64,000 nucleotides of DNA from Gammaproteobacteria bacterium (GTDB lineage Bacteria > Pseudomonadota > Gammaproteobacteria > Steroidobacterales > JABDKV01). Positions within the stretch are counted from its first letter, which is position 1; every line of letters starts with the position of its first letter. Positions 1 through 64,000 of the stretch are shown piece by piece. The position numbers were made by a program, and so were the translations under genes. The notes beneath the pieces were generated by a model. The model was not told the origin of the DNA and ran no database searches. It worked only from the letters and a program-made list of their open reading frames with translations. Where the stretch lies: NCBI GenBank assembly GCA_013003425.1, contig JABDJB010000006.1, positions 134,248 through 198,247 on the forward strand, given 5' to 3'.

Positions 1-336
1 GGCGAAGACCTCCTGCTGGTAACCTGCGAAACACGGGCGGGTGTCGATAGCGTCACCGCATTGAAGAACCTGGCTGCGCGCACCGGACTGGAAGACATAC
101 GCGGCCTGGTGACATTGCTGGCGCAAAGCATGCGCTTTGGCACCAGCATCGCCGACACTCTGCGGGTCTACTCCGAGGAGTTTCGTGACAAACGCATGCA
201 GGCTGCCGAGGAGCAGGCAGCCAAGCTCGGCACCAAACTGATTTTTCCGCTGGTGACATGCCTGTTCCCGGCGTTTTTTGTCGTAACGATAGGCCCGGCG
301 ATACTGAAAGTACTCGCCGCCGTAGGAAGAATATGA
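1..336 (+). CDS. tadC: TadC-like type II/IV secretion inner-membrane protein, 3' part
   Basis: Only the C-terminal 111 residues are in the window; the reading frame is open from base 1. It carries the second half of a T2SSF domain (RTGLEDIRGLVTLLAQ, then FGTSIADTLR, then RMQAAEEQAAKLGTKLIFPL) and ends in a hydrophobic helix (FPAFFVVTIGPAIL). This is the usual end of TadC, the inner-membrane platform protein of Tad/Flp pili. The stop codon overlaps the start of the following TPR lipoprotein (ATGA), as in tad operons where TadC is followed by a TadD-like TPR protein. TadB is a related T2SSF protein, but the order TadC then TPR lipoprotein favours TadC. Confidence 0.85.
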   Translation, partial: GEDLLLVTCETRAGVDSVTALKNLAARTGLEDIRGLVTLLAQSMRFGTSIADTLRVYSEEFRDKRMQAAEEQAAKLGTKLIFPLVTCLFPAFFVVTIGPAILKVLAAVGRI

Positions 337-1586
337 TGCGTTACCTGCCATTGATGATTTGCGCGGCAGTCACGGGCTGCGCCACTGCCCCTACTACCCA
401 GCCGGGCGACTATTCCGAGCTGTATTCCGGCCGGCCTCAAACGGTTTTTGCCACCGAAGTTCCGCCAGATTCGGCGCAGGCCGCGCTGCGTTCCGGCGAC
501 GCCGCTCTGGCTGAAGGCGATATCGACCGGGCGATGTATCACTATATTCACTCGCTCGAGCTCGATGACAGCGGTCCAGACGCCTTCTATCGTCTCGGGG
601 CAATACACACCCGGCGCAGCAACAACAGCATGGCATTACGTGCGCTCCAATATGCCCTCGAACGCGATCCGGAGCACGCGGCCGCCCTGGAAGAAACGGG
701 CCTGATCATGCTGAAACAACAGCGTCTTGAACAGGCCCGGGACTATCTGCAGCGAGCTGTTACTTCGGCCCCCGATCGCGCTCGGGCACACGTCGGCCTC
801 GGCATCGTTGCTGATCTGCTGGGCAACCACGACCTGGCAACCAGTAAATTTGAAGTTGCGCTGACCCTGCAACCGCAGTCGGCAGATATTTTCAACAACC
901 TCGGTTATTCGCGCTACCTGGCCGGCGACTGGGACGCCGCCGAACGCCACTACCGCGAGGCGCTGAGGATCGATGCGAAGCATGCCCCTGCCGTGCGAAA
1001 TCTTGCCCTGGTTCAGGTGCGCCGCGGCAATCATGATAGTGCGCTGGCGTTATTACGCCAGGCATCGACGCCGGCCGAGGCCAGCAATGACGTTGGCTAT
1101 CTGTGCATGCTCGACGGCCGTCACGAGTGCGCGGAACGCTATCTCCAGCAGGCCACCGCGCTGTCTCCATCGTACTATGCCCTGGCACACGACAACCTGG
1201 CCCGAAACCGGTCACGCGCAACCCGTAAAGACCCGGCAAAAGCAGGCCAATATATTGGCGGATCCACCAGCATAGTTAAGGTGCCGGTCGTCAGTTCTGA
1301 ACCCATTCCTGTGCCAGCAGAGAATAATGCGTTCACAACCCCGGCAAATGACGAGGACTCGCTGGTTAGACGATACGTGCTGGCTGACGTGCTGAATGTA
1401 CGCGCCCGGTCAAACGAAACAGGCATAATCCTCGACCGGCTTCCGCGCGGGCGCGCGGTGCAGATCCTGCGTCGCGAGGGCGACTGGGCCTACGTGATGT
1501 ACTGGAACGATGACAGCAGCGAGTCTCTGCCCCACCGCGGCTGGGTGCATGAATCGTTCCTGTCGGAGCAACTGGCCGACGCCTGA
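333..1586 (+). CDS. TadD-like TPR lipoprotein with C-terminal SH3-like domain
   Basis: About 417 residues. The chosen start (ATG at 333 or the adjacent ATG at 336) follows GGAAG and overlaps the tadC stop; upstream extensions lack a signal peptide. The N-terminus is a lipoprotein signal with lipobox AVTGC (Cys about 16). Residues 50-300 hold five to six TPR units (for example NNLGYSRYLAGDWDAAERHY). Residues 345-410 form a bacterial SH3-type domain (ADVLNVRARS, then GDWAYV, then GWVHESFL) like those that bind peptidoglycan. TadD-type lipoproteins help assemble the Tad pilus, probably with the secretin. The SH3 tail is not part of a standard TadD and suggests wall anchoring. Convergent with dusA, one base apart. 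Confidence 0.8.
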   Translation: MMRYLPLMICAAVTGCATAPTTQPGDYSELYSGRPQTVFATEVPPDSAQAALRSGDAALAEGDIDRAMYHYIHSLELDDSGPDAFYRLGAIHTRRSNNSMALRALQYALERDPEHAAALEETGLIMLKQQRLEQARDYLQRAVTSAPDRARAHVGLGIVADLLGNHDLATSKFEVALTLQPQSADIFNNLGYSRYLAGDWDAAERHYREALRIDAKHAPAVRNLALVQVRRGNHDSALALLRQASTPAEASNDVGYLCMLDGRHECAERYLQQATALSPSYYALAHDNLARNRSRATRKDPAKAGQYIGGSTSIVKVPVVSSEPIPVPAENNAFTTPANDEDSLVRRYVLADVLNVRARSNETGIILDRLPRGRAVQILRREGDWAYVMYWNDDSSESLPHRGWVHESFLSEQLADA

Positions 1587-1587
1587 C

Positions 1588-2589
1588 TTAAACAGCTTGC
1601 GGCATGCTGTCCATTGCGGCCCGGACTATTGCAGCAGATGCGTCAGCCGAGCCCGCTGCCTGGCTCAGTCGGCGCCGCCACTGGCGTGCACCGGGCTGCC
1701 CCTGGTAGATGCCCAGCATGTGCCGGGTCATGCTGTGCAGGCGCACGCCCCTTTCAAGTTGCGCGGAAATATAAGGAAGATAGGCGGTGATGACCTGCTG
1801 GCGTGTAATTTCAGCAGCAACCGGATCAACCATGCGCTGCATTTTGTTCAGCACCATTGGCGACTGGTAGGCCGCCCGGCCAATCATTACCCCGGTGAAC
1901 TCCTGCACCATCGTGCCGAATTGCTGCGCGTCACGCACACCGCCATTGACGATGATCGGAACTGCCTCGTCAAGCTGCTGCTGTAACCAACTGACCACTG
2001 GATAGTTGAGCGGCGGCACTTCGCGATTTTCCTTCGGGCTTAGTCCCTCAAGCAAGGCCTTGCGCGCATGGACAATCAACGCATCACATCCGGCCCCCGT
2101 GACTGCCGCTGCAAACTGCAGCAGAAACTCCGGGCTGTCGTCGTCATCAACGCCAATACGGGTCTTGACCGTCACCGGCAAACTTACAGCCTCGCGCATA
2201 GCAGTGACGCAATCCGCAACAAGCTGTGGCTCACGCATCAGGCACGCGCCAAACCGGCCCGCTTGCACCCTGCCACTGGGACAGCCGACATTAAGGTTTA
2301 TTTCATCGTAGCCGAATTTCTCGCCGACGGCGGCTGCCATTGCCAGCTGCTGCGGGCAGCTGCCACCCAGCTGCAGCGCCAGCGGGCGTTCACGCGGATC
2401 AAATGCCAGCAGCCTGTCTACATCGCCGTGCTCGATTGCCGCGGCAACCACCATTTCGGTATACAGCAAGGCGCCAGGCGCGATGAGACGCAGCAGGTAG
2501 CGGCAGTGGCGGTCGGTCCACTCCATCATCGGCGCCACACACAGGCGCCGGTCGAGTCGCGCCCGGCCTGGAACAGCCACCGCAATCAT
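1588..2589 (-). CDS. dusA: tRNA-dihydrouridine(20/20a) synthase DusA
   Basis: 333 residues, the normal DusA length. Flavin-dependent reduction of uridine to dihydrouridine in the tRNA D-loop. Hallmarks are CVAPMMEWTDRHCRY near residue 17, TEMV at 44, LQLGGSCP at 72-79, and the catalytic segment NLNVGCPSGRVQAGRFGACL with active-site Cys at about 103. The FMN-binding KTRIG and IVNGGVRD segments follow, and MIGRAAYQSP is the DusA-type C-terminal signature. The start is an ATG about 10 residues upstream of the conserved core. It stands alone between convergent and tandem neighbours, with 16 bases to the upstream ligase gene, so it may be cotranscribed with it. Confidence 0.95.
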   Translation of the reverse strand: MIAVAVPGRARLDRRLCVAPMMEWTDRHCRYLLRLIAPGALLYTEMVVAAAIEHGDVDRLLAFDPRERPLALQLGGSCPQQLAMAAAVGEKFGYDEINLNVGCPSGRVQAGRFGACLMREPQLVADCVTAMREAVSLPVTVKTRIGVDDDDSPEFLLQFAAAVTGAGCDALIVHARKALLEGLSPKENREVPPLNYPVVSWLQQQLDEAVPIIVNGGVRDAQQFGTMVQEFTGVMIGRAAYQSPMVLNKMQRMVDPVAAEITRQQVITAYLPYISAQLERGVRLHSMTRHMLGIYQGQPGARQWRRRLSQAAGSADASAAIVRAAMDSMPQAV

Positions 2590-2605
2590 CGATGCAATAA
2601 GCGCG

Positions 2606-3742
2606 TCACAGGCCGTAGCGTGTTTCGGCGATCAGGTGATCAACCACGTCGGCTAACGCGGTCTCGGTGTTTTTTCCTTCAGCAATTGCGCGCTCATAAA
2701 CGGCCACCTGCTGTTTTGCGCTGTTACCCCGCCGGACTATGTCACGCGCACCATTGACCGCATCAACGCACTGAAAATACTCTGCATCTTCGCGCGTCAT
2801 ATCGAGTAGTTCCTCAAGTAGCTCGTCGTAGGGAATGACGGCCGCCTTGCCGAAATCGATCAGCCCTTCGTCACAGCCATAACGCATGGCACGCCAGCGG
2901 TTTTCCTGTATCAGCATCTTCTTGTACCCCCGCCAGCGCAGGTTGCGGGAGCGCAGGCGCCAGAGCATACGCGCCAGGCACAAGGTCAGGGCTGCAACGG
3001 TAATTGTGTCGTCGGCCCGCGTGCACACATCGGTGATACGCATCTCCAGCGTTGGATAACGGCTGCTCGGTCGCAGGTCCCACCAGATCTTGGACGCATC
3101 CTGGATAATGCCGGCATCGATCAGTATCTGAACGTGCCGCTGATACTCGGCGTAGCTGGTGAAATAACTTGGCAACCGTGTTCGCGGCAGCCCGTCGAAG
3201 ACCGTCAGCCGATACGACTGCAACCCGGTATTTTGTCCGCGCCAGAACGGCGAGGAACAGCTAAGGGCAAGCAGATGCGGCAGGAAATACGCCAGCTGGT
3301 CCAGCAGGTCGACCCGCATATCGTCGCTGTCGATACCCATGTGCACGTGCATTCCGCAGATCAGCAGGCGCCGGGCCGAGGCCTGCATGTCACGATTCAG
3401 GTCGCGATAGCGATCTTTGTCGGTGTATTTCTGTTCGTGCCACAGGGCGAACGGATGGGTCGAGGCGGCGATTGGCGCCAGCCCGTGCTTGTCGGCCACA
3501 TTCACTATGGTACGGCGCAGCCGGTTCAGATCGCTGCGGGCCTCATCGATACTGGCACATACCCTCGTGCCTATCTCGATCTGCGCCCGCAGGAATTCCG
3601 GCGCGACCTGGCTGGATAACTGCTCCTCACACTCATGCATGAGGTCCGGGGGCGGATCATTGGCCAGATCACGCGTTTGTTTGTCGACAAGGAGATATTC
3701 CTCCTCGATTCCGACTGTAAAGGGCGGTTCCTTTAACGCCAT
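2606..3742 (-). CDS. ybdK: YbdK-type carboxylate-amine ligase (glutamate-cysteine ligase 2 family)
   Basis: 378 residues from the ATG at 3742, where the family sequence begins (FTVGIEEEYLLVD); upstream in-frame starts are not conserved-looking. The GCS2 fold is ATP-dependent and joins a carboxylate to an amine. YbdK relatives have weak gamma-glutamyl-cysteine ligase activity in vitro and an unsettled physiological substrate. Recognisable segments include GMHVHMGID (residues about 129-137), SSPFWRGQNTGLQSYR and WDLRPSSRYPTLEMRITD. It lies 16 bases upstream of dusA on the same strand and is divergent from the small lipoprotein gene at 4190. The family assignment is firm; the actual product is not. 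Confidence 0.9.
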   Translation of the reverse strand: MALKEPPFTVGIEEEYLLVDKQTRDLANDPPPDLMHECEEQLSSQVAPEFLRAQIEIGTRVCASIDEARSDLNRLRRTIVNVADKHGLAPIAASTHPFALWHEQKYTDKDRYRDLNRDMQASARRLLICGMHVHMGIDSDDMRVDLLDQLAYFLPHLLALSCSSPFWRGQNTGLQSYRLTVFDGLPRTRLPSYFTSYAEYQRHVQILIDAGIIQDASKIWWDLRPSSRYPTLEMRITDVCTRADDTITVAALTLCLARMLWRLRSRNLRWRGYKKMLIQENRWRAMRYGCDEGLIDFGKAAVIPYDELLEELLDMTREDAEYFQCVDAVNGARDIVRRGNSAKQQVAVYERAIAEGKNTETALADVVDHLIAETRYGL

Positions 3743-3913
3743 GGGATCCCCGGGCCTCGTGTGGCTGATGTACCGGAGAATCCAAGAAACAGTCACCGAA
3801 TGCAACGTATAACCCCCCGGCTGGCAACCCGCCCTTGCCGCGCCTGCGCGCGCGGCCCGGGGGCGCTACGCTGCGGCCAGGCTGTTTGGGAAATATCTCC
3901 CGTGCCGCGCTCA

Positions 3914-3951
3914 GGCCGTGAAACTGCTTGATTAGCCTGTGTTTCACGGCC
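3914..3951. repeat. Perfect 11+11 inverted repeat (hairpin)
   Basis: GGCCGTGAAAC at 3914-3924 is matched exactly by GTTTCACGGCC at 3941-3951 with a 16-base spacer. It would form a stable stem in RNA from either strand, but no T-run follows on either side, so it is not a standard intrinsic terminator. It could be a regulator site or a leader structure of the minus-strand ligase gene, whose start is 172 bases away. Confidence 0.7.
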
Positions 3952-4004
3952 CCACCCAATGTTGGATATTCCGTTAACTCAATGTTTTTTATTGTCTTTT
4001 CAGC

Positions 4005-4044
4005 TTGTTATACGCCACCCGTATTGTATAAGTAATTACTTATA
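4005..4044 (+). promoter_or_regulatory. Sigma-70-like promoter overlapped by an 18-base palindrome
   Basis: TTGTTA (4005-4010), a 16-base spacer and TATAAG (4027-4032) make a plausible plus-strand promoter for the lipoprotein at 4190. A perfect palindrome, TATAAGTAATTACTTATA, occupies 4027-4044, starting inside the -10 box and covering the expected transcription start. That is a typical repressor-operator position. The region is much more AT-rich than its surroundings. No regulator can be named. Confidence 0.5.
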
Positions 4045-4189
4045 TTTATTGCCTCTGGTCGAATGAACCGGGCCCTAGTAAAGTAGTCCAAGGGTAGGCG
4101 CAGGCGGCAGATGGGTCCTAAACGGGCGATTCCTGAAGCGGTCGCGTAGTGATCAGGCGGGATTCCTAGAGGTAGCCAACACGTTCTCC

Positions 4190-4591
4190 ATGTCTTCTGC
4201 TCGAATGCTTGCGGCCGCAGTCGCTTTCGGACTTGCCGCCTGCGCTCATACCCCATCCAGTGATTCCCAACTGTACCTGCCGGACGTCCGGCAGGGGATG
4301 GCAGTGCGCATGGTGTCGTCAGATGTTGTACCTGATGGCTACGATGACCACATCGTCGTACTCATCGATCGCGATATCCTGGCGCAGGCGTACACCAGCA
4401 GCTACCGTGCCGCCCGACCAGGGTACATTCCTGCTGCCGCCTACCGGCGCCAGCCAGATGCACGTCCCACCACGGATAATTCAGGGGCCTCTGTTTCCTC
4501 AGGTCGGCCTGTCACCGGCCCGGCACGTCGTGCCACTTCGACACCGGTCCACCGCAGCCCGGGCGTTCGCTCTCACAGCAACGACCGCTAG
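4190..4591 (+). CDS. Small lipoprotein of unknown function
   Basis: 133 residues. Lipoprotein signal MSSARMLAAAVAFGLAAC with the lipobox Cys at about 18, followed by HTPSSDS. The middle (DVRQGMAVRMVSSDVVPDGYDDHIVVLIDRD) looks folded. The last 60 residues are Pro/Ser/Arg/Thr-rich and probably disordered. No family recognised. A competing frame (start 4209) has no signal peptide and an unlikely composition, so I rejected it. Its stop TAG overlaps the stop TAG of the convergent c-di-GMP gene through a shared CTAG. Preceded by the palindromic promoter region at 4005-4044. Confidence 0.65.
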   Translation: MSSARMLAAAVAFGLAACAHTPSSDSQLYLPDVRQGMAVRMVSSDVVPDGYDDHIVVLIDRDILAQAYTSSYRAARPGYIPAAAYRRQPDARPTTDNSGASVSSGRPVTGPARRATSTPVHRSPGVRSHSNDR

Positions 4592-7500
4592 ACGGCCTCG
4601 GCCTTGTTGAACTCGATAATTGTTGCCGTCTCCTGCGGCGCGAATACCTCGCGCCCGGTCGCCTCTTCAGGCATCGCAAACAGGAAGCCCTGCGCGTAAT
4701 TGACGCCGGCAGCGCGGACCTTGGCCAACACCTCGTTTGTCTCGATACCCTCGGCAATGGTCTTCAGTCCCATTACATGACCAACCTGGTTGATCGCAGC
4801 AACCATGCTGTGATCAACAACGTCGTGGGCAATATTCTTGACGAAATGACGGTCAATCTTCAGATAGTCAACCGGCAGATCCTTGAGATATGCAAAAGAT
4901 GACAGACCGCTGCCGAAATCGTCCAGCGAAAATTCGCATCCGAGCTTGCGGATCTCGTGCATGAAGTGCACTACCTCATCCAGGTTTGAGATAGCTGCTG
5001 TTTCCGTTATTTCGAAACAGATGGCTCCCTTTTCGTAATGATGTGACTCGAGTTCAGTCCGCAGGGCGGACAGGAAATACGGATCGCTAAGTGACGAGCC
5101 CGAAAGATTGATTGACAGCGTGTAGGCTTTGCCATCAGGCAGCTTGTTACGCTGGACCAGGTTTGCCAGTGCGTGCCTGACCACCCAGCGATCAATAACC
5201 GACATCAGGTTGTAACGCTCGGCCGCCGGGATAAACGAATTGGGCGGCACCAGCTTGCCATACGGGTCACGCATCCGCAGCAACAGCTCGAAGTGTTGCT
5301 TGCTGTCAGTCTCATCCAGCGGGATGATCGGATGATAGAACAGGGTCAGCCGGTCATCCTCGCAAGCCTGGGTTATACGCGACACCCATTGCATCTGTTT
5401 GTGCTGCGACGGCGCCGCCTCCGCCCGATAAATACTGACGCGATTTCGCCCCGCATCCTTTGCGGCGTAACATGCGACGTCCGCGGCGCTGAGGACGCTC
5501 GAAATACTCTCGCTGCGCGCATCGATCTGCACAACACCAATACTGGCGCTGACTCCGAAGGTCCGGTCGTGCCAGATGAAGCGAAAATCATTAACGCTGG
5601 ACCTGATTTTTTCAGCAATTCGTTCGGCGCGCTGCAGGGGGCAATCTATCAGCAACAGGCAAAACTCGTCGCCCCCGAGACGTGCGAGACAGTCAGTCGA
5701 GCGAATCTGTTCCTGCAGCAACGCAGTTACCCGCTTGAGCAGCTCGTCGCCGGCTGAATGACCGCAGGTGTCATTGACGACCTTGAACTGATCAAGGTCA
5801 AAATACAGCAGGCAATGCTCGAGTTTTTCATCCTGCCATACTCCCTGAACCGCTTCGGTCAGGCGGTTCTCCAGCTCGCGCCTGTTGATCAAACCGGTCA
5901 GAGCATCGTGAGCGGCCTGGTACGACATGCGCTGGTACAGGCTGCGCTCCTGGCTCACGTCGTGAAAAACCATGACCGAGCCGATGACGATGCCTTCACG
6001 ACTACGGATTGGTGCCGCGGAAAACTGTATGGCGAACTCCTCTCCATTTCCGCTGCGTAACACGGTACCGCTCTTGCCCTCGACAGTGCGCCCCTCGCGC
6101 AGGCATTGCAGCACGGGATTTTCAATCACGCTGCCGCTGTCATCACTCACCAGCGTGAGGAGGTCGTCGACAAGTCGTCCTGCGACCGAGCCTGCCGTGC
6201 AGCCGAGTCGCTGCTCTGCCATCGGATTGAGATACTCCACCAGCCCGTGCTCATCGGTCGTAATTACCGCATCGCCGATTGACTGCAGCGTGACCTGTGC
6301 CCGCTCCTTTTCCTGGAATATGGCCCTTTCAGCATCTTTGCGTGCAGAGATATCGGTCACTGTCCCCATCATCCGCAGCGGCCGTCCGTTGTTGTCACGA
6401 TGGATCTTGCCCTTGCCCTCGATCCAGCTGATCGCGCCATCGTCCCGCACGATACGGTGCTCGACAGCGTAGTGCTCATCGCCGCCGGCCAGCGCCCGCG
6501 AAATAGTCTGTTCGACTAACTCACGGTCATCCGGGTGAACGCACGAAAAATATGCTTCGAAGGTTCCGGAGAACTCATCCGGCTGCACCCCGAATAATTC
6601 TGCGGTCCGGCTGGACCAGACTACTTTGTTCGATTCTATGTACCAGACCCAGGTACCCATACGCGCTGCAGCCAGGGCCATGCGCAGTTGCTCTTCCTTG
6701 CTGCGCAGGGTTGCAGCTGCCGCCTGTTGTTGGGTGATATCTCGGGCGACCGTGGAAAAGTAGTCCACCGCGCCGTTGTCCTGGCGGTGGGCAATGGTGA
6801 TTTGCGAAACGGGAAAAGCCTCTCCGTTTGCATCCTGCATTTGCAGAGTGCTCTGCCAGGCTCCGTCCCGGACTGCTTTTTGCAATCCCTGTTCACGCAC
6901 GACCTGCGCGTCTGATTCACAACACAAATCAGCGAGGCTCATGCCGGACAGATCTTCGTCAGCACTCAGCCCGAGCTGGCGGCGACCGCTGCTGTTCAGA
7001 TAGCTGACCGCTCCGGAACGATCGCTCATCACGACCAGATCCGGCGTTGCCTCCAGCAAGGACATCAGCCGCTGCTGATCGCTCGCGGCGCGCCCGTGCT
7101 GCAGCTGAGATACGAATATGTCGCCAACAAGACGTAGCCGGTCCAGCACCTGCTGCGGCCACTGGCCTGCGGCGGATGAGGATTCGAACATCAGGAAGCC
7201 AACCAGCTTGCTGTCAGCCAGCATTGGCACTACTGCAAGAGAACCAATATCGTTTTCCTGGCAGCGCTTGCGCTCGCGCCAGGCCTCGGGCGGCAAAGTT
7301 GCAGTGTCAGCAACGTGAAACACCCGCACCTGGCGCACATTTGCAGCAAGCCAGGGCAGCTCGGTATCAAGCAGCAGACGCTCTGCGTACTCGGACTTAC
7401 GGCCCCACTCGTGGGTACATTCAACCAGGTCAGGGCGATCGGCCGAGTTGGTAGAGAACTGGTACACACTGCCGCGCTCTACTTCGCGGAACTCGCAGAT

Positions 7501-8562
7501 GCGTTCAATTGCATCAATGATGGACTTGTCGATGCCCTTGAGACTGGCCTCGATCAGGTTAGCGCACAGATCACTGAGAAATCGTTCAAACTCCGCGCTG
7601 TAGCGCAGGCGCTGTTCTGCTTCCTTCCGCTCACTGATGTTTACTATGCTGGCACGGATCAGGTTTTGTGATGCCGACGGAAAACGCACGTAGCTTATTT
7701 CGGCGGGAAAGCGGCTGCCATCCTGCGCCTGGCAGTGCCATTCAAAAACCGGGCTCTCACCTGACATCGTTCGGGCCAGGAAAGTAAGCGCCGAGAGCTC
7801 AGACTGGCTGCCGTCGGGCTGATGTTCCGGGCTGAGGTCCTGGTAGGCCTTCCCAAGCAATTCGGACCGATTGAACCCGAACAGCTCGACAGCGTGGCGA
7901 TTCACGTCCGTAATCATCCGGGTGTCGGCGTCGAGCACGATAATTGCCTCGGGCGCGTGCTCGACCAGCATGCGGTATCGTTCTTCGCTCTCGCGCAGCA
8001 CGTTTTCCTTGTTCTTGCGCACAGTGATATCACGGATACTCACCATGAACAGCCGCCGCTCTTCCAGCATGGTTTCGCTGGCCGTCGCATCGATCGGGAA
8101 CATCTTGCCGTCAGCACGACGGGCCAGCAGATCGGCGACGGGATCCTTGCGGTCGGTACGATCGGTCAGCCGTTCAAGAAATTCTGCCGGCAGTGCCTGT
8201 GTGACAGTCGGTATCAGTATCGAGAGGCTTCGCCCGACCATATCGTCCGCTGAGTGACCGAACAGTGTCTCGGCGGCTGGATTGCAATGTTCAATCACAC
8301 CAGCGTCATTTACGGAGAACAGCGGGTCGGCCATGTTTTCCATGATCGCGCGGACCCGGCCCTCGCCCTGCTCCAGCGTGCGCCGGTTCAGGTCTTGCAG
8401 CTCGTCGGACATCAGCCGCAGCGCGCGGTCGGTCAGACGGCGTTCACGCTCGATCGCCTCGTAGTGCTCGGATATGAGCACACACAGTTCTTCCAGATCA
8501 GGTTGCCCGTCGCTGCTCTTTTGCGCCGCTTTGCGCAGCTGCCGGACAAGAACTTCGTTCAC
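4588..8562 (-). CDS. Multi-PAS/GAF diguanylate cyclase-phosphodiesterase (GGDEF-EAL)
   Basis: 1324 residues, no membrane segment, so a cytoplasmic sensor. Order: N-terminal helical region (1-65), PAS (66-185), PAS (190-312), GAF (320-490), PAS (495-612), PAS with PAC (620-742), PAS (755-870), GGDEF (880-1045), EAL (1060-1310). The cyclase half is intact: GGDEF at 963-967 with the inhibitory-site RSTD exactly five residues upstream (954-957). The phosphodiesterase half keeps the catalytic segments INLSG, CFEITE, DDFGSG (1214-1219) and KTIAEGIE, while the signature EAL is ELL (1092-1094), a common active variant. It makes and/or hydrolyses c-di-GMP. Its start is 17 bases after the stop of the FIST gene, so the two form an operon. 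Net activity cannot be told from sequence. Confidence 0.93.
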   Translation of the reverse strand: MNEVLVRQLRKAAQKSSDGQPDLEELCVLISEHYEAIERERRLTDRALRLMSDELQDLNRRTLEQGEGRVRAIMENMADPLFSVNDAGVIEHCNPAAETLFGHSADDMVGRSLSILIPTVTQALPAEFLERLTDRTDRKDPVADLLARRADGKMFPIDATASETMLEERRLFMVSIRDITVRKNKENVLRESEERYRMLVEHAPEAIIVLDADTRMITDVNRHAVELFGFNRSELLGKAYQDLSPEHQPDGSQSELSALTFLARTMSGESPVFEWHCQAQDGSRFPAEISYVRFPSASQNLIRASIVNISERKEAEQRLRYSAEFERFLSDLCANLIEASLKGIDKSIIDAIERICEFREVERGSVYQFSTNSADRPDLVECTHEWGRKSEYAERLLLDTELPWLAANVRQVRVFHVADTATLPPEAWRERKRCQENDIGSLAVVPMLADSKLVGFLMFESSSAAGQWPQQVLDRLRLVGDIFVSQLQHGRAASDQQRLMSLLEATPDLVVMSDRSGAVSYLNSSGRRQLGLSADEDLSGMSLADLCCESDAQVVREQGLQKAVRDGAWQSTLQMQDANGEAFPVSQITIAHRQDNGAVDYFSTVARDITQQQAAAATLRSKEEQLRMALAAARMGTWVWYIESNKVVWSSRTAELFGVQPDEFSGTFEAYFSCVHPDDRELVEQTISRALAGGDEHYAVEHRIVRDDGAISWIEGKGKIHRDNNGRPLRMMGTVTDISARKDAERAIFQEKERAQVTLQSIGDAVITTDEHGLVEYLNPMAEQRLGCTAGSVAGRLVDDLLTLVSDDSGSVIENPVLQCLREGRTVEGKSGTVLRSGNGEEFAIQFSAAPIRSREGIVIGSVMVFHDVSQERSLYQRMSYQAAHDALTGLINRRELENRLTEAVQGVWQDEKLEHCLLYFDLDQFKVVNDTCGHSAGDELLKRVTALLQEQIRSTDCLARLGGDEFCLLLIDCPLQRAERIAEKIRSSVNDFRFIWHDRTFGVSASIGVVQIDARSESISSVLSAADVACYAAKDAGRNRVSIYRAEAAPSQHKQMQWVSRITQACEDDRLTLFYHPIIPLDETDSKQHFELLLRMRDPYGKLVPPNSFIPAAERYNLMSVIDRWVVRHALANLVQRNKLPDGKAYTLSINLSGSSLSDPYFLSALRTELESHHYEKGAICFEITETAAISNLDEVVHFMHEIRKLGCEFSLDDFGSGLSSFAYLKDLPVDYLKIDRHFVKNIAHDVVDHSMVAAINQVGHVMGLKTIAEGIETNEVLAKVRAAGVNYAQGFLFAMPEEATGREVFAPQETATIIEFNKAEAV

Positions 8563-8579
8563 TGATTGGCAGGTCTTTT

Positions 8580-9725
8580 TCAGTCTTCGCGTTCGGCCAG
8601 GACGGTAACGGTCATCGTCTGATTGTGAAGCTCGCAGCTGCCCAGCTGCACGTGCGGCGAGATTTCGCCGTAGGAGTAGTACCCCAGCTGGCAGACCTTG
8701 TTGCCCAGCAATTCTGCAACGGCAGCAACCTCCTCCGAGGTGCGCTGTCCCAGCACCATCTTGCGCCCGACGCAGCTGATCAGGACTGCCAGCTTGCGCC
8801 CGTCAAGACCGCGTGCACCGGCGATTCGGGCAGCCTCGCCGGCACCATCGATCAACCGCTCAAAATTTGCGCGCATCAGCTGCGCCTTGAAACCCTGCGG
8901 CATGTCGCCGGCAAAAGTCATTGACTGCTCTGCTTCGTCAACTGCGAGTATCGTTCGTACCAGGCCGATTCCGTCCGAGTCGCTGGCGCGCACCATCAAC
9001 GGGAACAGCAGTGCGCTGCCGGGCAGGTTTGCTGCTTCATCGCCAAGGTAGCGCTTGTACAGATCAAGGGCCGGCTTGCCGTCAAGTTCATACAGGACGT
9101 TACCTTCGGCACGCGTAATTGTCCGCTCCGGGCCGAATGGATCCCAGCCACCTACCGAGCCATGCCCGACGGTTACATTGGCACCGTACAAGCCGATCGC
9201 GGCAACACAGCCAGCTTCTGCCGGCGCATCACAGCTCACCAGGGTGCTCTCGAAACGATCGGCATCGCCGGCAAGTCCGCCGGTGATTGGCACATCACCA
9301 CCCACGGCACTGGTCAGACCACGCACGAGCTCACTGCCATTCACCAGTATGCCGTCGGATATGACAAGCACGCAGCGCAGATCTTCATCGGCAAGCTCTG
9401 ACCCCAGCTCGACACCAGCGTAAAACGAGTCGACAACATTCTCCATGTGCCGCGATGCGACCCTGACTCGGGTGCTGTCGAACTCTACGGCACATGCTAC
9501 CGCCGTATTGTCATGCACATCGGTATCGACTATTTCTCCGGCTGTACTACAGCCGACGATATGCGCGTTGGGGTAACTGTTGCGCAGGATATCGAAGTAA
9601 TACGGTGTGGAAAGCAGCTCTTTTGCACCGAAGTGCAGAACCAGCTGCGGTTCGTTGACCTGATCTGAATCAGGAAGTATTCGCCAACCGCCATCTGAAT
9701 CGAATAAGGACTGCTCGACTTTCAT
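8580..9725 (-). CDS. FIST-domain sensory protein (possible NosP-type)
   Basis: 381 residues from the ATG at 9725; a longer frame to 9833 begins with an unconserved stretch. FIST-N (about residues 30-220) shows VGCSTAGEI near residue 57 and GLAGD near residue 150. FIST-C (about 225-370) ends in the family pattern GYYSYGEISP...CELHNQTMTV. FIST domains bind small ligands, and some (NosP) carry haem and sense nitric oxide, controlling partner kinases or c-di-GMP enzymes encoded next door. Here the downstream partner is the PAS-GGDEF-EAL protein 17 bases away, so a ligand-to-c-di-GMP role is likely. Whether this member binds haem is not visible beyond a candidate His in ELHNQ. Confidence 0.88.
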   Translation of the reverse strand: MKVEQSLFDSDGGWRILPDSDQVNEPQLVLHFGAKELLSTPYYFDILRNSYPNAHIVGCSTAGEIVDTDVHDNTAVACAVEFDSTRVRVASRHMENVVDSFYAGVELGSELADEDLRCVLVISDGILVNGSELVRGLTSAVGGDVPITGGLAGDADRFESTLVSCDAPAEAGCVAAIGLYGANVTVGHGSVGGWDPFGPERTITRAEGNVLYELDGKPALDLYKRYLGDEAANLPGSALLFPLMVRASDSDGIGLVRTILAVDEAEQSMTFAGDMPQGFKAQLMRANFERLIDGAGEAARIAGARGLDGRKLAVLISCVGRKMVLGQRTSEEVAAVAELLGNKVCQLGYYSYGEISPHVQLGSCELHNQTMTVTVLAERED

Positions 9726-9866
9726 AATTATACCGCTCCAAGTGTCTCTGAAAGAACCGGGCGCCCAGCGCTCCGTGCTGAACCGTTCTCGCGCAAGCTT
9801 ATGTCCGCAGCCAATGCCGGCGCTGCGGAACATGTCACAAGATGCAATGATGGTTCCTCAGGGGAA

Positions 9867-9882
9867 TGTGACTCACGTCACA
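9867..9882. promoter_or_regulatory. CRP-type palindrome upstream of the FIST/c-di-GMP operon
   Basis: TGTGA-CTCACG-TCACA, a perfect match to the half sites bound by Crp/Vfr/Clp-family regulators. It lies 141 bases upstream of the FIST start, and no other gene could use it because the gene at 9943 ends just beyond. A second half-site-like TTGTGACATG occurs about 30 bases nearer the gene. I could not place a convincing -10 box at class I or class II distance. A TATAAT at 9728-9733 abuts the start codon and is too close to serve the annotated start. Confidence 0.6.
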
Positions 9883-9916
9883 CTTTTGCGCGGGAGTCGG
9901 GCATCAGGCTGATGCG

Positions 9917-9934
9917 GCGCCGGGTAGCCGGCGC
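9917..9934. terminator. GC-rich hairpin downstream of the 12431-9943 operon
   Basis: GCGCCGG (9917-9923) and CCGGCGC (9928-9934) with a GTAG loop, 9 bases beyond the stop of the minus-strand gene at 9943. On the minus strand there is no following T-run, so it may pause transcription or protect the 3' end rather than act as a full intrinsic terminator. T-rich sequence (TTTTACTTTT) follows on the plus strand, where no gene ends. Confidence 0.35.
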
Positions 9935-9942
9935 GGTAGCTT

Positions 9943-10452
9943 TTACTTTTCGCTGGCTGGCAGGATCACGACGAGTTCCCCGTCCGCCCCGGCAACAGCC
10001 TTGGCTCGTGTGGCCGGAGTTGCAGTCTTTCCACTGCCGACCTGTACCGGCACCTGGAATACCCTCACCTGCTTGCTATCCAGCTGCGCAACGACACTGA
10101 GATAGTGCCGGCCATCCCGCTGCGGAAGCAGTGAAAGCTCTACCGGCTCTGCGGCACGCACCCGGCGCAGAACGCGTCGATCAAGGCCGAGCGCCGTTGC
10201 AGCACCAACCTCTACACGTGTCACCTCACCGATGCCAGCCGTAAATTCCATCGTTACGACGAGCGGCTCCCCTGCAGCCGGGACCCGGTCGAACTTATGC
10301 TGCATCGTGACCGCAGCAGTTCTCTTGCCGGGGCTGGTCACAACCGGTCGGGCCTTGACGCCCTGGCTGGCCATGGTGGTAGCAATTCCGGTAGCCCCTG
10401 GAACCGTGGTTCCCAGTGCAAGCAGTAACACACCGGCGAGAGCAGTTTTCAT
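9943..10452 (-). CDS. Secreted protein of unknown function
   Basis: 169 residues from the ATG at 10452, chosen because GGAG lies six bases upstream and the protein then begins with a clean signal peptide (MKTALAGVLLLALGTTVPGATG). An alternative ATG at 10464 overlaps the stop of the upstream metalloprotease gene (TGATG). The mature part is probably all-beta (AAVTMQHKFDRV, LVVTMEFTAG, HYLSVVAQLDSKQVRVFQVPV), resembling a carboxy-terminal immunoglobulin-like or TonB-type beta domain, but I recognise no family. Coupling to the metalloprotease gene suggests a partner or accessory of that secreted enzyme. Confidence 0.6.
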   Translation of the reverse strand: MKTALAGVLLLALGTTVPGATGIATTMASQGVKARPVVTSPGKRTAAVTMQHKFDRVPAAGEPLVVTMEFTAGIGEVTRVEVGAATALGLDRRVLRRVRAAEPVELSLLPQRDGRHYLSVVAQLDSKQVRVFQVPVQVGSGKTATPATRAKAVAGADGELVVILPASEK

Positions 10453-10463
10453 CGGCATCTCCA

Positions 10464-12431
10464 TCAAATTTCTTCCACCGCGACATCGATACAGGTCCTG
10501 CCACGTGGCGTATCGCCCAGGTTGCTGAATTCATAAACCTCTATTACGTAGGTTCCAGGCGTCAATCCCACATCATAGACTTCGCTGCTGCCCACCTCTT
10601 CCGATGTGCTCAGCAAATCACCTGCATGCAGAACGATATCGGGGTCACTGCTGGACGGTCCGACCGCCGTTATGCGGTAGTTGGCTGCATTGGTCACATC
10701 GAGGCGCAAAAAGCGACGCACTGACAGCTTGTTGTACGTACCAAATCCGCTATCGCCGCCCAGGGTGCATACCCGCACAGCATCACCATGGGGCGCAATA
10801 TCGCTGTACACCGGCAGGACAGAACTGCCTCGCCCGCTGTCATTGGTTTCACCGACAGCAAATTCGTTAATGGTCGTACCGTCAATATCCTGGTCTTTTA
10901 CAATCGCGTCGATCGCAGCGGCAGAAGCCGGGTTTGCTGCCTTCAGCAAAGAAGCAAAGGTAAATATGGTTACCTGGGAGGCGGCCCCGCGCAGCGGTCC
11001 GGTAAACAGCTCATAGACCGGGCTGAAGCCAAGCGTCAGGGAGTCAACTCCATCGTCGGCCGCGTCCACGACGTCATAGATAATGCTCTGAACTGATCCT
11101 TCACTGAACCAGCCGGGATTCAGGTTATTGTTCGACTCGACGTCGATTTGAAAGCCGCTGGCCTGGCCAAAACCGAGCGCGTCCCGTGTAACCGGATCGC
11201 CGGTACTTATGCCGGCAAACGCATAGCCCCAGCCTTCGCTGAACGCCACACGCGGATCGAGACGATCGCCGTTGGAGTGTGGGCCACCGATAGTGTCGGT
11301 TCGTCCCAGCGCGTCCTCGAAAAAATGCCCGAATTCGTGAATAACCACATGCCGATCGTATTCGTCGGTATCGGCATCCTCACTGCCGAGCAACATGATC
11401 TCGCGCTGACCATTGGCAAGACGGCGGTAAAAACTGTTACCTATCTCGCCGATACTTTCGTCACCGCTGACCGACCGGTTGTCCGGGCTCCACTTGACCT
11501 GCAGCACGGGAATCTGTGCAGTGGGGTCAACCGCAACAACGCTGGCCACGGCATCGGTAATCGCGTCGAGTATCGCAAACGGCGCAGCTGCACGAAACCC
11601 GCTGTAGCTGCTGCCGTTCCAGCCGGAACCTGCGTGCAGATTACGCGTAAGGTCTGCTACACCGCTGTTGAATACCGCCGAGTCCAGCACGTAAAGCGCG
11701 TCCGACTGAGTATTGTCCACCACCCGGATATTCCAGGAGGCGCCACCGGTATTGGTAGTTTCCGCGCGGGCACGGACCACGACGTCGGTATTGCCGGGCA
11801 CCTGCAGCGAGAAGTTACCCATGCTGTCGGTATTCGACGCCATGATTATGGTACTACTGCTGGCGCGAATTGCATGCACCTGCACATTGCGCACCGGCGC
11901 CGCAAAAGTCGAAGCGTAGTCGAGCCCGTTGACCGCATTATGCGGCACATAGTCGAACGTGACCTTCCCGCTGACTGTCACATTTCCGACTGAGTCGCAG
12001 GCATCGCCAAAGCCGTCATTGTCGAAATCGGCCTGAGCAGCATTGGCCACCAGCGGACAGTTGTCGGTCGCATCGCCGATGCCATCATTGTCATCATCGC
12101 TGTCGCAGGCGTCGCCGGAGGTATCGCCGTCCGTGTCCCGCTGGTTCGGGTTCGCAGCCAGCGGGCAATTGTCTGCTGCATCTGCCGTGCCGTCATTGTC
12201 ATCATCGTTGTCACAAGCGTCCCCGACGCCATCATTATCGGAATCCGCCTGCGCCACATTGGCCATGGCCGGGCAATTATCCGACGTATTCATGACACCG
12301 TCGTTGTCGGAGTCCTTGTTCGTCAGGCCGCTGTCGCCGCCACTGCCTCCGCCGCCACATGCGGCGCCCAGCAGCAGCACCAGGACCAGTGGCAGCAGGC
12401 GAGCTGCGGATTTTTCACGATGCGCTTTCAT
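10464..12431 (-). CDS. Lipoprotein metalloprotease with thrombospondin type-3 repeats
   Basis: 655 residues. Lipoprotein signal with lipobox LGAAC (Cys 25) followed by a Gly/Ser tether. Residues 38-147 are calcium-binding thrombospondin type-3 repeats (DSDNDGVGD, DNCP, DACD units). Residues 150-235 look like a carboxypeptidase-regulatory/beta-sandwich domain. Residues 290-540 form a zinc protease domain with HEFGH (His 365, Glu 366, His 369) and a likely third ligand in FSEGWG (Glu about 399). The C-terminus (about 560-655) resembles a pre-peptidase beta domain (DPDIVLHAGD, GTYVIEVYEF). It is probably surface-anchored and calcium-stabilised; the substrate is unknown. First gene of a two-gene unit with the small secreted protein. 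Confidence 0.8.
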   Translation of the reverse strand: MKAHREKSAARLLPLVLVLLLGAACGGGGSGGDSGLTNKDSDNDGVMNTSDNCPAMANVAQADSDNDGVGDACDNDDDNDGTADAADNCPLAANPNQRDTDGDTSGDACDSDDDNDGIGDATDNCPLVANAAQADFDNDGFGDACDSVGNVTVSGKVTFDYVPHNAVNGLDYASTFAAPVRNVQVHAIRASSSTIIMASNTDSMGNFSLQVPGNTDVVVRARAETTNTGGASWNIRVVDNTQSDALYVLDSAVFNSGVADLTRNLHAGSGWNGSSYSGFRAAAPFAILDAITDAVASVVAVDPTAQIPVLQVKWSPDNRSVSGDESIGEIGNSFYRRLANGQREIMLLGSEDADTDEYDRHVVIHEFGHFFEDALGRTDTIGGPHSNGDRLDPRVAFSEGWGYAFAGISTGDPVTRDALGFGQASGFQIDVESNNNLNPGWFSEGSVQSIIYDVVDAADDGVDSLTLGFSPVYELFTGPLRGAASQVTIFTFASLLKAANPASAAAIDAIVKDQDIDGTTINEFAVGETNDSGRGSSVLPVYSDIAPHGDAVRVCTLGGDSGFGTYNKLSVRRFLRLDVTNAANYRITAVGPSSSDPDIVLHAGDLLSTSEEVGSSEVYDVGLTPGTYVIEVYEFSNLGDTPRGRTCIDVAVEEI

Positions 12432-12614
12432 TCACGAATATCCTAACGATAGCAAGCTGAACCCCGGCAGAACGGGGCACAAACTCGCTATTCTGGCGAC
12501 TCTCGCAGCCATAGGCCCGGAACCGGTTCACAGTCAGAGGCAGTGCGTGACCGGGGTCCGTGGCGCTGCGCGCGGCAGCTGCTAATATTCGGCCGCCAAA
12601 CGGGAGTTTACAAA

Positions 12615-13604
12615 ATGCCGAAGACAATACTGGTCACCGGAGGTGCCGGGTACATAGGCAGTCACGTCGTGCGTCAGCTCGGAGAGGCCGGCCACGATGT
12701 AGTGGTCCTGGATAACCTCTACAGCGGTTTTTCCTCCGCCGTCCTGCATGGAACATTCGTCGAGGGCGACTGCGGCGACAGCGCCCTGCTGGATCAGTTG
12801 TTCGAGCGCCATAGATTCGATGCCGTAATGCACTTTGCTGCGCATACAGTGGTACCGGAGTCAGTCGCCGACCCGCTGAAGTACTACGGCAACAACACCT
12901 GCAAGACCCGAAATCTGCTGGAGGTATGCGCCAGGCAGAGGCTGAAGCACTTTGTATTTTCCTCCACAGCAGCGGTTTACGGCATTCCGGATACTGACGA
13001 GCTGATTGCTGAGGGAACCGCTACTGCACCGATAAATCCTTATGGCCAGTCCAAGCTGATGAGCGAACTGATGCTGCGTGATCTGGCCGCGGCGACAGAT
13101 TTGCGGCACGTCACCCTGCGCTATTTCAATGTTGCCGGGTCCGACCCCGGCGGGCGCATCGGCCAGTCAACGGCCAAAGCCACCCTGCTTACCAAGGTCG
13201 CCTGTGAGGCGGCAACCGGAAAGCGCGACCGTGTCGCTATTTTTGGTACCGACTACCCGACTCCTGATGGCACAGGAGTACGTGACTATATACACGTGGA
13301 AGACCTCGCCTCAGCGCACCTGCTGGCGCTGGACTACCTGCGCAGCGGCGGCGAATCGACCACACTGAACTGCGGCTACGGGCATGGCTACAGCGTGCGG
13401 GAAGTCCTGTCTGCCGTAGAGGCAGCAGCGGGAAGCCCGCTGAACATCATCACGGAGGGTCGTCGCGCCGGTGATCCACCAATGCTGGTAGCCGACGCGG
13501 CACGCATCAGGAAGCTGTTTGGCTGGCAACCTGCCTATGACGACCTGGCAACTATTGTCAGCACTTCGCTTGCGTGGGAACGCAAGCTGGCCGGACAACA
13601 GTAA
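12615..13604 (+). CDS. galE: UDP-glucose 4-epimerase GalE
   Basis: 329 residues from the ATG at 12615, preceded by GGGAG at good spacing; upstream in-frame codons are not GalE-like. Interconverts UDP-glucose and UDP-galactose (or the HexNAc forms) using NAD. The N-terminal Rossmann motif is VTGGAGYIGSH. The catalytic Ser lies in FSSTAAVYG and the YxxxK pair in NPYGQSKL. The core continues with RYFNVAGSDPGGRIGQ and GTDYPTPDGTGVRDYIHVEDLA. It probably supplies sugar nucleotide for the neighbouring polysaccharide. The next gene (PLP decarboxylase) starts 21 bases later, so they are cotranscribed. Confidence 0.94.
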   Translation: MPKTILVTGGAGYIGSHVVRQLGEAGHDVVVLDNLYSGFSSAVLHGTFVEGDCGDSALLDQLFERHRFDAVMHFAAHTVVPESVADPLKYYGNNTCKTRNLLEVCARQRLKHFVFSSTAAVYGIPDTDELIAEGTATAPINPYGQSKLMSELMLRDLAAATDLRHVTLRYFNVAGSDPGGRIGQSTAKATLLTKVACEAATGKRDRVAIFGTDYPTPDGTGVRDYIHVEDLASAHLLALDYLRSGGESTTLNCGYGHGYSVREVLSAVEAAAGSPLNIITEGRRAGDPPMLVADAARIRKLFGWQPAYDDLATIVSTSLAWERKLAGQQ

Positions 13605-13625
13605 CCACTCAGACCAGGCCCCGAC

Positions 13626-14861
13626 ATGACTGAAATTCTCTGTGGCACACATGCACCAATCACGGGTTTCGAGGTTCGTGACGGCGAACTGTGTGTTGGC
13701 GGTGAGTCCCTTTCACACTGGACCGGGAAGCTCGGCCAGACACCCTACTACCTTTATGACAGCGCGCTGATCCGGCAACGCGTCGAGCAGCTGCGTTCTG
13801 CAATACCGCAGGTACATATCCATTATGCCGTGAAGGCCAATCCGCTAAAGCAACTCGTGTCATTTATTGCCCCACTGGTTGACGGGCTGGACGTGGCCTC
13901 CGCCGGTGAGCTGGGGCTGGTCATGAACTGCAACGTGGCGGCAGACCGCGTCAGCTTTGCCGGCCCTGGCAAGCGTGACAGCGAGCTGGAGCTTGCCCTG
14001 CGCGCCGGTATCACAGTCAACATCGAATCGCCGCGAGAGCTGGACGTGCTGCAGCGCCTTGGCGCCAGCCAGGACCTGCGGCCGCGGGTGGCAATCCGCG
14101 TGAACCCTCCATTCCAGCTGCGCGCATCCGGAATGCGAATGGGCGGTGGTGCCCAGCAGTTCGGCATCGATTCCGAACAGGTCCCGGCGCTGTTGCGCCA
14201 GATCGATCCTGATGCCGTCGACTTTGTCGGCTTCCATATTTTCACCGGGTCACAGAATCTCGATACCGCAGCTATCTGCGAGGGCCAGCGCAGCACCTGC
14301 GAACTGGCCATCGAGCTTTCCCGGCACGCGCCCGGACCGGTGCGGAAACTCAACATTGGCGGCGGCTTTGGCATCCCGTATTTTCCCAATGACAAGCCGA
14401 TCGACCTGCAAGCAATCAGCAACAACCTGGCGGCACTACTGCCCGGGGTCGAAACAGCCATGCCGGGGGTCCAGGTCGTCCTCGAGCTGGGACGCTACCT
14501 GGTCGGTGAGGCGGGCGTATACATTTGCCGCGTAATTGACCGCAAGGTCTCGCGTGGCAAGACGTTCCTTGTTACTGATGGCGGATTACACCACCACCTG
14601 GCCGCAAGCGGTAATTTTGGCCAGATCTTGCGCAAGAACTACCCGGTCGTTGTCGCAAACCGGATGGGATCAGCAAAAACCGAGAAAGCTTCCGTCGTCG
14701 GACCGTTGTGCACGCCGCTGGACCTGCTGGCAAACGACATGGACCTGGCAGTCGCCGAACCTGGCGACCTGGTCGCTATATTTCATTCCGGCGCCTACGG
14801 CGCCAGCGCCAGCCCGCAGGCATTTCTCGGGCACCCACCGGTAGCGGAACTACTGGTCTGA
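13626..14861 (+). CDS. PLP-dependent decarboxylase, exosortase A system-associated
   Basis: 411 residues. Alanine-racemase-type barrel plus C-terminal beta domain of the DAP/ornithine decarboxylase superfamily. The PLP lysine lies in HYAVKANP (about residue 63). Further marks are GLDVASAGEL, FHIFTGSQ, LNIGGGFGIPYF and the C-terminal ELGRYLVGEAGVY. This is the decarboxylase regularly found in exosortase-A/PEP-CTERM loci beside the acyl-CoA ligase, ACP and two hydrolases; its true substrate is unknown. Cotranscribed with galE. Its last 12 bases overlap the end of the convergent hydrolase 1 gene. The usual acyl-CoA ligase partner is not present in this window. Confidence 0.9.
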   Translation: MTEILCGTHAPITGFEVRDGELCVGGESLSHWTGKLGQTPYYLYDSALIRQRVEQLRSAIPQVHIHYAVKANPLKQLVSFIAPLVDGLDVASAGELGLVMNCNVAADRVSFAGPGKRDSELELALRAGITVNIESPRELDVLQRLGASQDLRPRVAIRVNPPFQLRASGMRMGGGAQQFGIDSEQVPALLRQIDPDAVDFVGFHIFTGSQNLDTAAICEGQRSTCELAIELSRHAPGPVRKLNIGGGFGIPYFPNDKPIDLQAISNNLAALLPGVETAMPGVQVVLELGRYLVGEAGVYICRVIDRKVSRGKTFLVTDGGLHHHLAASGNFGQILRKNYPVVVANRMGSAKTEKASVVGPLCTPLDLLANDMDLAVAEPGDLVAIFHSGAYGASASPQAFLGHPPVAELLV

Positions 14862-15713
14862 CCCTGCCCGCAGCTGCTGCAGGAATGTCACCGTCCTGCC
14901 GGCCACTTCATCGCGCCATTGCGCCCGCGAAAACGTGTGATTAGCCGATTCAATTTCATGCAAGGCACAGTCTGGCCGCGCAAATCGCTTGCGCCAGGCA
15001 GCGGACGTTGCCAGCAGTTCGCTGAATTCGCTGGCCGTCATGTCGTTGCCACTGAGCACCAGCAGGACCGGGCCGGTAAAGCCTTCCAAACCGGTCTGCA
15101 TCCGCTGCACGTAATCTGGCACAGCCTTGCCGGCACGGGCGGCCGCACGACGGTTGGCAAAATACGATCGCAAGGAATTTCCCAGCTTTACCTTTCCTGT
15201 AAACAGTTTTTTCCAGAAAGAAACACTGGTCAGACGCGACGGGTAATACGAAACAACTCGCGCCTGCTCGAGTGTCCCGCTGCCGCGCACCCACGGGTTG
15301 AGCAGAACCAGGCCGACCACACGCGGGTCGCTGGCTGCATACATCATTGTTGCAGAGGCCCCGTCACACAGCCCGAGCAATACCACCTGCCTGGCCTGCG
15401 GTACGGTCAGCAGCAGCGTATCGATGGCACTGCGAATATCTGCGTCGAGTTTCTCGAAGTGCCTGCGCGGGCCCGTGGAGTCGCCACTCCCGCCAAAATC
15501 GAAAGTCATGGCAGCGAAACCGGCCTGTGCGGCCGTCCGGCACAGCAGCGCGAACTGCCGATGACTGCCAACCCGATATTGCGGACCACCAGTCACAACT
15601 AGCAATGCTGTTGCTTGCGGGTGCGACGGAATGTCCGCCACCCCGACCAGGCTGGTATCGTTGCACGGAAAAACTATTGCCTGTCGCCCGATTTGCTCAG
15701 GCATTTGCAGCAC
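14850..15713 (-). CDS. Alpha/beta hydrolase 1, exosortase A system-associated
   Basis: 287 residues. Alpha/beta hydrolase fold with TFDFGGSGDSTGPRRHFEKLDADI (residues about 70-93) and a nucleophile elbow reading GLCDGAS (about 118-124). The elbow has Cys, not Ser, at the central position, which as I recall is normal for this exosortase-linked family. A downstream His in ESANHTFS could complete a triad. The substrate is unknown; with hydrolase 2, ACP and the decarboxylase it is thought to act on an acyl- or amino-type modification linked to the EPS system. Last gene of the minus-strand exosortase operon, overlapping the preceding gene by 17 bases. Confidence 0.87.
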   Translation of the reverse strand: MLQMPEQIGRQAIVFPCNDTSLVGVADIPSHPQATALLVVTGGPQYRVGSHRQFALLCRTAAQAGFAAMTFDFGGSGDSTGPRRHFEKLDADIRSAIDTLLLTVPQARQVVLLGLCDGASATMMYAASDPRVVGLVLLNPWVRGSGTLEQARVVSYYPSRLTSVSFWKKLFTGKVKLGNSLRSYFANRRAAARAGKAVPDYVQRMQTGLEGFTGPVLLVLSGNDMTASEFSELLATSAAWRKRFARPDCALHEIESANHTFSRAQWRDEVAGRTVTFLQQLRAGSDQ

Positions 15714-16734
15714 CCAGTTGGTCGCAGGTTGCGTCTACCAGCCCGGGTGCGGCGACGACTTCTACCGCCGACCAGTAGGGCTCGTAATCTGCCGTGCAGA
15801 CCAGGTCCGGCGCCAGGCCCGCCTCGCGCACAACCGCCTCGGTTTTGGCACTGCGACTGATCACGCATACAGACTGGCTGAGTGTGCTACGTGGCACCTG
15901 CAGGGCAGCCAGCTGTGCAACCATATCCGGGTGCAGCGCATAGCCGCCCACCTCCAGTGTTTCGCCGTTCTCCAGCCGCTGGCGTAACGTCGCCACCGAC
16001 TCATCCCGGCCCGACATCATTGCCGCCATGGAACGGGTCAGCAGGAAACGGTCGAGGTAGCCGCCGGCATCAAGCACCGGATCCCACAACACCAGCCGTC
16101 CTGCCGCGTTGTCGGCAGCGTATTGCAACGCCAGCAATGCCCCGAGTCGAACACCAATGATGTCAACGGCGACACGACCGGCGGCCGCAATCGAAGAAAT
16201 CACATCGTCGAGATCGTCCAGCCAGGTGTCCCAGCGGGCGGCGGAAAAGTCCCCGTCGCTGTCCCCGGTGCCGTGCAGGTCAAAATAACAGCAGGCCAGG
16301 CCGCGCGCTGACAGCGCCTCGGCTGTGGCTGCCATGAGCGGCCTGGCGCGATTCATTTCTTCGCCAAATGGCGGGACTATCACCACGCACCGCTTGGCCG
16401 CGCCAGCAGGCTGGCGCCTGAGCACAAACAGCCGTCCAGAGCGGGCTGCCACAAACCCGGCCTGCAGATCAGGCTGAGCAGCACTGGCTAACCCTTCGAT
16501 GTAATCGCCGAGCGTACCCACCGTAGTGAACATTTCCGCGCTGATTTCGTCGTCAGCGAATTCAATTTCGAACTGCTCCTCCAGCGCCAGCAGCACCGAA
16601 GCCACGGCCAGGGAATCGAATTCGGGTATGCCGCCAAGCAGCCGGGTATTGGCATCGAGTATCGTCGCCGGGCTCACCTGCAGCACGCTGCGCAGCGTGG
16701 CAATCGTCTTGTCTATTGTCTCAACTGCTGCCAC
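15697..16734 (-). CDS. Acyl carrier protein fused to exosortase-associated hydrolase 2
   Basis: 345 residues with two parts. Residues 1-85 are an acyl carrier protein: four-helix pattern with the phosphopantetheine Ser at 41 in PEFDSLAV. Residues 90-345 are the alpha/beta hydrolase 2 of exosortase-A loci (VIVPPFGEEMNRARPLM, YFDLHGTGDSDGDF). The elbow reads GVRLGAL, so a Ser nucleophile is absent there. In the exosortase loci I know, the ACP and hydrolase 2 are separate adjacent genes, so this fusion implies that the hydrolase acts on the ACP-bound intermediate. Overlaps the glycosyltransferase gene upstream by 14 bases and hydrolase 1 by 17. Confidence 0.87.
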   Translation of the reverse strand: MAAVETIDKTIATLRSVLQVSPATILDANTRLLGGIPEFDSLAVASVLLALEEQFEIEFADDEISAEMFTTVGTLGDYIEGLASAAQPDLQAGFVAARSGRLFVLRRQPAGAAKRCVVIVPPFGEEMNRARPLMAATAEALSARGLACCYFDLHGTGDSDGDFSAARWDTWLDDLDDVISSIAAAGRVAVDIIGVRLGALLALQYAADNAAGRLVLWDPVLDAGGYLDRFLLTRSMAAMMSGRDESVATLRQRLENGETLEVGGYALHPDMVAQLAALQVPRSTLSQSVCVISRSAKTEAVVREAGLAPDLVCTADYEPYWSAVEVVAAPGLVDATCDQLGAANA

Positions 16735-17890
16735 TGGGTATTCCTGCCGTCACTTCGTGCACCAGTTGCGTGATGCGATCAACATTGTCGTCCCAGGTCA
16801 TCCGTCCTGCCTCGATGTCTGCTGCCGCCTTGCTGCCCAGTGCCTCACGCAGCTGGCGATTCAGACACAACTCACTGATTGCCGCCGCCAACGCGCCGGT
16901 TTGCCCGGCGTCAAATAGCCTCGCTGACACACCATCGTCCAGAACTTCTTCAATATTGGGGGTGCGTGGCGCAACGATCGCACAGCCCATGGCCATATAT
17001 TCAAACAGTTTTAGCGGCGATGCGTACGGCGTTACGGATGGTTGCAGGGCAATATCAAAACAGGCCGTAAATCCTGGCACATCATCCCTGTCGACCAGAC
17101 CGGTGAAGTGCACGCGCTCGATAAGCTGCAACTCCCTCGCCTGCGCCTCGAGCGCTGCTCGCCCGGGGCCATCGCCCACCACCAGCAGGTGCACATCGCT
17201 ACGCTCCAGCCGCGCCAGCAGTTCGACTACCTCGTCCAGTCCGTGCCACTCCCTGACAAAGCCAGTGAAACCGAGTACCAGGGCATCCTGTAGCCCGAGC
17301 TTTGCGCGCGTGGTCGCGGAATCCCGCGCCCCGGCGAACCTGGCGCGATTTATGCCATTGCGAATTATCACTATCTGCTCATCAGGAACGCCAGCGGCAC
17401 GCAGATACCCGGCCAGCACGTTTGTTACCGGCAACGCGCGATCTGCCCTGCGCCACGCGTAGTTCTCCGACCACTTGGCAAGCCGTTTCAGTCGCAGACT
17501 GCCATAACGCTCACGTTCTTCTGCCAGCGGCGAATTTATCTCGAGCAGAAACGGCACGTCGAAACGGCCACGCAGCCATGCCCCGGCAGGAGAAAACAGA
17601 TTGTATCGCTCATAATAAAGATCCGGTCGAAATGACCGGTGAGCGCGCCACAGGCGAACGGCAGTGAGCAGAGAAAACGCAAGCTCCAGCAACTCGTAGA
17701 GAGCACCCGGAAGCTTGCTCTTAAGCATTGCTATCAGTCCGCTCTCGCCGCCAAATTCCATCTCCTCGGCCATGCTCGGGCCAATGATCATTACCTCGTG
17801 ACCAGCACGGCGAAATGCAGCAATCAGCTCGTCGATATGCACCGACTGGCCATCACGCGATGCGGTACGGTGATGATAAAGAATCCGCAT
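16721..17890 (-). CDS. Glycosyltransferase family 4
   Basis: 389 residues, GT-B fold. N-terminal acceptor domain begins MRILYHHRTASRDGQSVHI. The C-terminal nucleotide-sugar domain has GFTGFVREWHGLDEVV, VGDGPGRAALE and the SPLKLFEYMAMGCAIVAP segment with the EX7E-type Glu followed by NIEEVLDDG. Cytoplasmic enzyme likely adding one sugar to the lipid-linked EPS repeat; donor and linkage cannot be inferred. Lies 15 bases after the amidotransferase gene in the exosortase operon and overlaps the ACP-hydrolase gene. Confidence 0.88.
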   Translation of the reverse strand: MRILYHHRTASRDGQSVHIDELIAAFRRAGHEVMIIGPSMAEEMEFGGESGLIAMLKSKLPGALYELLELAFSLLTAVRLWRAHRSFRPDLYYERYNLFSPAGAWLRGRFDVPFLLEINSPLAEERERYGSLRLKRLAKWSENYAWRRADRALPVTNVLAGYLRAAGVPDEQIVIIRNGINRARFAGARDSATTRAKLGLQDALVLGFTGFVREWHGLDEVVELLARLERSDVHLLVVGDGPGRAALEAQARELQLIERVHFTGLVDRDDVPGFTACFDIALQPSVTPYASPLKLFEYMAMGCAIVAPRTPNIEEVLDDGVSARLFDAGQTGALAAAISELCLNRQLREALGSKAAADIEAGRMTWDDNVDRITQLVHEVTAGIPSGSS

Positions 17891-17905
17891 GGTTCTATAT
17901 CCCGA

Positions 17906-19807
17906 TCAACGCAGGCTGAAAATACGACTGACTGTGTTCTCGAACATCAATAGCGACCACAGCACAGTGGCGTTGTTCTGCTGGCCGCTTGCGTGCCTTT
18001 CGAGCAAATTCTGCACCCGATCGACGTCGAATACCCCGAGTTGACCAAGCCGTGACTCGCCCAGCCGCTCGCCGGCCTCCGCTCGCGCCGGACCGCGCAA
18101 CCATTCGGCGAGAGGAACAGAAAAACCCATTTTTCGGCGATACAGCAGGTCCTTGTCCAATCGGCTGCGCAATGCCGTTTTCAACAGGTATTTGCCGTCG
18201 CGACCGCGCAGCTTGTAAGCAGCCGGTAAGCCGGACGCCCACTCCACAAACTCGTGATCAAGAAACGGAACCCGTACTTCAAGACTGTTGGCCATGCTGG
18301 CACGGTCTACCTTGGTCAGAATATCGCCCGGCAGCCAGGTTTTGAAATCGAGATATTGCACCAGGCCAAGGCCGTCGGCTACAGGAGACCTGGCCGCATG
18401 AGAATGAAAGTTCTCAACTGCCGAATACCCCTGCAGCCGCCTGGCAAAAGACTGTTCGTAAAGAGCGGCGCGGACTGCCGGCGCACAGCGCGAGACACTG
18501 TCGAAATATGCGTCAACCGAATCGGATGACAGCGCGCTGAAAGTTGTCTTTGCACGCAGGAACGACGGCGCCCAGTCAAGCTTCGGGTAGACCCGGGCCA
18601 GCGTACCAAACAGCGGCTGACGCAGGCGTCGTGGCAATGACCGGCGTACACGCTCTTCATGACAATGCCAGCGATACCGGCGATAGCCGGCAAACGACTC
18701 ATCGGCACCGTCCCCTGAAAGGGCAACCTTGACTTTTTGCCGGGCAACCGCGCATACGCGGAAGGTCGGTATCGCCGAGCTATCAGCGAACGGCTCATCA
18801 TAAACCTGCGCCAGGTCGTCGATAAGAGAAAAATCGTCTGCCGCGACCTCGCGACTGTAGTGATCAGTGTTAAATTTCTCTGCGACGCGTTGCGCATAGA
18901 TGGATTCGTCGTAATTTCTGTCCCTGAAGGCAATCGAACAGGTCAGGACGGGCTCTGCAGCCAGCTTCGACATCGAGGCAACAACGGCGCTCGAATCGAC
19001 TCCGCCTGACAAGAACGCCCCCAACGGCACGTCGGCAATCATACGACGCTGCACCGCCAGATCCAGCTGTCGCAAAAGCTCCTCGCCCAACTCTGCCTCA
19101 CCTGCGCCGGCCAGCGGCGTGCAAGGCAGGTCCCAGTAGCGTTGCGGCTGCAGGGATGCCCCCTGACGCTGATCCACCAGCAGGGTGTGGCCCGGTTCGA
19201 GCTTGCTGACCGACGCCAGAATAGTGCGTGGCTCCGGCACATACCCCAGAGCCATGTAATCCTCGACGGCACGCTCATCGAGCTGTCGTTGCAACCGTGG
19301 ATGTGCCAGCAGCGCCTTCAGTTCAGAAGCGAAAATCAGCGCATCGCCATCAACAACCGCGTAGTGCAGCGGTTTTATCCCGAGACGGTCGCGTGCCAGG
19401 AACAGGCATTTCCTGCGTGCGTCCCAAACCGCAAAGGCAAACATTCCGTTGTAGTGCCTGACGCAGTCGGCGCCCCATTCGGACCACCCATGAACAACGA
19501 CTTCCGTATCCGACTGTGTTCGAAATACATAGCCGCGCGCTTCCAGCTGTGCACGTAATTCGCGGTAATTATAGATTTCGCCGTTGTAGGTAACGACGAC
19601 GCTGTTGTCGGCGTTAGCCATTGGCTGCGCGCCGCCCTCGAGGTCAATAATAGACAGCCGCCTGTGACCGAGGCCTACCCCGTCGGATACAAAATAACCA
19701 CTGCCATCCGGCCCGCGGTGCACGATTGCATCGCACATGCGAGCGAGCAGCTGCCGCTCTACCGGACGACCCGGTTCAAAGTTAATTACACCTGCGATAC
19801 CGCACAT
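17906..19807 (-). CDS. Asparagine synthetase-like amidotransferase 1, exosortase A system-associated
   Basis: 633 residues, matching AsnB length. Class II glutaminase domain with catalytic Cys2 (MCGIAGVINF), RGPDGSGYF and YNGEIYNYRELR. The synthetase domain has the ATP PP-loop SGGVDSSAVVA near residue 265, then YDEPFADSSAIPTF and LSGDGADESFAGYRRY. AsnB-like genes are a standard part of exosortase-A loci, where they are thought to amidate a sugar acid or other EPS precursor rather than make free asparagine. In the operon between xrtA (15 bases upstream) and a glycosyltransferase. Confidence 0.92.
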   Translation of the reverse strand: MCGIAGVINFEPGRPVERQLLARMCDAIVHRGPDGSGYFVSDGVGLGHRRLSIIDLEGGAQPMANADNSVVVTYNGEIYNYRELRAQLEARGYVFRTQSDTEVVVHGWSEWGADCVRHYNGMFAFAVWDARRKCLFLARDRLGIKPLHYAVVDGDALIFASELKALLAHPRLQRQLDERAVEDYMALGYVPEPRTILASVSKLEPGHTLLVDQRQGASLQPQRYWDLPCTPLAGAGEAELGEELLRQLDLAVQRRMIADVPLGAFLSGGVDSSAVVASMSKLAAEPVLTCSIAFRDRNYDESIYAQRVAEKFNTDHYSREVAADDFSLIDDLAQVYDEPFADSSAIPTFRVCAVARQKVKVALSGDGADESFAGYRRYRWHCHEERVRRSLPRRLRQPLFGTLARVYPKLDWAPSFLRAKTTFSALSSDSVDAYFDSVSRCAPAVRAALYEQSFARRLQGYSAVENFHSHAARSPVADGLGLVQYLDFKTWLPGDILTKVDRASMANSLEVRVPFLDHEFVEWASGLPAAYKLRGRDGKYLLKTALRSRLDKDLLYRRKMGFSVPLAEWLRGPARAEAGERLGESRLGQLGVFDVDRVQNLLERHASGQQNNATVLWSLLMFENTVSRIFSLR

Positions 19808-19822
19808 TGAAATCTGGTCGCC

Positions 19823-21334
19823 CTAGTCAGCACAGACTTTATCGATCGCGTTCGTCAGGCATGCAGAGATCTGCGGCTGATACCTCTGTACATACTGCAG
19901 CAGCTGATCCAGATGCTCTTCGTCCACGGTGGCAACCGTGACTATGGCCGTAACATCATTGCGGCCGAGCAGCGTATTCCAGACTTCAGCCAGCTTGGCG
20001 CGAACCGATGAAGCCGCCCGCTGGCTGCCAATCTGATACCAGCTCGCGATATGAATGACCTGCCGACCTGATTTTGCCGCAACGACACGCATCCCGGCGT
20101 CTTCAACCTCGATCTCGCCAACGAGCCGCCATAACTCGTTATCGACCAGCCGGTTACCGCTGCTCGCAGCGTCGACGCCCACGCCGTCGAATATATCCAG
20201 AAACTCGAGAATGACGGTACCGTCGCGCACCACCGCGCGGCGTAGCGACCGGTCGCTCTGAAACGCGGCCGGCTGCCAGTAGCTGTCAGCAATCTCTATC
20301 TCGGCCCAGCCTTCAGGCACCGCCATGAACCGCGCATCAAGCGGCCCTGGTGGCGAACCGGCCAAAATACTCTGCGCGATCGGCCCGATCGCGATCAGCG
20401 CAAGCACGGCCACCAGCACCGTCAGCCGGGGCTTGCCTGCAGGGCGTTCCGCATCGAGCGGGCGCGCCCTCTCCGGATCCCGGTAGCGCACACCCACTAC
20501 AAACAAGAGAAACATGACGAGGCCGAAAAACAACCAGCCATAAATGAAATGATCTACCCCTACCGCAAGCTTCATGCCACTCAGCGAAGCCAGCACCACT
20601 ATCATGTAGGCGCGTATCCCGTTGGCGAGAATGGGAATGAGAATGGCGAAACAGATCAGGATCAGTCGCTTCCGCCACGAGGTGTAGGTCAGGTATGCAA
20701 ATATTGCTCCCAGCACGACTGACGCGATCAGGTAGCGAATGCCACTGCAGGCCTTTGCGATTTCAAAATCACCACCGGGCACTGCGAGGTACAAGCCCTC
20801 ACGATAAACAGGAAAACCGGTCATGCGCAGCATCAAAGTGGTCAGATCAGCCGTAATTTCCATGAGACCCGGAATCAGGAACTCCCCGAACGGCACCGCA
20901 AAGAAAAGAAATGCCAGCGCGAAAGCAATGGGACGTAAGACGGCAACACCACAGATAGTGCCGATGGCGACCGGAATCAGGGCAACCGCCGCAAACTGCT
21001 CCAGGGCATTCACACTCAGTTGCTGCGCCACGAGCCACGCCAGCACCAGCAAGGCGAGGAACCCCAGCCCATACCACGCTGGCTTCAGCTGTGCCTGGCG
21101 CAGGGCGAATCGCTGCCGGTAAATAAGGAACAGCGTTAGCGGAACAACGATTAGCCCGTGAGCGAAAGTGTCGGAGCGCAACCAGATATCCGCCATCGCC
21201 GCAAAAGTGCTGTGGTAAGCAACGATTACGCAGGCAAAGACAAGAGCAATGATGGCGGCAGGCCAGCTGTCAAGCCCGTCGATAAGCTTGCCAAACCAGC
21301 TACGGAAGATCTCAGACAACTTTAACTCCTGCAT
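19823..21334 (-). CDS. xrtA: Exosortase A (XrtA) with C-terminal EpsI-type domain
   Basis: 503 residues from the ATG at 21334; a frame extending to 21457 runs into the upstream gene and is unconserved. Multi-spanning membrane peptidase/transpeptidase that cleaves PEP-CTERM signals. The catalytic set is visible: Cys196 in ACSGIRY, Arg241 in NGIRAY, His262 in DHFIYGW. About eight membrane segments fill residues 25-285. Residues 310-503 are a periplasmic EpsI-like domain (GWAEIEIADSYWQPAAF...IHIASWYQIG), fused as is usual for XrtA. Overlaps the upstream glycosyltransferase gene by 23 bases. A likely substrate is the PEP-CTERM protein at 42058-42462. Confidence 0.95.
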   Translation of the reverse strand: MQELKLSEIFRSWFGKLIDGLDSWPAAIIALVFACVIVAYHSTFAAMADIWLRSDTFAHGLIVVPLTLFLIYRQRFALRQAQLKPAWYGLGFLALLVLAWLVAQQLSVNALEQFAAVALIPVAIGTICGVAVLRPIAFALAFLFFAVPFGEFLIPGLMEITADLTTLMLRMTGFPVYREGLYLAVPGGDFEIAKACSGIRYLIASVVLGAIFAYLTYTSWRKRLILICFAILIPILANGIRAYMIVVLASLSGMKLAVGVDHFIYGWLFFGLVMFLLFVVGVRYRDPERARPLDAERPAGKPRLTVLVAVLALIAIGPIAQSILAGSPPGPLDARFMAVPEGWAEIEIADSYWQPAAFQSDRSLRRAVVRDGTVILEFLDIFDGVGVDAASSGNRLVDNELWRLVGEIEVEDAGMRVVAAKSGRQVIHIASWYQIGSQRAASSVRAKLAEVWNTLLGRNDVTAIVTVATVDEEHLDQLLQYVQRYQPQISACLTNAIDKVCAD

Positions 21335-22520
21335 AATCTCCGGCGAGCGCCTGGTCGAGCCGCTGCAGTGCCGCGGGCCATGAAAAGTGCCGCTCGACAA
21401 AGCGTCTGTTTTCGACTGGACGCGACCGGCCGAGCCGATCGACAACCTCTCGTGCAAATTCCTCTGCCGTTAATGCCACACCGAGCCCACCGGGGACTGT
21501 GCCAATTCCCCGCGCCGCGGCCGGCGTTGCAACGACCGAGCAGTTCATTGCCAGGGCCTCGAGCACCTTGTTCTGCAAGCCACGGGCAACTCGCAATGGC
21601 GCTACTGCGACGCGACTATGGGCGAGGTACGGTCGCACATCCGGCACTCTGCCGGTTACCTCGACCCCTGTTTTTTCGCCCAGCTGCCGTACTTCCCGCG
21701 ATGGCCTCGAGCCCACTATATAGAAACGACAGTTCGGAATCCGGGCCTGCACCCGGTGCAGTATCGAATCCGCGAACCACTGCACACCCTCTACGTTGGC
21801 CCAATAGTCCATTGCGCCGGTAAAAACCACCGGCACAACGTCGGCAGGAAACGGGTTGTCGTAGACTTGCTCCGGCGAAAACAGCTTCGTATCAACGCCG
21901 TTCGGCATCACGCCTATTCGGCTGGCCAGCTGTGGAACCGCCGCAGCCAGGTCTGCCGCTTCCTGCTCTGACACCAGCAAGGTACGATCGAACAGGGCCG
22001 CCAGCCGTGCCTCTTCGCGTGCCAGCAGGCGTGCCTCACGCCGGTATACCAGGCGCGTGGGGCCGGACTTCATCTGCGCGTATTGCCGCCACTTGGCCGA
22101 ATCGACATCGACCATATCAAGCACTGTCACCACCGTCCCGGCGAGTGCCTCGGCATGCTGCGCCACACCCGCCGAATACACGAAAACCGCATCGATACGA
22201 TGCTTGCGAGCTATTTCGTCGACCCAGCGCGACAAATAATTGTCGGCATAATAGGCCGTTGTCACAGGTTTTCTGCTCAACAGCGCCTGCACGCCGCGGG
22301 TAAACCGCCGTGCCCGGCCAACCGGCCTGACACAAACGCCGGCACACAGCCGCTCGAGCTCCGGCACGTACTGCATGTCGTCGGGGTCATCGACAAACGT
22401 GCCGAGATGCACGTTATGTTTGTCAGTCAGGTGGCGCAGCACCTGAAATGAGCGAATTTTGTCCCCCTTGTCCGGGGGCCATGGGATCCGGTGGGTCAGC
22501 ATGAGTATGTTGCTGGTCAT
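21312..22520 (-). CDS. Sugar transferase, PEP-CTERM/EpsH1 system-associated (GT4)
   Basis: 402 residues from the ATG at 22520, which overlaps the FemAB stop as ATGA. The N-terminus ILMLTHRIPWPPDKGDKIRSF is characteristic of the exosortase-associated sugar transferase family. The GT-B donor domain has VFTGAMDYWANVEGVQWF, VGSRPSREVRQL, VTGRVPDVRPYL and the GLQNKVLEALAMNCSVVATP segment. Cytoplasmic or membrane-peripheral; adds a sugar to the EPS repeat unit. Translationally coupled to its neighbours in the exosortase operon. Confidence 0.92.
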   Translation of the reverse strand: MTSNILMLTHRIPWPPDKGDKIRSFQVLRHLTDKHNVHLGTFVDDPDDMQYVPELERLCAGVCVRPVGRARRFTRGVQALLSRKPVTTAYYADNYLSRWVDEIARKHRIDAVFVYSAGVAQHAEALAGTVVTVLDMVDVDSAKWRQYAQMKSGPTRLVYRREARLLAREEARLAALFDRTLLVSEQEAADLAAAVPQLASRIGVMPNGVDTKLFSPEQVYDNPFPADVVPVVFTGAMDYWANVEGVQWFADSILHRVQARIPNCRFYIVGSRPSREVRQLGEKTGVEVTGRVPDVRPYLAHSRVAVAPLRVARGLQNKVLEALAMNCSVVATPAAARGIGTVPGGLGVALTAEEFAREVVDRLGRSRPVENRRFVERHFSWPAALQRLDQALAGDYAGVKVV

Positions 22521-23581
22521 CCCAGGTTGCGTGCAATCATGGGACCAATCCGTTGCGCTACTGCAAGAGGCAGCTTTTTCCACATCCTGATAAACAGGCT
22601 GTAACGCGGGTTTGCCGGGCTGAGATCGGGAATTTCTGCCGCCTTTACCAGGCCATATTCGTAATTCAGCGGTTCTGCATCGAAACCCCAGTGCTTCTTG
22701 AAGCGGTACGAACCTGTCCCTACCTTGCTCCTGCCGTAGTCAAAGACGCCAGTACCGCGCTCTGCCGCCAGGCACATGACCTGCCAGTAAAGAAAGTCGT
22801 TGGCGCTGACCCGGCGCGCTGCCGCCGTGCCGCCACCATAGTACGGCAGGACCTGGTCCTTGAAATAAAAACTCATCACTCCCGCTACCGGCTTGCCATC
22901 ACTGACAACGATAGTAGTTTCGCAGTCGTCGCCAAACTGTTGCTGCAACAAGTCAAAATAGCGTTTTGCAAACACCGGGGTACCGAGATTTCGCACGCTC
23001 TCGGAGTACATCGAATACAGAGCGTCGGTATCGGTCGTCTGGTAGCTGCTTAGCTCTGCCTTCATGGCACGGCGTATCATGGCGCGCTGCTTGCGCGGGA
23101 TTGCCAGCAGGTTGGCATCAGAGTCCGCGCTTATCGCCTTGCGGAAGGTAACGTAGCGATCGCTTTTTGCAGGCCACGCCAGGACGGGTTGCTCGTGGCG
23201 CAATTCCAGGTAATCGACACCAAGCCGGCGTGCATGATCCATCGCCGCATCGGCCAGCGCTGCAGCTGCCTGCTCGTCCTGCGCCACGATGCCACCATAA
23301 ACACAAAAAGGAACAGAGATGAGTGAATTACCAAACAGCAGGCTGCGGATATGGAATAACGGCAGGATACCCCTGATTTCATCTGCGCTAACGGCAGCCA
23401 GGTAGAAAGGCTGGTGCCCGAAGGCCTCAGCGATAACTTTCCGCCAGCCAAAACGATGGAAAAACGTGGCGGCCGCCGACTGCCCGACAAACTTCTCCCA
23501 CGCCTGCTCATCGGCAGAAGTACAAAGACGTACGTCCGGTGTGGCGATGTCTGGCGCCAGATCAGGCGGCGTTTCTGTCAT
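22517..23581 (-). CDS. FemAB-like acyltransferase, PEP-CTERM system-associated
   Basis: 354 residues from the ATG at 23581; an earlier start at 23599 adds six residues. Double GNAT-like FemAB fold: TFFHRFGWRKVIAEAFGHQPFYL (about 40-62), IPRKQRAMIRRAMKAEL (about 161-177), PYYGGGTAAARRVSANDFLYW and FDYGRSKVGTGSYRFKKHWGF. FemAB relatives transfer aminoacyl groups from tRNA to cell-wall precursors; the exosortase-linked branch probably decorates the EPS or its lipid carrier, unproven. Overlaps the deacetylase gene upstream (20 bases) and the sugar transferase downstream (4 bases). Confidence 0.92.
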   Translation of the reverse strand: MTETPPDLAPDIATPDVRLCTSADEQAWEKFVGQSAAATFFHRFGWRKVIAEAFGHQPFYLAAVSADEIRGILPLFHIRSLLFGNSLISVPFCVYGGIVAQDEQAAAALADAAMDHARRLGVDYLELRHEQPVLAWPAKSDRYVTFRKAISADSDANLLAIPRKQRAMIRRAMKAELSSYQTTDTDALYSMYSESVRNLGTPVFAKRYFDLLQQQFGDDCETTIVVSDGKPVAGVMSFYFKDQVLPYYGGGTAAARRVSANDFLYWQVMCLAAERGTGVFDYGRSKVGTGSYRFKKHWGFDAEPLNYEYGLVKAAEIPDLSPANPRYSLFIRMWKKLPLAVAQRIGPMIARNLG

Positions 23582-24467
23582 GACAATCCTGTGTACCAAG
23601 AAATATGCTGTCCATACGGTCCCAGCGGAATTGTTGCAGCAAATTTTCCAGCCGCGGCCTCGTACGGGAAATATTCAGGTGATGGCGCAGGCGTGCCCGG
23701 CGCGAGACTCCGGGAACACGCGGTTGGTCCACATCGATTTCCCATGGATGCATGTAGAACACCACCGGCTGATTCTCTTCATTGTTGATATGCCGCAATG
23801 CCCAACGAGTAAAAGCATACGGCGCGAGACGAAACCAGCCCCCGCCTCCACACGGTAAATTCCGCTGGCCAAATGTAATCGTACTCGCAGGGATTTCCAG
23901 AATGCCGTCATCCTGCAAGCGAAAAGCAAAACGTGGAAAACCGGGAATCCCGTAATGGTCGTGTTTGATCGGAGAAATACTCGAGGAATATGCGAAGCCT
24001 TCCTCGCGAAGGATATCCAGTGCCCAAAGGGTGTCGACAGACACCGAGTAACTGGCTGCTCGATATCCCCGCACGACGACCCCGGACATTTCCTGCAGCA
24101 CGTCCCGGGTACGCCGGACATCGGCGCGAAACTCTTCCGGCTGCTGACTGTATACGCGTCGGTGCGACCAGCCGTGACTCGCAAGCTCATGCCCGGCATC
24201 CACTATTGCTCGCACCAGACCCGGCTCGCGTTCCGCGACCCACCCCAGCATAAAAAACGTCGCTTTTGCCCCGGTGTCATCGAACAGCTGCAGCAAGGCG
24301 TCTGTATTGTGCGCCACGCGTAATGGCCATTGATCCCAGGTGTCACGGCTTACCTGCTCCTCAAAGGCTGAAACCTGGAAATAGTCCTCGACATCGACCG
24401 TCATTGCATTGACAGGTTGCTCGCTGGAAAACGCTTCGTGCGCAGGTATCGGGTCCGGTGCCGGCAT
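23562..24467 (-). CDS. Polysaccharide deacetylase, PEP-CTERM locus type
   Basis: 301 residues from the ATG at 24467. NodB-homology fold: MTVDVEDYFQVSAF (metal/catalytic Asp near residue 25-27), ATFFMLGWVAER, the SHGWSH metal-binding motif (about 118-123), RGYRAASYSV, and a C-terminal PVVFYMHPWEID with the last catalytic His. No signal peptide, so it may act on lipid-linked oligosaccharide at the cytoplasmic face, as for other members of this exosortase-linked branch. Removes N-acetyl groups from the nascent EPS (substrate inferred). Follows the ATPase gene by 23 bases. Confidence 0.92.
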   Translation of the reverse strand: MPAPDPIPAHEAFSSEQPVNAMTVDVEDYFQVSAFEEQVSRDTWDQWPLRVAHNTDALLQLFDDTGAKATFFMLGWVAEREPGLVRAIVDAGHELASHGWSHRRVYSQQPEEFRADVRRTRDVLQEMSGVVVRGYRAASYSVSVDTLWALDILREEGFAYSSSISPIKHDHYGIPGFPRFAFRLQDDGILEIPASTITFGQRNLPCGGGGWFRLAPYAFTRWALRHINNEENQPVVFYMHPWEIDVDQPRVPGVSRRARLRHHLNISRTRPRLENLLQQFRWDRMDSIFLGTQDCHDRNAA

Positions 24468-24490
24468 CAAGATCAGATCCCGCCCAATGA

Positions 24491-25441
24491 CTAGCCGGTG
24501 CCGGCTGTGCCTACCAGCTCATCCAGCTTTGACTCGAGCAGGCGCAGCCGTTCTTCGAGCTCAACCCGGCTGACCGGCTGACCTTCCGAATCGACCGGTT
24601 GCTCATCGATGGTCGTTACCAGGTCGCCGGAAAGCTCCTGGCGCATTTCGCCAATTACCTGTTCGATATGTTCGCCGTCGAAGTCTCGAATATCTTCGAG
24701 ATAACCAAACAGTAACAGGCGATCCATAACGATATTGACCTTGCGTGGTATCCCGCCGGTCGACTTAAAGATTTGCTCGTAGACCTCTGGTGCAAACGAC
24801 GGATCACCGTTCCAGCCCACCGCCACCAGGCGAAAACCGATATAGCGTTTGGTTTCCTCAGGCGACATCGGCTCCAGGTGATACGAGGCCACAATGCGCT
24901 GGCGCAACTGCTCCATGCGGCGTGACTGCAGCGTCACCCGCAGCTCTGTCTGACCGACCAGGAAAATCTGCATCAGGGCGCGCCCCTGCGATTCGAGGTT
25001 TGACAGGATACGCAGCTCTTCGAGCGCCTCCGGAGTCAGGGTCTGGGCTTCGTCGACAATCAACATTACGCCAGCCAGCCGATCGCGCGCGTGACGCAGA
25101 GACTTTTCCATGTTGGCCATCAAAGCGACCTTGCTCTTGCCCTCATACGGCTGGTTAAGAGCCGCTGCCACGGCGGCAAGAATGTTGTCCTCGGTCAGGT
25201 TTGCCGCCGCGATCCTGGCCGTGGCGATATCCTGGTCTGCCATCTCGGCCAGCAGGGTCTGGATCAGCATCGTCTTGCCGGTGCCGATGTGGCCGGTAAT
25301 CACGACAAAGCCTTCGGCCTGCTCGAGCCCGAAACGCAGGTAGCTTAGCGCTCGCTTGTGACTGCGGCTGGGAAACAGGAAGCGCAGATCAGGAGTTAAC
25401 TGAAACGGTCGGGCGCTGAAATTGTAAGTATCAAGGTACAC
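24491..25441 (-). CDS. ExeA-like secretion ATPase, PEP-CTERM locus (XrtA-associated)
   Basis: 316 residues, AAA+ ATPase related to ExeA/GspA. The N-terminus MYLDTYNFSARPFQLTPDLRF is the family start. Walker A GHIGTGKT at 50-57, Walker B VMLIVDEAQ at about 122-130, sensor region NLESQ...IFLVGQTEL. The C-terminal 60 residues are charged and probably coiled coil (VELEERLRLLESKLDEL). It likely couples ATP hydrolysis to assembly or export of the EPS machinery; the precise role is unknown. Three bases separate it from the preceding outer-membrane protein gene. Confidence 0.93.
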   Translation of the reverse strand: MYLDTYNFSARPFQLTPDLRFLFPSRSHKRALSYLRFGLEQAEGFVVITGHIGTGKTMLIQTLLAEMADQDIATARIAAANLTEDNILAAVAAALNQPYEGKSKVALMANMEKSLRHARDRLAGVMLIVDEAQTLTPEALEELRILSNLESQGRALMQIFLVGQTELRVTLQSRRMEQLRQRIVASYHLEPMSPEETKRYIGFRLVAVGWNGDPSFAPEVYEQIFKSTGGIPRKVNIVMDRLLLFGYLEDIRDFDGEHIEQVIGEMRQELSGDLVTTIDEQPVDSEGQPVSRVELEERLRLLESKLDELVGTAGTG

Positions 25442-25444
25442 GCG

Positions 25445-26845
25445 TCAGAATACCTTGCTGATGCCAAGGCTGACTGCATTTACTTCGTATTCCTTGTCAG
25501 CGGTGGTGGCAAATCTGCTGTTCTGCCACGCCCGCAGACTCATGCTGATGGTATCAGTCAGATCCTGCCTGATACGCAACTGCAAACGAACGTCTTCGGG
25601 CTGTTCCAGGCTGTTGATTGACTCGATTTGCTGCCAGCCCGCATCAAAGGTGACCTTTGTCTTCGCTCGCGCATTCCACGAATACGACAGGGCCACGCCA
25701 AAGACGCTATCGGACTCCGAGCTGGTTGAAGTAAGGTAATCGCGATCTTCGTTGTATGCATTCAGCTTAATATTGCTTTGCGCCAGCTTCAGGGCGGCGA
25801 CTGCCGACAGTCTTTTGCGCACATAGACTTCAGCGCCTGGCGTAGGTAACTCGACGCCGGTTATTTCGGTCAGGAACTGAAACAACGCCTCATACTGTAG
25901 CTGCTGCGCGCCACGCGTCGTCGTCTCCTCGGCATAGGAAATATCTGTTGTCAGTTTTCCGGCAGTGCGCTGCAGACTGAAGCCGTAGGAATCCCCGAAG
26001 TGTTGCTCACCCGCAGAAAAGCTGTAACTGGTGAGACGACCGAGTTGGCCGCGTCCACCTATCGACCAGTAAGAGCCATCAATCTTGCGTGGACCGAACA
26101 GCTGCGCGAACGTGTTGTTCTCATCGCCGATACTGGCCACGACCGACAGGCTGCGATTGAACGCCCAGGCGAACTCCCCGCCGGCCCGCTGTAACTGTAC
26201 GTTGGAGCCAGTATCGTAATCGATGTCTGATTTGTTAAAGTTCAGACGCCAGGACAACGGCGTACTCGGTGGGGCACCGGAGACAGTTGCAAATATTCCT
26301 GTACTCTCGCTGTCGGTCAGCACCGGATCGTCATATTCGACCCCGCCAAAACGAACACCGACAGAAAGGCTGCTGGTGTTGCCGATTTGACGCCAGAATC
26401 GGGGGCTGATTGAGTACACGCCCACTTCAGACCGGTTATCCGCCTGGCTGATGCCGCTTATTGCATTCCTCTGGCTGGCGTCGATGGTCTGCTGGCTGAT
26501 ACTGCCGGAGAAATCAAGCAGAAGATTTTTGCCAATCAGATTTGCCGTGCCGTTCAGAGCTGAATAGTCCAGAACTTCGTCAAAGTCTTCCCTGTCGGAG
26601 TAGCGTAACGCCTGCAGCCGGTAACTGAATTCGGTTTTCAGGCGATCGCCGGTTGCGGTCAGTGAGATTGACGGAGACACTTCCGTAACAAGCTCATCGA
26701 CACTTTCATCGGGCGCACGTAACCGGAGGTTATCGGTGTAGGTAGCCGCAACCGAGACTGCAGGCTCCACATCCCATTCAGCTGCGAGTGCCGGTTGACC
26801 AATCACAACCACGGCAAGCAGCAAACATGCTCTATTTGTAACCAT
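25445..26845 (-). CDS. PEP-CTERM system-associated outer-membrane beta-barrel protein
   Basis: 466 residues. Sec signal MVTNRACLLLAVVVIGQPALAAEW. The rest is alternating beta-strand sequence with aromatic girdles (PAVSVAATYTDNLRLR at the mature N-terminus, FSYRLQALRYSD, YSFSAGEQHFGDSYGFS). It ends in VNAVSLGISKVF, a C-terminal Phe typical of barrels inserted by Bam. Proteins of this kind occupy this place in exosortase-A loci; a role as an outer-membrane component for EPS passage is plausible but unproven. Start overlaps the tyrosine kinase gene by 14 bases. Confidence 0.88.
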   Translation of the reverse strand: MVTNRACLLLAVVVIGQPALAAEWDVEPAVSVAATYTDNLRLRAPDESVDELVTEVSPSISLTATGDRLKTEFSYRLQALRYSDREDFDEVLDYSALNGTANLIGKNLLLDFSGSISQQTIDASQRNAISGISQADNRSEVGVYSISPRFWRQIGNTSSLSVGVRFGGVEYDDPVLTDSESTGIFATVSGAPPSTPLSWRLNFNKSDIDYDTGSNVQLQRAGGEFAWAFNRSLSVVASIGDENNTFAQLFGPRKIDGSYWSIGGRGQLGRLTSYSFSAGEQHFGDSYGFSLQRTAGKLTTDISYAEETTTRGAQQLQYEALFQFLTEITGVELPTPGAEVYVRKRLSAVAALKLAQSNIKLNAYNEDRDYLTSTSSESDSVFGVALSYSWNARAKTKVTFDAGWQQIESINSLEQPEDVRLQLRIRQDLTDTISMSLRAWQNSRFATTADKEYEVNAVSLGISKVF

Positions 26846-27695
26846 AGTAACCAGTATAGTAAGGAGAACTTTCTGGCAGGCGGCACTTGTTGAGTACCAT
26901 TTTCACATCCTGCTCCGCCATGAGCTCCAGCGCACTCAGGACAGCCCGTTGCGGGGTCTGTCCCGCCTGAACAACAAGCAATACCTGCCCGACAAGCGAA
27001 GCCAGAGCCTGTGCTTCGCTGGTTTGCAGCACCGGCGGTGAATCGAAAAGCACAATGCGGTCCGAGTAGCGTGTACCAAGTTCCTCAATAATCGCTTCCA
27101 TGCGCTGACTGGCCAGCAACTCCGCCGCCTGCCTGTGCCTTTCCCCGGCCGGTATGATTTTCAGTGATGGCATGTCTGTCTGTAACAGAACCTCGCCAAT
27201 ATCAACACTATGATCCTGCAACAGGTCCATCAGGCCGGGTTGGTGAGCAACTCCGAGCATGCGACTGATATGAGGCTTGGCGACGTCGGCATCCACCAGC
27301 ACTACTGTTCTGTCGCGCTCCATCGCGATGCTCATGGCTAAATTCATTGCCGTGAAGGTCTTGCCCTCGCCCGACAGCGCGCTGGCGATGAGCACAATAT
27401 TCTTCGCCGTGCTTGCTACGCCTTCAGCTTTCTCCTCGAAGGCGGCACGCAGCAACGGACGCTTGATACGACGAAACTCGTCGACAAGCGTTTCCGAAAT
27501 GTCGGTGTACGGTGTTATTCCTTCGCGCGACAGCTTTTCGTGATCAAGCTCGATATCCACTGACCCGGGCTTGCGTGGCGTCTTGAGCGGGCGACCCTTG
27601 GCAACACGGGCGTCATTCTGCGCTGCCTGCTCCTTGGGTGAGCGTATCGGTTCAGCGCGCCGATGCTTGTCTACTGCCTTTTCGACAATACTCAT
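26832..27695 (-). CDS. XrtA-associated tyrosine autokinase (BY-kinase)
   Basis: 287 residues. Cytoplasmic BY-kinase domain: Walker A SALSGEGKT (105-113), Walker A' VVLVDADV (about 130), Walker B IVLFDSPPV (about 207), and a C-terminal tyrosine cluster (YYTGYYGYK) for autophosphorylation. The first 60 residues are basic and flexible. It pairs with the chain-length protein encoded immediately upstream (4-base overlap) as a split Wzc: cycling of Tyr phosphorylation controls EPS polymer length. The EFRRIKRPLL segment resembles the oligomerisation EX2RX2R motif of such kinases. Confidence 0.93.
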   Translation of the reverse strand: MSIVEKAVDKHRRAEPIRSPKEQAAQNDARVAKGRPLKTPRKPGSVDIELDHEKLSREGITPYTDISETLVDEFRRIKRPLLRAAFEEKAEGVASTAKNIVLIASALSGEGKTFTAMNLAMSIAMERDRTVVLVDADVAKPHISRMLGVAHQPGLMDLLQDHSVDIGEVLLQTDMPSLKIIPAGERHRQAAELLASQRMEAIIEELGTRYSDRIVLFDSPPVLQTSEAQALASLVGQVLLVVQAGQTPQRAVLSALELMAEQDVKMVLNKCRLPESSPYYTGYYGYK

Positions 27696-29242
27696 GCCGC
27701 CACCCGCGCTGCAATTTTGGACGCCATGGCAACTGCCGGCACCCGAAGAACCACTGCCGCGACATAGGCGCTCAACAGCAGGCCGACACCGAACAGGAAC
27801 ACACCCATCTGCACGTTACGAGCAAACTTCTGTCCCGGCGTCAGGATCACGCTAACTGTTCCAAGCACCGGAACAGCGGTAACTTCACGAAAGCTCGACC
27901 GACCTACAAAAACCGGATTGACCTGGTTCATTGCGTAGGAAAAAAGCACGCCGGCGCCGAGCGCAAAAAGCATGGTCACACCGAGAAACAAGATCCGATC
28001 CGGCCCGACCGGCTGCAGCGGAATTGTGGGTGGATCAAGTACGCGAAACTTCACGTCTTCATTGCTTTGCTCCGCATCCTTGGTCAGATTGGCTGACTCG
28101 AGTCGTTCGAGCAGCGCCTCGTAACGGGCCTTGGTTAAACCATAGTCCCGGTTGAGCTTTGCAAGCTCGGCTTCGACAACCGGGATTGTGTCGACCGAGC
28201 GTTGCAGTTCGAGCACGTCTTCCTGCTGCTGCTGTATTTGTGCACGCAACCTCGCAATCGAAACCTCGGTCGCGTTCAGCTCAATTTTCATACTCTGGTA
28301 AACCGGATTCAGGTCCATCGGATCTGAAGTCCCGCCGGCAGGCGCCGATGCCAGCGCTTCGTCACGTTGCTCTTTCAAACGCTCCAGCGTGTCGCGAGTG
28401 GCGATTACGTCGGGGTGTTTGTCGGTGTACGAAAGCGACAGGCTTTGCAGATTGTCTTCGACTGCTGCAATTTTTGCATCATATTCGGCAGTTACACTGT
28501 CACCGCGCAGTACAGGCTCTTCCTGGGCAATCTGCCGGCGCAACTCATTCCTGGCACGCTCGGCGAGGCTCAGGTCGACCTGGAGCTGTTCCAGCGCAGC
28601 GGTCGCGTGCTGCAGGCGCGCATAATAGTCGCCCGTCGAATTAGGCATCACACCGACATTGTCCTTCTTGAATTGCGCGAGCCGCTCCTCGGCCTCCACG
28701 AGCCTGGCTTCATGATCGGCGATCTGCTCGTTGAGAAAACGCATCGCCACTTCAGAATCACTGCGATTGGTTTGCAGGGTGTCACCCACAAAGTTTGCCA
28801 GCAGAGTTTGTACAATCGCGTGTGCCATGCGCGGGTCACGGTCAGTGAAGGTTATTGTATAGAATTGATCTTTTGTGCCACGAATCTGGATACTTTCACG
28901 CAGCCTGTCGATAAGCCGTTCCATCGCGCGCGGAGTGGCTGCGCGCAGGTCCAGGTCGGTTTCCCGGGCCACCTCCTCAAGGTGTGGCCGGCTTAGCAGC
29001 GTGCGCGTCATGATATTGACCTGGCCCATCACGTTGGTTTCGGTGGTCAGACCTGCCAGCAATGGCCGCAGCACCGAATCGGTGTCGACATAGACACGGG
29101 TGGAGGCTTCATAGACATTGGGCAATGAATAGACGATCGGCCAGCCCACCATGCAGATGAGCCAGGAAACCAGCAGCGAAAGCCAGCGGTAGCGCCACAT
29201 CCCGCGGGCGTGACTGAGAATCTGTGTAATGAGGTCGTGCAT
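27692..29242 (-). CDS. XrtA system polysaccharide chain-length determinant (Wzz/PCP type)
   Basis: 516 residues. N-terminal Wzz domain with a first membrane helix at about 17-37 (WLSLLVSWLICMVGWPIVYS), a long periplasmic coiled coil (170-390), and further membrane helices near 415-435 and 475-500. Keeps the PCP-2-like VYEASTRVYVDTDSVLRPLL at the N-terminus. Partner of the tyrosine autokinase downstream. The ATG at 29242 is the family start (MHDLITQILSHARGMWRYRW), yet no Shine-Dalgarno precedes it and a TATAAT box lies only 14 bases upstream, so the message may be almost leaderless. First gene of the main exosortase transcription unit. Confidence 0.93.
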   Translation of the reverse strand: MHDLITQILSHARGMWRYRWLSLLVSWLICMVGWPIVYSLPNVYEASTRVYVDTDSVLRPLLAGLTTETNVMGQVNIMTRTLLSRPHLEEVARETDLDLRAATPRAMERLIDRLRESIQIRGTKDQFYTITFTDRDPRMAHAIVQTLLANFVGDTLQTNRSDSEVAMRFLNEQIADHEARLVEAEERLAQFKKDNVGVMPNSTGDYYARLQHATAALEQLQVDLSLAERARNELRRQIAQEEPVLRGDSVTAEYDAKIAAVEDNLQSLSLSYTDKHPDVIATRDTLERLKEQRDEALASAPAGGTSDPMDLNPVYQSMKIELNATEVSIARLRAQIQQQQEDVLELQRSVDTIPVVEAELAKLNRDYGLTKARYEALLERLESANLTKDAEQSNEDVKFRVLDPPTIPLQPVGPDRILFLGVTMLFALGAGVLFSYAMNQVNPVFVGRSSFREVTAVPVLGTVSVILTPGQKFARNVQMGVFLFGVGLLLSAYVAAVVLRVPAVAMASKIAARVAA

Positions 29243-29249
29243 CGCTAAG

Positions 29250-29320
29250 TCTTTGAATTATACACTCCCAGTCTCCGATAATCGCAGAATGCTGCGCCAC
29301 TGCCAGTGACACAGGTCACA
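29250..29320 (-). promoter_or_regulatory. CRP-type (class I) promoter of the exosortase/EPS operon
   Basis: AGTGA-CACAGG-TCACA at 29305-29320 differs from the ideal CRP palindrome by one base. On the minus strand a perfect -10 box TATAAT occupies 29262-29257, with no recognisable -35, as expected for an activator-dependent promoter. With +1 near 29250-29251 the site is centred at about -61.5 to -62.5, the class I position. The predicted leader is only 8-9 bases before the ATG at 29242. Confidence 0.6.
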
Positions 29321-29356
29321 GATTTGTAACGTCTGGGCCGGGGACCGGGAAATTGG

Positions 29357-30061
29357 CTAGAAACGGACTTCCGGGATAATCAGCACGTCTCCCGGCATCA
29401 TCTTGATGTTGGCGCGAAGGTCTCCCCTGTCCAGAAGGATGTCGGGCCGAACGTCGATTTCGATCAGCTCGGTACCCTGACGGCGGATTATCTTCGAGCG
29501 ACGACCTGACGCCAGGTCAGTAAGCCCGCCGACCTCTATCAGCACGTCCAGCAGGGTAAGATTCTGCCGAAACGACAGTGATCGTGGCTGCATGGCCTGC
29601 CCGACTACACGCACCTTCTCGGTAAGGTCACCGACGAAACCGGTGACTATCACTGTTACAACCGGGCTCTTGATGTACTCGGCAAGCACCTCTTCAATAT
29701 CGCGGGCAAGGCTTGTAGGTGTCTTGCCGGCAGCCTGCATGTCCTCGACCAGTGGCGTGGAGATCTTGCCGTCAGGACGCACCGGAACGGTGGTCGAGAC
29801 ATCGCCATGGCGCCAGACGAAAATCTGCAGACTGTCGCCGGGACCGATCTGGTACTCCTCGCCAGGCCGCTGCGGGGCTGCGGCCGGGTCGGTAGTCGAA
29901 TCCGCTGCCGAGGCCACGGGGCCAGGGGCACCGGTCGACGGCACGACAGATGGGGCGCATCCCGCCAGCACACAAGTCCCGACAATGGCAAGAAAAATCC
30001 TGGCTGCCCGTACTGGGTGCATATCCTTCCGGTCCATAAAAATCAGCGCAAACTGTAGCAT
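29357..30061 (-). CDS. XrtA-associated polysaccharide export lipoprotein (Wza-like)
   Basis: 234 residues if started at the ATG at 30061, which has GGAGAG at good spacing; an in-frame ATG at 30022 gives a cleaner lipoprotein signal (MHPVRAARIFLAIVGTCVLAGC). Lipobox LAGC. The polysaccharide-export domain follows: YQIGPGDSLQIFVWRHGDVS, VPVRPDGKISTPLVEDMQAAGKT, then an SLBB-type segment (VRVVGQAMQPRSLSFRQNLTLLDVLIEVGGL). It forms the outer-membrane or periplasmic conduit for the EPS, acting with the chain-length protein. It is separated from that gene by 114 bases containing a CRP-type promoter and is divergent from a prsT gene. Confidence 0.92.
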   Translation of the reverse strand: MLQFALIFMDRKDMHPVRAARIFLAIVGTCVLAGCAPSVVPSTGAPGPVASAADSTTDPAAAPQRPGEEYQIGPGDSLQIFVWRHGDVSTTVPVRPDGKISTPLVEDMQAAGKTPTSLARDIEEVLAEYIKSPVVTVIVTGFVGDLTEKVRVVGQAMQPRSLSFRQNLTLLDVLIEVGGLTDLASGRRSKIIRRQGTELIEIDVRPDILLDRGDLRANIKMMPGDVLIIPEVRF

Positions 30062-30188
30062 AAGGCTCTCCGGGTCGTACGGGCCCCGGTCGCATTATGG
30101 CGTCTGTCATTTCGTCAAATTGGCCGTCGCCGCCAGCTCGACTGTAGTAATGTACCCTACCGGATTCAAGCCAGAATAATAGCCTAAG

Positions 30189-32354
30189 ATGCCCCGTCTA
30201 CTTCTCACCGGATTCGCGTTGCCAGTGATCTTGCTGGCTACAGCATGCGCACCATCAGTCGACACCGAAACACGGCTGCAGATCGCGCTCGAAAACGAGC
30301 GGCGCGGTGAACCGATCGCGGCAATTCTCGAGCTGAAGAACATTCTGCAATCCGATCCGCAGCACCTGCCCTCGCTCGTGGCCGCCGGCCGCCTGTCACT
30401 GCAGGTCGGCCGCTCAGCCGACGCTGTCAGCTACCTGATCCGGGCACGTGAGGAAGGCGCAGCTGACACCCGGGTGCTCGGCCCACTGGCACATGCGCTG
30501 CTGGCCAACGGGGAGTTTGAACGGCTCCTGAAAGAACTACCGGAACAGTCACTGCGCGAGGCCGGCGACGGTGACGGCCTGCTGCTGCGCGGAGAAGCGC
30601 TTATTGGTCTGGGCCAACTCGGCGACGCTGAACGGGCCTTCCGACTCGCCAGTGAAACCCGGGGCAGCAAGGCGCAGGGGCTCAGTGGTCTGGCGCGTGT
30701 TGCAATGATTCGCGGCGAACTCGACAAGGCTGAACGCCTGATCGAGGCTGCACTGGACCGGGACCCGTTCTCTGTTTCATCGTTTCGCGCTCTTGGCGCA
30801 TTACGTCATGAACAGGGTCGGTACGAGGAGGCCGAACAGGCATTCACAAGCGCCGTCGAGGCAACCGCCGTACGACCGGCTGCCGACGAATTGTTACTCG
30901 CTCGTGTCGGCCTGGCCGAATCGCAATGGCGTATGGGCGAGACTGGCCGAGCCCTCGGCAACGTAAAGGATCTGCTGGATGCCTATCCGTGGCACCCGCT
31001 GCCACGTTACCTGCGCGCACTACTGGCTTATGATGACGGCGAATACCTGCTCGCTGCCGACTATCTGCGCGAGGTGCGGCTGTCAGTACCGCAACACCGC
31101 CCAACCCTTCAGCTGCTGGCTGCGTGCGAGTTCGAGCTGGGCAACTTCAGCGATGCAGAACTCATACTGCGGGAGTATCTCGCAACCGTCCCGCGCGACG
31201 TCGAAATGCGTCGTCTGCTGGCGCGTACTCACCTGAAAATGGGCAACCCGACAGGCGCAATGGCGGCCCTGTTACCGGTGGTCGAACTGGCACCGGAAGA
31301 CGAAAAACTGCTCGCCCTGCTCGGCCGGGCGAGCCTCTACAGCGGTGACGCGGGCAGCGCCACTGCCTACCTGAACCGTGCCGTGGAAAAGGCTCCGGAA
31401 GACGACAGCATAAGGGTCAGCCTTGTTGTTGCCCTGATCGGAACCGGCCAGACCGAGACTGCTGAACGCCACCTTGCAATGCTGCCGGATACAGACACGA
31501 TGCGCCGGGCACGCTCGCTGCTTGAACTGGTGCTGCTTATGCGCAAGGCGGAAAGCGAACGCGCGCTGTTGTATGCCAAACAGCTGCGCCAGGCAGCACC
31601 AACCAGCCTGCATGCCATGCTGGCGCTCGCCGAGCTGGCGGAATCGCGCAACGACCCGGTACGGGCCATAGAGTGGCTGGAAATGGCGCGCAGCCGCAAC
31701 CCGGGTGCAATTGAACCGCGCCTGCTGCTGGTCAGGTACTACGGCGAGCGTGACAATCACCAGCGTGCCCACGACATTGCCGTTGAGGCAGTACAGATCC
31801 GGCCACACCAGGCCGATGCACTCGTGGCGCTGGCGATGGAAAAACTTGCACTCGGTCAGCTGCAACAGGCCGATATTACTTTCGCCGAGGCCTTGCGTGC
31901 GGCTCCCGAATCGGCGGCTGCCTACCTCGGCATGACGCGTGCCGCGGTGCTGCGCGACGATATCGATCAGGCCCGCGACCTGGTTGGCAAAGCGATCACG
32001 CTCGATGCATCGCTGATGCCACAGGCTGTCGCGATCGTGCTGGAGCTGGCCGGCAGCAAGCGTCGCGCAGACGCTTTGCAGCTGGCCGATCACTTGCAAA
32101 GCGTCGCCGAAAACCTGCCGCATGGCTATGCTGCTGTCGGCGACCTGCACATGGCACAGCAGAGGTTTGGCGAGGCGCTCACGGCTTACGAAAGCGCAAT
32201 GAAACGCAGTGACGACCCCGTGATTGCCCTGAAGACCTTTATTGCTGCCCGTGAAGCCGGTTCAGCAGAACCGGGTCGCCTGCTGCGGCAATGGCTCGCG
32301 GCGCATCCCGGCGATGAGAGCGTCAGAAAGATGCTGGATCAGCTGAACGAGTAA
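30189..32354 (+). CDS. prsT: PrsT-like TPR lipoprotein, first copy
   Basis: 721 residues. Lipoprotein signal with lipobox LATAC (Cys 20). The PrsT signature follows directly: RRGEPIAAILELKNILQSDPQHLPSLVAAGRLSLQVGRSADAV. The rest is 15-18 TPR units, ending WLAAHPGDESVRKMLDQLNE. PrsT proteins accompany PrsK/PrsR in exosortase-A genomes and are thought to act in the periplasm in EPS or PEP-CTERM assembly. This copy is about 200 residues shorter than the second copy (32363-35149), with which it is convergent, eight bases apart. It is divergent from the export lipoprotein gene and lies on the opposite strand to the rest of the locus. Confidence 0.85.
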   Translation: MPRLLLTGFALPVILLATACAPSVDTETRLQIALENERRGEPIAAILELKNILQSDPQHLPSLVAAGRLSLQVGRSADAVSYLIRAREEGAADTRVLGPLAHALLANGEFERLLKELPEQSLREAGDGDGLLLRGEALIGLGQLGDAERAFRLASETRGSKAQGLSGLARVAMIRGELDKAERLIEAALDRDPFSVSSFRALGALRHEQGRYEEAEQAFTSAVEATAVRPAADELLLARVGLAESQWRMGETGRALGNVKDLLDAYPWHPLPRYLRALLAYDDGEYLLAADYLREVRLSVPQHRPTLQLLAACEFELGNFSDAELILREYLATVPRDVEMRRLLARTHLKMGNPTGAMAALLPVVELAPEDEKLLALLGRASLYSGDAGSATAYLNRAVEKAPEDDSIRVSLVVALIGTGQTETAERHLAMLPDTDTMRRARSLLELVLLMRKAESERALLYAKQLRQAAPTSLHAMLALAELAESRNDPVRAIEWLEMARSRNPGAIEPRLLLVRYYGERDNHQRAHDIAVEAVQIRPHQADALVALAMEKLALGQLQQADITFAEALRAAPESAAAYLGMTRAAVLRDDIDQARDLVGKAITLDASLMPQAVAIVLELAGSKRRADALQLADHLQSVAENLPHGYAAVGDLHMAQQRFGEALTAYESAMKRSDDPVIALKTFIAAREAGSAEPGRLLRQWLAAHPGDESVRKMLDQLNE

Positions 32355-32362
32355 CGCAGCAG

Positions 32363-35149
32363 CTAGAGACTTTCACGCAAGCTGCGCGCGGCATCACGAC
32401 TGCTGAAGCCGCTGTTGTCCTGCAGGATTGCATCGAGCAGATCCCTGGCCTCGGCGTCGGCGCCCTGCCGCTGCAGTGCCACTGCCAGGTGATAGCGTAT
32501 GTCCGGATCCTCCGGCGCCTGACGGGCTGCTTCGCGAAGCTTTCTTGCTGCTTCGTCAATTTCTCCCTGTAGCAACAGCAACCAGCCATAAGTATCGGTA
32601 ACCTGGCCCAGGTCCGGCATTTGCCTGTGCGCCCGTTTGGCTATCGCCAGGCCCTGCTGCAGGTTCTCCGGCCCGCCCATCTCCGCGTAGAGCCACGCCA
32701 GGTTATTGAGCGCCACGACATCTGCCGGATCGATTTCCAGTGCGCGTCCATACTCTGCGATCGCCTGTTCACTCCGACCGGTGTTCTGTAATGACTGGGC
32801 AAGTGCTACCCGGACTGCCACGCTCCCGGGATGTTCCTGTAACCACTCTTCCAACACCTCGTCCGCGTCCCTGCGGCCGGCAACGACGCGGGCCTGGTGG
32901 CGCTTCAGCGCGATGGACTCGCTGGGTTTGAGCGTGCCAGCGGTATCGTAGGCCGCAATCGCGTCGTTGTAATGCTTCCGCATTACGTGAATATCCCCTT
33001 CCAGTACCAGCAGGTCTGCATTTTCCGAGTCATCAGCCTGCAGTCCCTCTACGATCTGCAGCGCGGCCGCATAGTTACCGGACAGGCTTTCGATCCTGGT
33101 AAGCGCGACACGCGCGGCGCGATGGTCCGGCTGAATCTCCAGCACCCGCTCCAGCGATTTACGCCCGCTATCGGCCATTCCCAGTTTCAGCTGGGCCTGC
33201 GCCAGGTTGAATGTAGACAGGGTATCCGCTGGCTGGTTCTGCAGCGCCCGCTCAAATGTTCCCAGCGCTTCACTGTGACGATTGGTTCCAAGCTGTACTG
33301 CACCAAGCATGTTCAACGCCGCGACGCTGCCTGGTGAAATTTCCACGGCCTGTTCGGCACGGGCGAGTGCCAACGCATTTTTTCCGCTATTGAGGTAATA
33401 ACGCGCCAGCAGCAATGCCGGCTGCAGCACGCGAGGGTTCTCCTTCAGGGCGGTTTCCAGCAATGCTACCGCTCGTTCCTGATCACCACCCTTTTCTGCA
33501 ATTTCGGCTAGCCCGAGATAGGCCGCAATATCTTCCGGGTCATTGTCGATCAGCTGCTCGTATCTACGCGCGGCGCGGGCCACATTGCCATCAAGCGTGT
33601 CTATACGTGCCAGATGCATTGCCGCTGCCGTATCATCCGGATCCAGTTCGAGTGCTCTGTCAAACGCCACCCGGGCCGCCGCCCGGTCTTTCACCGCAAG
33701 CTGGTAACTACCGAGCAGCTTGTGCGCTGCCGGGTCGTCCGGCTGGCTGGCCACGATACTGCGCGCCAGTTCGCCTGCTGAATCGGTATCGCCACTGCGC
33801 AACATCGCCAGCATCAGCAGGTTATTGCGCTCGTTGCCATGCATCGATTCAGGCATTGCATTGAGGACTTCGAGCGCACGCTCCGTGGTCCCCGCTTCGA
33901 TAAAACTCAGCGCGGTTTGCAACTGCACGCCCCGGTCGTCCAGACCAGCCTGCGCTCCCCGGGTCAGATATTCGAGGCCCTGCTCGCGTTTGCCGCTGCG
34001 CAACCCCGCTGAACCGGCCATCGCAAGCAGGCGCGGGTCAGCCGCACCACTTTCCAGCAATGGCTGCAGCGCACGAAACGCTTCGTCAGGGTTACCCATG
34101 CTCAATTTCGCCTGCGCCAGCAGTTTTCGTGCCTCGACGTTATCCGGCTCGCTGGCCACCAGCGACTGCAGATGCATTTCGGCCAGCGCAAAGTTTTCCT
34201 TCGACATTGCGGCAGCGGCCAGCAGCAGCCGTGCGGGCTGGTAATTCGTATACGCGGCAATTACCGACTGGGTTTTTTCAATGGCTGCATCCATGTCGCC
34301 AACTTCGAAGTCGGCCCGGGCAGCCTGAAACAGTGCGAACGGGTGCATCGGGGCGATATCGAGCATCCGTGAAGCGACGTCCTGGGCTTCGCCTGCCCGC
34401 TTTTGTATCAGTAGCACATCAACAAGGCCGGACATATGTTCGACGCGTCGTAACGCCAGGGACTCGTCCTGCGAATGCTCCATGGCTTTGCGGAAACTTG
34501 CCTCTGCTGCGTCAAATTCAGCAGCGTTCAGCTGCAGTCTCCCCAGCACAGCGTAGGCTGCGTGCGTGTCGGGGTGCTGTGTAATCACACGATTGAGTGC
34601 GCGCTCGGCAGCCGCGTTGTTGCCACGATCCACGTGTACCCGCGCCATGCCCACCAGTGCTTCAACATGACCCGGGTAATCGCGCAGCGCCTGCTGAAAG
34701 CTCGTTTCGGCGCGCCCCATATCGGATTGCTGCAACCATGCATTGCCGTGTGCTGCGTGCAGGTCTGCCCGGTCGCGCAGATCGGCCAGGTCAGCCGTCT
34801 CCATCTCCAGCACCTGTTGCGGGTTTCCGGTAGCCAGCAACGAACGCGCCAGAGGTACCGCTACTTCCTGATACGCTGCGCCGAGTTCGAGTGCACGCTG
34901 CAACTCCTTGACGGCGCTTACCGGATCACCGGCCTGCAGTGAGACACGACCAAGCAGTACGCGGGCCGCGACATTGGTCGGGTCTGACTGCAGCACATTT
35001 TTCAGCTCAATTGCCGCCGGTCGCAACTCGCCAGCGGCCACAGCCTGTTGTGCACGTTCCAGCCGCGACTCGTTGTCGATCGCCACATTGCAGCCCAGCA
35101 GAAATACGGGCAGCACCGCCGCCCACCGCCTGTTGATTGAACTGGTCAT
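32363..35149 (-). CDS. prsT: PrsT TPR lipoprotein, second (full-length) copy
   Basis: 928 residues from the ATG at 35149, the usual PrsT length of about 900. Lipobox FLLGC (Cys 20), then AAGELRPAAIELKNVLQSDPTNVAARVLLGRVSLQAGDPVSAV, the PrsT opening. Over 20 TPR units follow (typical: AALNMLGAVQLGTNRHSEALGTFERAL). Periplasmic or outer-membrane-anchored scaffold of the exosortase system, function not known in detail. It sits 45 bases after prsR and is probably the last gene of the sugar-transferase/prsK/prsR operon. Convergent with the first prsT copy. Confidence 0.92.
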   Translation of the reverse strand: MTSSINRRWAAVLPVFLLGCNVAIDNESRLERAQQAVAAGELRPAAIELKNVLQSDPTNVAARVLLGRVSLQAGDPVSAVKELQRALELGAAYQEVAVPLARSLLATGNPQQVLEMETADLADLRDRADLHAAHGNAWLQQSDMGRAETSFQQALRDYPGHVEALVGMARVHVDRGNNAAAERALNRVITQHPDTHAAYAVLGRLQLNAAEFDAAEASFRKAMEHSQDESLALRRVEHMSGLVDVLLIQKRAGEAQDVASRMLDIAPMHPFALFQAARADFEVGDMDAAIEKTQSVIAAYTNYQPARLLLAAAAMSKENFALAEMHLQSLVASEPDNVEARKLLAQAKLSMGNPDEAFRALQPLLESGAADPRLLAMAGSAGLRSGKREQGLEYLTRGAQAGLDDRGVQLQTALSFIEAGTTERALEVLNAMPESMHGNERNNLLMLAMLRSGDTDSAGELARSIVASQPDDPAAHKLLGSYQLAVKDRAAARVAFDRALELDPDDTAAAMHLARIDTLDGNVARAARRYEQLIDNDPEDIAAYLGLAEIAEKGGDQERAVALLETALKENPRVLQPALLLARYYLNSGKNALALARAEQAVEISPGSVAALNMLGAVQLGTNRHSEALGTFERALQNQPADTLSTFNLAQAQLKLGMADSGRKSLERVLEIQPDHRAARVALTRIESLSGNYAAALQIVEGLQADDSENADLLVLEGDIHVMRKHYNDAIAAYDTAGTLKPSESIALKRHQARVVAGRRDADEVLEEWLQEHPGSVAVRVALAQSLQNTGRSEQAIAEYGRALEIDPADVVALNNLAWLYAEMGGPENLQQGLAIAKRAHRQMPDLGQVTDTYGWLLLLQGEIDEAARKLREAARQAPEDPDIRYHLAVALQRQGADAEARDLLDAILQDNSGFSSRDAARSLRESL

Positions 35150-35194
35150 CGCGCTATCTTGCCGCGTGCCGCCGTCCGGGCGCAAGCAAGCGCG

Positions 35195-36556
35195 TTAAGC
35201 AGGCTCAGTAACCCCATGTTTTTGCATTAAATCGTAAAGTGTGGGCCTGCTGACTCCGAGCATTTCGGCAGCTTTGGAGATATTGCCGTCAGTAATCGAC
35301 AAGGCCTGACGCAAAGCCTGCCGCTCTGCCTCCAGCCGCACCGCCCGCAGGTTTATCGGGTAGGCGCCGGTGGCGACCTCATCGAGACCCAGGTCAACCG
35401 CCGTGACGCTCTTGCCTTCGGCCATGATCACCGCTGACTTGATCTTGTTTTCCAGTTCGCGCACGTTGCCCGGCCATTCGTGACTTCCGATTGCCCGCAG
35501 AGCATCTTGAGTAAAGTTACGTAAAACCTTGCCCTGCTGGGCGGCAAACTCATGCAGGAATGAGCGCGCCAGCACGACGGCATCTCCGGGCCTTTCGCGT
35601 AGTGGCGGAATTTCCGCAGTTACCTCTGAAATCCGGTAGTAGAGATCTTCGCGGAAACGGCTTTCCTTGATTGCTATCTGCAGGTCCTGGTTGGTCGCGC
35701 AGACCACCCGCACATCGACCGGTATTTCCTTGCGCCCACCAACGCGCTCGACAGTACGTTCCTGCAGGAATCGCAGCAGCTTTGCCTGCAGTGCCAGCGG
35801 CATATCACCGATCTCATCGAGGAACAGTGTGCCATTGTCGGCAAATTCCACTTTTCCGGGTGTCGTCTTGGTCGCGCCGGTAAATGCGCCCTTTTCATAC
35901 CCGAACAATTCGCTTTCCAGCAGGTTCTCAGGAATGGCGGCACAATTGATGGCGACGAAGGGTTTACTGACGCGGGGGCTCAGCGTGTGCAGCGCGCGGG
36001 CCAGCAGCTCTTTACCTGTACCACTCTCGCCCAGCAGCAGCGTTGTCGCAGTAGTCGGCGCAACTTTCTCGATCAGCCGGCAGACATGCAGCATCTTGTC
36101 GCTCGACGCGATAATCCCCTCAAGCGGGGAATGTGAATCACGACTCAGCAGCTGGCGATTTTGTTCTTCCAGGTCCCACATACTGAATGCACGCTGCACG
36201 ATGAGCTGCAGCACTTCCGTATCCAGTGGTTTCTGATAAAAATCGTAGGCACCGTGCCCCACGGCGCGAACCGCGTTATCGGTATCGGCATTACCGGTCA
36301 CCACGATTACCTTTGTATCCGGCGCAATTGCCAGCACCTCCTGCAATGTAGCCATACCCTCCGAAACCCCTTCAGGGTCCGGTGGCAACCCGAGGTCCTG
36401 CAGGATTACGGCGGGCTCACAATGACGCAGCTCCTTTATGGCACTGGCGCGGTCCTCGGCGATTACAACCTCGTAGCCCTCGAAACACCACTTGAGCTGG
36501 CTCTGCAAACCAGGGTCATCCTCTACTATAAGCAGGGTCCTCTTCTCGTCGCTCAC
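35195..36556 (-). CDS. prsR: PrsR, PEP-CTERM-box sigma-54-dependent response regulator
   Basis: 453 residues in three domains. Receiver (1-125) with acidic pocket EDD (12-14), phosphoacceptor Asp in AVILQDLGLPP (about 54) and Lys in YQKPL. AAA+ sigma-54 activator domain (145-385) with Walker A GESGTGKE, the GAFTGA loop that contacts sigma-54, and Walker B GTLFLDEIGD. C-terminal Fis-type HTH (GNISKAAEMLGVSRPTLYDLMQKH). It should activate sigma-54 promoters of PEP-CTERM genes; a candidate target is the promoter at 42505-42519. Start overlaps the prsK stop by four bases. Confidence 0.95.
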   Translation of the reverse strand: MSDEKRTLLIVEDDPGLQSQLKWCFEGYEVVIAEDRASAIKELRHCEPAVILQDLGLPPDPEGVSEGMATLQEVLAIAPDTKVIVVTGNADTDNAVRAVGHGAYDFYQKPLDTEVLQLIVQRAFSMWDLEEQNRQLLSRDSHSPLEGIIASSDKMLHVCRLIEKVAPTTATTLLLGESGTGKELLARALHTLSPRVSKPFVAINCAAIPENLLESELFGYEKGAFTGATKTTPGKVEFADNGTLFLDEIGDMPLALQAKLLRFLQERTVERVGGRKEIPVDVRVVCATNQDLQIAIKESRFREDLYYRISEVTAEIPPLRERPGDAVVLARSFLHEFAAQQGKVLRNFTQDALRAIGSHEWPGNVRELENKIKSAVIMAEGKSVTAVDLGLDEVATGAYPINLRAVRLEAERQALRQALSITDGNISKAAEMLGVSRPTLYDLMQKHGVTEPA

Positions 36557-38628
36557 TGCATCGCTCCCGATTTCTGGGTGGTTTGATCAGATACCGATTC
36601 GGCGAGCGGAATCATCAGGGTGAACACCGTGCCCTGACCGGGTGTACTGTCCACAGCTATGTCACCGCCGGCCGCGCGAACAAACTCACGTGCCTGGTAA
36701 GCGCCAATACCCATACCTTTGCTTCCCTTTGTTGATTCAAATGGTCGGAAGAGTCGCTCGCGCACAAACTGCTCGTCCATGCCCGTGCCATCATCAACCA
36801 CATCTACTACCGCTTGCTGGCCCTTCTGTGCCACGCGAATGCTGACGTTGCCGTGCGCACCGGCTGCATCCTGAGCGTTGCGCACCACGTGACCAAGCAC
36901 AGTCGCCAATCCGTCACGGCTGGCCCGCACCTGCAACCCGGGTGCGATCACTTCGACGTTTACCTGTGGCTGTCGTGCAGAACACTGTTCGGCCACTTCG
37001 GCACACAAATCTGCAATCGCAATACGCCGGCTCAGGTCGACCGCTCCGCCCTGACGCAGCTGCTCAAGCAGGCGGCTCATACGGCGCACCGAGTTGTCGA
37101 CCGTAGAAATCGCGTCTTCTATGAACTCCGGATTGTGCTTGTGACGCGCAGCATTTTTTACTACCAGGCTTTGCTGCGCTATCAGGTTCTTCAGGTCATG
37201 CATGATAAACGCGGTAAAGCGATTGAATGCTTCAAATTGCCGCGCCTCTGCCAGCATGCCGGCTGCGCGGTCCAGCGCCAGATACCCGGCGACCTGCTGC
37301 CCGACAGTCTTCAGCAAGTCCAGGTCTTCCCAGGTGAGCGCCTGCGGCGCCCGTGGCTTTGCCAGGACCACGAAACCTGTTAACTCCTCGGCCTGCATCA
37401 ATGGCACCACCAGCCAGGCATCGTCGAGCGCAGCCAGCCAGTGTGGCAACTTAAACAACCCATACAAGCTGCGCTTGCGCCGGTATTCACCAATATCGAC
37501 GACCCAGTTTCGCTCTGCCAGGAACAAAACAAGGGAGTCGTCTGCACCGACGCTGGCAGCATCCCCGGCCTTGAAATTCCAGCGCGCGACCAGGTCGAAT
37601 GAATCAGGCTCCTTCTTAAGCCACAAAGCCCCACCCGGGCTCTCTACAGGATCGGCCAGGCTGATGATCGCACGGTCAGGCAGCGGCTCGCTGGCATCAG
37701 CTGCCGAAAGCAAGCGGGTCAGTCGTAACCATTCCTCGCGGTAGTCGTACTTGTAACGGAAGAAGTGCTTGTTGAGAAATACCCGGAGCCTGGCACGGAA
37801 CTGACCGGACACAAACATGACCGCCAGCAGCACCACTGCACCAAACACAAAGATTGCCTGGGCGACCGCACCCCAGTCACCACCCCATATCCGTACGTAG
37901 TATCCGCCTGCCGCCATCGCCAGCAGGTACATTCCAGCGGCGAACAGCGTCGTTGTGTAAAAGGCAACCTGCCGCGAAACCATCAATTCCGCCGACCACT
38001 GCTCTGACCGTGCAACGGAAAGGCCAATCAGCGGGGTCACCAGCAAATGTATGTAGCCTCGCGCACTCCACAAGTCCGGATCCAGCCCGCGGAACATGAT
38101 GCCTTTGGCGTAAATTACGAGGTCGAAAGCGAATAACCCGCCTATACCCAGGCACAGGAACTTGATCGCCCAGCGCTGCGACATCGAGGTATTACGGTAG
38201 ACCTGCTCTGTGACTACCAGCCCGGAAAGCGCAAACGCGAAGAAACCAAAAAGAAACACCGGAATTGCTGCCGCCACGCCGGCGAGCGCGGCGCGTGCTA
38301 CTGCAACTACGAGCAGCACGATCCACAGGGCGTGAACAAAAATTCGCAGGCCGCTGACGAAGGGCGCCTCGCGATTGTTCATGATCAGACTTACCAGAAA
38401 CACGAGCAAGAATGCATCGCGCGCCAGTTCTGCCAGATAGACCGCGAGAACCGGTACCGGCTGGCCACCGGCGTGGGCAGCCAGCACGAGGCACCACACC
38501 ATCGTTGCACCCACGGCCATTGGCAGCAGCGCGTTCAATTTCCCGCGCCAGACCGTGAGCAGCGCTACTCCCAGTACCGCAAAGCCGACTGCGCCTGCCA
38601 GGTAGCCGATTTGCCCGATGCCACTCAA
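36553..38628 (-). CDS. prsK: PrsK, XrtA system membrane histidine kinase
   Basis: 691 residues. About eight to nine membrane helices in residues 8-280, a GAF-like sensor region (300-450), and the kinase core: H-box FIMHDLKNLIAQQ (phosphoacceptor His near 473), N-box VVRNAQDA, G1 DDGTGM and G2 GSKGMGIGAYQAREF. Cognate kinase of PrsR (overlapping gene). The signal sensed is unknown. Placed 19 bases after the priming sugar transferase gene, so PEP-CTERM gene control and EPS initiation are cotranscribed. Confidence 0.95.
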   Translation of the reverse strand: MSGIGQIGYLAGAVGFAVLGVALLTVWRGKLNALLPMAVGATMVWCLVLAAHAGGQPVPVLAVYLAELARDAFLLVFLVSLIMNNREAPFVSGLRIFVHALWIVLLVVAVARAALAGVAAAIPVFLFGFFAFALSGLVVTEQVYRNTSMSQRWAIKFLCLGIGGLFAFDLVIYAKGIMFRGLDPDLWSARGYIHLLVTPLIGLSVARSEQWSAELMVSRQVAFYTTTLFAAGMYLLAMAAGGYYVRIWGGDWGAVAQAIFVFGAVVLLAVMFVSGQFRARLRVFLNKHFFRYKYDYREEWLRLTRLLSAADASEPLPDRAIISLADPVESPGGALWLKKEPDSFDLVARWNFKAGDAASVGADDSLVLFLAERNWVVDIGEYRRKRSLYGLFKLPHWLAALDDAWLVVPLMQAEELTGFVVLAKPRAPQALTWEDLDLLKTVGQQVAGYLALDRAAGMLAEARQFEAFNRFTAFIMHDLKNLIAQQSLVVKNAARHKHNPEFIEDAISTVDNSVRRMSRLLEQLRQGGAVDLSRRIAIADLCAEVAEQCSARQPQVNVEVIAPGLQVRASRDGLATVLGHVVRNAQDAAGAHGNVSIRVAQKGQQAVVDVVDDGTGMDEQFVRERLFRPFESTKGSKGMGIGAYQAREFVRAAGGDIAVDSTPGQGTVFTLMIPLAESVSDQTTQKSGAMQ

Positions 38629-38647
38629 AAGTTAACTCTCACCGCCA

Positions 38648-40033
38648 TCAACGGGCACCGGTACGCCACAGCACCACCTCTGCGGTCTGCAGCAGTATCA
38701 TCATATCCAGCAGCAGCGTGCGATTCTTCACGTAATAGAGATCGTACTGGAGTTTTTCCAGTGCATCCTGCTGCGATGCGCCGTATTCGTATTTCAGCTG
38801 TGCCCAGCCCGTGATTCCGGGTTTCACGCAGTGACGTTCGCGATAATAAGGAATACGCTGGCTCAGCTGGTCGACAAAATCCGGCCGCTCGGGTCGCGGG
38901 CCGACAAAACTCATGTCGCCACGTAACACGTTGATGATTTGCGGCAGCTCGTCGAAGCGAAACTTGCGAATAGTTCTGCCAACCCGGGTAATGCGCCGAT
39001 CATTTGCCTCGGCCCACTTTGCGACGCCATCCTTTTCTGCATCGACGCGCATGCTGCGAAACTTCAGCACCTCAAAGACGCGACCCTGGAAGCCGACGCG
39101 TGCCTGACGGTACAGAACAGGAAACCCGTCGTCGACAAAAATCGCGATGGCTACCAGCAACATCAGCGGCCAGGTGACCAGCAACAGGACAAGGCTGGCC
39201 ATAATGTCGAAGACCCGTTCAGCTATCGACACGAGCCGATTCTTGTTAAAGCCCTCGGAAAAAATCATCCAGCTGGGGTACAGCAAATCGAGCTTGACCT
39301 TGCCGGTCTCTCGTTCGAAATACGTCAGTGCGTCGCTGACCTGGATCCCGCCCAGTTTGCAGTCGAGCAACTCCTGGATCGGCAAACCACGACGCCGATC
39401 GTCGATGGCGACAACTATTTCATCGACCTCCTGAGAGCGCGCATAGTCTGCCAGCCGGTTTGGATAATCCACAATACGATCCGGCTCGATGCGGGTTTCT
39501 ATATCGCCTTTCGACCGCACAAAGCCGATCACATTTGACCGTCTCATGTCGGCACTGCCGGTCAGACTGATCAGGTTTGCCGCTTTCTCACCGGCGCCGT
39601 AGACCAGCACACGCGGCCTGAAGAAGCTGTCTCCGACCACTGAATGAAACACCAGCCTGACGGCCGACACACCAACCAATCCGGTAACCAGCGACACCAT
39701 CAGGGCGCCACGGCCAAGGTAAAGTCCGGGCAACACGTAGAACAGCAGAGCGAGCAAGACGGCGGCCAGGAGAAAACTGGCTGCCAGCCTGATCAGCATG
39801 CCAACTTTTTGCGGGTACGCGCGTGTCTGGTACAAGCCCATGGCAATCATCGACAACATGACTACCACCGCAAATACGAAGGGTTTTACGTAGGGTGCGC
39901 CAACTTCATGGATGTCCCCCGAGAATCGGATCCAGGCACCACCGTAAACGGCGCCGACCAGCAGCAATCCCTCGAATACAGCCAGGAGCAGCACGGGCAG
40001 CTGGACGTAGTGTTTGAATATCCTTACAGGCAC
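38648..40033 (-). CDS. Priming glycosyl-phosphotransferase, XrtA/PEP-CTERM system (EpsB/WbaP type)
   Basis: 461 residues starting at a GTG at 40033, preceded by GAGGAA. An upstream frame to 40129 is Cys-rich and unlike the family. Four N-terminal membrane helices (about 8-125), a CoA-binding-like domain (DSFFRPRVLVYGAGEKAANLI), a fifth membrane helix, and the C-terminal bacterial sugar transferase domain (VLKFRSMRVDAEKDG, TRVGRTIRKFRFDELPQIIN, MSFVGPRPERP). It transfers a hexose-1-phosphate to undecaprenyl phosphate, the first step of EPS repeat synthesis. First gene of the operon with prsK, prsR and prsT; a CRP-type promoter lies upstream. Confidence 0.93.
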   Translation of the reverse strand: MPVRIFKHYVQLPVLLLAVFEGLLLVGAVYGGAWIRFSGDIHEVGAPYVKPFVFAVVVMLSMIAMGLYQTRAYPQKVGMLIRLAASFLLAAVLLALLFYVLPGLYLGRGALMVSLVTGLVGVSAVRLVFHSVVGDSFFRPRVLVYGAGEKAANLISLTGSADMRRSNVIGFVRSKGDIETRIEPDRIVDYPNRLADYARSQEVDEIVVAIDDRRRGLPIQELLDCKLGGIQVSDALTYFERETGKVKLDLLYPSWMIFSEGFNKNRLVSIAERVFDIMASLVLLLVTWPLMLLVAIAIFVDDGFPVLYRQARVGFQGRVFEVLKFRSMRVDAEKDGVAKWAEANDRRITRVGRTIRKFRFDELPQIINVLRGDMSFVGPRPERPDFVDQLSQRIPYYRERHCVKPGITGWAQLKYEYGASQQDALEKLQYDLYYVKNRTLLLDMMILLQTAEVVLWRTGAR

Positions 40034-40133
40034 AGATTCCTCGGCCGCGTGTTCGCACCAGCGGCAGCAACAGAATTTATCAACGCGCGGCTGAGTGGAT
40101 GTTACTCCAGTGGCCGCGACCTCGCGCAAAACT

Positions 40134-40184
40134 ACCCGCGATTTTAAGGGGCTTCTGTATGGAGATTATGTGAAATGGATCACA
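40134..40184 (-). promoter_or_regulatory. CRP-type (class II) promoter of the sugar transferase-prsK-prsR-prsT operon
   Basis: TGTGA-AATGGA-TCACA at 40169-40184 is a perfect CRP-type palindrome. On the minus strand TAAAAT (40146-40141) is a good -10 box; +1 would be near 40134, placing the site centre at about -42, the class II position where the activator overlaps the -35 region. The leader to the GTG at 40033 is about 100 bases. The only other neighbouring gene ends at 40191, so this operon is the target. Confidence 0.65.
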
Positions 40185-40190
40185 CTCGAA

Positions 40191-41072
40191 TCAATGCGTC
40201 ACGGCAATGATCGGGGATCTGCGCCCCTCGGCGACAACCACTGCGACATCGCCATCGAGCGCAACCGCCTCGTTCTGCGACAAGCCCGGCAGGTGAACGA
40301 CGCGCGGCGTACCGGCGAGTGCCGCCGCCCAGGACTGCCCGGGTTGTCGGGCGAAAAGATAAAGGTTTTGGTAAGTCACCAGAGCGACCTGTTTCTCATC
40401 AACATCCATCGCCGTCGGCTGGTGGCGCCAGGCACCAAGAAGTGGCGACTCGAGCGCCTCGGATATGGTCGGCCGGGGCAGCCCCGTAATCGTCCCCGCC
40501 TGCCGGGCTATCTCGACCTGCCCGCCGCGCGACGCGAGATCCAGCGGCAACCGGTAAATAACGGGCGGCGCCTGCCGCTTGCTGACCAGCAGCACTTCGC
40601 CTGCGGGGGTTACGGCAACTGCTTCACAGTCGCGTGGCCCGTCCTCGTAGCTGAACCGGATCACTTTTCGCACATTTATATTGCCGCCATATACACCACT
40701 GCTGTCCCGCCGCGGTTCAGCGACGACCAGCAGCTTGCTGATTGCACGCCGGCCGTTGTTGTCGCCGGTATCTGCAATAAGCAGGAAGTGCTCACCATCC
40801 TGTTGGAAGGCTGCCATGTCTTCCCAGTCATAATTTCTGGCCCCGCGTACCCGCACTGCACCGAGCGGCACGCCATCACGCGCAAAAGCATGGAGCAATG
40901 GCGCGTTACCGCTGTCGTTGATTCCCCACAGCACCCCGGGTTCACGACCGGATACAGCAATACCGCTGACTTCGGTCATGGCAGCGCTTTGCAGCTTGCC
41001 CAGGACGAGTACCTCACCCGCACTGGCCAGCTGCGCGACCAGGCAAAAAAACAGTAATACAACGGGCCGCAT
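40191..41072 (-). CDS. Secreted beta-propeller-like protein of unknown function
   Basis: 293 residues. Sec signal MRPVVLLFFCLVAQLASAGE. The mature part has repeated beta-strand modules with a conserved-looking acidic set: GINDSGNAPLLHAF (about 50-63), NYDWEDMAAF (about 82), IADTGDNNGRR (about 98) and DCEAVAVTPAGEVLLVSKR. These Asp/Asn clusters suggest a calcium- or metal-dependent propeller, as in phytase- or esterase-like folds. I cannot assign a family name. Its ATG overlaps the stop of the CDF transporter gene by one base (TGATG), so translation is coupled. Confidence 0.75.
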   Translation of the reverse strand: MRPVVLLFFCLVAQLASAGEVLVLGKLQSAAMTEVSGIAVSGREPGVLWGINDSGNAPLLHAFARDGVPLGAVRVRGARNYDWEDMAAFQQDGEHFLLIADTGDNNGRRAISKLLVVAEPRRDSSGVYGGNINVRKVIRFSYEDGPRDCEAVAVTPAGEVLLVSKRQAPPVIYRLPLDLASRGGQVEIARQAGTITGLPRPTISEALESPLLGAWRHQPTAMDVDEKQVALVTYQNLYLFARQPGQSWAAALAGTPRVVHLPGLSQNEAVALDGDVAVVVAEGRRSPIIAVTH

Positions 41073-41965
41073 CAGGCTTCGCTCCCTGCACTCACAGGGT
41101 CATGATGAATCAGCACGTCAGCGTTGGGAAATTCGTTGCGTATCGACGCCTCGACGGAATCGCCGATTGCGTGCGCTTCGACCAGCGGCATCGCGTCGTC
41201 GAACTCGAGATGCATTTGCACAAAATAGTCCCTGCCCGAGCGTCGCGTGCGCATCTCGTGCACCCCGTGCACCCCCGGATGACTGGTTGCTATTCCGCGT
41301 AGTCGCAGCTGGATTTCCTCCGGCAATTCCCTGTCCATCAGGGCGTTTACTGCACTGCTGCCAATCTGCCACGCGCCCCAGCAGATGTAACCGGCTACGG
41401 CGATACCAAAAAGCGCATCGGCATGCTGCCACCCGATTGTGCTGAACAGCAGCGCCGCTATTACACTGAGGTTCACCAGCACATCCGACGTGTAGTGCAG
41501 CGAATCGGCACGTATCGCGTCGGACTGCGTTTCACGAATTACATATCGCTGCAGGGCCAGCAACATCAGGGTGATCACTGTTGCAAAAACTATGACACCA
41601 ATGCCGAGACGAACCTGTTGCAGCGGGACCGGATGAATCAACCGTTCCGTTGCGTGCAAAACCAGGAAAACAGCGGAACCGACAATGAAGGCTGACTGCC
41701 CGAGAGCCGCCAGGGATTCCGCCTTGCCGTGGCCAAAACGATGCTCGTCGTCTGCCGGTGTCAGGGAATAACGAACGGCGACGAGGTTAATAACCGAGGT
41801 TACGGCATCCATCATTGAATCAACGAGCGACGCCAGGATGCTCACTGCATCACTCAGGAGCCACGCTACCAGCTTGACGACGATGAGTATGAGTGCAGTT
41901 GCCACTGATGCATTGGTTGCCAGCCGCAACAGCCGCGCAGTCCGGGCACTTGGGTGCTCTTTCAT
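41072..41965 (-). CDS. fieF: Cation diffusion facilitator (FieF/CDF family)
   Basis: 297 residues. Six membrane helices in residues 15-210 followed by a cytoplasmic metal-binding domain. The transport-site quartet is present: Asp49 and Asp53 in SLVDSMMD, and His plus Asp in SLHYTSDVLVN, the DD-HD set of FieF/YiiP. The FGHGKAESLAAL motif between helices 2 and 3 matches. The C-terminal domain has His ligands (HPGVHGVHEMRTRR, LIHHDP). Expected to export Zn(II), Fe(II) or similar by proton antiport. The upstream neighbour ends in a strong terminator, so it needs its own promoter in the 40 bases before its start. Confidence 0.93.
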   Translation of the reverse strand: MKEHPSARTARLLRLATNASVATALILIVVKLVAWLLSDAVSILASLVDSMMDAVTSVINLVAVRYSLTPADDEHRFGHGKAESLAALGQSAFIVGSAVFLVLHATERLIHPVPLQQVRLGIGVIVFATVITLMLLALQRYVIRETQSDAIRADSLHYTSDVLVNLSVIAALLFSTIGWQHADALFGIAVAGYICWGAWQIGSSAVNALMDRELPEEIQLRLRGIATSHPGVHGVHEMRTRRSGRDYFVQMHLEFDDAMPLVEAHAIGDSVEASIRNEFPNADVLIHHDPVSAGSEA

Positions 41966-42004
41966 CCGCTAATCCTAATGCACAAGCCAGTGCCCTGCCC
42001 GGAC

Positions 42005-42032
42005 AAAAAAAAGCCCCGCAATGTGCGGGGCT
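42005..42032 (-). terminator. Intrinsic terminator of the PEP-CTERM gene
   Basis: Nine-base perfect stem AGCCCCGCA / TGCGGGGCT (42012-42020 with 42024-42032), three-base loop, followed on the minus strand by an eight-base T-run (42012-42005). It lies 25 bases beyond the stop of the gene at 42058 and makes that gene a single-cistron unit. Confidence 0.93.
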
Positions 42033-42057
42033 CGTGCGTTATGTCGGGCTGGCAGGA

Positions 42058-42462
42058 TCAGCGTCGGCGCGCGACCCCTATTGCCAGCAGACCGAGACCG
42101 ATCAGCAGCAGCAGACTGGGCTCCGAGACCGGCAGACGGGTGTCTCCCAGGCCGGACGTCGACTGACCACCGGTCGGCATGACGTGTGTTGCCATGGCAC
42201 CCGAACCCGGGCGCAGCGCCGTGAAATCGGGCGGCGTGCTGGCGAGCAGAGAATCACTCTGAATAGTCCGCTGGGTCGCTCCGGCGAAAATCGAGACTGA
42301 GCCGGCTGGCGGTCTGGCGCTTGCCAGCGTGCCAACCTGCTGCAGATACAGGCTGTTATCAAGAACCGGCAACGGGCTGAAGAAAAGACTCAATGACGCT
42401 GCGCCAGATACGGCGGGCAGCATAAGGAGAGCTACAACAAGGCTCGATACGATTTTTTTCAC
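42058..42462 (-). CDS. Small PEP-CTERM sorting-signal protein
   Basis: 134 residues, GTG start (MKKIVSSLVVALLMLPAVSGAAS signal peptide). The C-terminus is a tripartite PEP-CTERM-like anchor: VSEPS, then hydrophobic LLLLIGLGLLAIGVA, then RRR. The first Pro of the usual P-E-P is Ser here. The 85-residue mature part is Ser/Thr/Gly/Pro-rich with no recognised fold. It is the only visible exosortase substrate candidate in the window and is a lone cistron: sigma-54 promoter upstream (42505-42519), intrinsic terminator downstream. Probably secreted, cleaved by XrtA and associated with the EPS. Confidence 0.85.
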   Translation of the reverse strand: MKKIVSSLVVALLMLPAVSGAASLSLFFSPLPVLDNSLYLQQVGTLASARPPAGSVSIFAGATQRTIQSDSLLASTPPDFTALRPGSGAMATHVMPTGGQSTSGLGDTRLPVSEPSLLLLIGLGLLAIGVARRR

Positions 42463-42504
42463 GGTTCTTATTCCCCACAGCCGGTAATGACTTACCTTAA
42501 CACA

Positions 42505-42519
42505 GCAAATTCCATACCA
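42505..42519 (-). promoter_or_regulatory. Sigma-54 -24/-12 promoter of the PEP-CTERM gene
   Basis: On the minus strand TGGTAT-N5-TTGC, with the invariant GG and GC ten bases apart. The consensus is TGGCAC-N5-TTGC, so only two of the ten consensus positions deviate. The start would be near 42494, about 30 bases before the GTG at 42462, leaving room for a leader with GGGGA. Consistent with activation by PrsR, whose GAFTGA loop contacts sigma-54. Confidence 0.7.
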
Positions 42520-42582
42520 ACATAGGTAACTATATGATTATTATATTTTTTCCGGAAAACCGCTATGTCAATTATTGTCAAA

Positions 42583-42603
42583 AGTGTAAGGCTTCCCGAC
42601 ACT
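42583..42603. promoter_or_regulatory. Inverted repeat, candidate PrsR upstream activating site
   Basis: AGTGT-N11-ACACT (21 bases), perfect outer arms, 64-84 bases upstream of the -24 element, which is where sigma-54 activators with Fis-type HTH domains bind. It abuts the stop codon of the upstream DegT gene (42605). Assignment to PrsR is inferred from position only. Confidence 0.4.
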
Positions 42604-42604
42604 A

Positions 42605-43774
42605 TCAGCGCACCACCTGGTTGAGCACCAATCGCACCTGTTCAGCCACCCAGCTGACCTCTGCTGCGCTGCGGCAGGGGTTCATGGTCAGGCAGAGGCC
42701 GTTGGCACCGTAATTCGCCGCGTTCCGGCATCGCTGGCGTGGCGCGAAGCGCTCCAGTGAATGCTCGAGGTAAAGCTCCGGACAGCTGCCAGCCAGGCAC
42801 GGGACCCCTGCCTCGCGTAACCGGGCCAGCACCCGGTCACGGCTCCATCCCTGAACGAGGGCATCCGGCGGCAGCATAAACGGCAGCCGGTACCAGGCAT
42901 GCAGGGCCGCTGCCGGGACCTGTGGTGGCTGAAGTATGGAATCGCCTAACTGCCGGACCAGCGCGGCCGCGATGCGGCTACGCTGACTGACCCACTTATC
43001 CAGCCGGCGCAGCTGTACCCGCCCGATCGCCGCCTGCATTTCGGTCATGCGCCAGTTGCTGCCAATCGATTCGTGCACGTACCGGTAGCTCCCACCATGC
43101 GCGTGCTGATGGCCGGGCTTCTTGCCGTGATCCTTGTAAGAAACCGCACGATGCCAGGTGTTCCTTTCTGCACACAGCAGCAGGCCGCCCTCTCCACCAG
43201 TACTCAAAATCTTGTCCTGGCAGAAAGAAAACGCAGCGGCCGCACCAAAACTGCCGACCGGCCTGTTGTTCCAGCGTGCCCCGTGCGCCTGCGCGCAGTC
43301 TTCAATGACCATCAGTCCGTTGCGTTGCGCCAGCTGCATAATCTCATCCATCGGACATGGGCAGCCGTTCAGGTGGACGGCAATCACTGCACGCGTTCGC
43401 GCGGAAATGCGGGCCTCGATAGTTGCAGCATCCAGTGTATGAGTCGTGGCATTGATGTCGGCGAAAACCGGTTTTGCACCAACCGTTACTACCGCCGCCG
43501 CGGTGGCCACAAAACTGCTTGCTGGCACAATTACTTCGTCACCGTCACCTATTTCCAGAGCACGAAGAGCGAGTTCGAGCGCAACGGTACCGTTAGCGAC
43601 GGCAACGGCATAGGGCACATCGCAGTAACGTGCAAATTCGGATTCAAACGCCCGGCCTTCCTCGCCACTCCAGTAATTAGTGCGGCCGGACTGGAGCACC
43701 CGTGTAACGGCGTCGATCTGTTCAGCATCATGCATCGGCCACTTGCTGAGCATTTCAGGGTCAAAATCGCTCAA
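42605..43774 (-). CDS. DegT/DnrJ/EryC1/StrS-family sugar aminotransferase
   Basis: 389 residues. Fold-type I PLP enzyme. Key segments are VANGTVALELAL (phosphate binding), EVIVPASSFVATAAAV, VIEDCAQAHGA (Asp contacting the PLP nitrogen) and the Schiff-base Lys in FSFCQDKILSTGGEGG. Family members aminate keto-sugars of nucleotide-sugar pathways, so it probably makes an amino sugar for a surface polysaccharide. Substrate and position not deducible. Overlaps the Wzi-like gene by four bases. Confidence 0.9.
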   Translation of the reverse strand: MSDFDPEMLSKWPMHDAEQIDAVTRVLQSGRTNYWSGEEGRAFESEFARYCDVPYAVAVANGTVALELALRALEIGDGDEVIVPASSFVATAAAVVTVGAKPVFADINATTHTLDAATIEARISARTRAVIAVHLNGCPCPMDEIMQLAQRNGLMVIEDCAQAHGARWNNRPVGSFGAAAAFSFCQDKILSTGGEGGLLLCAERNTWHRAVSYKDHGKKPGHQHAHGGSYRYVHESIGSNWRMTEMQAAIGRVQLRRLDKWVSQRSRIAAALVRQLGDSILQPPQVPAAALHAWYRLPFMLPPDALVQGWSRDRVLARLREAGVPCLAGSCPELYLEHSLERFAPRQRCRNAANYGANGLCLTMNPCRSAAEVSWVAEQVRLVLNQVVR

Positions 43775-45240
43775 CGATCAACGCCCCACTGACGCTCCCA
43801 GCGTGCGTAAAGGTGAGTATCAGTCCGCGTGGCGGCGGCATCCGGATTGATATTCTGTGCGCCCGCTCCCCAGTCGAGCATGCCACTCCACAACGGCACT
43901 GCACCGCCCAGCCATACCTCCCAGCGCTCGCCCGCCGGTGAGACAGTGTGTCGTCCTGGCGAACCACGGTTGACGTCGACATAGCGAACAGCGCCATGCC
44001 AGCTCAGACGATCACGACTCCAGATCCCGCCAGCTGACAACATGACGCCGTCGCGGTCCATAGCGTGACCGATCGAACGGCCGCGATAACGGTAGCCGTC
44101 GCGGTATATAAAGTGTTCGTAGGCAAGATTCAGTCGTGGTCTCGACTTGTAAAACTCGACCGTTGTCTCCGCGGCCTCGAAATGCATACGCAATGTGCCG
44201 CCGGCGAAACCGCCCCAGATTTCAGCGCCCCCCAGGCCGAGGTAACGCGAAGGTAAGCCACCCGCCTCGTCTTCACCGATCAGCTGCAGATAAACGGCAT
44301 ACGGTGCATCGCCCAGCGGCGACAGCCAGCGCACATCAAAACCACCGAGCTGATTACCCGGCTCGTCGGCCAGCGTAATGCCGGCGTCGCCACGGTTGTC
44401 CCGGCCTATCAGCAGCTTAAGCAGACTGTCGAGATCCCGGGGCCTGCCCTCGCCGCCCCACTGCGCGGTCCGCGACAGCCCGATTTCCAGGTCACGACCA
44501 GGGCGCAGGCTGAGTCGGGCACCAAGCAAAATCGCATCACTGACATGTCTACCGCCCTCCAGCTTGCCGGCAAATACGCGCCAGTCCATCGGCCCGAGCC
44601 AACGCAACCAGGGTGACTGGAATCGAACGGGCTGGATGGTATCGGCAGCGATCGCCGGCACCGGGCGGGCATTCGTCGACAGTATCAGGCTGGATTCGAA
44701 ACCCGGGCCCCACCAGCGTGGCACCTGGCCGAACGACAACAGCCAGCCGCCTGCGTGGACTCCGGCGTAGGAACCATCGGCGCGCGCTTCGCGTCGATCT
44801 TCGTCATCGTCGTGCAGCGCCAGGCTCATGCGCAATTCCAGCCTGCCGCGCCGGTTCCAGTACTCGCCGCGCACGGCGCTGCCGCGCGGCACATCACCAA
44901 AGCGCCGCACGGCAACCGGGTCACTGGCTATTGCCAGGCTGGTGGCCAGACGTGGTGACTCGTGTAGCAGCCGGTGCAGACGGTGCCAGGCCCCACGGAT
45001 GTGACCGCGGAAATTGTCCGGCACGGGCGCCTCATTCATCTCACTGCGCAGCGCCATTGCCGACAGCGGCCAGCCGCTCACCGGGATGCTGATCAGGCCG
45101 GCATCGGCGAGTAGCTGCACATCGCTGCGCACCGCAATATCATCCGGGAGCAACAAGGTCTCGGCCCCCGCGCAACAACTGAATGTTGCCGCCAGCAGCC
45201 ACGCAGCCAGCTGGCACCGGGACGAGAATAGGACAGGCAT
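43771..45240 (-). CDS. Capsule-assembly Wzi-family outer-membrane protein
   Basis: 489 residues. Signal peptide ending in SCCAGAE. The N-terminal helical part (about 28-95: LPDDIAVRSDVQLLADAGLISIPVSGWPLS) is the Wzi family opening. The remainder is a beta-barrel (GYRYRGRSIGHAMDRDGVML, LSWHGAVRYVDVNRG, TDTHLYARWERQW). Wzi-type proteins act as surface lectins or porins that tether capsule or EPS. Cotranscribed with the DegT aminotransferase, extending the polysaccharide function of this region. Confidence 0.85.
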   Translation of the reverse strand: MPVLFSSRCQLAAWLLAATFSCCAGAETLLLPDDIAVRSDVQLLADAGLISIPVSGWPLSAMALRSEMNEAPVPDNFRGHIRGAWHRLHRLLHESPRLATSLAIASDPVAVRRFGDVPRGSAVRGEYWNRRGRLELRMSLALHDDDEDRREARADGSYAGVHAGGWLLSFGQVPRWWGPGFESSLILSTNARPVPAIAADTIQPVRFQSPWLRWLGPMDWRVFAGKLEGGRHVSDAILLGARLSLRPGRDLEIGLSRTAQWGGEGRPRDLDSLLKLLIGRDNRGDAGITLADEPGNQLGGFDVRWLSPLGDAPYAVYLQLIGEDEAGGLPSRYLGLGGAEIWGGFAGGTLRMHFEAAETTVEFYKSRPRLNLAYEHFIYRDGYRYRGRSIGHAMDRDGVMLSAGGIWSRDRLSWHGAVRYVDVNRGSPGRHTVSPAGERWEVWLGGAVPLWSGMLDWGAGAQNINPDAAATRTDTHLYARWERQWGVDR

Positions 45241-45375
45241 GACGCCGCGATAATCCGGTATCGCATCAGGTCCGTCAACCGGGCCGCAGGTGATCGGCAG
45301 GTTGTGCGGCGAGTCTTATTTTTTCCTCTGAATCTTTGCCATAATCCGCGTACCTCATTGGCTGCGGTGCTTTCC

Positions 45376-48081
45376 ATGAAGCGTCTCCTGGCGGTCGTCC
45401 TCGCTGTCGCTGCGCTCGCAGTGCTCGGATCGCTGTTTCTGCGCCAGCTGGCGCAGGAGCCGGTCACCGTCCCGGCCGTAGTCGCTGCCGATCCCGACGG
45501 GCTCAATCTCACGTTATCGCGCTCGCTGCGCCAGCCGCCAGCTGCCACCGCGCCCGTAACCGGCAACAAGCTGCAAGCTGCCCGCGAGCTCGTGCGGCCC
45601 TACACCAGTCTGGAATCGCATGACGGACGCCTGCTGCTGTTCCTGGCGGCAGCCGCGCTGATCGGGCTGGCGCTGGGTTTCGCGACTCGACGGCGGCCAA
45701 CTATCGTGACGACCGACGACGCATCGACTGCAGCCGTCAGCGCCGAGATAGCAGCATTGGAGGGCCGCCTCGGGCAGAGCGACAAAACAATCCGTCATCT
45801 GGAGAAGCAACTGCAGCTGCAACAGCAACGGCAGCCAGGTAACGCGGAGCCGGAACTGTCGATCCTGCAGGATCAACTCGAGCGGCAGGAGAGCATCGTT
45901 GCACGTCTCACCGACGATATTGCCTCGCGTGATGCACGAATCGCCACGCAGGCGGCCGAGCTGGAGGAGAAAACGGCGCGGCTGCGCGGGCTTGAGGACG
46001 ACTTTGGTCGCATGGGCGAACGCGAACAGCCGCTGGAACGTCAACTGGACACGCAGGCGAAACAGCTGCAGGAGCTCGAACAGGAGCTCGCCGTGAGGCG
46101 AAACGAGGTTGTTGAACTGCAGGATGAGCTGGCCGCCGCCGCAGACAGTCGTGACGCGCTGGCAGAACAACACGCGCAAAGCCAGTCTCAGGTCGATACG
46201 CTCAACAGGCAGCTGGAGTCACGCGAAGCTGCAGTCACAGAGCTGGAACAGCAGCTGACGGAAAACGAGGCAGAACTCGCCAACTGGCGTGACTCGGTGA
46301 CTTCGCTGGAACGCGAGATTGAGCAGCGCAGCGCATCTCTGGAAGAAGTGGAATCCGAACTGATGCAACGCCGTGCCGAACTCGACCGGCTGCGTATCGA
46401 GAAACACGGTCTTAGTGACACCGTGGAGGCACTGCAGGGCAGACTCGACGAGCACGACTCATCGCATGCCAGCCAAGAACAGCAGCTGGTACGGCAGATC
46501 GATGACCTGGAGGGAGAGCTGGAGCACCGGGTCAGCCAGCTGAACCTGATCGAGGAACGACGCACCGAACAGGAACAGATTATTGCCGGTCTGCAGAGCG
46601 AAATTGCCGCCGACCAGCAGCAGATAAGTCAGCTGGAAACCGGGCTGGACGACCTGCAGCAGCAGGAACAGCGCATGGCAGCATGGGAGTCCACGCTGCA
46701 AACCTACAAATCTGACCTGGCCCGGCGTGACGAAATCATCGATGAGCTGCGTGCCGACACCACCAGGCTGGCCGATACAGAGACCCAGGTGTTTGAACAG
46801 CAGGAAACTATCGCTGATCTGGAGACCGAACTGGACAGGCAGACTGCGCTGGTGCATTCGCTCAAGCGGGGCTCGGACTCGCTCCTGCGCTTCAAACAAC
46901 TCGCCGAGGACCGCGCCAAACAGCTCGGGCAGATGGAAAACCAGATGCAGCTGTTGCAGCAGGAATCCGATGACTGGCGCAAACAGGTCCCGGCTTTGGA
47001 GCAGCAGCTGGCAACGCGCGATGAGGAGTTGGCCAGGCTCAGGGATAGCTCTGAATCGACCAGCGCCGAAATGGAGTCGCTGGAAAAAGAACTGGCCGAC
47101 TGGCGCGTCAAGATGACCGCGATGGAGGCGGAGCTGCGTGAACGCGATGCAGGGCTCGAGGACCTGCGTGACAAGTTGGCCGAGGCTGAAGATGAATTGG
47201 GTGGCCTGGCCCGGCTCGAGGAAAAACTTGAACAGACACGTAATGAACGGGATGCCGCCCGTAATGAAGCTGAAGTCACCAAGAGCACAGTCAATGAGCT
47301 GGAGTCAGAAATCGCCAGCCTGCGCGACCTGGAACAAAAGCTCAGTTCCTGGGAGTCGACCGTCACAACCCTGCGTGCGGATGTACGCGAGCGAGATGCC
47401 ACCCTGCACCGGGTTTTCGATGATGTAGGCGGCCTGGTGGGAGCCCGGGTTTCTGCATCGGGGTGGTCAGCCGCTTTCGGTGACCTGCGGTTGCGCCTCG
47501 AGCAGCAGGAACGCGAGTTGGCGGCCCTGCAGGAAAAAACGCTGCAACTCGAACCGCTTGCGCAGCGCACTCCCCAACTCGAGAGCGAACTGGCACAACA
47601 GGAAACGGACAACGCAAGCTTGCGTGAGGAGCTTGCCGGCCTGGAAGCCGAGCTGGAGGCAACCAGCGAGCTGCGCCACCAGTTGCGCGAACGCAATGCC
47701 GATGTCGAGGCAATGCGGACCGATATCGAGCGCAACCTTGATGCGCTGAGCCGGGCAGACGCCGCTGCCGCAGAACTGGCTGAAAACAGGCAGCAGCTAA
47801 AAAAACTGCAGCGCGATACTCGTGAGAAAGCCACTCGTATAGACGAGCTGGAGCTGTCTACCGCTGACTGGATCGACCGGCATGCCGCCTTGAATGCGCG
47901 TCATGAGGCACAGACGCTGGAACTGGAGCAGCTTGCTAAGGACATGCAACGGCTGCAGGAAAAATTCGAAGCGCAGCGCGAAATGATCCTGCAGCTGCGT
48001 GAAGAAAAAATACAGTCCGGCGGTGACGACGAATTGCCAACGCTGTCGACTGTCGTGCGTTCCGGCAGGAACGCGGACTAG
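45376..48081 (+). CDS. Very long membrane-anchored coiled-coil protein
   Basis: 901 residues from the ATG at 45376, where a membrane segment starts (MKRLLAVVLAVAALAVLGSLFL). A second membrane helix lies at about 85-103 (LLLFLAAAALIGLALGFA) and ends in RRR, so the long remainder is cytoplasmic. Residues 125-885 are almost uninterrupted heptad coiled coil (Leu/Glu/Gln/Arg-rich), broken only near DVGGLVGARVSASGWSAAFG at about 675-700. Such a rod could extend more than 100 nm. No ATPase or binding motif. Possible structural or tethering protein; no family recognised. Convergent with the cNMP-fold gene (one base apart). Confidence 0.85.
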   Translation: MKRLLAVVLAVAALAVLGSLFLRQLAQEPVTVPAVVAADPDGLNLTLSRSLRQPPAATAPVTGNKLQAARELVRPYTSLESHDGRLLLFLAAAALIGLALGFATRRRPTIVTTDDASTAAVSAEIAALEGRLGQSDKTIRHLEKQLQLQQQRQPGNAEPELSILQDQLERQESIVARLTDDIASRDARIATQAAELEEKTARLRGLEDDFGRMGEREQPLERQLDTQAKQLQELEQELAVRRNEVVELQDELAAAADSRDALAEQHAQSQSQVDTLNRQLESREAAVTELEQQLTENEAELANWRDSVTSLEREIEQRSASLEEVESELMQRRAELDRLRIEKHGLSDTVEALQGRLDEHDSSHASQEQQLVRQIDDLEGELEHRVSQLNLIEERRTEQEQIIAGLQSEIAADQQQISQLETGLDDLQQQEQRMAAWESTLQTYKSDLARRDEIIDELRADTTRLADTETQVFEQQETIADLETELDRQTALVHSLKRGSDSLLRFKQLAEDRAKQLGQMENQMQLLQQESDDWRKQVPALEQQLATRDEELARLRDSSESTSAEMESLEKELADWRVKMTAMEAELRERDAGLEDLRDKLAEAEDELGGLARLEEKLEQTRNERDAARNEAEVTKSTVNELESEIASLRDLEQKLSSWESTVTTLRADVRERDATLHRVFDDVGGLVGARVSASGWSAAFGDLRLRLEQQERELAALQEKTLQLEPLAQRTPQLESELAQQETDNASLREELAGLEAELEATSELRHQLRERNADVEAMRTDIERNLDALSRADAAAAELAENRQQLKKLQRDTREKATRIDELELSTADWIDRHAALNARHEAQTLELEQLAKDMQRLQEKFEAQREMILQLREEKIQSGGDDELPTLSTVVRSGRNAD

Positions 48082-48082
48082 T

Positions 48083-48574
48083 TCAGGACGATATAGCCGC
48101 CAGGCGCCGCGTCTGTATGTCAAACAGGTTGCGAAACACAACCTGGGCAATACGACTCTCACTGCCGACGATGTGATCGAAGGAAACCCGATCAATCGCC
48201 AGAACTTCAGAAGGCTCGGTCGCCACTACGGAAGCCACAGCAGGCGAACCCCCTTCGATCAGGGCTTGTTCACCAAAGCTGTCGCCGGATACATAACTGT
48301 CCAGGCTGACCATGGCGCTGTCGCCGTAACGGGCCAGCCGGTCGCCCGGCAGCAGCACGATAAATCGCCCGGACAGCACGATGTACATGCACTCGGGCGT
48401 TGTCCCTTCTACCAGAACTTCCTCAAGCGCTGCGTAGCTGCGCACCTCGCTGCAACGGGCAAACGCGCTCAGCGAGTCCGGCCCCAGCCCGTCAAAAACG
48501 GGTGAATGACCCAGCCATTCCACCATCGAATTGGCGTAAGAATCCGGCTGCGGGCTTAATAAAGAAACCGTCAT
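48083..48574 (-). CDS. Stand-alone cyclic nucleotide-binding-fold protein
   Basis: 163 residues from the ATG at 48574; ATGs at 48613 or 48688 would add non-conserved sequence. A single cNMP-binding beta-roll: PVFDGLGPDSLSAFARCSEVRSYAALEEVLVEGTTPECMYIVLSGRF is the canonical N-terminal half. The phosphate cassette GDSFGEQALIEGGSPAVASV keeps the Gly-Glu but has Ala-Val where cAMP-binding members have Arg. There is no HTH or other output domain. It may bind another ligand or act as a protein-protein module. Not the Crp that would bind the palindromes in this window. Confidence 0.8.
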   Translation of the reverse strand: MTVSLLSPQPDSYANSMVEWLGHSPVFDGLGPDSLSAFARCSEVRSYAALEEVLVEGTTPECMYIVLSGRFIVLLPGDRLARYGDSAMVSLDSYVSGDSFGEQALIEGGSPAVASVVATEPSEVLAIDRVSFDHIVGSESRIAQVVFRNLFDIQTRRLAAISS

Positions 48575-48736
48575 ATCAGTTGTACCCCATGAAACCGGGG
48601 CTGATTTCAGCATGGCTGACCGGAATAATGTCAGACATAAAGGCAAAGAAATGTCACAGCCGGCAACGCTGCACCATCGCGAAAGCAAAGAAATGTGTCG
48701 GCAGCCCGGGCAGGGGCAGGGCCCGCCCGGCGGGCG

Positions 48737-49399
48737 TCAGAATGTACTCAGTACAATGGCCTGCAGCCGGTCCCCGTACTGCTGCAGCAGTTGCTCGACG
48801 GCCCGGGCATCGCGCCGCTCCACCCCGTTGATCAGCTCGGCAAGCAGCTTTCTTGCCAGCTCCGGTTCCGCGCGATCCGCAGCGAGGGCCCGATAGAAGC
48901 TGCGGCTGAACAGCGGGCGCAGGTCCTGCATGATCCGGGTCAGGTAGTCATTTCCGGCAAGATCGCAGGCAACGTCGGTCAGCTTATGGGTGAAATTGAC
49001 CAGTGCCAGCTCGTCATCTGTCTGCGACAGGCTCTGCAGGTCGGGTCCCAGCTGGCGCAGTCCAGCCAGGTCGTCCTCGCTTTCCCAGGCCTGTGCAGCT
49101 GCTGCCCCAAGGGCAACAAAAAGGGCTTTGAGCACCGAATACAGATCGCGCGTGTTCTTCCCGGTCAGGCGTGAAACAAAGGCGCCCCGCCGGGGCGGCA
49201 GCTCCACCAGGTAGCGACGCTCGAGAATCTGCAGAGCGGCCCGCACCGAGCCGCGGCTCACCCCCAGTGCGGCGGTGATGCGTGCCTCAGGGATGCGTTC
49301 ACCCGGCGCCAGTTCGCCACGAATAATCAGCTCGGTCAGGTGATCGGCGACCTGGGCCGGTACGCCGGGCAATGGTTGCAGGGTAGCCAGCTTCGACAT
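48737..49399 (-). CDS. GntR-family (FadR/FCD) transcriptional regulator
   Basis: 220 residues. N-terminal winged HTH: LIIRGELAPGERIPEARITAALGVSRGSVRAALQILERRYLVELPPRRGAFV. The C-terminal all-helical FCD domain has candidate metal/ligand residues (NFTHKLTDVA; DLRPLFSRSFYRAL). FCD regulators respond to small carboxylates such as acyl-CoAs, lactate or gluconate. Transcribed divergently from alkB with an operator-like sequence between (49405-49426), so it probably controls itself and alkB. Confidence 0.9.
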   Translation of the reverse strand: MSKLATLQPLPGVPAQVADHLTELIIRGELAPGERIPEARITAALGVSRGSVRAALQILERRYLVELPPRRGAFVSRLTGKNTRDLYSVLKALFVALGAAAAQAWESEDDLAGLRQLGPDLQSLSQTDDELALVNFTHKLTDVACDLAGNDYLTRIMQDLRPLFSRSFYRALAADRAEPELARKLLAELINGVERRDARAVEQLLQQYGDRLQAIVLSTF

Positions 49400-49404
49400 G
49401 GCAG

Positions 49405-49426
49405 AATTGTCCTACAGTTTGACAAT
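49405..49426. promoter_or_regulatory. GntR-type operator between the FCD regulator and alkB
   Basis: AATTGT-CCT-ACAGTT (49405-49419) is a near-perfect palindrome of the FadR-subfamily layout (T, three bases, A at the centre; one mismatch in six). Overlapping it, ATTGTC (49406-49411) and GACAAT (49421-49426) form another inverted repeat with a nine-base spacer. It lies six bases upstream of the regulator start and 83-104 bases upstream of alkB. Confidence 0.45.
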
Positions 49427-49508
49427 CACGGCAAGTCGGGCCACAGTGTGATCGGGTTCGCTACTGGCCGGCCACGGCCGTGGGTACGATCTGCAACCGG
49501 TAAACATC

Positions 49509-50603
49509 ATGACCAGCACCCGCGCACTACAAATGAAAAAGTTTGGCTACCTTGTGTTCCTGGTGGTTCCGGCCCTGCCACTGGCGGCCGTGCTGCTGGG
49601 CAATCGCTTTGGCGGCAACAGTTTCTTCGCCTGGTTTACGGTCTTTTTTGTCTACAGCGTTATCCCGCTCGCCGATGCACTAATTGGCAAGGACAGCAGC
49701 AACCCGGTACACAATCAGGACAGCCGGCTGGCGCAGGATCGCTGGTATCGCGTGATTGTTCTGGCCTGCGTACCGCTGATGGTCACAACGCTGGCATGGG
49801 GTGGTTACATCTTGGCTACCTGGCCGATGAACTGGATCGGAAAACTCGGTTGGGCCATTTCCATCGGCGTTGTTGGAGGCGTGCTGGCGATCAATGCAGC
49901 ACATGAACTGATTCACAAGGCTGGCAAGTTCGAACAATTTTGTGGCGGCTTCCTCATGGCGCTTGTGTGTTACGCCGGCTTTAAAGTCGAACACATCCGC
50001 GGTCATCACGTGCATGTGTCTACACCACGGGATGCATCGTCCTCGCGCTTTGACCAGTCGCTCTATCATTTCCTGCCGCGCGCCTGGTTCCACAATTCGC
50101 GCAACGCGTGGCGGCTGGAGGCCGAGCGGCTTGCCTACCGCGGCCACAGCGCGTTCAGCTGGCGCAACGAACTTGTCTGGTGGTACCTGCTCTCGCTGAC
50201 CATTGCAGGGGCGTTTTACTTTTTCTTCGGCATCGCCGGTGTGGTCTTTTTCCTGGTGCAGAGCTTCGCTGCCGTCACCTTCCTCGAAATCGTCAATTAT
50301 CTCGAGCACTACGGGCTGGAGCGCAGGCGATTAGAGAACGGGCGTTACGAACGCACTACCCATCTGCATTCATGGAATTCCAACTACCTGCTGACCAACC
50401 TGTTGCTGTTCCAGCTGCAGCGTCACTCGGATCACCATGAGAATCCACGGCGCGATTACCAGCTGCTGCGTCATTACGACGACAGCCCGCAGTTGCCGGC
50501 CGGTTACGCCACCATGATGCTGCTGACAATGGTGCCCCCCCTGTGGCGACGCGTCATGAATCCGCGCGTACAGGCATTTTATGCCAACCGCGCTCAGGCC
50601 TGA
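49509..50603 (+). CDS. alkB: Alkane 1-monooxygenase AlkB
   Basis: 364 residues, typical AlkB size. Integral-membrane non-haem diiron hydroxylase that oxidises terminal C-H of medium or long n-alkanes with rubredoxin as electron donor. All histidine boxes are visible: HELIHK (132-137), EHIRGHHVHV (161-170), NYLEHYG (263-269) and LQRHSDHH (303-310). Helices at about 12-30, 38-58, 80-100 and 115-132, plus a pair at 225-255. No rubredoxin or reductase gene nearby. No strong ribosome-binding site. Divergent from a GntR regulator; 3' end overlaps the convergent dehydrogenase gene by ten bases. Confidence 0.95.
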   Translation: MTSTRALQMKKFGYLVFLVVPALPLAAVLLGNRFGGNSFFAWFTVFFVYSVIPLADALIGKDSSNPVHNQDSRLAQDRWYRVIVLACVPLMVTTLAWGGYILATWPMNWIGKLGWAISIGVVGGVLAINAAHELIHKAGKFEQFCGGFLMALVCYAGFKVEHIRGHHVHVSTPRDASSSRFDQSLYHFLPRAWFHNSRNAWRLEAERLAYRGHSAFSWRNELVWWYLLSLTIAGAFYFFFGIAGVVFFLVQSFAAVTFLEIVNYLEHYGLERRRLENGRYERTTHLHSWNSNYLLTNLLLFQLQRHSDHHENPRRDYQLLRHYDDSPQLPAGYATMMLLTMVPPLWRRVMNPRVQAFYANRAQA

Positions 50604-51469
50604 TCGTTTAGCAGAGCAATCAACGCCGACGTATCCCAGCGACCGTGGCCGCGGCGCTGCAGTTCAGAATAGTAACCATCGACGATTTGCGTTACGGGTA
50701 GCTGCGCACCATTGTGTTGCGCCTCCTCCAGGGCAATTGCCAGGTCTTTGCGCATCCAGTCAATGGCAAAGCCAAAATCGAATTCGCCCGCTGCCATCGT
50801 TGCGCTGCGGTTGGTCATCTGCCACGACTGCGCAGCACCGCGGGAAATAACATCAATCACCACGGCAACATCCATCCCGGCGCGTTGGGCAAAATGCAGT
50901 CCTTCTGCCAGCCCCTGCACCAGCCCGGCTATGCAAACCTGGTTGACCATCTTTGCCATCTGGCCGGCACCAGCTGGCCCCAGCAGGCGAGCATAGCCAG
51001 CGTAACAGTCCAGCAACCCGGCAACCCGTTCGAATACTGCCGGCTCTCCGCCACACATTATTGATAGCGTGCCCTGCTCCGCGCCGGACTGGCCACCGGA
51101 AACCGGCGCGTCGATAAATTCCGCTTCCTGTTGCCGGCACAGCGCAGCCAGCTCACGCGCCAGCCGCGCCGATGCCGTGGTGTGATCGACCAGCAGCGTG
51201 CCCGGCTTCATACCGGCAAGGGCACCATCCGGCGCCGCCACCACGGCGCGTACGTCGTCATCGTTACCAACGCAACAGAACACGACATCTGCATCGCTCG
51301 CCGCAGTCGCCGGTGTGGCCGCAGCGCGGCCGCCGTGTTGCTCGACCCAGCGCTGCGCGCGGCTGCCCGTACGGTTGTATACAGTCACTGTGTTACCGGC
51401 TGCAGCCAGGTGCCCGGCCATGGGATAGCCCATTACACCCAGACCAATAAACGCGACGCGCTCAGTCAT
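50594..51469 (-). CDS. Beta-hydroxyacid dehydrogenase (3-hydroxyisobutyrate/tartronate semialdehyde reductase-like)
   Basis: 291 residues from the ATG at 51469, which overlaps the transporter ATPase stop by eight bases. Rossmann motif [13 protein letters not shown] at the N-terminus, NRTGSR after strand 2 (suggesting NADP preference), substrate motif [16 protein letters not shown], and catalytic Lys in GQMAKMVNQ. The family reduces semialdehydes or oxidises 3-hydroxyacids. Last gene of the peptide-transporter operon, so it may metabolise a compound related to the imported substrate. The precise reaction is not deducible. Confidence 0.88.
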
Positions 51470-52463
51470 CCGACGACTCATCACTGTAGAGATGACAGGC
51501 GACGCTGTGCGGAGTCGCGTTGCCGCTGCGGACCTTTACTACCGGAGGCTCTTGCTGCGAACAGATATCCATCGCCTGGGGGCAGCGCGGGTGAAACGGA
51601 CAGCCGGTGGGCGGTGATATTGGCGACGGCACGTCACCGGGCAACAGGATGCGTTCGCGGCTGGTTTTCGGGTCCGGTATCGGGATTGCCGACATCAACG
51701 CCTGCGTATACGGGTGGCGCGGCTCACGGTAGATATCTTCCGCGCTGGCAGTCTCGACAATCTTGCCCAGGTACATTACGCCAACGAAGTCGCTTACATG
51801 CTGGACTACAGCCAGATCATGCGAAATAAACAGGAAGGCAATGCCATGGTCGCGTTGCAACTGCGACAACAGGTTGAGCACCTGTGACTGTACTGACACG
51901 TCCAGCGCACTGACCGGCTCATCGGCAACAATAAAGTCGGGGTTGAGCGCCAGGGCCCGGGCGATGCCGACGCGCTGCCGCTGGCCGCCGGAAAACTCGT
52001 GCGGATAACGGTCCAAAACCTGGCGGCGCAGGCCGACCACTTCGAGCAACTGCTGTACTTTTGCGTCACGGCCTGCGGCGTCGCCGATGTTGTGGGTATC
52101 GAGCGCTTCGCGGATTGTCTGCCGTACCGTGCGGCGCGGACTGAGCGACGCGTATGGGTCCTGGAAAATGACCTGCATGCGGCGACGCCATGCGACCAGC
52201 TGCGAGTGTGGCAATGAGGCGATATCTGTTCCATCCAGCCACACCTCTCCTGCAGTCGGCTCGTGCAGCCGCAACACGGCGCGGCCCAGCGTCGACTTGC
52301 CGCAGCCTGACTCGCCAACCAGCCCGAAGGTCTTGCCGGCAGCAATCTCAAAACTCACGCCGTCGACAGCCTTTAGCTGTGCGACGACCCGGCGCAGCAG
52401 CCCGCCACGCACCGGGAAATACTTTTTCAGGCCACGCACCTGCAGCAGGGGCCGCTCAGCCAT
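51462..52463 (-). CDS. Peptide ABC transporter ATP-binding protein (OppF/DppF type)
   Basis: 333 residues from the ATG at 52463 ([21 protein letters not shown], the family start); the frame extends upstream by 93 residues inside the previous gene and is not genuine. Walker [11 protein letters not shown]-loop in [15 protein letters not shown], signature [15 protein letters not shown], Walker [13 protein letters not shown], and the switch His in LFISHDLAV. The C-terminal oligopeptide-transporter extension has the Cys cluster [15 protein letters not shown], which often holds an Fe-S cluster or zinc in OppD/F. One of the two ATPases of the importer. Confidence 0.93.
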
Positions 52464-53439
52464 GGTCGGCTCCGGGGAAATAGCACGCCACCCGGGCGCC
52501 GTCGCGTGTTTCGAGTGGTGGCGGGGCAGCTTCACACTCTTCCACCCGGCGCGGACAGCGATCGGCAAAGCGACATCCCGGCGGCAGGTGCAACAGATCA
52601 GGCACGGTACCGTGGATAACCGGCAACTCATCCAGCCGCTGCTGGCGAATCCGCGGGATCGAACGCAGCAGGCCTTGTGTATAGGGATGCTGCGGCGCTT
52701 CGAACAGCTGCCCGATGGGTGCATCCTCGATGACCTGACCACAATACATCACTGCAGCGCGGCTGCAGCTCTCGGCAATCACGCCCAGGTCATGCGTGAT
52801 AAGCATGACTGCCATGCCGAACTCCTGCTGCAGTTTGACGATCTGCTCCATTACCTGCGCCTGGGTCGTTACATCCAGGGCCGTCGTCGGCTCGTCGGCA
52901 ATCAGCAGCTTTGGCCCGCAGGACAATGCCATGGCAATCATCACGCGCTGACGCATGCCGCCGGACAACTGGTGCGGGTACTCATCAAGCCGTCTGTCAG
53001 GAATCGGAATACCAACGCGTTCGAGCATCTCCATCGCCTGTCGGCGCGCGCCGGCTCGGTCTGTCTGACGATGGCGGCGAATAACATCGATCATCTGGTT
53101 GCCGATAGTAAATACCGGGTTCAGCGCCGTCATTGGCTCCTGGAAGATCATCGAAATCTCGCTGCCGCGGATGTCGCGCATCTGCTTTTCTGACAGCGCC
53201 AGGATGTCGCGTCCACCCATACGAATTGATCCAGAGACAATTTTTCCGGGTGGAGAAGGAATGAGCCGCAACACGGCCAGTGCCGTTACCGTCTTGCCGC
53301 AGCCGGATTCGCCTACAATACCCAGGGTTTCACCCGGCGCCACATCAAAGCTGACATCGTCGACGGCGCGCACTACACCACGCTCGGTGCTGAATTCGAT
53401 ACAGAGGTTTCGTACCGACAGGAGGGGCTCTGAGCTCAA
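52456..53439 (-). CDS. Peptide ABC transporter ATP-binding protein (OppD/DppD type)
   Basis: 327 residues. Walker [11 protein letters not shown]-loop [11 protein letters not shown], signature [15 protein letters not shown], Walker [13 protein letters not shown], switch His in LITHDLGV. C-terminal extension with [15 protein letters not shown]. Pairs with the OppF-type protein to power the importer. Start overlaps the permease stop by four bases; stop overlaps the OppF-type start by eight bases, so the whole operon is translationally coupled. Confidence 0.93.
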
Positions 53440-54326
53440 GCGACAGACCTCGGATCCAGCGCATCCTGCAGGGCATCGGAAAACAGGTTAAATGCCATCA
53501 CCAGGCCAAACAGAAAAATTGACGCCCAGATGAAGTTATTGAACTGCCCTGCCAAGACCTCCTGTGTCGATTCAGCAATCATCAGCCCCCAGCTCACTCC
53601 GTCTTTCACGCCAAGCCCGAGAAAACTCAGGATTACTTCCGATTTGATCGCAGCAACAAACACAATCGTTGCCTGTACCAACAGGATATGAAATGTATTG
53701 GGGATGATGTGGCGAAAGATTATTTTCATTTCGGGCACGCCAAGCGCACGCGCCGCTTCGACAAACTCGAAACCACGCAGCTTTATCACTTCCCCGCGCA
53801 CGAGTCGCCCGGTGGTCGTCCAGAACGTTGCAATCATCGCGACGTGCATTGCATAGGCATACCCTTTCAGAGCAAATGCCAGCGCTGCCACAAACAGGTA
53901 AAACGGGATCGAATCCAGCACCCCTTTCAGCCAAAGTATTACGCCATCGATCCAGGTGCCGCTGAAATAACCTGCCAAAGCCCCAAGGATGGCACCAACA
54001 ATTGTCGACAGTACAGCAACCACCAGGCCTACCTCGAATGCCACCTTGGTGCTGAAAATTGCGCGCTCGAAAATATCCTGGCCAATCACGTTGGTGCCAA
54101 ACCAGTATTCCCGTGACGGCGATGCCCACATCGGTCCGGTTACATCGCTCCAGCCCTGGCCCAGGACGCCAACCCACACGCCAGCGGCCACAACCAGGTA
54201 CACCACCACTATCGCCAGCCCGACCAGTCCCAGCCGATCGCGTGACAGCTTGTACAACGCCTTGGACCACAGCGACTCGCGACTGCGGCCGCCGCTGGCA
54301 GCGACTGATGCGGCAGTAAAGATCAT
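53436..54326 (-). CDS. Peptide ABC transporter permease (OppC/DppC type)
   Basis: 296 residues. N-terminal OppC domain with one helix ([21 protein letters not shown]), then [21 protein letters not shown]. Five core helices follow, with the EAA coupling loop ([21 protein letters not shown]). Inner-membrane half of the translocation channel with the OppB-type protein. Four-base overlaps on both sides. Confidence 0.93.
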
Positions 54327-55276
54327 TTTAGCGACACCCGCGGATCGACCATCTTGTACATGATGTCCGTTAGCAGCAACGTGAAGACAAATAACACTGC
54401 AGTCAGACCAACCACTGCCTTCAGCACCGGCTGGTCACCTGTTGTGATCGCGTCGTAGGTGACTTTGCCCACACCGGGTATACCGAAATAGCTTTCAATC
54501 AGCAGACTGCCACTGATCACCACCAGCGGGATCGAAAACATGATTCGGGTAATGATGGGAATCAGGCTGTTCTTGAGAATATTCTTGTACAGCAGCTTCC
54601 ATGGCCGCGCACCAAAAGCGCGTGCGGTTCGCACATGATCACGTGTCATTTCCTCGACGATTACGGCACGATAGAAACGCGTGTTGTAACCGAGCGCCAC
54701 GAATACGGTCGCCAGCGTCGGAACCGTCACGTAACGCACATAGTCGGCAAGGCTGTAAACATCCCAGCCACGCACCGGAAAAAGATTCAACCCATAGCTC
54801 GACGAGAAAATCAGCTGGAAGGCCACAATAGCAATAAGAAAACTGATACTCATGCCGACAACGGCACCGCCCATGATGAGCTTGTCGATCCAGCCGCCGC
54901 GATGATAGGCGGCAATCAGCGCCAGCACGATACCAAGCGCATTGCCGAGTATGAAGCCGGGTGCGGTCAGCGCCAGCGAAACCGGTATGGTACGCACCAG
55001 CAGACCGCTGACCCGTTCCCCGGTGGAATCAGAATGACCGAAGTCCAGTGTCACCAGCTCCTGCAGGTAGTCGGCATAGCGCACGAAAAACGGCCGATCG
55101 TAGCCAAGCTGGTGCCTGACCTCCTCTATCTGCTCCGGCGTGGGATTTTTGCCCAGTAACTCGTAGGTCTTGTCAGGCCCGAAGTAGACCATCAGCACGA
55201 AACTGATGAAGGTCACACCGATAACCAGCGGGATTCCGCCGATCAGTTTGCGAATTGCAAATTGCGCCAGCTCCAC
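54323..55276 (-). CDS. Peptide ABC transporter permease (OppB/DppB type)
   Basis: 317 residues. The first helix LIGGIPLVIGVTFISFVLMVYF and the following periplasmic segment (PEQIEEVRHQLGYDRPFFVRYADYL) are OppB hallmarks. Five further helices, EAA loop VRTARAFGARPWKLLYKNILKN. Other half of the channel. Starts eight bases after the solute-binding protein stop. Confidence 0.93.
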   Translation of the reverse strand: MELAQFAIRKLIGGIPLVIGVTFISFVLMVYFGPDKTYELLGKNPTPEQIEEVRHQLGYDRPFFVRYADYLQELVTLDFGHSDSTGERVSGLLVRTIPVSLALTAPGFILGNALGIVLALIAAYHRGGWIDKLIMGGAVVGMSISFLIAIVAFQLIFSSSYGLNLFPVRGWDVYSLADYVRYVTVPTLATVFVALGYNTRFYRAVIVEEMTRDHVRTARAFGARPWKLLYKNILKNSLIPIITRIMFSIPLVVISGSLLIESYFGIPGVGKVTYDAITTGDQPVLKAVVGLTAVLFVFTLLLTDIMYKMVDPRVSLK

Positions 55277-55284
55277 CGCCGGGC

Positions 55285-57084
55285 TTATTCCTGTCGCAGG
55301 TCGACGTAACGCAGCCAGAACCCGCCAACAATATTGCGGTCAGGATAGCCAATGACGTTGTCGTGCCACATCAGCAGGTTGGTGCGGGACAGTCCCATGA
55401 TGGCAACACAATTGTCTACCAGGATCTCGTTCATGCGGCGGTAGATTGCCGTACGCTCCGGGCCGGGCTGCATCACGGCTGATTGCTCATACAGGCGATC
55501 GTATTCGGGATCAGCAAAGTTGGCGTCGTTCGAGCCGGGCGAGCCATTGGGACCATAAAACAGCTGCAGCACGTTTTCCGCGTCCGGGTAGTCCAGGCCC
55601 CAGGACTTCGATACAAACGGAAGTTTGCTCTGCTTCCACGCCTTGCTGATATCACCAAAAGTTGCAAACTGCTCCAGCACGACCTTTTCGGATGGATATC
55701 CGATCTCCGACAGGAAACCGCGGAACTGCTCGAATAACTGCCGCTGCTTTACTGACGCTGCGACGCCGTAAACCAGCTTTGGCAGGGTATCGGAGTCCCA
55801 GCCATTATCTGCCAGCAGCTTCCTGGCTCCTTCTACATCCCGGATCACTGATACCTGCGACATACCTGCGTCGAATTCAGGCACCGCCGGCGGGATGATC
55901 CCGGGATAGATCTTGGCTATACCGTTATAAAAGCGCTCGTTACGCTGGTTCCAGTCGAATGCCTTGATAACGGCGCAACGCAGTGCCTTGTTACGCCCGG
56001 CCCGTACTGGGTCGGTGTTGTAGCCAAACTCCTCAAAATCCATGTTAAATGTGTTGAAGATAACCTCAGGGGCGACCAAATCCAGCATCTTGTAGCGACC
56101 CTCGAGCTCGGTTTTCATTGTCGGTGGTGTCTTGGACGACAGTACGGTATCGAACTGCTCGGTCGGGATCTTGGCAAACTGGATTTCATTGCCCTTTGAA
56201 AACGAATTCCAGCGTGCCGCATCCTCGGTGATGAAGTCGACATCAACCCGGTCGACAAATGGCGGCGCGCGGCCAGCAATTGCTTCCAGGCCAAGTCCGT
56301 CATGCAGTGTCGGATCATAGCCCTCGGCCGCAAGATCAACCGGCTCGCTGCGGAAACGCGGATTCCTGATCAGCGCTGCTCTGGCCGTGTCGAATCGCCG
56401 GAGTTTGAACGGGCCGGAGCCGACCGGCCGGATAGAGAACTCGCGACCGTAGTGCTCCACCGCCTCGCGCGGCACCAGGGCGGAGAAGCCCATGGTCAGT
56501 GTATGAACGAGTTGCGGGTAAGGCCGTGTCAGGCGGATTTGCAGGGTATGCCTGTCAGGTGCCTGCAGGCCGCTTACCGGTGCGGCGTAATCACTGCCCG
56601 CCTCTTTCCACTCATCCAGCCCTTCGATTCGCCCCTGCCACACCCACGCGCCCTGCGACAGGCTGCGCGGGTCAAAATGACGCTTGATGGAATAGATGAA
56701 ATCTTCTGCTACTACCTCGCGGCCTATACCATCAGCAAAACTCTCATCATCGGTGTAACTAACACCCGGTTTGAGGCGAATGGTGTAGGTGAGGCCATCC
56801 GCTGAAACTTCCGGCATGCCGGCGGCGAGATTTGGTTTCAGCTCATAGGGCCGGGCAAGGTATTTGTACGCATACAACGTGTCGTACACGTTGAGGACAA
56901 TAAAATTACTGTAGACGGTGGCTGCCTGGGTCGGATCGACGCTGACCGGTGCCTGGTCCATGGAATGCCGGTAGACCTTTTGCCCGGCAGCTGCCGCGTT
57001 GCGGTTTCCCCCGCCGTTGCCGCAGCCGACCAGCAGGAACCCTGCAGCCAGTATCAATAAGGTCGCTGAGCGAAGTGAGGTCAT
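55285..57084 (-). CDS. Periplasmic peptide-binding lipoprotein (family 5 solute-binding protein)
   Basis: 599 residues. Lipobox LLVGC (Cys about 21) and a Gly/Asn tether. Family 5 (OppA/DppA) features: VYRHSMDQAPVSVDPTQAATVYS at the mature N-terminus, ADGLTYTIRLKPGVSYTDDESF and RPVGSGPFKLRRFD. The C-terminal lobe has FVSKSWGLDYPDAENVLQLFYGPNGSPGSNDANF and QPGPERTAIYRRMNEILVDNCVAIMG. Binds oligopeptides or related solutes and delivers them to the permease; specificity unknown. First gene of a six-gene operon running to 50594. Confidence 0.93.
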   Translation of the reverse strand: MTSLRSATLLILAAGFLLVGCGNGGGNRNAAAAGQKVYRHSMDQAPVSVDPTQAATVYSNFIVLNVYDTLYAYKYLARPYELKPNLAAGMPEVSADGLTYTIRLKPGVSYTDDESFADGIGREVVAEDFIYSIKRHFDPRSLSQGAWVWQGRIEGLDEWKEAGSDYAAPVSGLQAPDRHTLQIRLTRPYPQLVHTLTMGFSALVPREAVEHYGREFSIRPVGSGPFKLRRFDTARAALIRNPRFRSEPVDLAAEGYDPTLHDGLGLEAIAGRAPPFVDRVDVDFITEDAARWNSFSKGNEIQFAKIPTEQFDTVLSSKTPPTMKTELEGRYKMLDLVAPEVIFNTFNMDFEEFGYNTDPVRAGRNKALRCAVIKAFDWNQRNERFYNGIAKIYPGIIPPAVPEFDAGMSQVSVIRDVEGARKLLADNGWDSDTLPKLVYGVAASVKQRQLFEQFRGFLSEIGYPSEKVVLEQFATFGDISKAWKQSKLPFVSKSWGLDYPDAENVLQLFYGPNGSPGSNDANFADPEYDRLYEQSAVMQPGPERTAIYRRMNEILVDNCVAIMGLSRTNLLMWHDNVIGYPDRNIVGGFWLRYVDLRQE

Positions 57085-57153
57085 AGGATTGCCCTGAATA
57101 TAACGCCGCAGCGGGGATTACAGCCGCGACGCGCGCGTGTTGTCAAATTACCG

Positions 57154-57969
57154 CTAGCAGCTGCGACGATATAGCACGAGAGTAGTGTCGTCCGGCTTGC
57201 TTGGAGCGGCCGCTTCCGGCTCGAGCATTCGTTGCTGCGCGGCTTTCATTACACGCTCGGCCGCTTTTTCAATATTTCCGACCCTGACGTACTCGATCAG
57301 TTCATCCGGATGCAGGTTATCCAGCACGCCATCTGTTGCCAGCACCACCGTGTCACGTCGGGCCAGTGCCAGGCTCTGGCCAATCTCGATGCGCATGTCA
57401 CGCGCACCAATTACATTCGATACCAGATGGCGGTCCTCGTGATGCATCGCCTCGCCTTCGTCCATTACGCCGGCTTCGACGGCATAACCAACAGGTGAAT
57501 GAGCAACTGTCTGCAGGCGCAGCCGCCCGCGCTGGCCGACCACCATGACAGCTGAGTCGCCGATATGTATCGGGCGAACGCGATGCCGGTCAATTTCCAC
57601 CAGCGCCAGCGTGGTGGCAGAACCGTTACCACTCGCGCGCACGCTTTCGTTGGCGTGTTCGATAGCGTTGACTATCGCGGCCCGCGATGAAGAACCACGA
57701 TCATTATCTGCGGGAATGCCAGCCAGGGCGTCAACGGTGTCCTGTGACGCGGTATGTGCCAGGCGTGAACCGCCGACGCCGTCGGCAACAGCCAGTATTA
57801 CCGCATGCCGGTCGAGCGGGACGATGGCAGCAGAGTCTTCATTGCTGCCGTCTTTGTCGGGAGCCCGAAACGAACAGAGCACCGCTTCGCCATCCGCAAC
57901 CAGGACATGCTGCAGGTCAGGTTCGACGCTGTCCTTCAGGAGCAGCGGTTTGCTGAGTAACGCCACCAT
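57154..57969 (-). CDS. PP2C-family protein phosphatase
   Basis: 271 residues, soluble. Metal-binding motifs of PPM phosphatases: RAPDKDGSNEDS (about 35-46, first Asp usually in an RxxNED-type motif), VADGVGGSRLAH (about 61-72), HIGDSAVMVV, ATDGVLDNLHPDEL and PDDTTLVL at the end. Expected to remove phosphate from Ser/Thr, most likely from targets of the kinase encoded three bases upstream. Kinase-phosphatase pairing in this order is typical of bacterial Ser/Thr phospho-signalling. Confidence 0.92.
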   Translation of the reverse strand: MVALLSKPLLLKDSVEPDLQHVLVADGEAVLCSFRAPDKDGSNEDSAAIVPLDRHAVILAVADGVGGSRLAHTASQDTVDALAGIPADNDRGSSSRAAIVNAIEHANESVRASGNGSATTLALVEIDRHRVRPIHIGDSAVMVVGQRGRLRLQTVAHSPVGYAVEAGVMDEGEAMHHEDRHLVSNVIGARDMRIEIGQSLALARRDTVVLATDGVLDNLHPDELIEYVRVGNIEKAAERVMKAAQQRMLEPEAAAPSKPDDTTLVLYRRSC

Positions 57970-57972
57970 GCA

Positions 57973-59283
57973 TCAAGCCTCCAGGTGGTCGGCACACCAT
58001 GGGCACCAGCCCCAGAACTCGGTCAGCACATCGTTGCCGCAGCTGCCACACGCCGTGCCGTCCGGCAGCTTCCATCGCTTGCGAACCTTGTTGCGGCACC
58101 ATGGACAATAGCGCATGTGCGGCATCAATTCCCGCCGACTGCAACGAGCGTTGCTGCAGCGCGCTACATAGCGCTTGTCCGAGTATTGTTTCTCCTCTGC
58201 ATCGTCAAATTTTGCACCGTAACACCAGGCGCAATAATGCCAGTCGAGCTTCATCCCGCGATCGCAGCGGGGGCACTGCGCGGGAAACTGTGTCTCACCG
58301 TGAAGAAAACGGCCGTCAGCACCACACCACGGGCAGGCCTGCATCGATTCGGCAACAGGCCCCTCACATTTGCGGCAGCTGAAGCGAGTCTCCAGCTGTT
58401 TGCCGTAGCGACGACGAAACTGCCGCCACCTGATTTCGTGCCAGCTTGGAGAATTTCCGTTTGGCTGTTTGCGCCGCCGGCTCTTGCGTTTCAGCCAGGC
58501 GCGGGTACGCGGCAGAATACGCTCATACTCAGCCAGCATCGTGCCCGCATTGGCGAAGCGACGGGATGGCGTTACGTCGATTGATTTTTTCAGGAAATCT
58601 ATGAATTCCGTCGGCATCCGCTGACGCAGCCGGTCATAGCCCGGGCCCGGCCAGGTGAACGGCCACTCGGGCAGTTTCCCGCTCAACATCCTGTAGGCAA
58701 TCAACCCCAGCGAAAACACATCGGAACGATAGCCGGGCCGGCCCATCGCCTGTTCCGGTGCCACGTAGCCAAGCGTGCCGGATCCGGAAGCCTTGAGGGT
58801 GCGCAATGCGATCTTGGCTATACCGAAGTCGGCCAGTCGCAGCTCGCTGTCCGGGAACAGGATGAAATTCTCGGGTTTTATATCGCAATGAATAACTCGC
58901 AACCCATGAGCAAACGCCACGGCGTCGAGCATCTGCAAAATCAGGTCCAGCGCCTTGTCGGCAGCGAGTCGATAACCGATACGGTCCGCCAGCGTGCCGA
59001 TACCGAGCGGGCTGACAATGACGAAGGTCTTGTCGATGAAACCGGCATCCTTGATGGGGAGAATGTGCGGATGATCGAGCTTTGCCGCAAGCCGGACTTC
59101 CTTGCGAAATTCGTCGGGAAATTTTCCTTCCGTTTGAAAAGTGTGCGGGATCTTGAGCGCGACACGCACGCCCAGTATCGTGTCGTAAGCCGCGTACACT
59201 GCTGCAAAATTGGTGACCGCAAGCCGCTTCTCGATGCGGTACTTGCCCAGTTTTTGTCGCCGCCTCAGCTTGTCGGTTTGCAT
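57973..59283 (-). CDS. Ser/Thr protein kinase with four C-terminal zinc ribbons
   Basis: 436 residues. Hanks-type kinase (14-265): catalytic Lys44 in VALKIP, HCDIKPEN with Asp134 (HRD variant HCD), ADFG with Asp152, and APEQ. The glycine-rich loop is atypical: RLAVTNFAAVY lacks all the usual glycines. After a basic linker (270-310) come four CxxC...CxxC units (RKC..CPWCG; CPRC..CAWC; SNARC..CPWC; CGSC..CPWC), predicted zinc ribbons. No membrane segment. Such zinc-ribbon kinases are known from TerY-P triads with PP2C and vWA proteins, and both occur nearby. The weak Gly-loop may lower activity, but the core residues are intact. Confidence 0.9.
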   Translation of the reverse strand: MQTDKLRRRQKLGKYRIEKRLAVTNFAAVYAAYDTILGVRVALKIPHTFQTEGKFPDEFRKEVRLAAKLDHPHILPIKDAGFIDKTFVIVSPLGIGTLADRIGYRLAADKALDLILQMLDAVAFAHGLRVIHCDIKPENFILFPDSELRLADFGIAKIALRTLKASGSGTLGYVAPEQAMGRPGYRSDVFSLGLIAYRMLSGKLPEWPFTWPGPGYDRLRQRMPTEFIDFLKKSIDVTPSRRFANAGTMLAEYERILPRTRAWLKRKSRRRKQPNGNSPSWHEIRWRQFRRRYGKQLETRFSCRKCEGPVAESMQACPWCGADGRFLHGETQFPAQCPRCDRGMKLDWHYCAWCYGAKFDDAEEKQYSDKRYVARCSNARCSRRELMPHMRYCPWCRNKVRKRWKLPDGTACGSCGNDVLTEFWGWCPWCADHLEA

Positions 59284-59346
59284 GGGCCGAAGTTTACTTT
59301 AAGCCGTCGCTGGCCGCCCGCACCCTGGTATGCGACGATTTGTCCG

Positions 59347-60519
59347 GTGATCCGGATTCTCACTTTCAGTACCCTTTATCCCAACGCCGCCCGGCCTGGC
59401 CACGGGCCGTTTGTCGAGCACCGGCTGCGCCAGCTGGTCGGCAGCGGTGCGGTGAGCGCTTCAGTCATCGCTCCGGTGCCATGGTTTCCCTTCAGGAATA
59501 AGGCGTTCGGCGACTACGCCGACTTTGCCGCCGCGCCGCGGGCCGAAACCCGTCATGGCCTTGAGATCGTGCATCCGCGCTACCCGGTAGTTCCCAAAGT
59601 AGGCATGAACCTGGCGCCGGCCCTGCTGGAGCGGTTCAGCCGAACAGCGGTGGACCGCGAACTGGCCCGCCACCCTGATACCGCTTTGATCGATGCCCAT
59701 TATTTTTACCCCGACGGCGTCGCCGCCGCTGCCCATGGATTGCGCACCGGAAAGCCCGTCGTGATAACCGCGCGCGGCACGGATATCAGCCTGATTCCGC
59801 AGTATCGCCGGCCACGGCAGAAAATCCTGTGGGCGGCACGCCAGGCTGCCGCGATTATTACGGTGTGCGAGGCATTGAAACTGGCACTGGTCGATCTTGG
59901 TGTCCCGGCCGACCGGATTACCGTCCTGCGTAATGGCGTGGACTTCGAAATCTTTCGCCCGGTACCGAAACAACAGGCCCGGGCTCGCACCCTGATGAAC
60001 GGCCGCACACTGCTATCGGTTGGCCACATGATCGAGCGCAAGGGCCATCACCTGGTGATCGAAGCGCTGACCCGGCTCCCGGACACAAACCTGGTGATCG
60101 TGGGTGACGGACCCATGCACCAGGAACTGGTTACGCAGGTTGCGTCTGCGAGGTTGGGCGACAGGGTGCGATTTGCCGGTCGCATCGCCCAGGATCAGCT
60201 GCCCGATTACTACAGCGCTGCTGACGCTCTGTTGTTGGCATCGAGCCGCGAGGGGATGGCCAATGTCCTGCTGGAGTCACTGGCCTGTGGCACGCCGGTT
60301 GTTGCCACGCCGGTATGGGGCACGCCGGAAGTGATTGCCGACCCTGCTGCCGGTGTACTAAGCGCGGACCGCTCGGCTGGCGCGATCGCGGCTGCCGTAC
60401 GCCAGCTGTTCGATAACTATCCCGACAGCGATGCCACTCTCGCCTACGCGAGGCAGTTCAGCTGGGAAGCCACTACCGCCGGGCAAATCGAGTTGTTCCG
60501 CCGCATCAGCGGCCACTAA
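59347..60519 (+). CDS. Glycosyltransferase family 4 (TuaC-like)
   Basis: 390 residues from the GTG at 59347, where the family sequence begins (IRILTFSTLYPNAARPGHGPFVEHRLRQL). The frame is open 153 codons further upstream, but that part is antisense to the kinase gene. GT-B fold: VVITARGTDISLIP, VLRNGVDFEIFRP, LLSVGHMIERKGHHLVIEAL, VIVGDGPMHQEL, and EGMANVLLESLACGTPVVATP with the EX7E-type glutamates. No ribosome-binding site stands out. It sits between the kinase unit (divergent) and the vWA operon (convergent, four-base overlap), with no other EPS gene nearby. Acceptor unknown. Confidence 0.88.
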   Translation: MIRILTFSTLYPNAARPGHGPFVEHRLRQLVGSGAVSASVIAPVPWFPFRNKAFGDYADFAAAPRAETRHGLEIVHPRYPVVPKVGMNLAPALLERFSRTAVDRELARHPDTALIDAHYFYPDGVAAAAHGLRTGKPVVITARGTDISLIPQYRRPRQKILWAARQAAAIITVCEALKLALVDLGVPADRITVLRNGVDFEIFRPVPKQQARARTLMNGRTLLSVGHMIERKGHHLVIEALTRLPDTNLVIVGDGPMHQELVTQVASARLGDRVRFAGRIAQDQLPDYYSAADALLLASSREGMANVLLESLACGTPVVATPVWGTPEVIADPAAGVLSADRSAGAIAAAVRQLFDNYPDSDATLAYARQFSWEATTAGQIELFRRISGH

Positions 60520-61508
60520 CGCGCCGAATTCAATGCGATAAACGTGCCGCCGTGCTGTTCACACAGCAGGCGCATGAGGGTAGCAAAGCGTTCGCCGGTA
60601 ATATGCAGGCGCGGATCCTGCTCCAGCATCACCGGAAATCCCACGGCATGAATGCGCACCAGGCGGTTGCCGTCCGTGCCGAATCGATTGATCTTGTTGA
60701 CCGCATCGAGCACCGGCTGTATCCCGCCGCCGGTAAACTCGTCACCAAATACGTACAGGCTGATACGCTTGTCAGACGAATAGAAGGTCGAAATGGCACG
60801 GGTGATTCCCTCAACCGGGCTGGAATTACTGAACGCCCGCCAGCCGCGCAGCTTGTCGACGATTGCCTTGCGGCGAGCACGTGAATCAGGAATCCAGCGA
60901 CCACGATAGCGCGGAAACATGTACTGACCCATGTCGTTCATGACCTGGATACCTTTGACGTCCGGGTAAACTGCCAGGGTTTCGCTAACCTTGCGCTGCA
61001 CCGCCGGCCACGCATACTGAAACATGCTCGAAGAAGTATCGATAATAAAAATGATGTATTCGCTGTCGGCAGGTATACCACCAATGACGCTGCTGGGCTC
61101 GGCGTCGAAAATACGTAACTCGTCAACTTCCTGCGTGAGTTCGGCACGCGCAAACTCCAGCCGGCGCTCCAGTATCTCGACAACGGTTGAATCTTTTTCC
61201 GACATTTCGAATTCGCCACGCAGTGAACTTAGCCGGTCGCTGAGCCGCGCCAGCTCGCCACGCCGGCGGGACACCTGGTCGCGACGGTCCTCGGCCTCGG
61301 TATCCACGGTTACGATGAGACTGCGTAATTCATCGAGGCGGTCCTCGAGCTCCTGCGCTTCTGTACGCAGCGCCTCGGTCGTTTGTTCCAGCACCATCGG
61401 CTGGGTCACCTTGGTAATTACCAGCAGCAGCAGAATTGCCCCGAAACCGCAGGCAATCGCGTCCAGAAACGACAGGCTGAATGGCTGTATTTCGCGTCGA
61501 TGCGGCAT
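60516..61508 (-). CDS. Membrane-anchored vWA protein 1
   Basis: 330 residues. One N-terminal membrane helix (FLDAIACGFGAILLLLVITKV, about 14-34) with an ExbD/MotB-like lead-in (FSLSFLD), a periplasmic coiled coil (40-130), and a von Willebrand A domain (145-330) with an intact MIDAS start DTSSSM. The last segment FATLMRLLCEQHGGTFIALNSAR is typical of vWA ends. It probably assembles with vWA protein 2, which has the same architecture and ends four bases upstream. Role unknown; likely a periplasmic protein-binding module in the FHA/kinase cluster. Confidence 0.88.
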   Translation of the reverse strand: MPHRREIQPFSLSFLDAIACGFGAILLLLVITKVTQPMVLEQTTEALRTEAQELEDRLDELRSLIVTVDTEAEDRRDQVSRRRGELARLSDRLSSLRGEFEMSEKDSTVVEILERRLEFARAELTQEVDELRIFDAEPSSVIGGIPADSEYIIFIIDTSSSMFQYAWPAVQRKVSETLAVYPDVKGIQVMNDMGQYMFPRYRGRWIPDSRARRKAIVDKLRGWRAFSNSSPVEGITRAISTFYSSDKRISLYVFGDEFTGGGIQPVLDAVNKINRFGTDGNRLVRIHAVGFPVMLEQDPRLHITGERFATLMRLLCEQHGGTFIALNSAR

Positions 61509-61512
61509 GAGC

Positions 61513-62610
61513 TTAAGGCCAGTCGCGCGACGGGCTCATAAATGAGCCGTTGGTAACCATCGCCAGACGCCAGAACTGGCTGGACGCTGCCGGGTCCCCC
61601 TCAATGGGAAACATGATGGTGTTGACGGGTATGCCGACTGGTAACACCTCCAGTGAACGCTGATAGGTCCGGATGCGATTGCGCGGCGAGATAGTGCGAC
61701 GCTTTGGCGGCCCGTCACCGACGGTCGGCAGTCCGTCGGTTATCAGCACGATATTGTCCGGCAGCGGGTCCATGTCGCTAACCGCGCTAAAGGCGGCGTG
61801 CAGGCTGGTTCCCTTGCGAGGCTCGAGCTTGCGCAGCGCCGCTGCAGCTTTTCCCTTCTGCGCCTGGTCGGTTGCCGCAAACCATTCGCCCTCCGTTCCT
61901 TCCAGCAGCGGCTGTGCGGTTTCATTGAATACGTAAACCTGGAACCGGGTGGTTTCCGGCATACGCCGCATGATCCACTCGACTGTTTGCAGCGAGCGCT
62001 GCCATTTTTGCGCCTCCAGCTTCCGTTCCAGCGGCATATTCCTGCGCCGGATGATGTTAACCAGGGTCGTGTCGAGCATACTGGCCGAGGCATCAAGCAT
62101 GACCAGCAGGCGCTCACCACCGAGCTTCAGCCCGGTCAGGTACTGCCGGTCACCCATACCGAGGAAATCGCGCGCATTGGACTCGGTCAGCCGCTGCTCC
62201 TCGGCAGCGCCCTCCAGCCGCTTGTGCTGCTCTTCCAGCGCCTTGAGTTCTGCCATCAACGCCGCGATGTGCTCGCGTTGCGACAGCGTGGTTTCGTCCT
62301 GGTTGGCCAGTTCATCGCGCGCACGCGCAATTTCCTCGGTAACCTGGCGGGCGCGCGCCTCCAGCTGGATGATTTCGGCTGCCGCAATCTCTATTGCTTC
62401 GCGTGAACGGTGCACATAGGTTTCGCTTTCGCTGATTTCTTCCTTGAGCGCGGTTATCTCTACGAGGAGCTCGGCATTGATTTCGTCCGAGCGCTGTAAA
62501 GTGGAGTGATGTATGAGCATAAACACAAGCACGGTGGCGCCGAAGCCGCACGACATGATGTCGAGAAACGACAGGCTGAAAACCGTGAATCGTCGCTGTT
62601 TACGCGCCAT
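61513..62610 (-). CDS. Membrane-anchored vWA protein 2
   Basis: 365 residues. Same layout as its neighbour: FSLSFLDIMSCGFGATVLVFMLI helix (about 11-33), coiled coil (40-150), then a vWA domain with MIDAS DASASM (about 176-181) and further MIDAS residues in RKGTSLHAAF and LITDGLP. The shared FSLSFLD..CGFGA opening suggests duplication and co-assembly in the membrane. Overlaps the FHA gene upstream by 11 bases. Confidence 0.88.
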   Translation of the reverse strand: MARKQRRFTVFSLSFLDIMSCGFGATVLVFMLIHHSTLQRSDEINAELLVEITALKEEISESETYVHRSREAIEIAAAEIIQLEARARQVTEEIARARDELANQDETTLSQREHIAALMAELKALEEQHKRLEGAAEEQRLTESNARDFLGMGDRQYLTGLKLGGERLLVMLDASASMLDTTLVNIIRRRNMPLERKLEAQKWQRSLQTVEWIMRRMPETTRFQVYVFNETAQPLLEGTEGEWFAATDQAQKGKAAAALRKLEPRKGTSLHAAFSAVSDMDPLPDNIVLITDGLPTVGDGPPKRRTISPRNRIRTYQRSLEVLPVGIPVNTIMFPIEGDPAASSQFWRLAMVTNGSFMSPSRDWP

Positions 62611-63955
62611 CGACTGTAATCAGCTGAAGCAGTTGTTCCGTGCCGCCCAGACGCAGCACATCGCCATAGTTGACGCTGACACTGCCATCGATCCGGCGAT
62701 CGTTTACGAAGGTACCGTGTTCACTGCAATCCTCAACCACGACGACGCCGTCGTTACGCGTTATCCTGCAATGCTCACGCGAAACACCTGCCAGGTCGCC
62801 GGTCAGCACGACATTCCTGCCGCTGTCCGTCGGCTGCGAACCCAACGTGAGGGTGTCGCTGCCGATCGGGATACCACGGCCACGATAAAGCACGTGAGTC
62901 GGAAGGACCTCTGCCGGCCGCTCTTCCTGTGGCAGTGGCAGGCTGACTGCATCTCGATGCCAACTGACGCTGGTAACAAATGCCACTGACTCGCCGCTGC
63001 CGCAAATCTCGTCGGCGCGCCGCAGCGCACCTGCGGCCGCCTGCGCCGTAGCCTGTTCGACAACGTCGCAGCCGGACAGGTTATCGCCGAGCGCGGCGAC
63101 CAGGCCGGGAAAAAACTGGATACGGTCGCTCAGCAGCAAGGTCAGCGGCTCACCGGGGCGACCGGTTGCGGCAATGTGCCGGCTCAGGCGGCTGAACTGC
63201 TCTTGCGCCGCTGCTGCCAGCGACTGCGCCGAAACGGTAACCGTATGATCGCGCCCGCCGCTGGGCAGTGACAACTCTGCCTGGCCGGCACGGGAAACTG
63301 CAGCAAGCCAGCCGGGCAGCTGGTCGTACAGGCGCTGCTCCGACTCGGCTGAATGCATCGGGTCATAGCGGGTGTTGCGTACAAACGTATCGCCAACCGC
63401 GTTGGCCCAGGCCGCATAAAAATCCGCCAGCCCGCAACCCTCCTGCTCGCTGACCTGACCGCGGCTGAGCTGGCGGCCCTGGTTCAGTTCCGTGAGCACC
63501 ACCCGGCGTGCCAGCAACTCCAGGTGAAACAGCTGGCGGCCCGGCACCGGCTGCTCGGCGGCCACCACTGCCTGGTCGACCATCGCGCTAACCGGCACGG
63601 CGCACTCCCGCGCAATTCCGAGCAACAGGCTCAGTTGCTCGCGCCCGAAACTGCCCGGGACAACCAGAATCACCGGTTCCTCGCGACCCGTCTCTGACCA
63701 CACCTGGCGCAGGTGGTGGTAAGCGAGGTCAGCATAGGTTGCAGCACCGCGTACCGAGCCGGGCAGGCTGTCGAGACTCAGCTGCCCCCAGAAATCGTCA
63801 AACACACGTCCCGGATGCAGTCGCGCCTGCGCGAGCGCCGCGGCGCCAACGCTGACATCGCCGTCGACCAGTGCATAACCGGGGCTGTCCAGCAGCACAC
63901 CTTCGGCACCGCGTACGCGCAGACCACTATCTCCGATTTCAATCGCGATGGTCAT
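62600..63955 (-). CDS. Actin/Hsp70-like domain fused to FHA domain
   Basis: 451 residues, soluble. Residues 1-345 look like an actin/Hsp70-type ATPase: phosphate-loop-like IEIGDSGLRV at the start, GYALVDGDVSVGAAALAQARLHP, EPVILVVPGSFGREQLSLLLGIARE, VDQAVVAA and GLVAALGD. Residues 360-445 are an FHA domain with the phosphothreonine-binding GVSREHCRI (Ser about 392, His 395) and HGTFVND. FHA domains dock onto phospho-Thr, so it is a probable substrate or reader of the nearby kinase. Upstream of both vWA genes in one operon; the preceding gene's stop TAG directly abuts its ATG. Confidence 0.85.
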   Translation of the reverse strand: MTIAIEIGDSGLRVRGAEGVLLDSPGYALVDGDVSVGAAALAQARLHPGRVFDDFWGQLSLDSLPGSVRGAATYADLAYHHLRQVWSETGREEPVILVVPGSFGREQLSLLLGIARECAVPVSAMVDQAVVAAEQPVPGRQLFHLELLARRVVLTELNQGRQLSRGQVSEQEGCGLADFYAAWANAVGDTFVRNTRYDPMHSAESEQRLYDQLPGWLAAVSRAGQAELSLPSGGRDHTVTVSAQSLAAAAQEQFSRLSRHIAATGRPGEPLTLLLSDRIQFFPGLVAALGDNLSGCDVVEQATAQAAAGALRRADEICGSGESVAFVTSVSWHRDAVSLPLPQEERPAEVLPTHVLYRGRGIPIGSDTLTLGSQPTDSGRNVVLTGDLAGVSREHCRITRNDGVVVVEDCSEHGTFVNDRRIDGSVSVNYGDVLRLGGTEQLLQLITVDGA

Positions 63956-64000
63956 CTAACGTACCTGCAGATGCTGCACGAGACGTTCGTCGCAATAATT
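63956..64000 (-). CDS. 3' end of a gene continuing beyond the window
   Basis: The minus-strand frame from 64000 is open for 14 codons (ending DERLVQHLQVR) and stops at TAG 63956-63958, immediately before the FHA-protein ATG. The tight junction suggests an upstream gene of the same operon. Too short to identify. Confidence 0.5.
   Translation of the reverse strand, partial: NYCDERLVQHLQVR

Follow-up and report, generated by a model that had tools for sequence, protein, structure and literature searches.

A conserved operon with a MotA/TolQ/ExbB-type gene and paired membrane vWA proteins probably encodes an envelope-spanning, ion-driven motor

The window ends inside a conserved operon

The 64,000-nt stretch of gammaproteobacterial DNA analysed here (hereafter the window) closes with genes for a Ser/Thr kinase, a PP2C phosphatase, two membrane vWA proteins and an Hsp70-like/FHA protein, which raises the question of whether these five genes make up a signalling system of their own, as was proposed in the initial annotation, or are part of something else. 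All five ORFs were indeed present with the architectures described, and all lie on the minus strand. Examination of the sequence beyond the window revealed that its end falls inside a conserved bacterial gene set, of which the window holds the 3′ half. That is, the Hsp70-like/FHA gene (AFHA, 62600..63955, minus strand) is adjoined, with a gap of 0 bp, by a minus-strand gene for a 272-aa MotA/TolQ/ExbB-type protein (MOT), the 3′ end of which occupies 63956..64000 and which continues to 64774 on the window scale (L002:8204-9022). An ExbB/MotA partner had been predicted just outside the window, and MOT lies directly past base 64000. Further out, in the same operon as AFHA and the two vWA genes (VWA and VWB), are genes for an inactive-FGE/PEGA protein (FGE), a TPR protein (TPR) and two lipoproteins (LIP1 and LIP2), giving the order LIP2-LIP1-TPR-FGE-MOT-AFHA-VWA-VWB. 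Neighbouring genes of the operon overlap or abut, and the suspicion of a coherent membrane system is borne out.

Hardly any variation in this gene order was seen across 80 named loci, which span Pseudomonadota, Thermodesulfobacteriota, Myxococcota and Acidobacteriota, and the operon comprises 7 to 11 genes in fixed order. The same operon was found in Thalassomonas and Colwellia (L111 and L127), as well as in a second proteobacterial class, where it occurs without AFHA.

A TolQ-like pore protein and an obligate pair of vWA proteins

MOT matches the Pfam family MotA_ExbB (PF01618) above the gathering cut-off (E = 4.7e-15) and was present in 71 of the 71 assessable loci. Two pore threonines, Thr196 in TM3 and Thr229 in TM4, are invariant among 22 MOT sequences, and in a gapless alignment they fall on the threonines of the GTV and LIAT motifs of solved TolQ, the profile match itself being weak (E = 0.039 in the PDB sequence search).

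VWA (61513..62610, minus strand) and VWB (60516..61508, minus strand) share the same layout, a single N-terminal TM helix being followed by a coiled coil of ~100 residues and a periplasmic vWA or vWA-like domain. In the alignment the TM helix carries an invariant aspartate, D17 in VWA and D16 in VWB, so that the transmembrane Asp of MotB/ExbD/TolR is kept in both proteins and the ExbD/MotB-like opening ascribed to them holds. The description of two membrane vWA proteins is upheld for the layout of both, but a Pfam vWA match was obtained for VWA only (VWA_2, 1.6e-6); VWB is assigned to the vWA class because of the aligned DxSxS...D residues. The MIDAS motif is intact in VWA, and that of VWB keeps DxSxS and the Asp and has Ser in place of Thr. 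Both genes were present in all 75 assessable loci, with no unpaired locus, and VWA adjoins MOT/AFHA and VWB in essentially all of them. In the phylogenetic tree the two form sister clades separated by a single split with 100/100 support. VWA and VWB are ancient sister families that are always paired, and they are putative rotor subunits A and B. Family searches identified no TolR/ExbD/MotB-type gene among the operon's proteins.

A comparable core has recently been predicted for the TPH-vWA motors (PMC12204202, Mol Biol Evol 2025 msaf138, section 8), in which a heterologous membrane vWA pair with a TM aspartate is encoded beside a TolQ-like gene in the absence of TolR/ExbD. The proteins used there come from Idiomarina; the pair has a published AF3 prediction and is expected to rotate inside a pentamer. 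As far as section 8 of that paper describes these motors, the present locus shows the same arrangement, a heterologous vWA pair next to a tolQ-like gene without tolR/exbD. Since its motor core was thus published as a prediction in 2025, the system is not wholly undescribed, contrary to the initial suggestion that it might be. As for the wider operon, section 8 gives only the vWA and tolQ genes, with no FGE/PEGA protein, TPR(-kinase) protein, ring-fold lipoprotein, Hsp70/FHA protein or fixed order, and neither the full operon nor its FGE/OM-ring parts nor the kinase fusion was found described in those portions of the literature, msaf138 included, that our searches covered.

An anti-phage defence motor of the Zorya kind would be suggested by the ZorA matches to MOT, which are marginal (E = 2.9e-4, 18 bits), and by the fact that kinase/PP2C modules can serve defence. 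We consider this extremely improbable, as nothing resembling ZorB, ZorC, ZorD or ZorE was matched, the operon order is fixed across an order and beyond, the operon was found in no plasmid record when plasmid-borne copies were searched for, and it is rich in outer-membrane (OM) lipoproteins.

The Hsp70-like/FHA protein is a probable pseudo-ATPase with an atypical FHA domain

In the AF2 model of AFHA (pLDDT 90.5), residues ~1-325 adopt the Hsp70 nucleotide-binding domain (NBD) fold (Z 29.8 over 319 residues), with Foldseek matches to Ssz1/DnaK, and an FHA domain follows at ~345-445 (Pfam, 2e-13). The phosphate-1 and phosphate-2 loops are degenerate, with no Gly-Thr/Gly-Gly pattern, and the phosphate-1 Asp is absent in 4 of 19 sequences. 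Of the 'actin/Hsp70-like ATPase' fused to FHA that had been described, the Hsp70-type fold and the fusion therefore stand, whereas the nucleotide loops are not intact. AFHA resembles Ssz1/DnaK in its NBD fold (Z ~29 for residues 1-325) but differs from them in lacking a substrate-binding domain, in carrying an FHA domain instead, and in phosphate loops without the Gly/Thr pattern.

The canonical G-R arginine of the FHA domain is missing in 17 of the 18 aligned AFHA members, and in several members the whole domain is absent or degenerate. For these reasons, the suggested signal route from a kinase through an FHA reader to the vWA proteins is weak. AFHA is missing altogether in family f48 and in other lineages, so its role is not essential.

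The kinase/phosphatase pair lies outside the conserved system

The kinase (KIN, 57973..59283, minus strand; Pkinase 1.5e-30) is a cytosolic Ser/Thr kinase with intact catalytic residues and, as described, four C-terminal zinc ribbons (eight CxxC-type knuckles), and its partner PP2C phosphatase (57154..57969, minus strand; PP2C_2 3.7e-13) is separated from it by three bases. Because a plus-strand glycosyltransferase gene (~59347..60519; Glycos_transf_1 6.6e-36, with the start assigned from the start codon), itself not a member of the system, sits between VWB and the kinase, the KIN/PP2C pair constitutes a separate transcription unit. The glycosyltransferase is not conserved at this position beyond the window's family.

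If the five genes formed one phospho-signalling system, KIN and PP2C would switch the FHA protein and hence the vWA pair. KIN/PP2C do lie ~10 kb or less from the core in three families only (f1, f4 and f7), on different sides, which exceeds random placement in a 3-Mb genome. However, they adjoin the core in only 3 of the 50 assessable named loci, all three from the window's own family, and among 39 genomes (40 relatives, leaving out G001, which is 70% complete) 18 had both core and kinase, 15 the core only, 3 the kinase only and 3 neither, so that the presence of the kinase is uncorrelated with that of the core. Together with the loss of the G-R arginine from the FHA domain, this makes the five-gene reading very unlikely, and KIN and PP2C were ruled out as core members by synteny and co-occurrence. 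They are local neighbours in a few lineages. In several other genomes (L142, L144 and L147) PP2C stands beside the kinase with no core nearby, and a search for a constant alternative neighbour of the pair found none.

The pair recalls the TerY-P triad, which consists of PP2C, a kinase with C-terminal zinc ribbon(s) and a TerY-like vWA gene (PMC11090510). KIN, with its C-terminal zinc ribbons, and PP2C correspond to the kinase/phosphatase part, but the vWA proteins of the window are membrane-bound and are encoded in a separate operon, that of the probable motor, and their presence does not track that of the kinase/PP2C genes. No TerY-like vWA gene is present in the kinase/PP2C unit and the gene upstream of AFHA is of the MotA/TolQ/ExbB type, in agreement with the initial view that this is neither a TerY-P nor a T6SS locus. 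Assignments to TerY-P, T6SS and Zorya were all rejected, the vWA genes being outside the KIN/PP2C unit and the ZorA matches marginal.

Envelope components of the operon

The FGE protein contains an FGE domain without the FGE catalytic cysteines, its best NCBIfam match being GldK/PorK, although the scores against the GldK equivalog (99.9 and 145.9 bits) are below the cut-off of 350. It also has PEGA repeats and a TM helix and appears to be anchored in the inner membrane. In the T9SS/gliding systems (PorLM-PorKN and GldLM-GldKN), a pmf-driven motor is likewise co-encoded with an FGE-fold protein without catalytic cysteines (PMC12421860). PorK, however, is an OM-anchored lipoprotein, in contrast to the PEGA-bearing and apparently inner-membrane protein found here, and MOT, VWA and VWB gave no GldL or GldM family match at E 0.01. 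Another parallel is the Agl-Glt gliding machinery of Myxococcus, which combines a TolQR-like motor, the FHA-bearing membrane protein GltG, and TPR and OM proteins (PMC3169522). A motor, an FHA protein, TPR and OM proteins occur in both, but in the present operon the FHA domain is on a soluble Hsp70-like protein and the putative rotor carries vWA domains; family searches identified no Glt homologues.

Lipoboxes were detected in the operon's lipoproteins. With LIP1, Foldseek returned no match at E <= 0.001, the fold match being moderate (E = 0.019), and the assignment of a ring-lipoprotein fold rests on a second structure comparison, in which FlgT (Z 10.4), PelC (9.7) and CsgG (9.2) were matched with Z ~10 over ~110-150 residues. 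A TolB-N-like fold was also among the matches. This last match, and a TonB_C domain on a TPR-TonB protein encoded upstream, could point to a Tol-Pal-like envelope stabiliser, that is, the same motor with OM tethering or division as its output in place of a surface or secretion structure. Such an output seems unlikely, given that the defining TolA, TolB and Pal are not encoded at the locus and that the patchy distribution of the operon, which 20 of 274 genomes in the class carry, is unlike that of a housekeeping envelope system. Membership of Tol-Pal proper was rejected, as MOT scored 29.6 bits against the TolQ equivalog (cut-off 221) and no TolR, TolA or Pal match was found in the operon.

Of 84 full-length homologues of the TPR protein, 30 bear a fused kinase domain, in many of them with intact catalytic residues. 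This fusion, along with the FHA domain kept by most AFHA proteins, might indicate a sensor, in which the MOT/vWA complex would be a gate that conducts ions or senses tension, envelope load would be read by the periplasmic parts, and the TPR kinase (in relatives) or KIN (here) would pass the signal on via the FHA protein into the cytosol. We regard this as improbable: most lineages have a degenerate TPR-fused kinase or none, and the window's genome has lost it; AFHA, too, can be absent, while MOT, VWA and VWB always stay; and a pore with invariant Asp and Thr is consistent with energy use. A motor is a better reading of the system than the signal receiver first envisaged, and the kinase link that exists in many relatives runs via the TPR-fused domain. 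No clear anti-correlation between the fused kinase and stand-alone KIN was seen by eye, about half of the KIN-positive families keeping an intact fused kinase.

A proposed vWA-rotor motor

On the basis of the genes, their order and conservation, the folds and the pore residues, the operon probably encodes an envelope-spanning ion-driven motor of the 5:2 type (MotA/TolQ/ExbB class), with a vWA heterodimer as rotor, that drives an OM-linked assembly. The complex itself, its rotation, the ion and the output are what we infer. MOT would build an inner-membrane ring, the pore of which would hold one VWA and one VWB helix as an obligate heterodimer, each with an ion-binding Asp, and ion flow (pmf) through the Thr-lined pore would turn or rock the pair. 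The coiled coils would then pass the movement to the two different periplasmic MIDAS vWA heads. These may act on the inner-membrane PEGA/inactive-FGE protein as a docking partner, which can be likened to the repurposed FGE fold of PorK/GldK, and further on the membrane TPR protein and the OM lipoproteins, one of them with a putative FlgT/PelC/CsgG/TolB-N ring-lipoprotein fold. In the cytosol, AFHA, as an Hsp70-like pseudo-ATPase/FHA protein, may gate assembly or activity. Phospho-control would come, in many relatives, from the TPR-fused, receptor-like kinase domain; the window's lineage has lost that kinase and carries an unrelated kinase/phosphatase pair nearby.

No gene in the locus names a cargo or an output, and the most likely output is mechanical work on an OM or surface structure. 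Whether the operon stands for an undescribed class of trans-envelope machine, in which a pmf motor with an obligate vWA heterodimer rotor, a repurposed-FGE/PEGA dock, an OM lipoprotein ring, a receptor-like TPR kinase of its own and a pseudo-ATPase/FHA regulator derived from Hsp70 would together drive secretion or a process at the surface in Gammaproteobacteria as well as in other phyla, is in our judgement evenly balanced. To our knowledge, a job has been assigned to only a few 5:2 motors. Paired vWA rotors had earlier been predicted without a wider gene context or a function, and the operon now supplies named folds at each layer of the envelope. An obligate heterodimeric rotor, if true, would bear on symmetry breaking in 5:2 motors. 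Asp16/Asp17, Thr196/Thr229 and the MIDAS sites are open to mutation, and cultured carriers that are not pathogens are available among the Halieaceae and in Thalassomonas.

Gene layout at and beyond the window end

All five ORFs that the initial annotation had joined into one phospho-signalling system (kinase, PP2C phosphatase, two membrane vWA proteins and an actin-like/FHA protein) are present in the window with the architectures claimed. It also predicted that an ExbB/MotA partner might lie close by but beyond the window, and this was confirmed in locus L002, which covers the contig beyond the window end (add 55752 for the window scale). There, MOT (L002:8204-9022, window scale 63956-64774, minus strand; PF01618, 4.7e-15), a gene of the MotA/TolQ/ExbB type, lies directly upstream of the ORF for the Hsp70-like/FHA protein (AFHA; 62600-63955), with a gap of 0. 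Further upstream on the same strand follow the genes for a 793-aa protein (FGE; L002:9246-11627) that combines five PEGA repeats and an FGE-type domain with a TM helix and a further domain at the N-terminus, a TM-TPR protein (TPR; L002:11624-13081) and two lipoproteins (LIP1, L002:13169-14374; LIP2, L002:14371-15993, window scale 70123-71745). Beyond LIP2, two more lipoproteins (LP3 and LP4) are encoded on the opposite strand, and after them a TPR-TonB_C protein (TPRTON). Intergenic distances within the operon are -4, 87, -4, 223, 0, -11 and 4 bases. A plus-strand glycosyltransferase gene (about 59347-60519) missing from the initial list lies convergent with the second vWA gene (VWB; 60516-61508) and divergent from the stand-alone zinc-ribbon kinase gene (KIN; 57973-59283), so that KIN and the adjacent phosphatase gene (PP2C; 57154-57969) form a separate transcription unit.

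Conservation and distribution of the operon

A named-genome scan using the alignment of the first vWA protein (VWA; 61513-62610) as query retrieved 551 relatives. The best 80 of these, used for locus analysis, belonged to Gammaproteobacteria (Halieaceae, Colwelliaceae and others), Desulfobacterales, Myxococcales and Vicinamibacteria. Counting for each gene only named loci long enough to judge it, VWB was found in 75/75, MOT in 71/71, AFHA in 73/74, FGE in 64/64, TPR in 56/56, LIP1 in 54/54 and LIP2 in 48/49, with LP3 in 50/68 and LP4 in 37/63. Across 21 genomes of the window's own taxonomic order, drawn from about 16 families, the gene order LIP2-LIP1-TPR-FGE-MOT-AFHA-VWA-VWB was nearly always preserved, and 34 of 40 relatives had MOT homologues at E <= 0.001. 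Family f48, from another proteobacterial class, carries a divergent version without AFHA, arranged LIP2-LIP1-TPR-FGE-MOT-VWA-VWB (L137, L138, L139 and L141), indicating that the minimal core consists of the other seven genes and that AFHA is accessory. Distribution is patchy (20/274 genomes sampled across the class, 14/299 across the phylum), and Vicinamibacteria and Desulfobacterales branch among proteobacterial sequences in the VWA/VWB tree, which suggests horizontal transfer of the operon.

One genome harbors, besides the main operon, a second divergent copy lacking AFHA (L055, G025:C9:26500-46400; MOT 38% identical). In a Myxococcales locus (L071:12124-18271) the FGE-TPR-LIP1-LIP2 half lies downstream of MOT-AFHA-VWA-VWB on the opposite strand, which shows that the halves may be transcribed as separate units. 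The operon, which is typical of marine Gammaproteobacteria, also occurs in a record whose title calls it a Klebsiella pneumoniae MAG (L074), a label that is probably wrong.

A probable paired-vWA motor and its envelope partners

VWA and VWB each have one N-terminal TM helix with the motif FLDxxxCGFGA, in which the Asp (D17 and D16, respectively) is invariant. MotB, ExbD and TolR bear their TM Asp at the matching position. Since no TolR, ExbD or MotB is encoded near the operon, the vWA proteins are likely the B subunits of the motor. In MOT, T196 and T229 are invariant and fall on both pore threonines of solved TolQ in a gapless profile alignment that is weak overall (E 0.039). VWA has a complete MIDAS (D, S, S, T, D), and VWB retains the motif with Ser replacing Thr. 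As a tree of 51 sequences gave a single, fully supported VWA/VWB split, and the two were never seen separately, an obligate heterodimer is suggested.

In the aligned homologues, no cysteine occupies a catalytic position of the FGE domain. Among NCBIfam families, GldK/PorK matches this domain best (E 1.9e-28 for the window genome and 2.1e-42 for L099), though well under the equivalog cut-off. PorK has a cysteine-less version of the FGE fold that serves as a docking hub in a motor-driven ring (PMC12421860). LIP1, LIP2, LP3 and LP4 all have visible lipoboxes. The AF2 model of LIP1 (pLDDT 84.4) contains a domain (~42-185) that a second-look aligner matched to FlgT (Z 10.4), PelC (9.7), CsgG (9.2) and also TolB-N. 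Because Foldseek alone gave nothing significant (best E 0.019), this is moderate evidence that LIP1 shares its fold with outer-membrane lipoproteins and rings. LIP2, which gave the weakest between-genome matches among the core proteins, has a PPSQQ tandem repeat behind the lipobox and a low-complexity, Ser/Ala-rich body.

Taken together, the genes present, their order and conservation, the key residues and the folds make it probable that MOT, VWA and VWB form an ion-driven motor acting on the FGE/PEGA hub, TPR and the outer-membrane lipoproteins. In the complex we envisage, one VWA and one VWB helix would sit within the pore of the MOT ring, through which an ion gradient would move, perhaps by rotation, the two periplasmic vWA heads; these would work on the hub, TPR and the lipoprotein assembly, tuned by AFHA and, where present, a TPR-fused kinase. 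This motor class is already known, and its paired-vWA form was predicted in 2025 from Idiomarina homologues, with the function stated to be unknown (PMC12204202). In that paper and the open-access literature searched, no description was found of a fixed operon of 7-11 genes, of its FGE/PEGA hub and ring-fold lipoprotein, of the receptor kinase fused to TPR or of the FHA protein derived from Hsp70.

AFHA and phospho-control

The actin/Hsp70-like ATPase fused to FHA was borne out as to fold: AFHA residues 1-325 adopt the Hsp70 NBD fold (AF2 pLDDT 90.5; structure matches to Ssz1 and DnaK) and the FHA part is recognisable (2e-13). ATPase activity, however, is doubtful, because the phosphate loops are not conserved. 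In FHA domains the G-R arginine contacts phosphothreonine; this arginine is missing in 17 of the 18 aligned AFHA members having that position, and several members have a lost or degenerate FHA altogether. To judge by eye, the N-terminal region of the FGE protein may be FHA-like as well.

KIN and PP2C are unlikely members of a single five-gene system. Each was present in only 3/50 assessable named loci, all three from the window's own family, and a whole-genome search found the stand-alone kinase in 22/40 relatives. A hand count over 39 genomes (G001 excluded, 70% completeness) showed no association with the core: 18 genomes had both, 15 had the core without the kinase, 3 had the kinase without the core and 3 lacked both. 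In three families the kinase lies within about 10 kb of the core, on differing sides, and some functional link might exist there.

Kinase control as such did find support, though through a different kinase than KIN: a Ser/Thr kinase domain stands at the N-terminus of 30 of 84 full-length TPR homologues, taking a length of at least 660 aa as the criterion, and Pkinase matches among the homologues scanned reach 4e-46. This domain is intact in many and degenerate (pseudokinase) in others, including the window's close relatives L035 and L036; in L050 it has an ORF of its own just upstream, and the window's 485-aa TPR protein lacks it. Phospho-control by the TPR-fused kinase is therefore probably an ancient and optional feature of this system. 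The receptor-like kinase-TM-TPR architecture is seen, for example, at L035:4749-6854, L041:4173-6611, L044:4629-7004 and L095:2030-4450. In one relative, an FHA-domain protein (L143:13301-14671) is encoded about 4 kb from the stand-alone kinase, with the motor operon on another contig.
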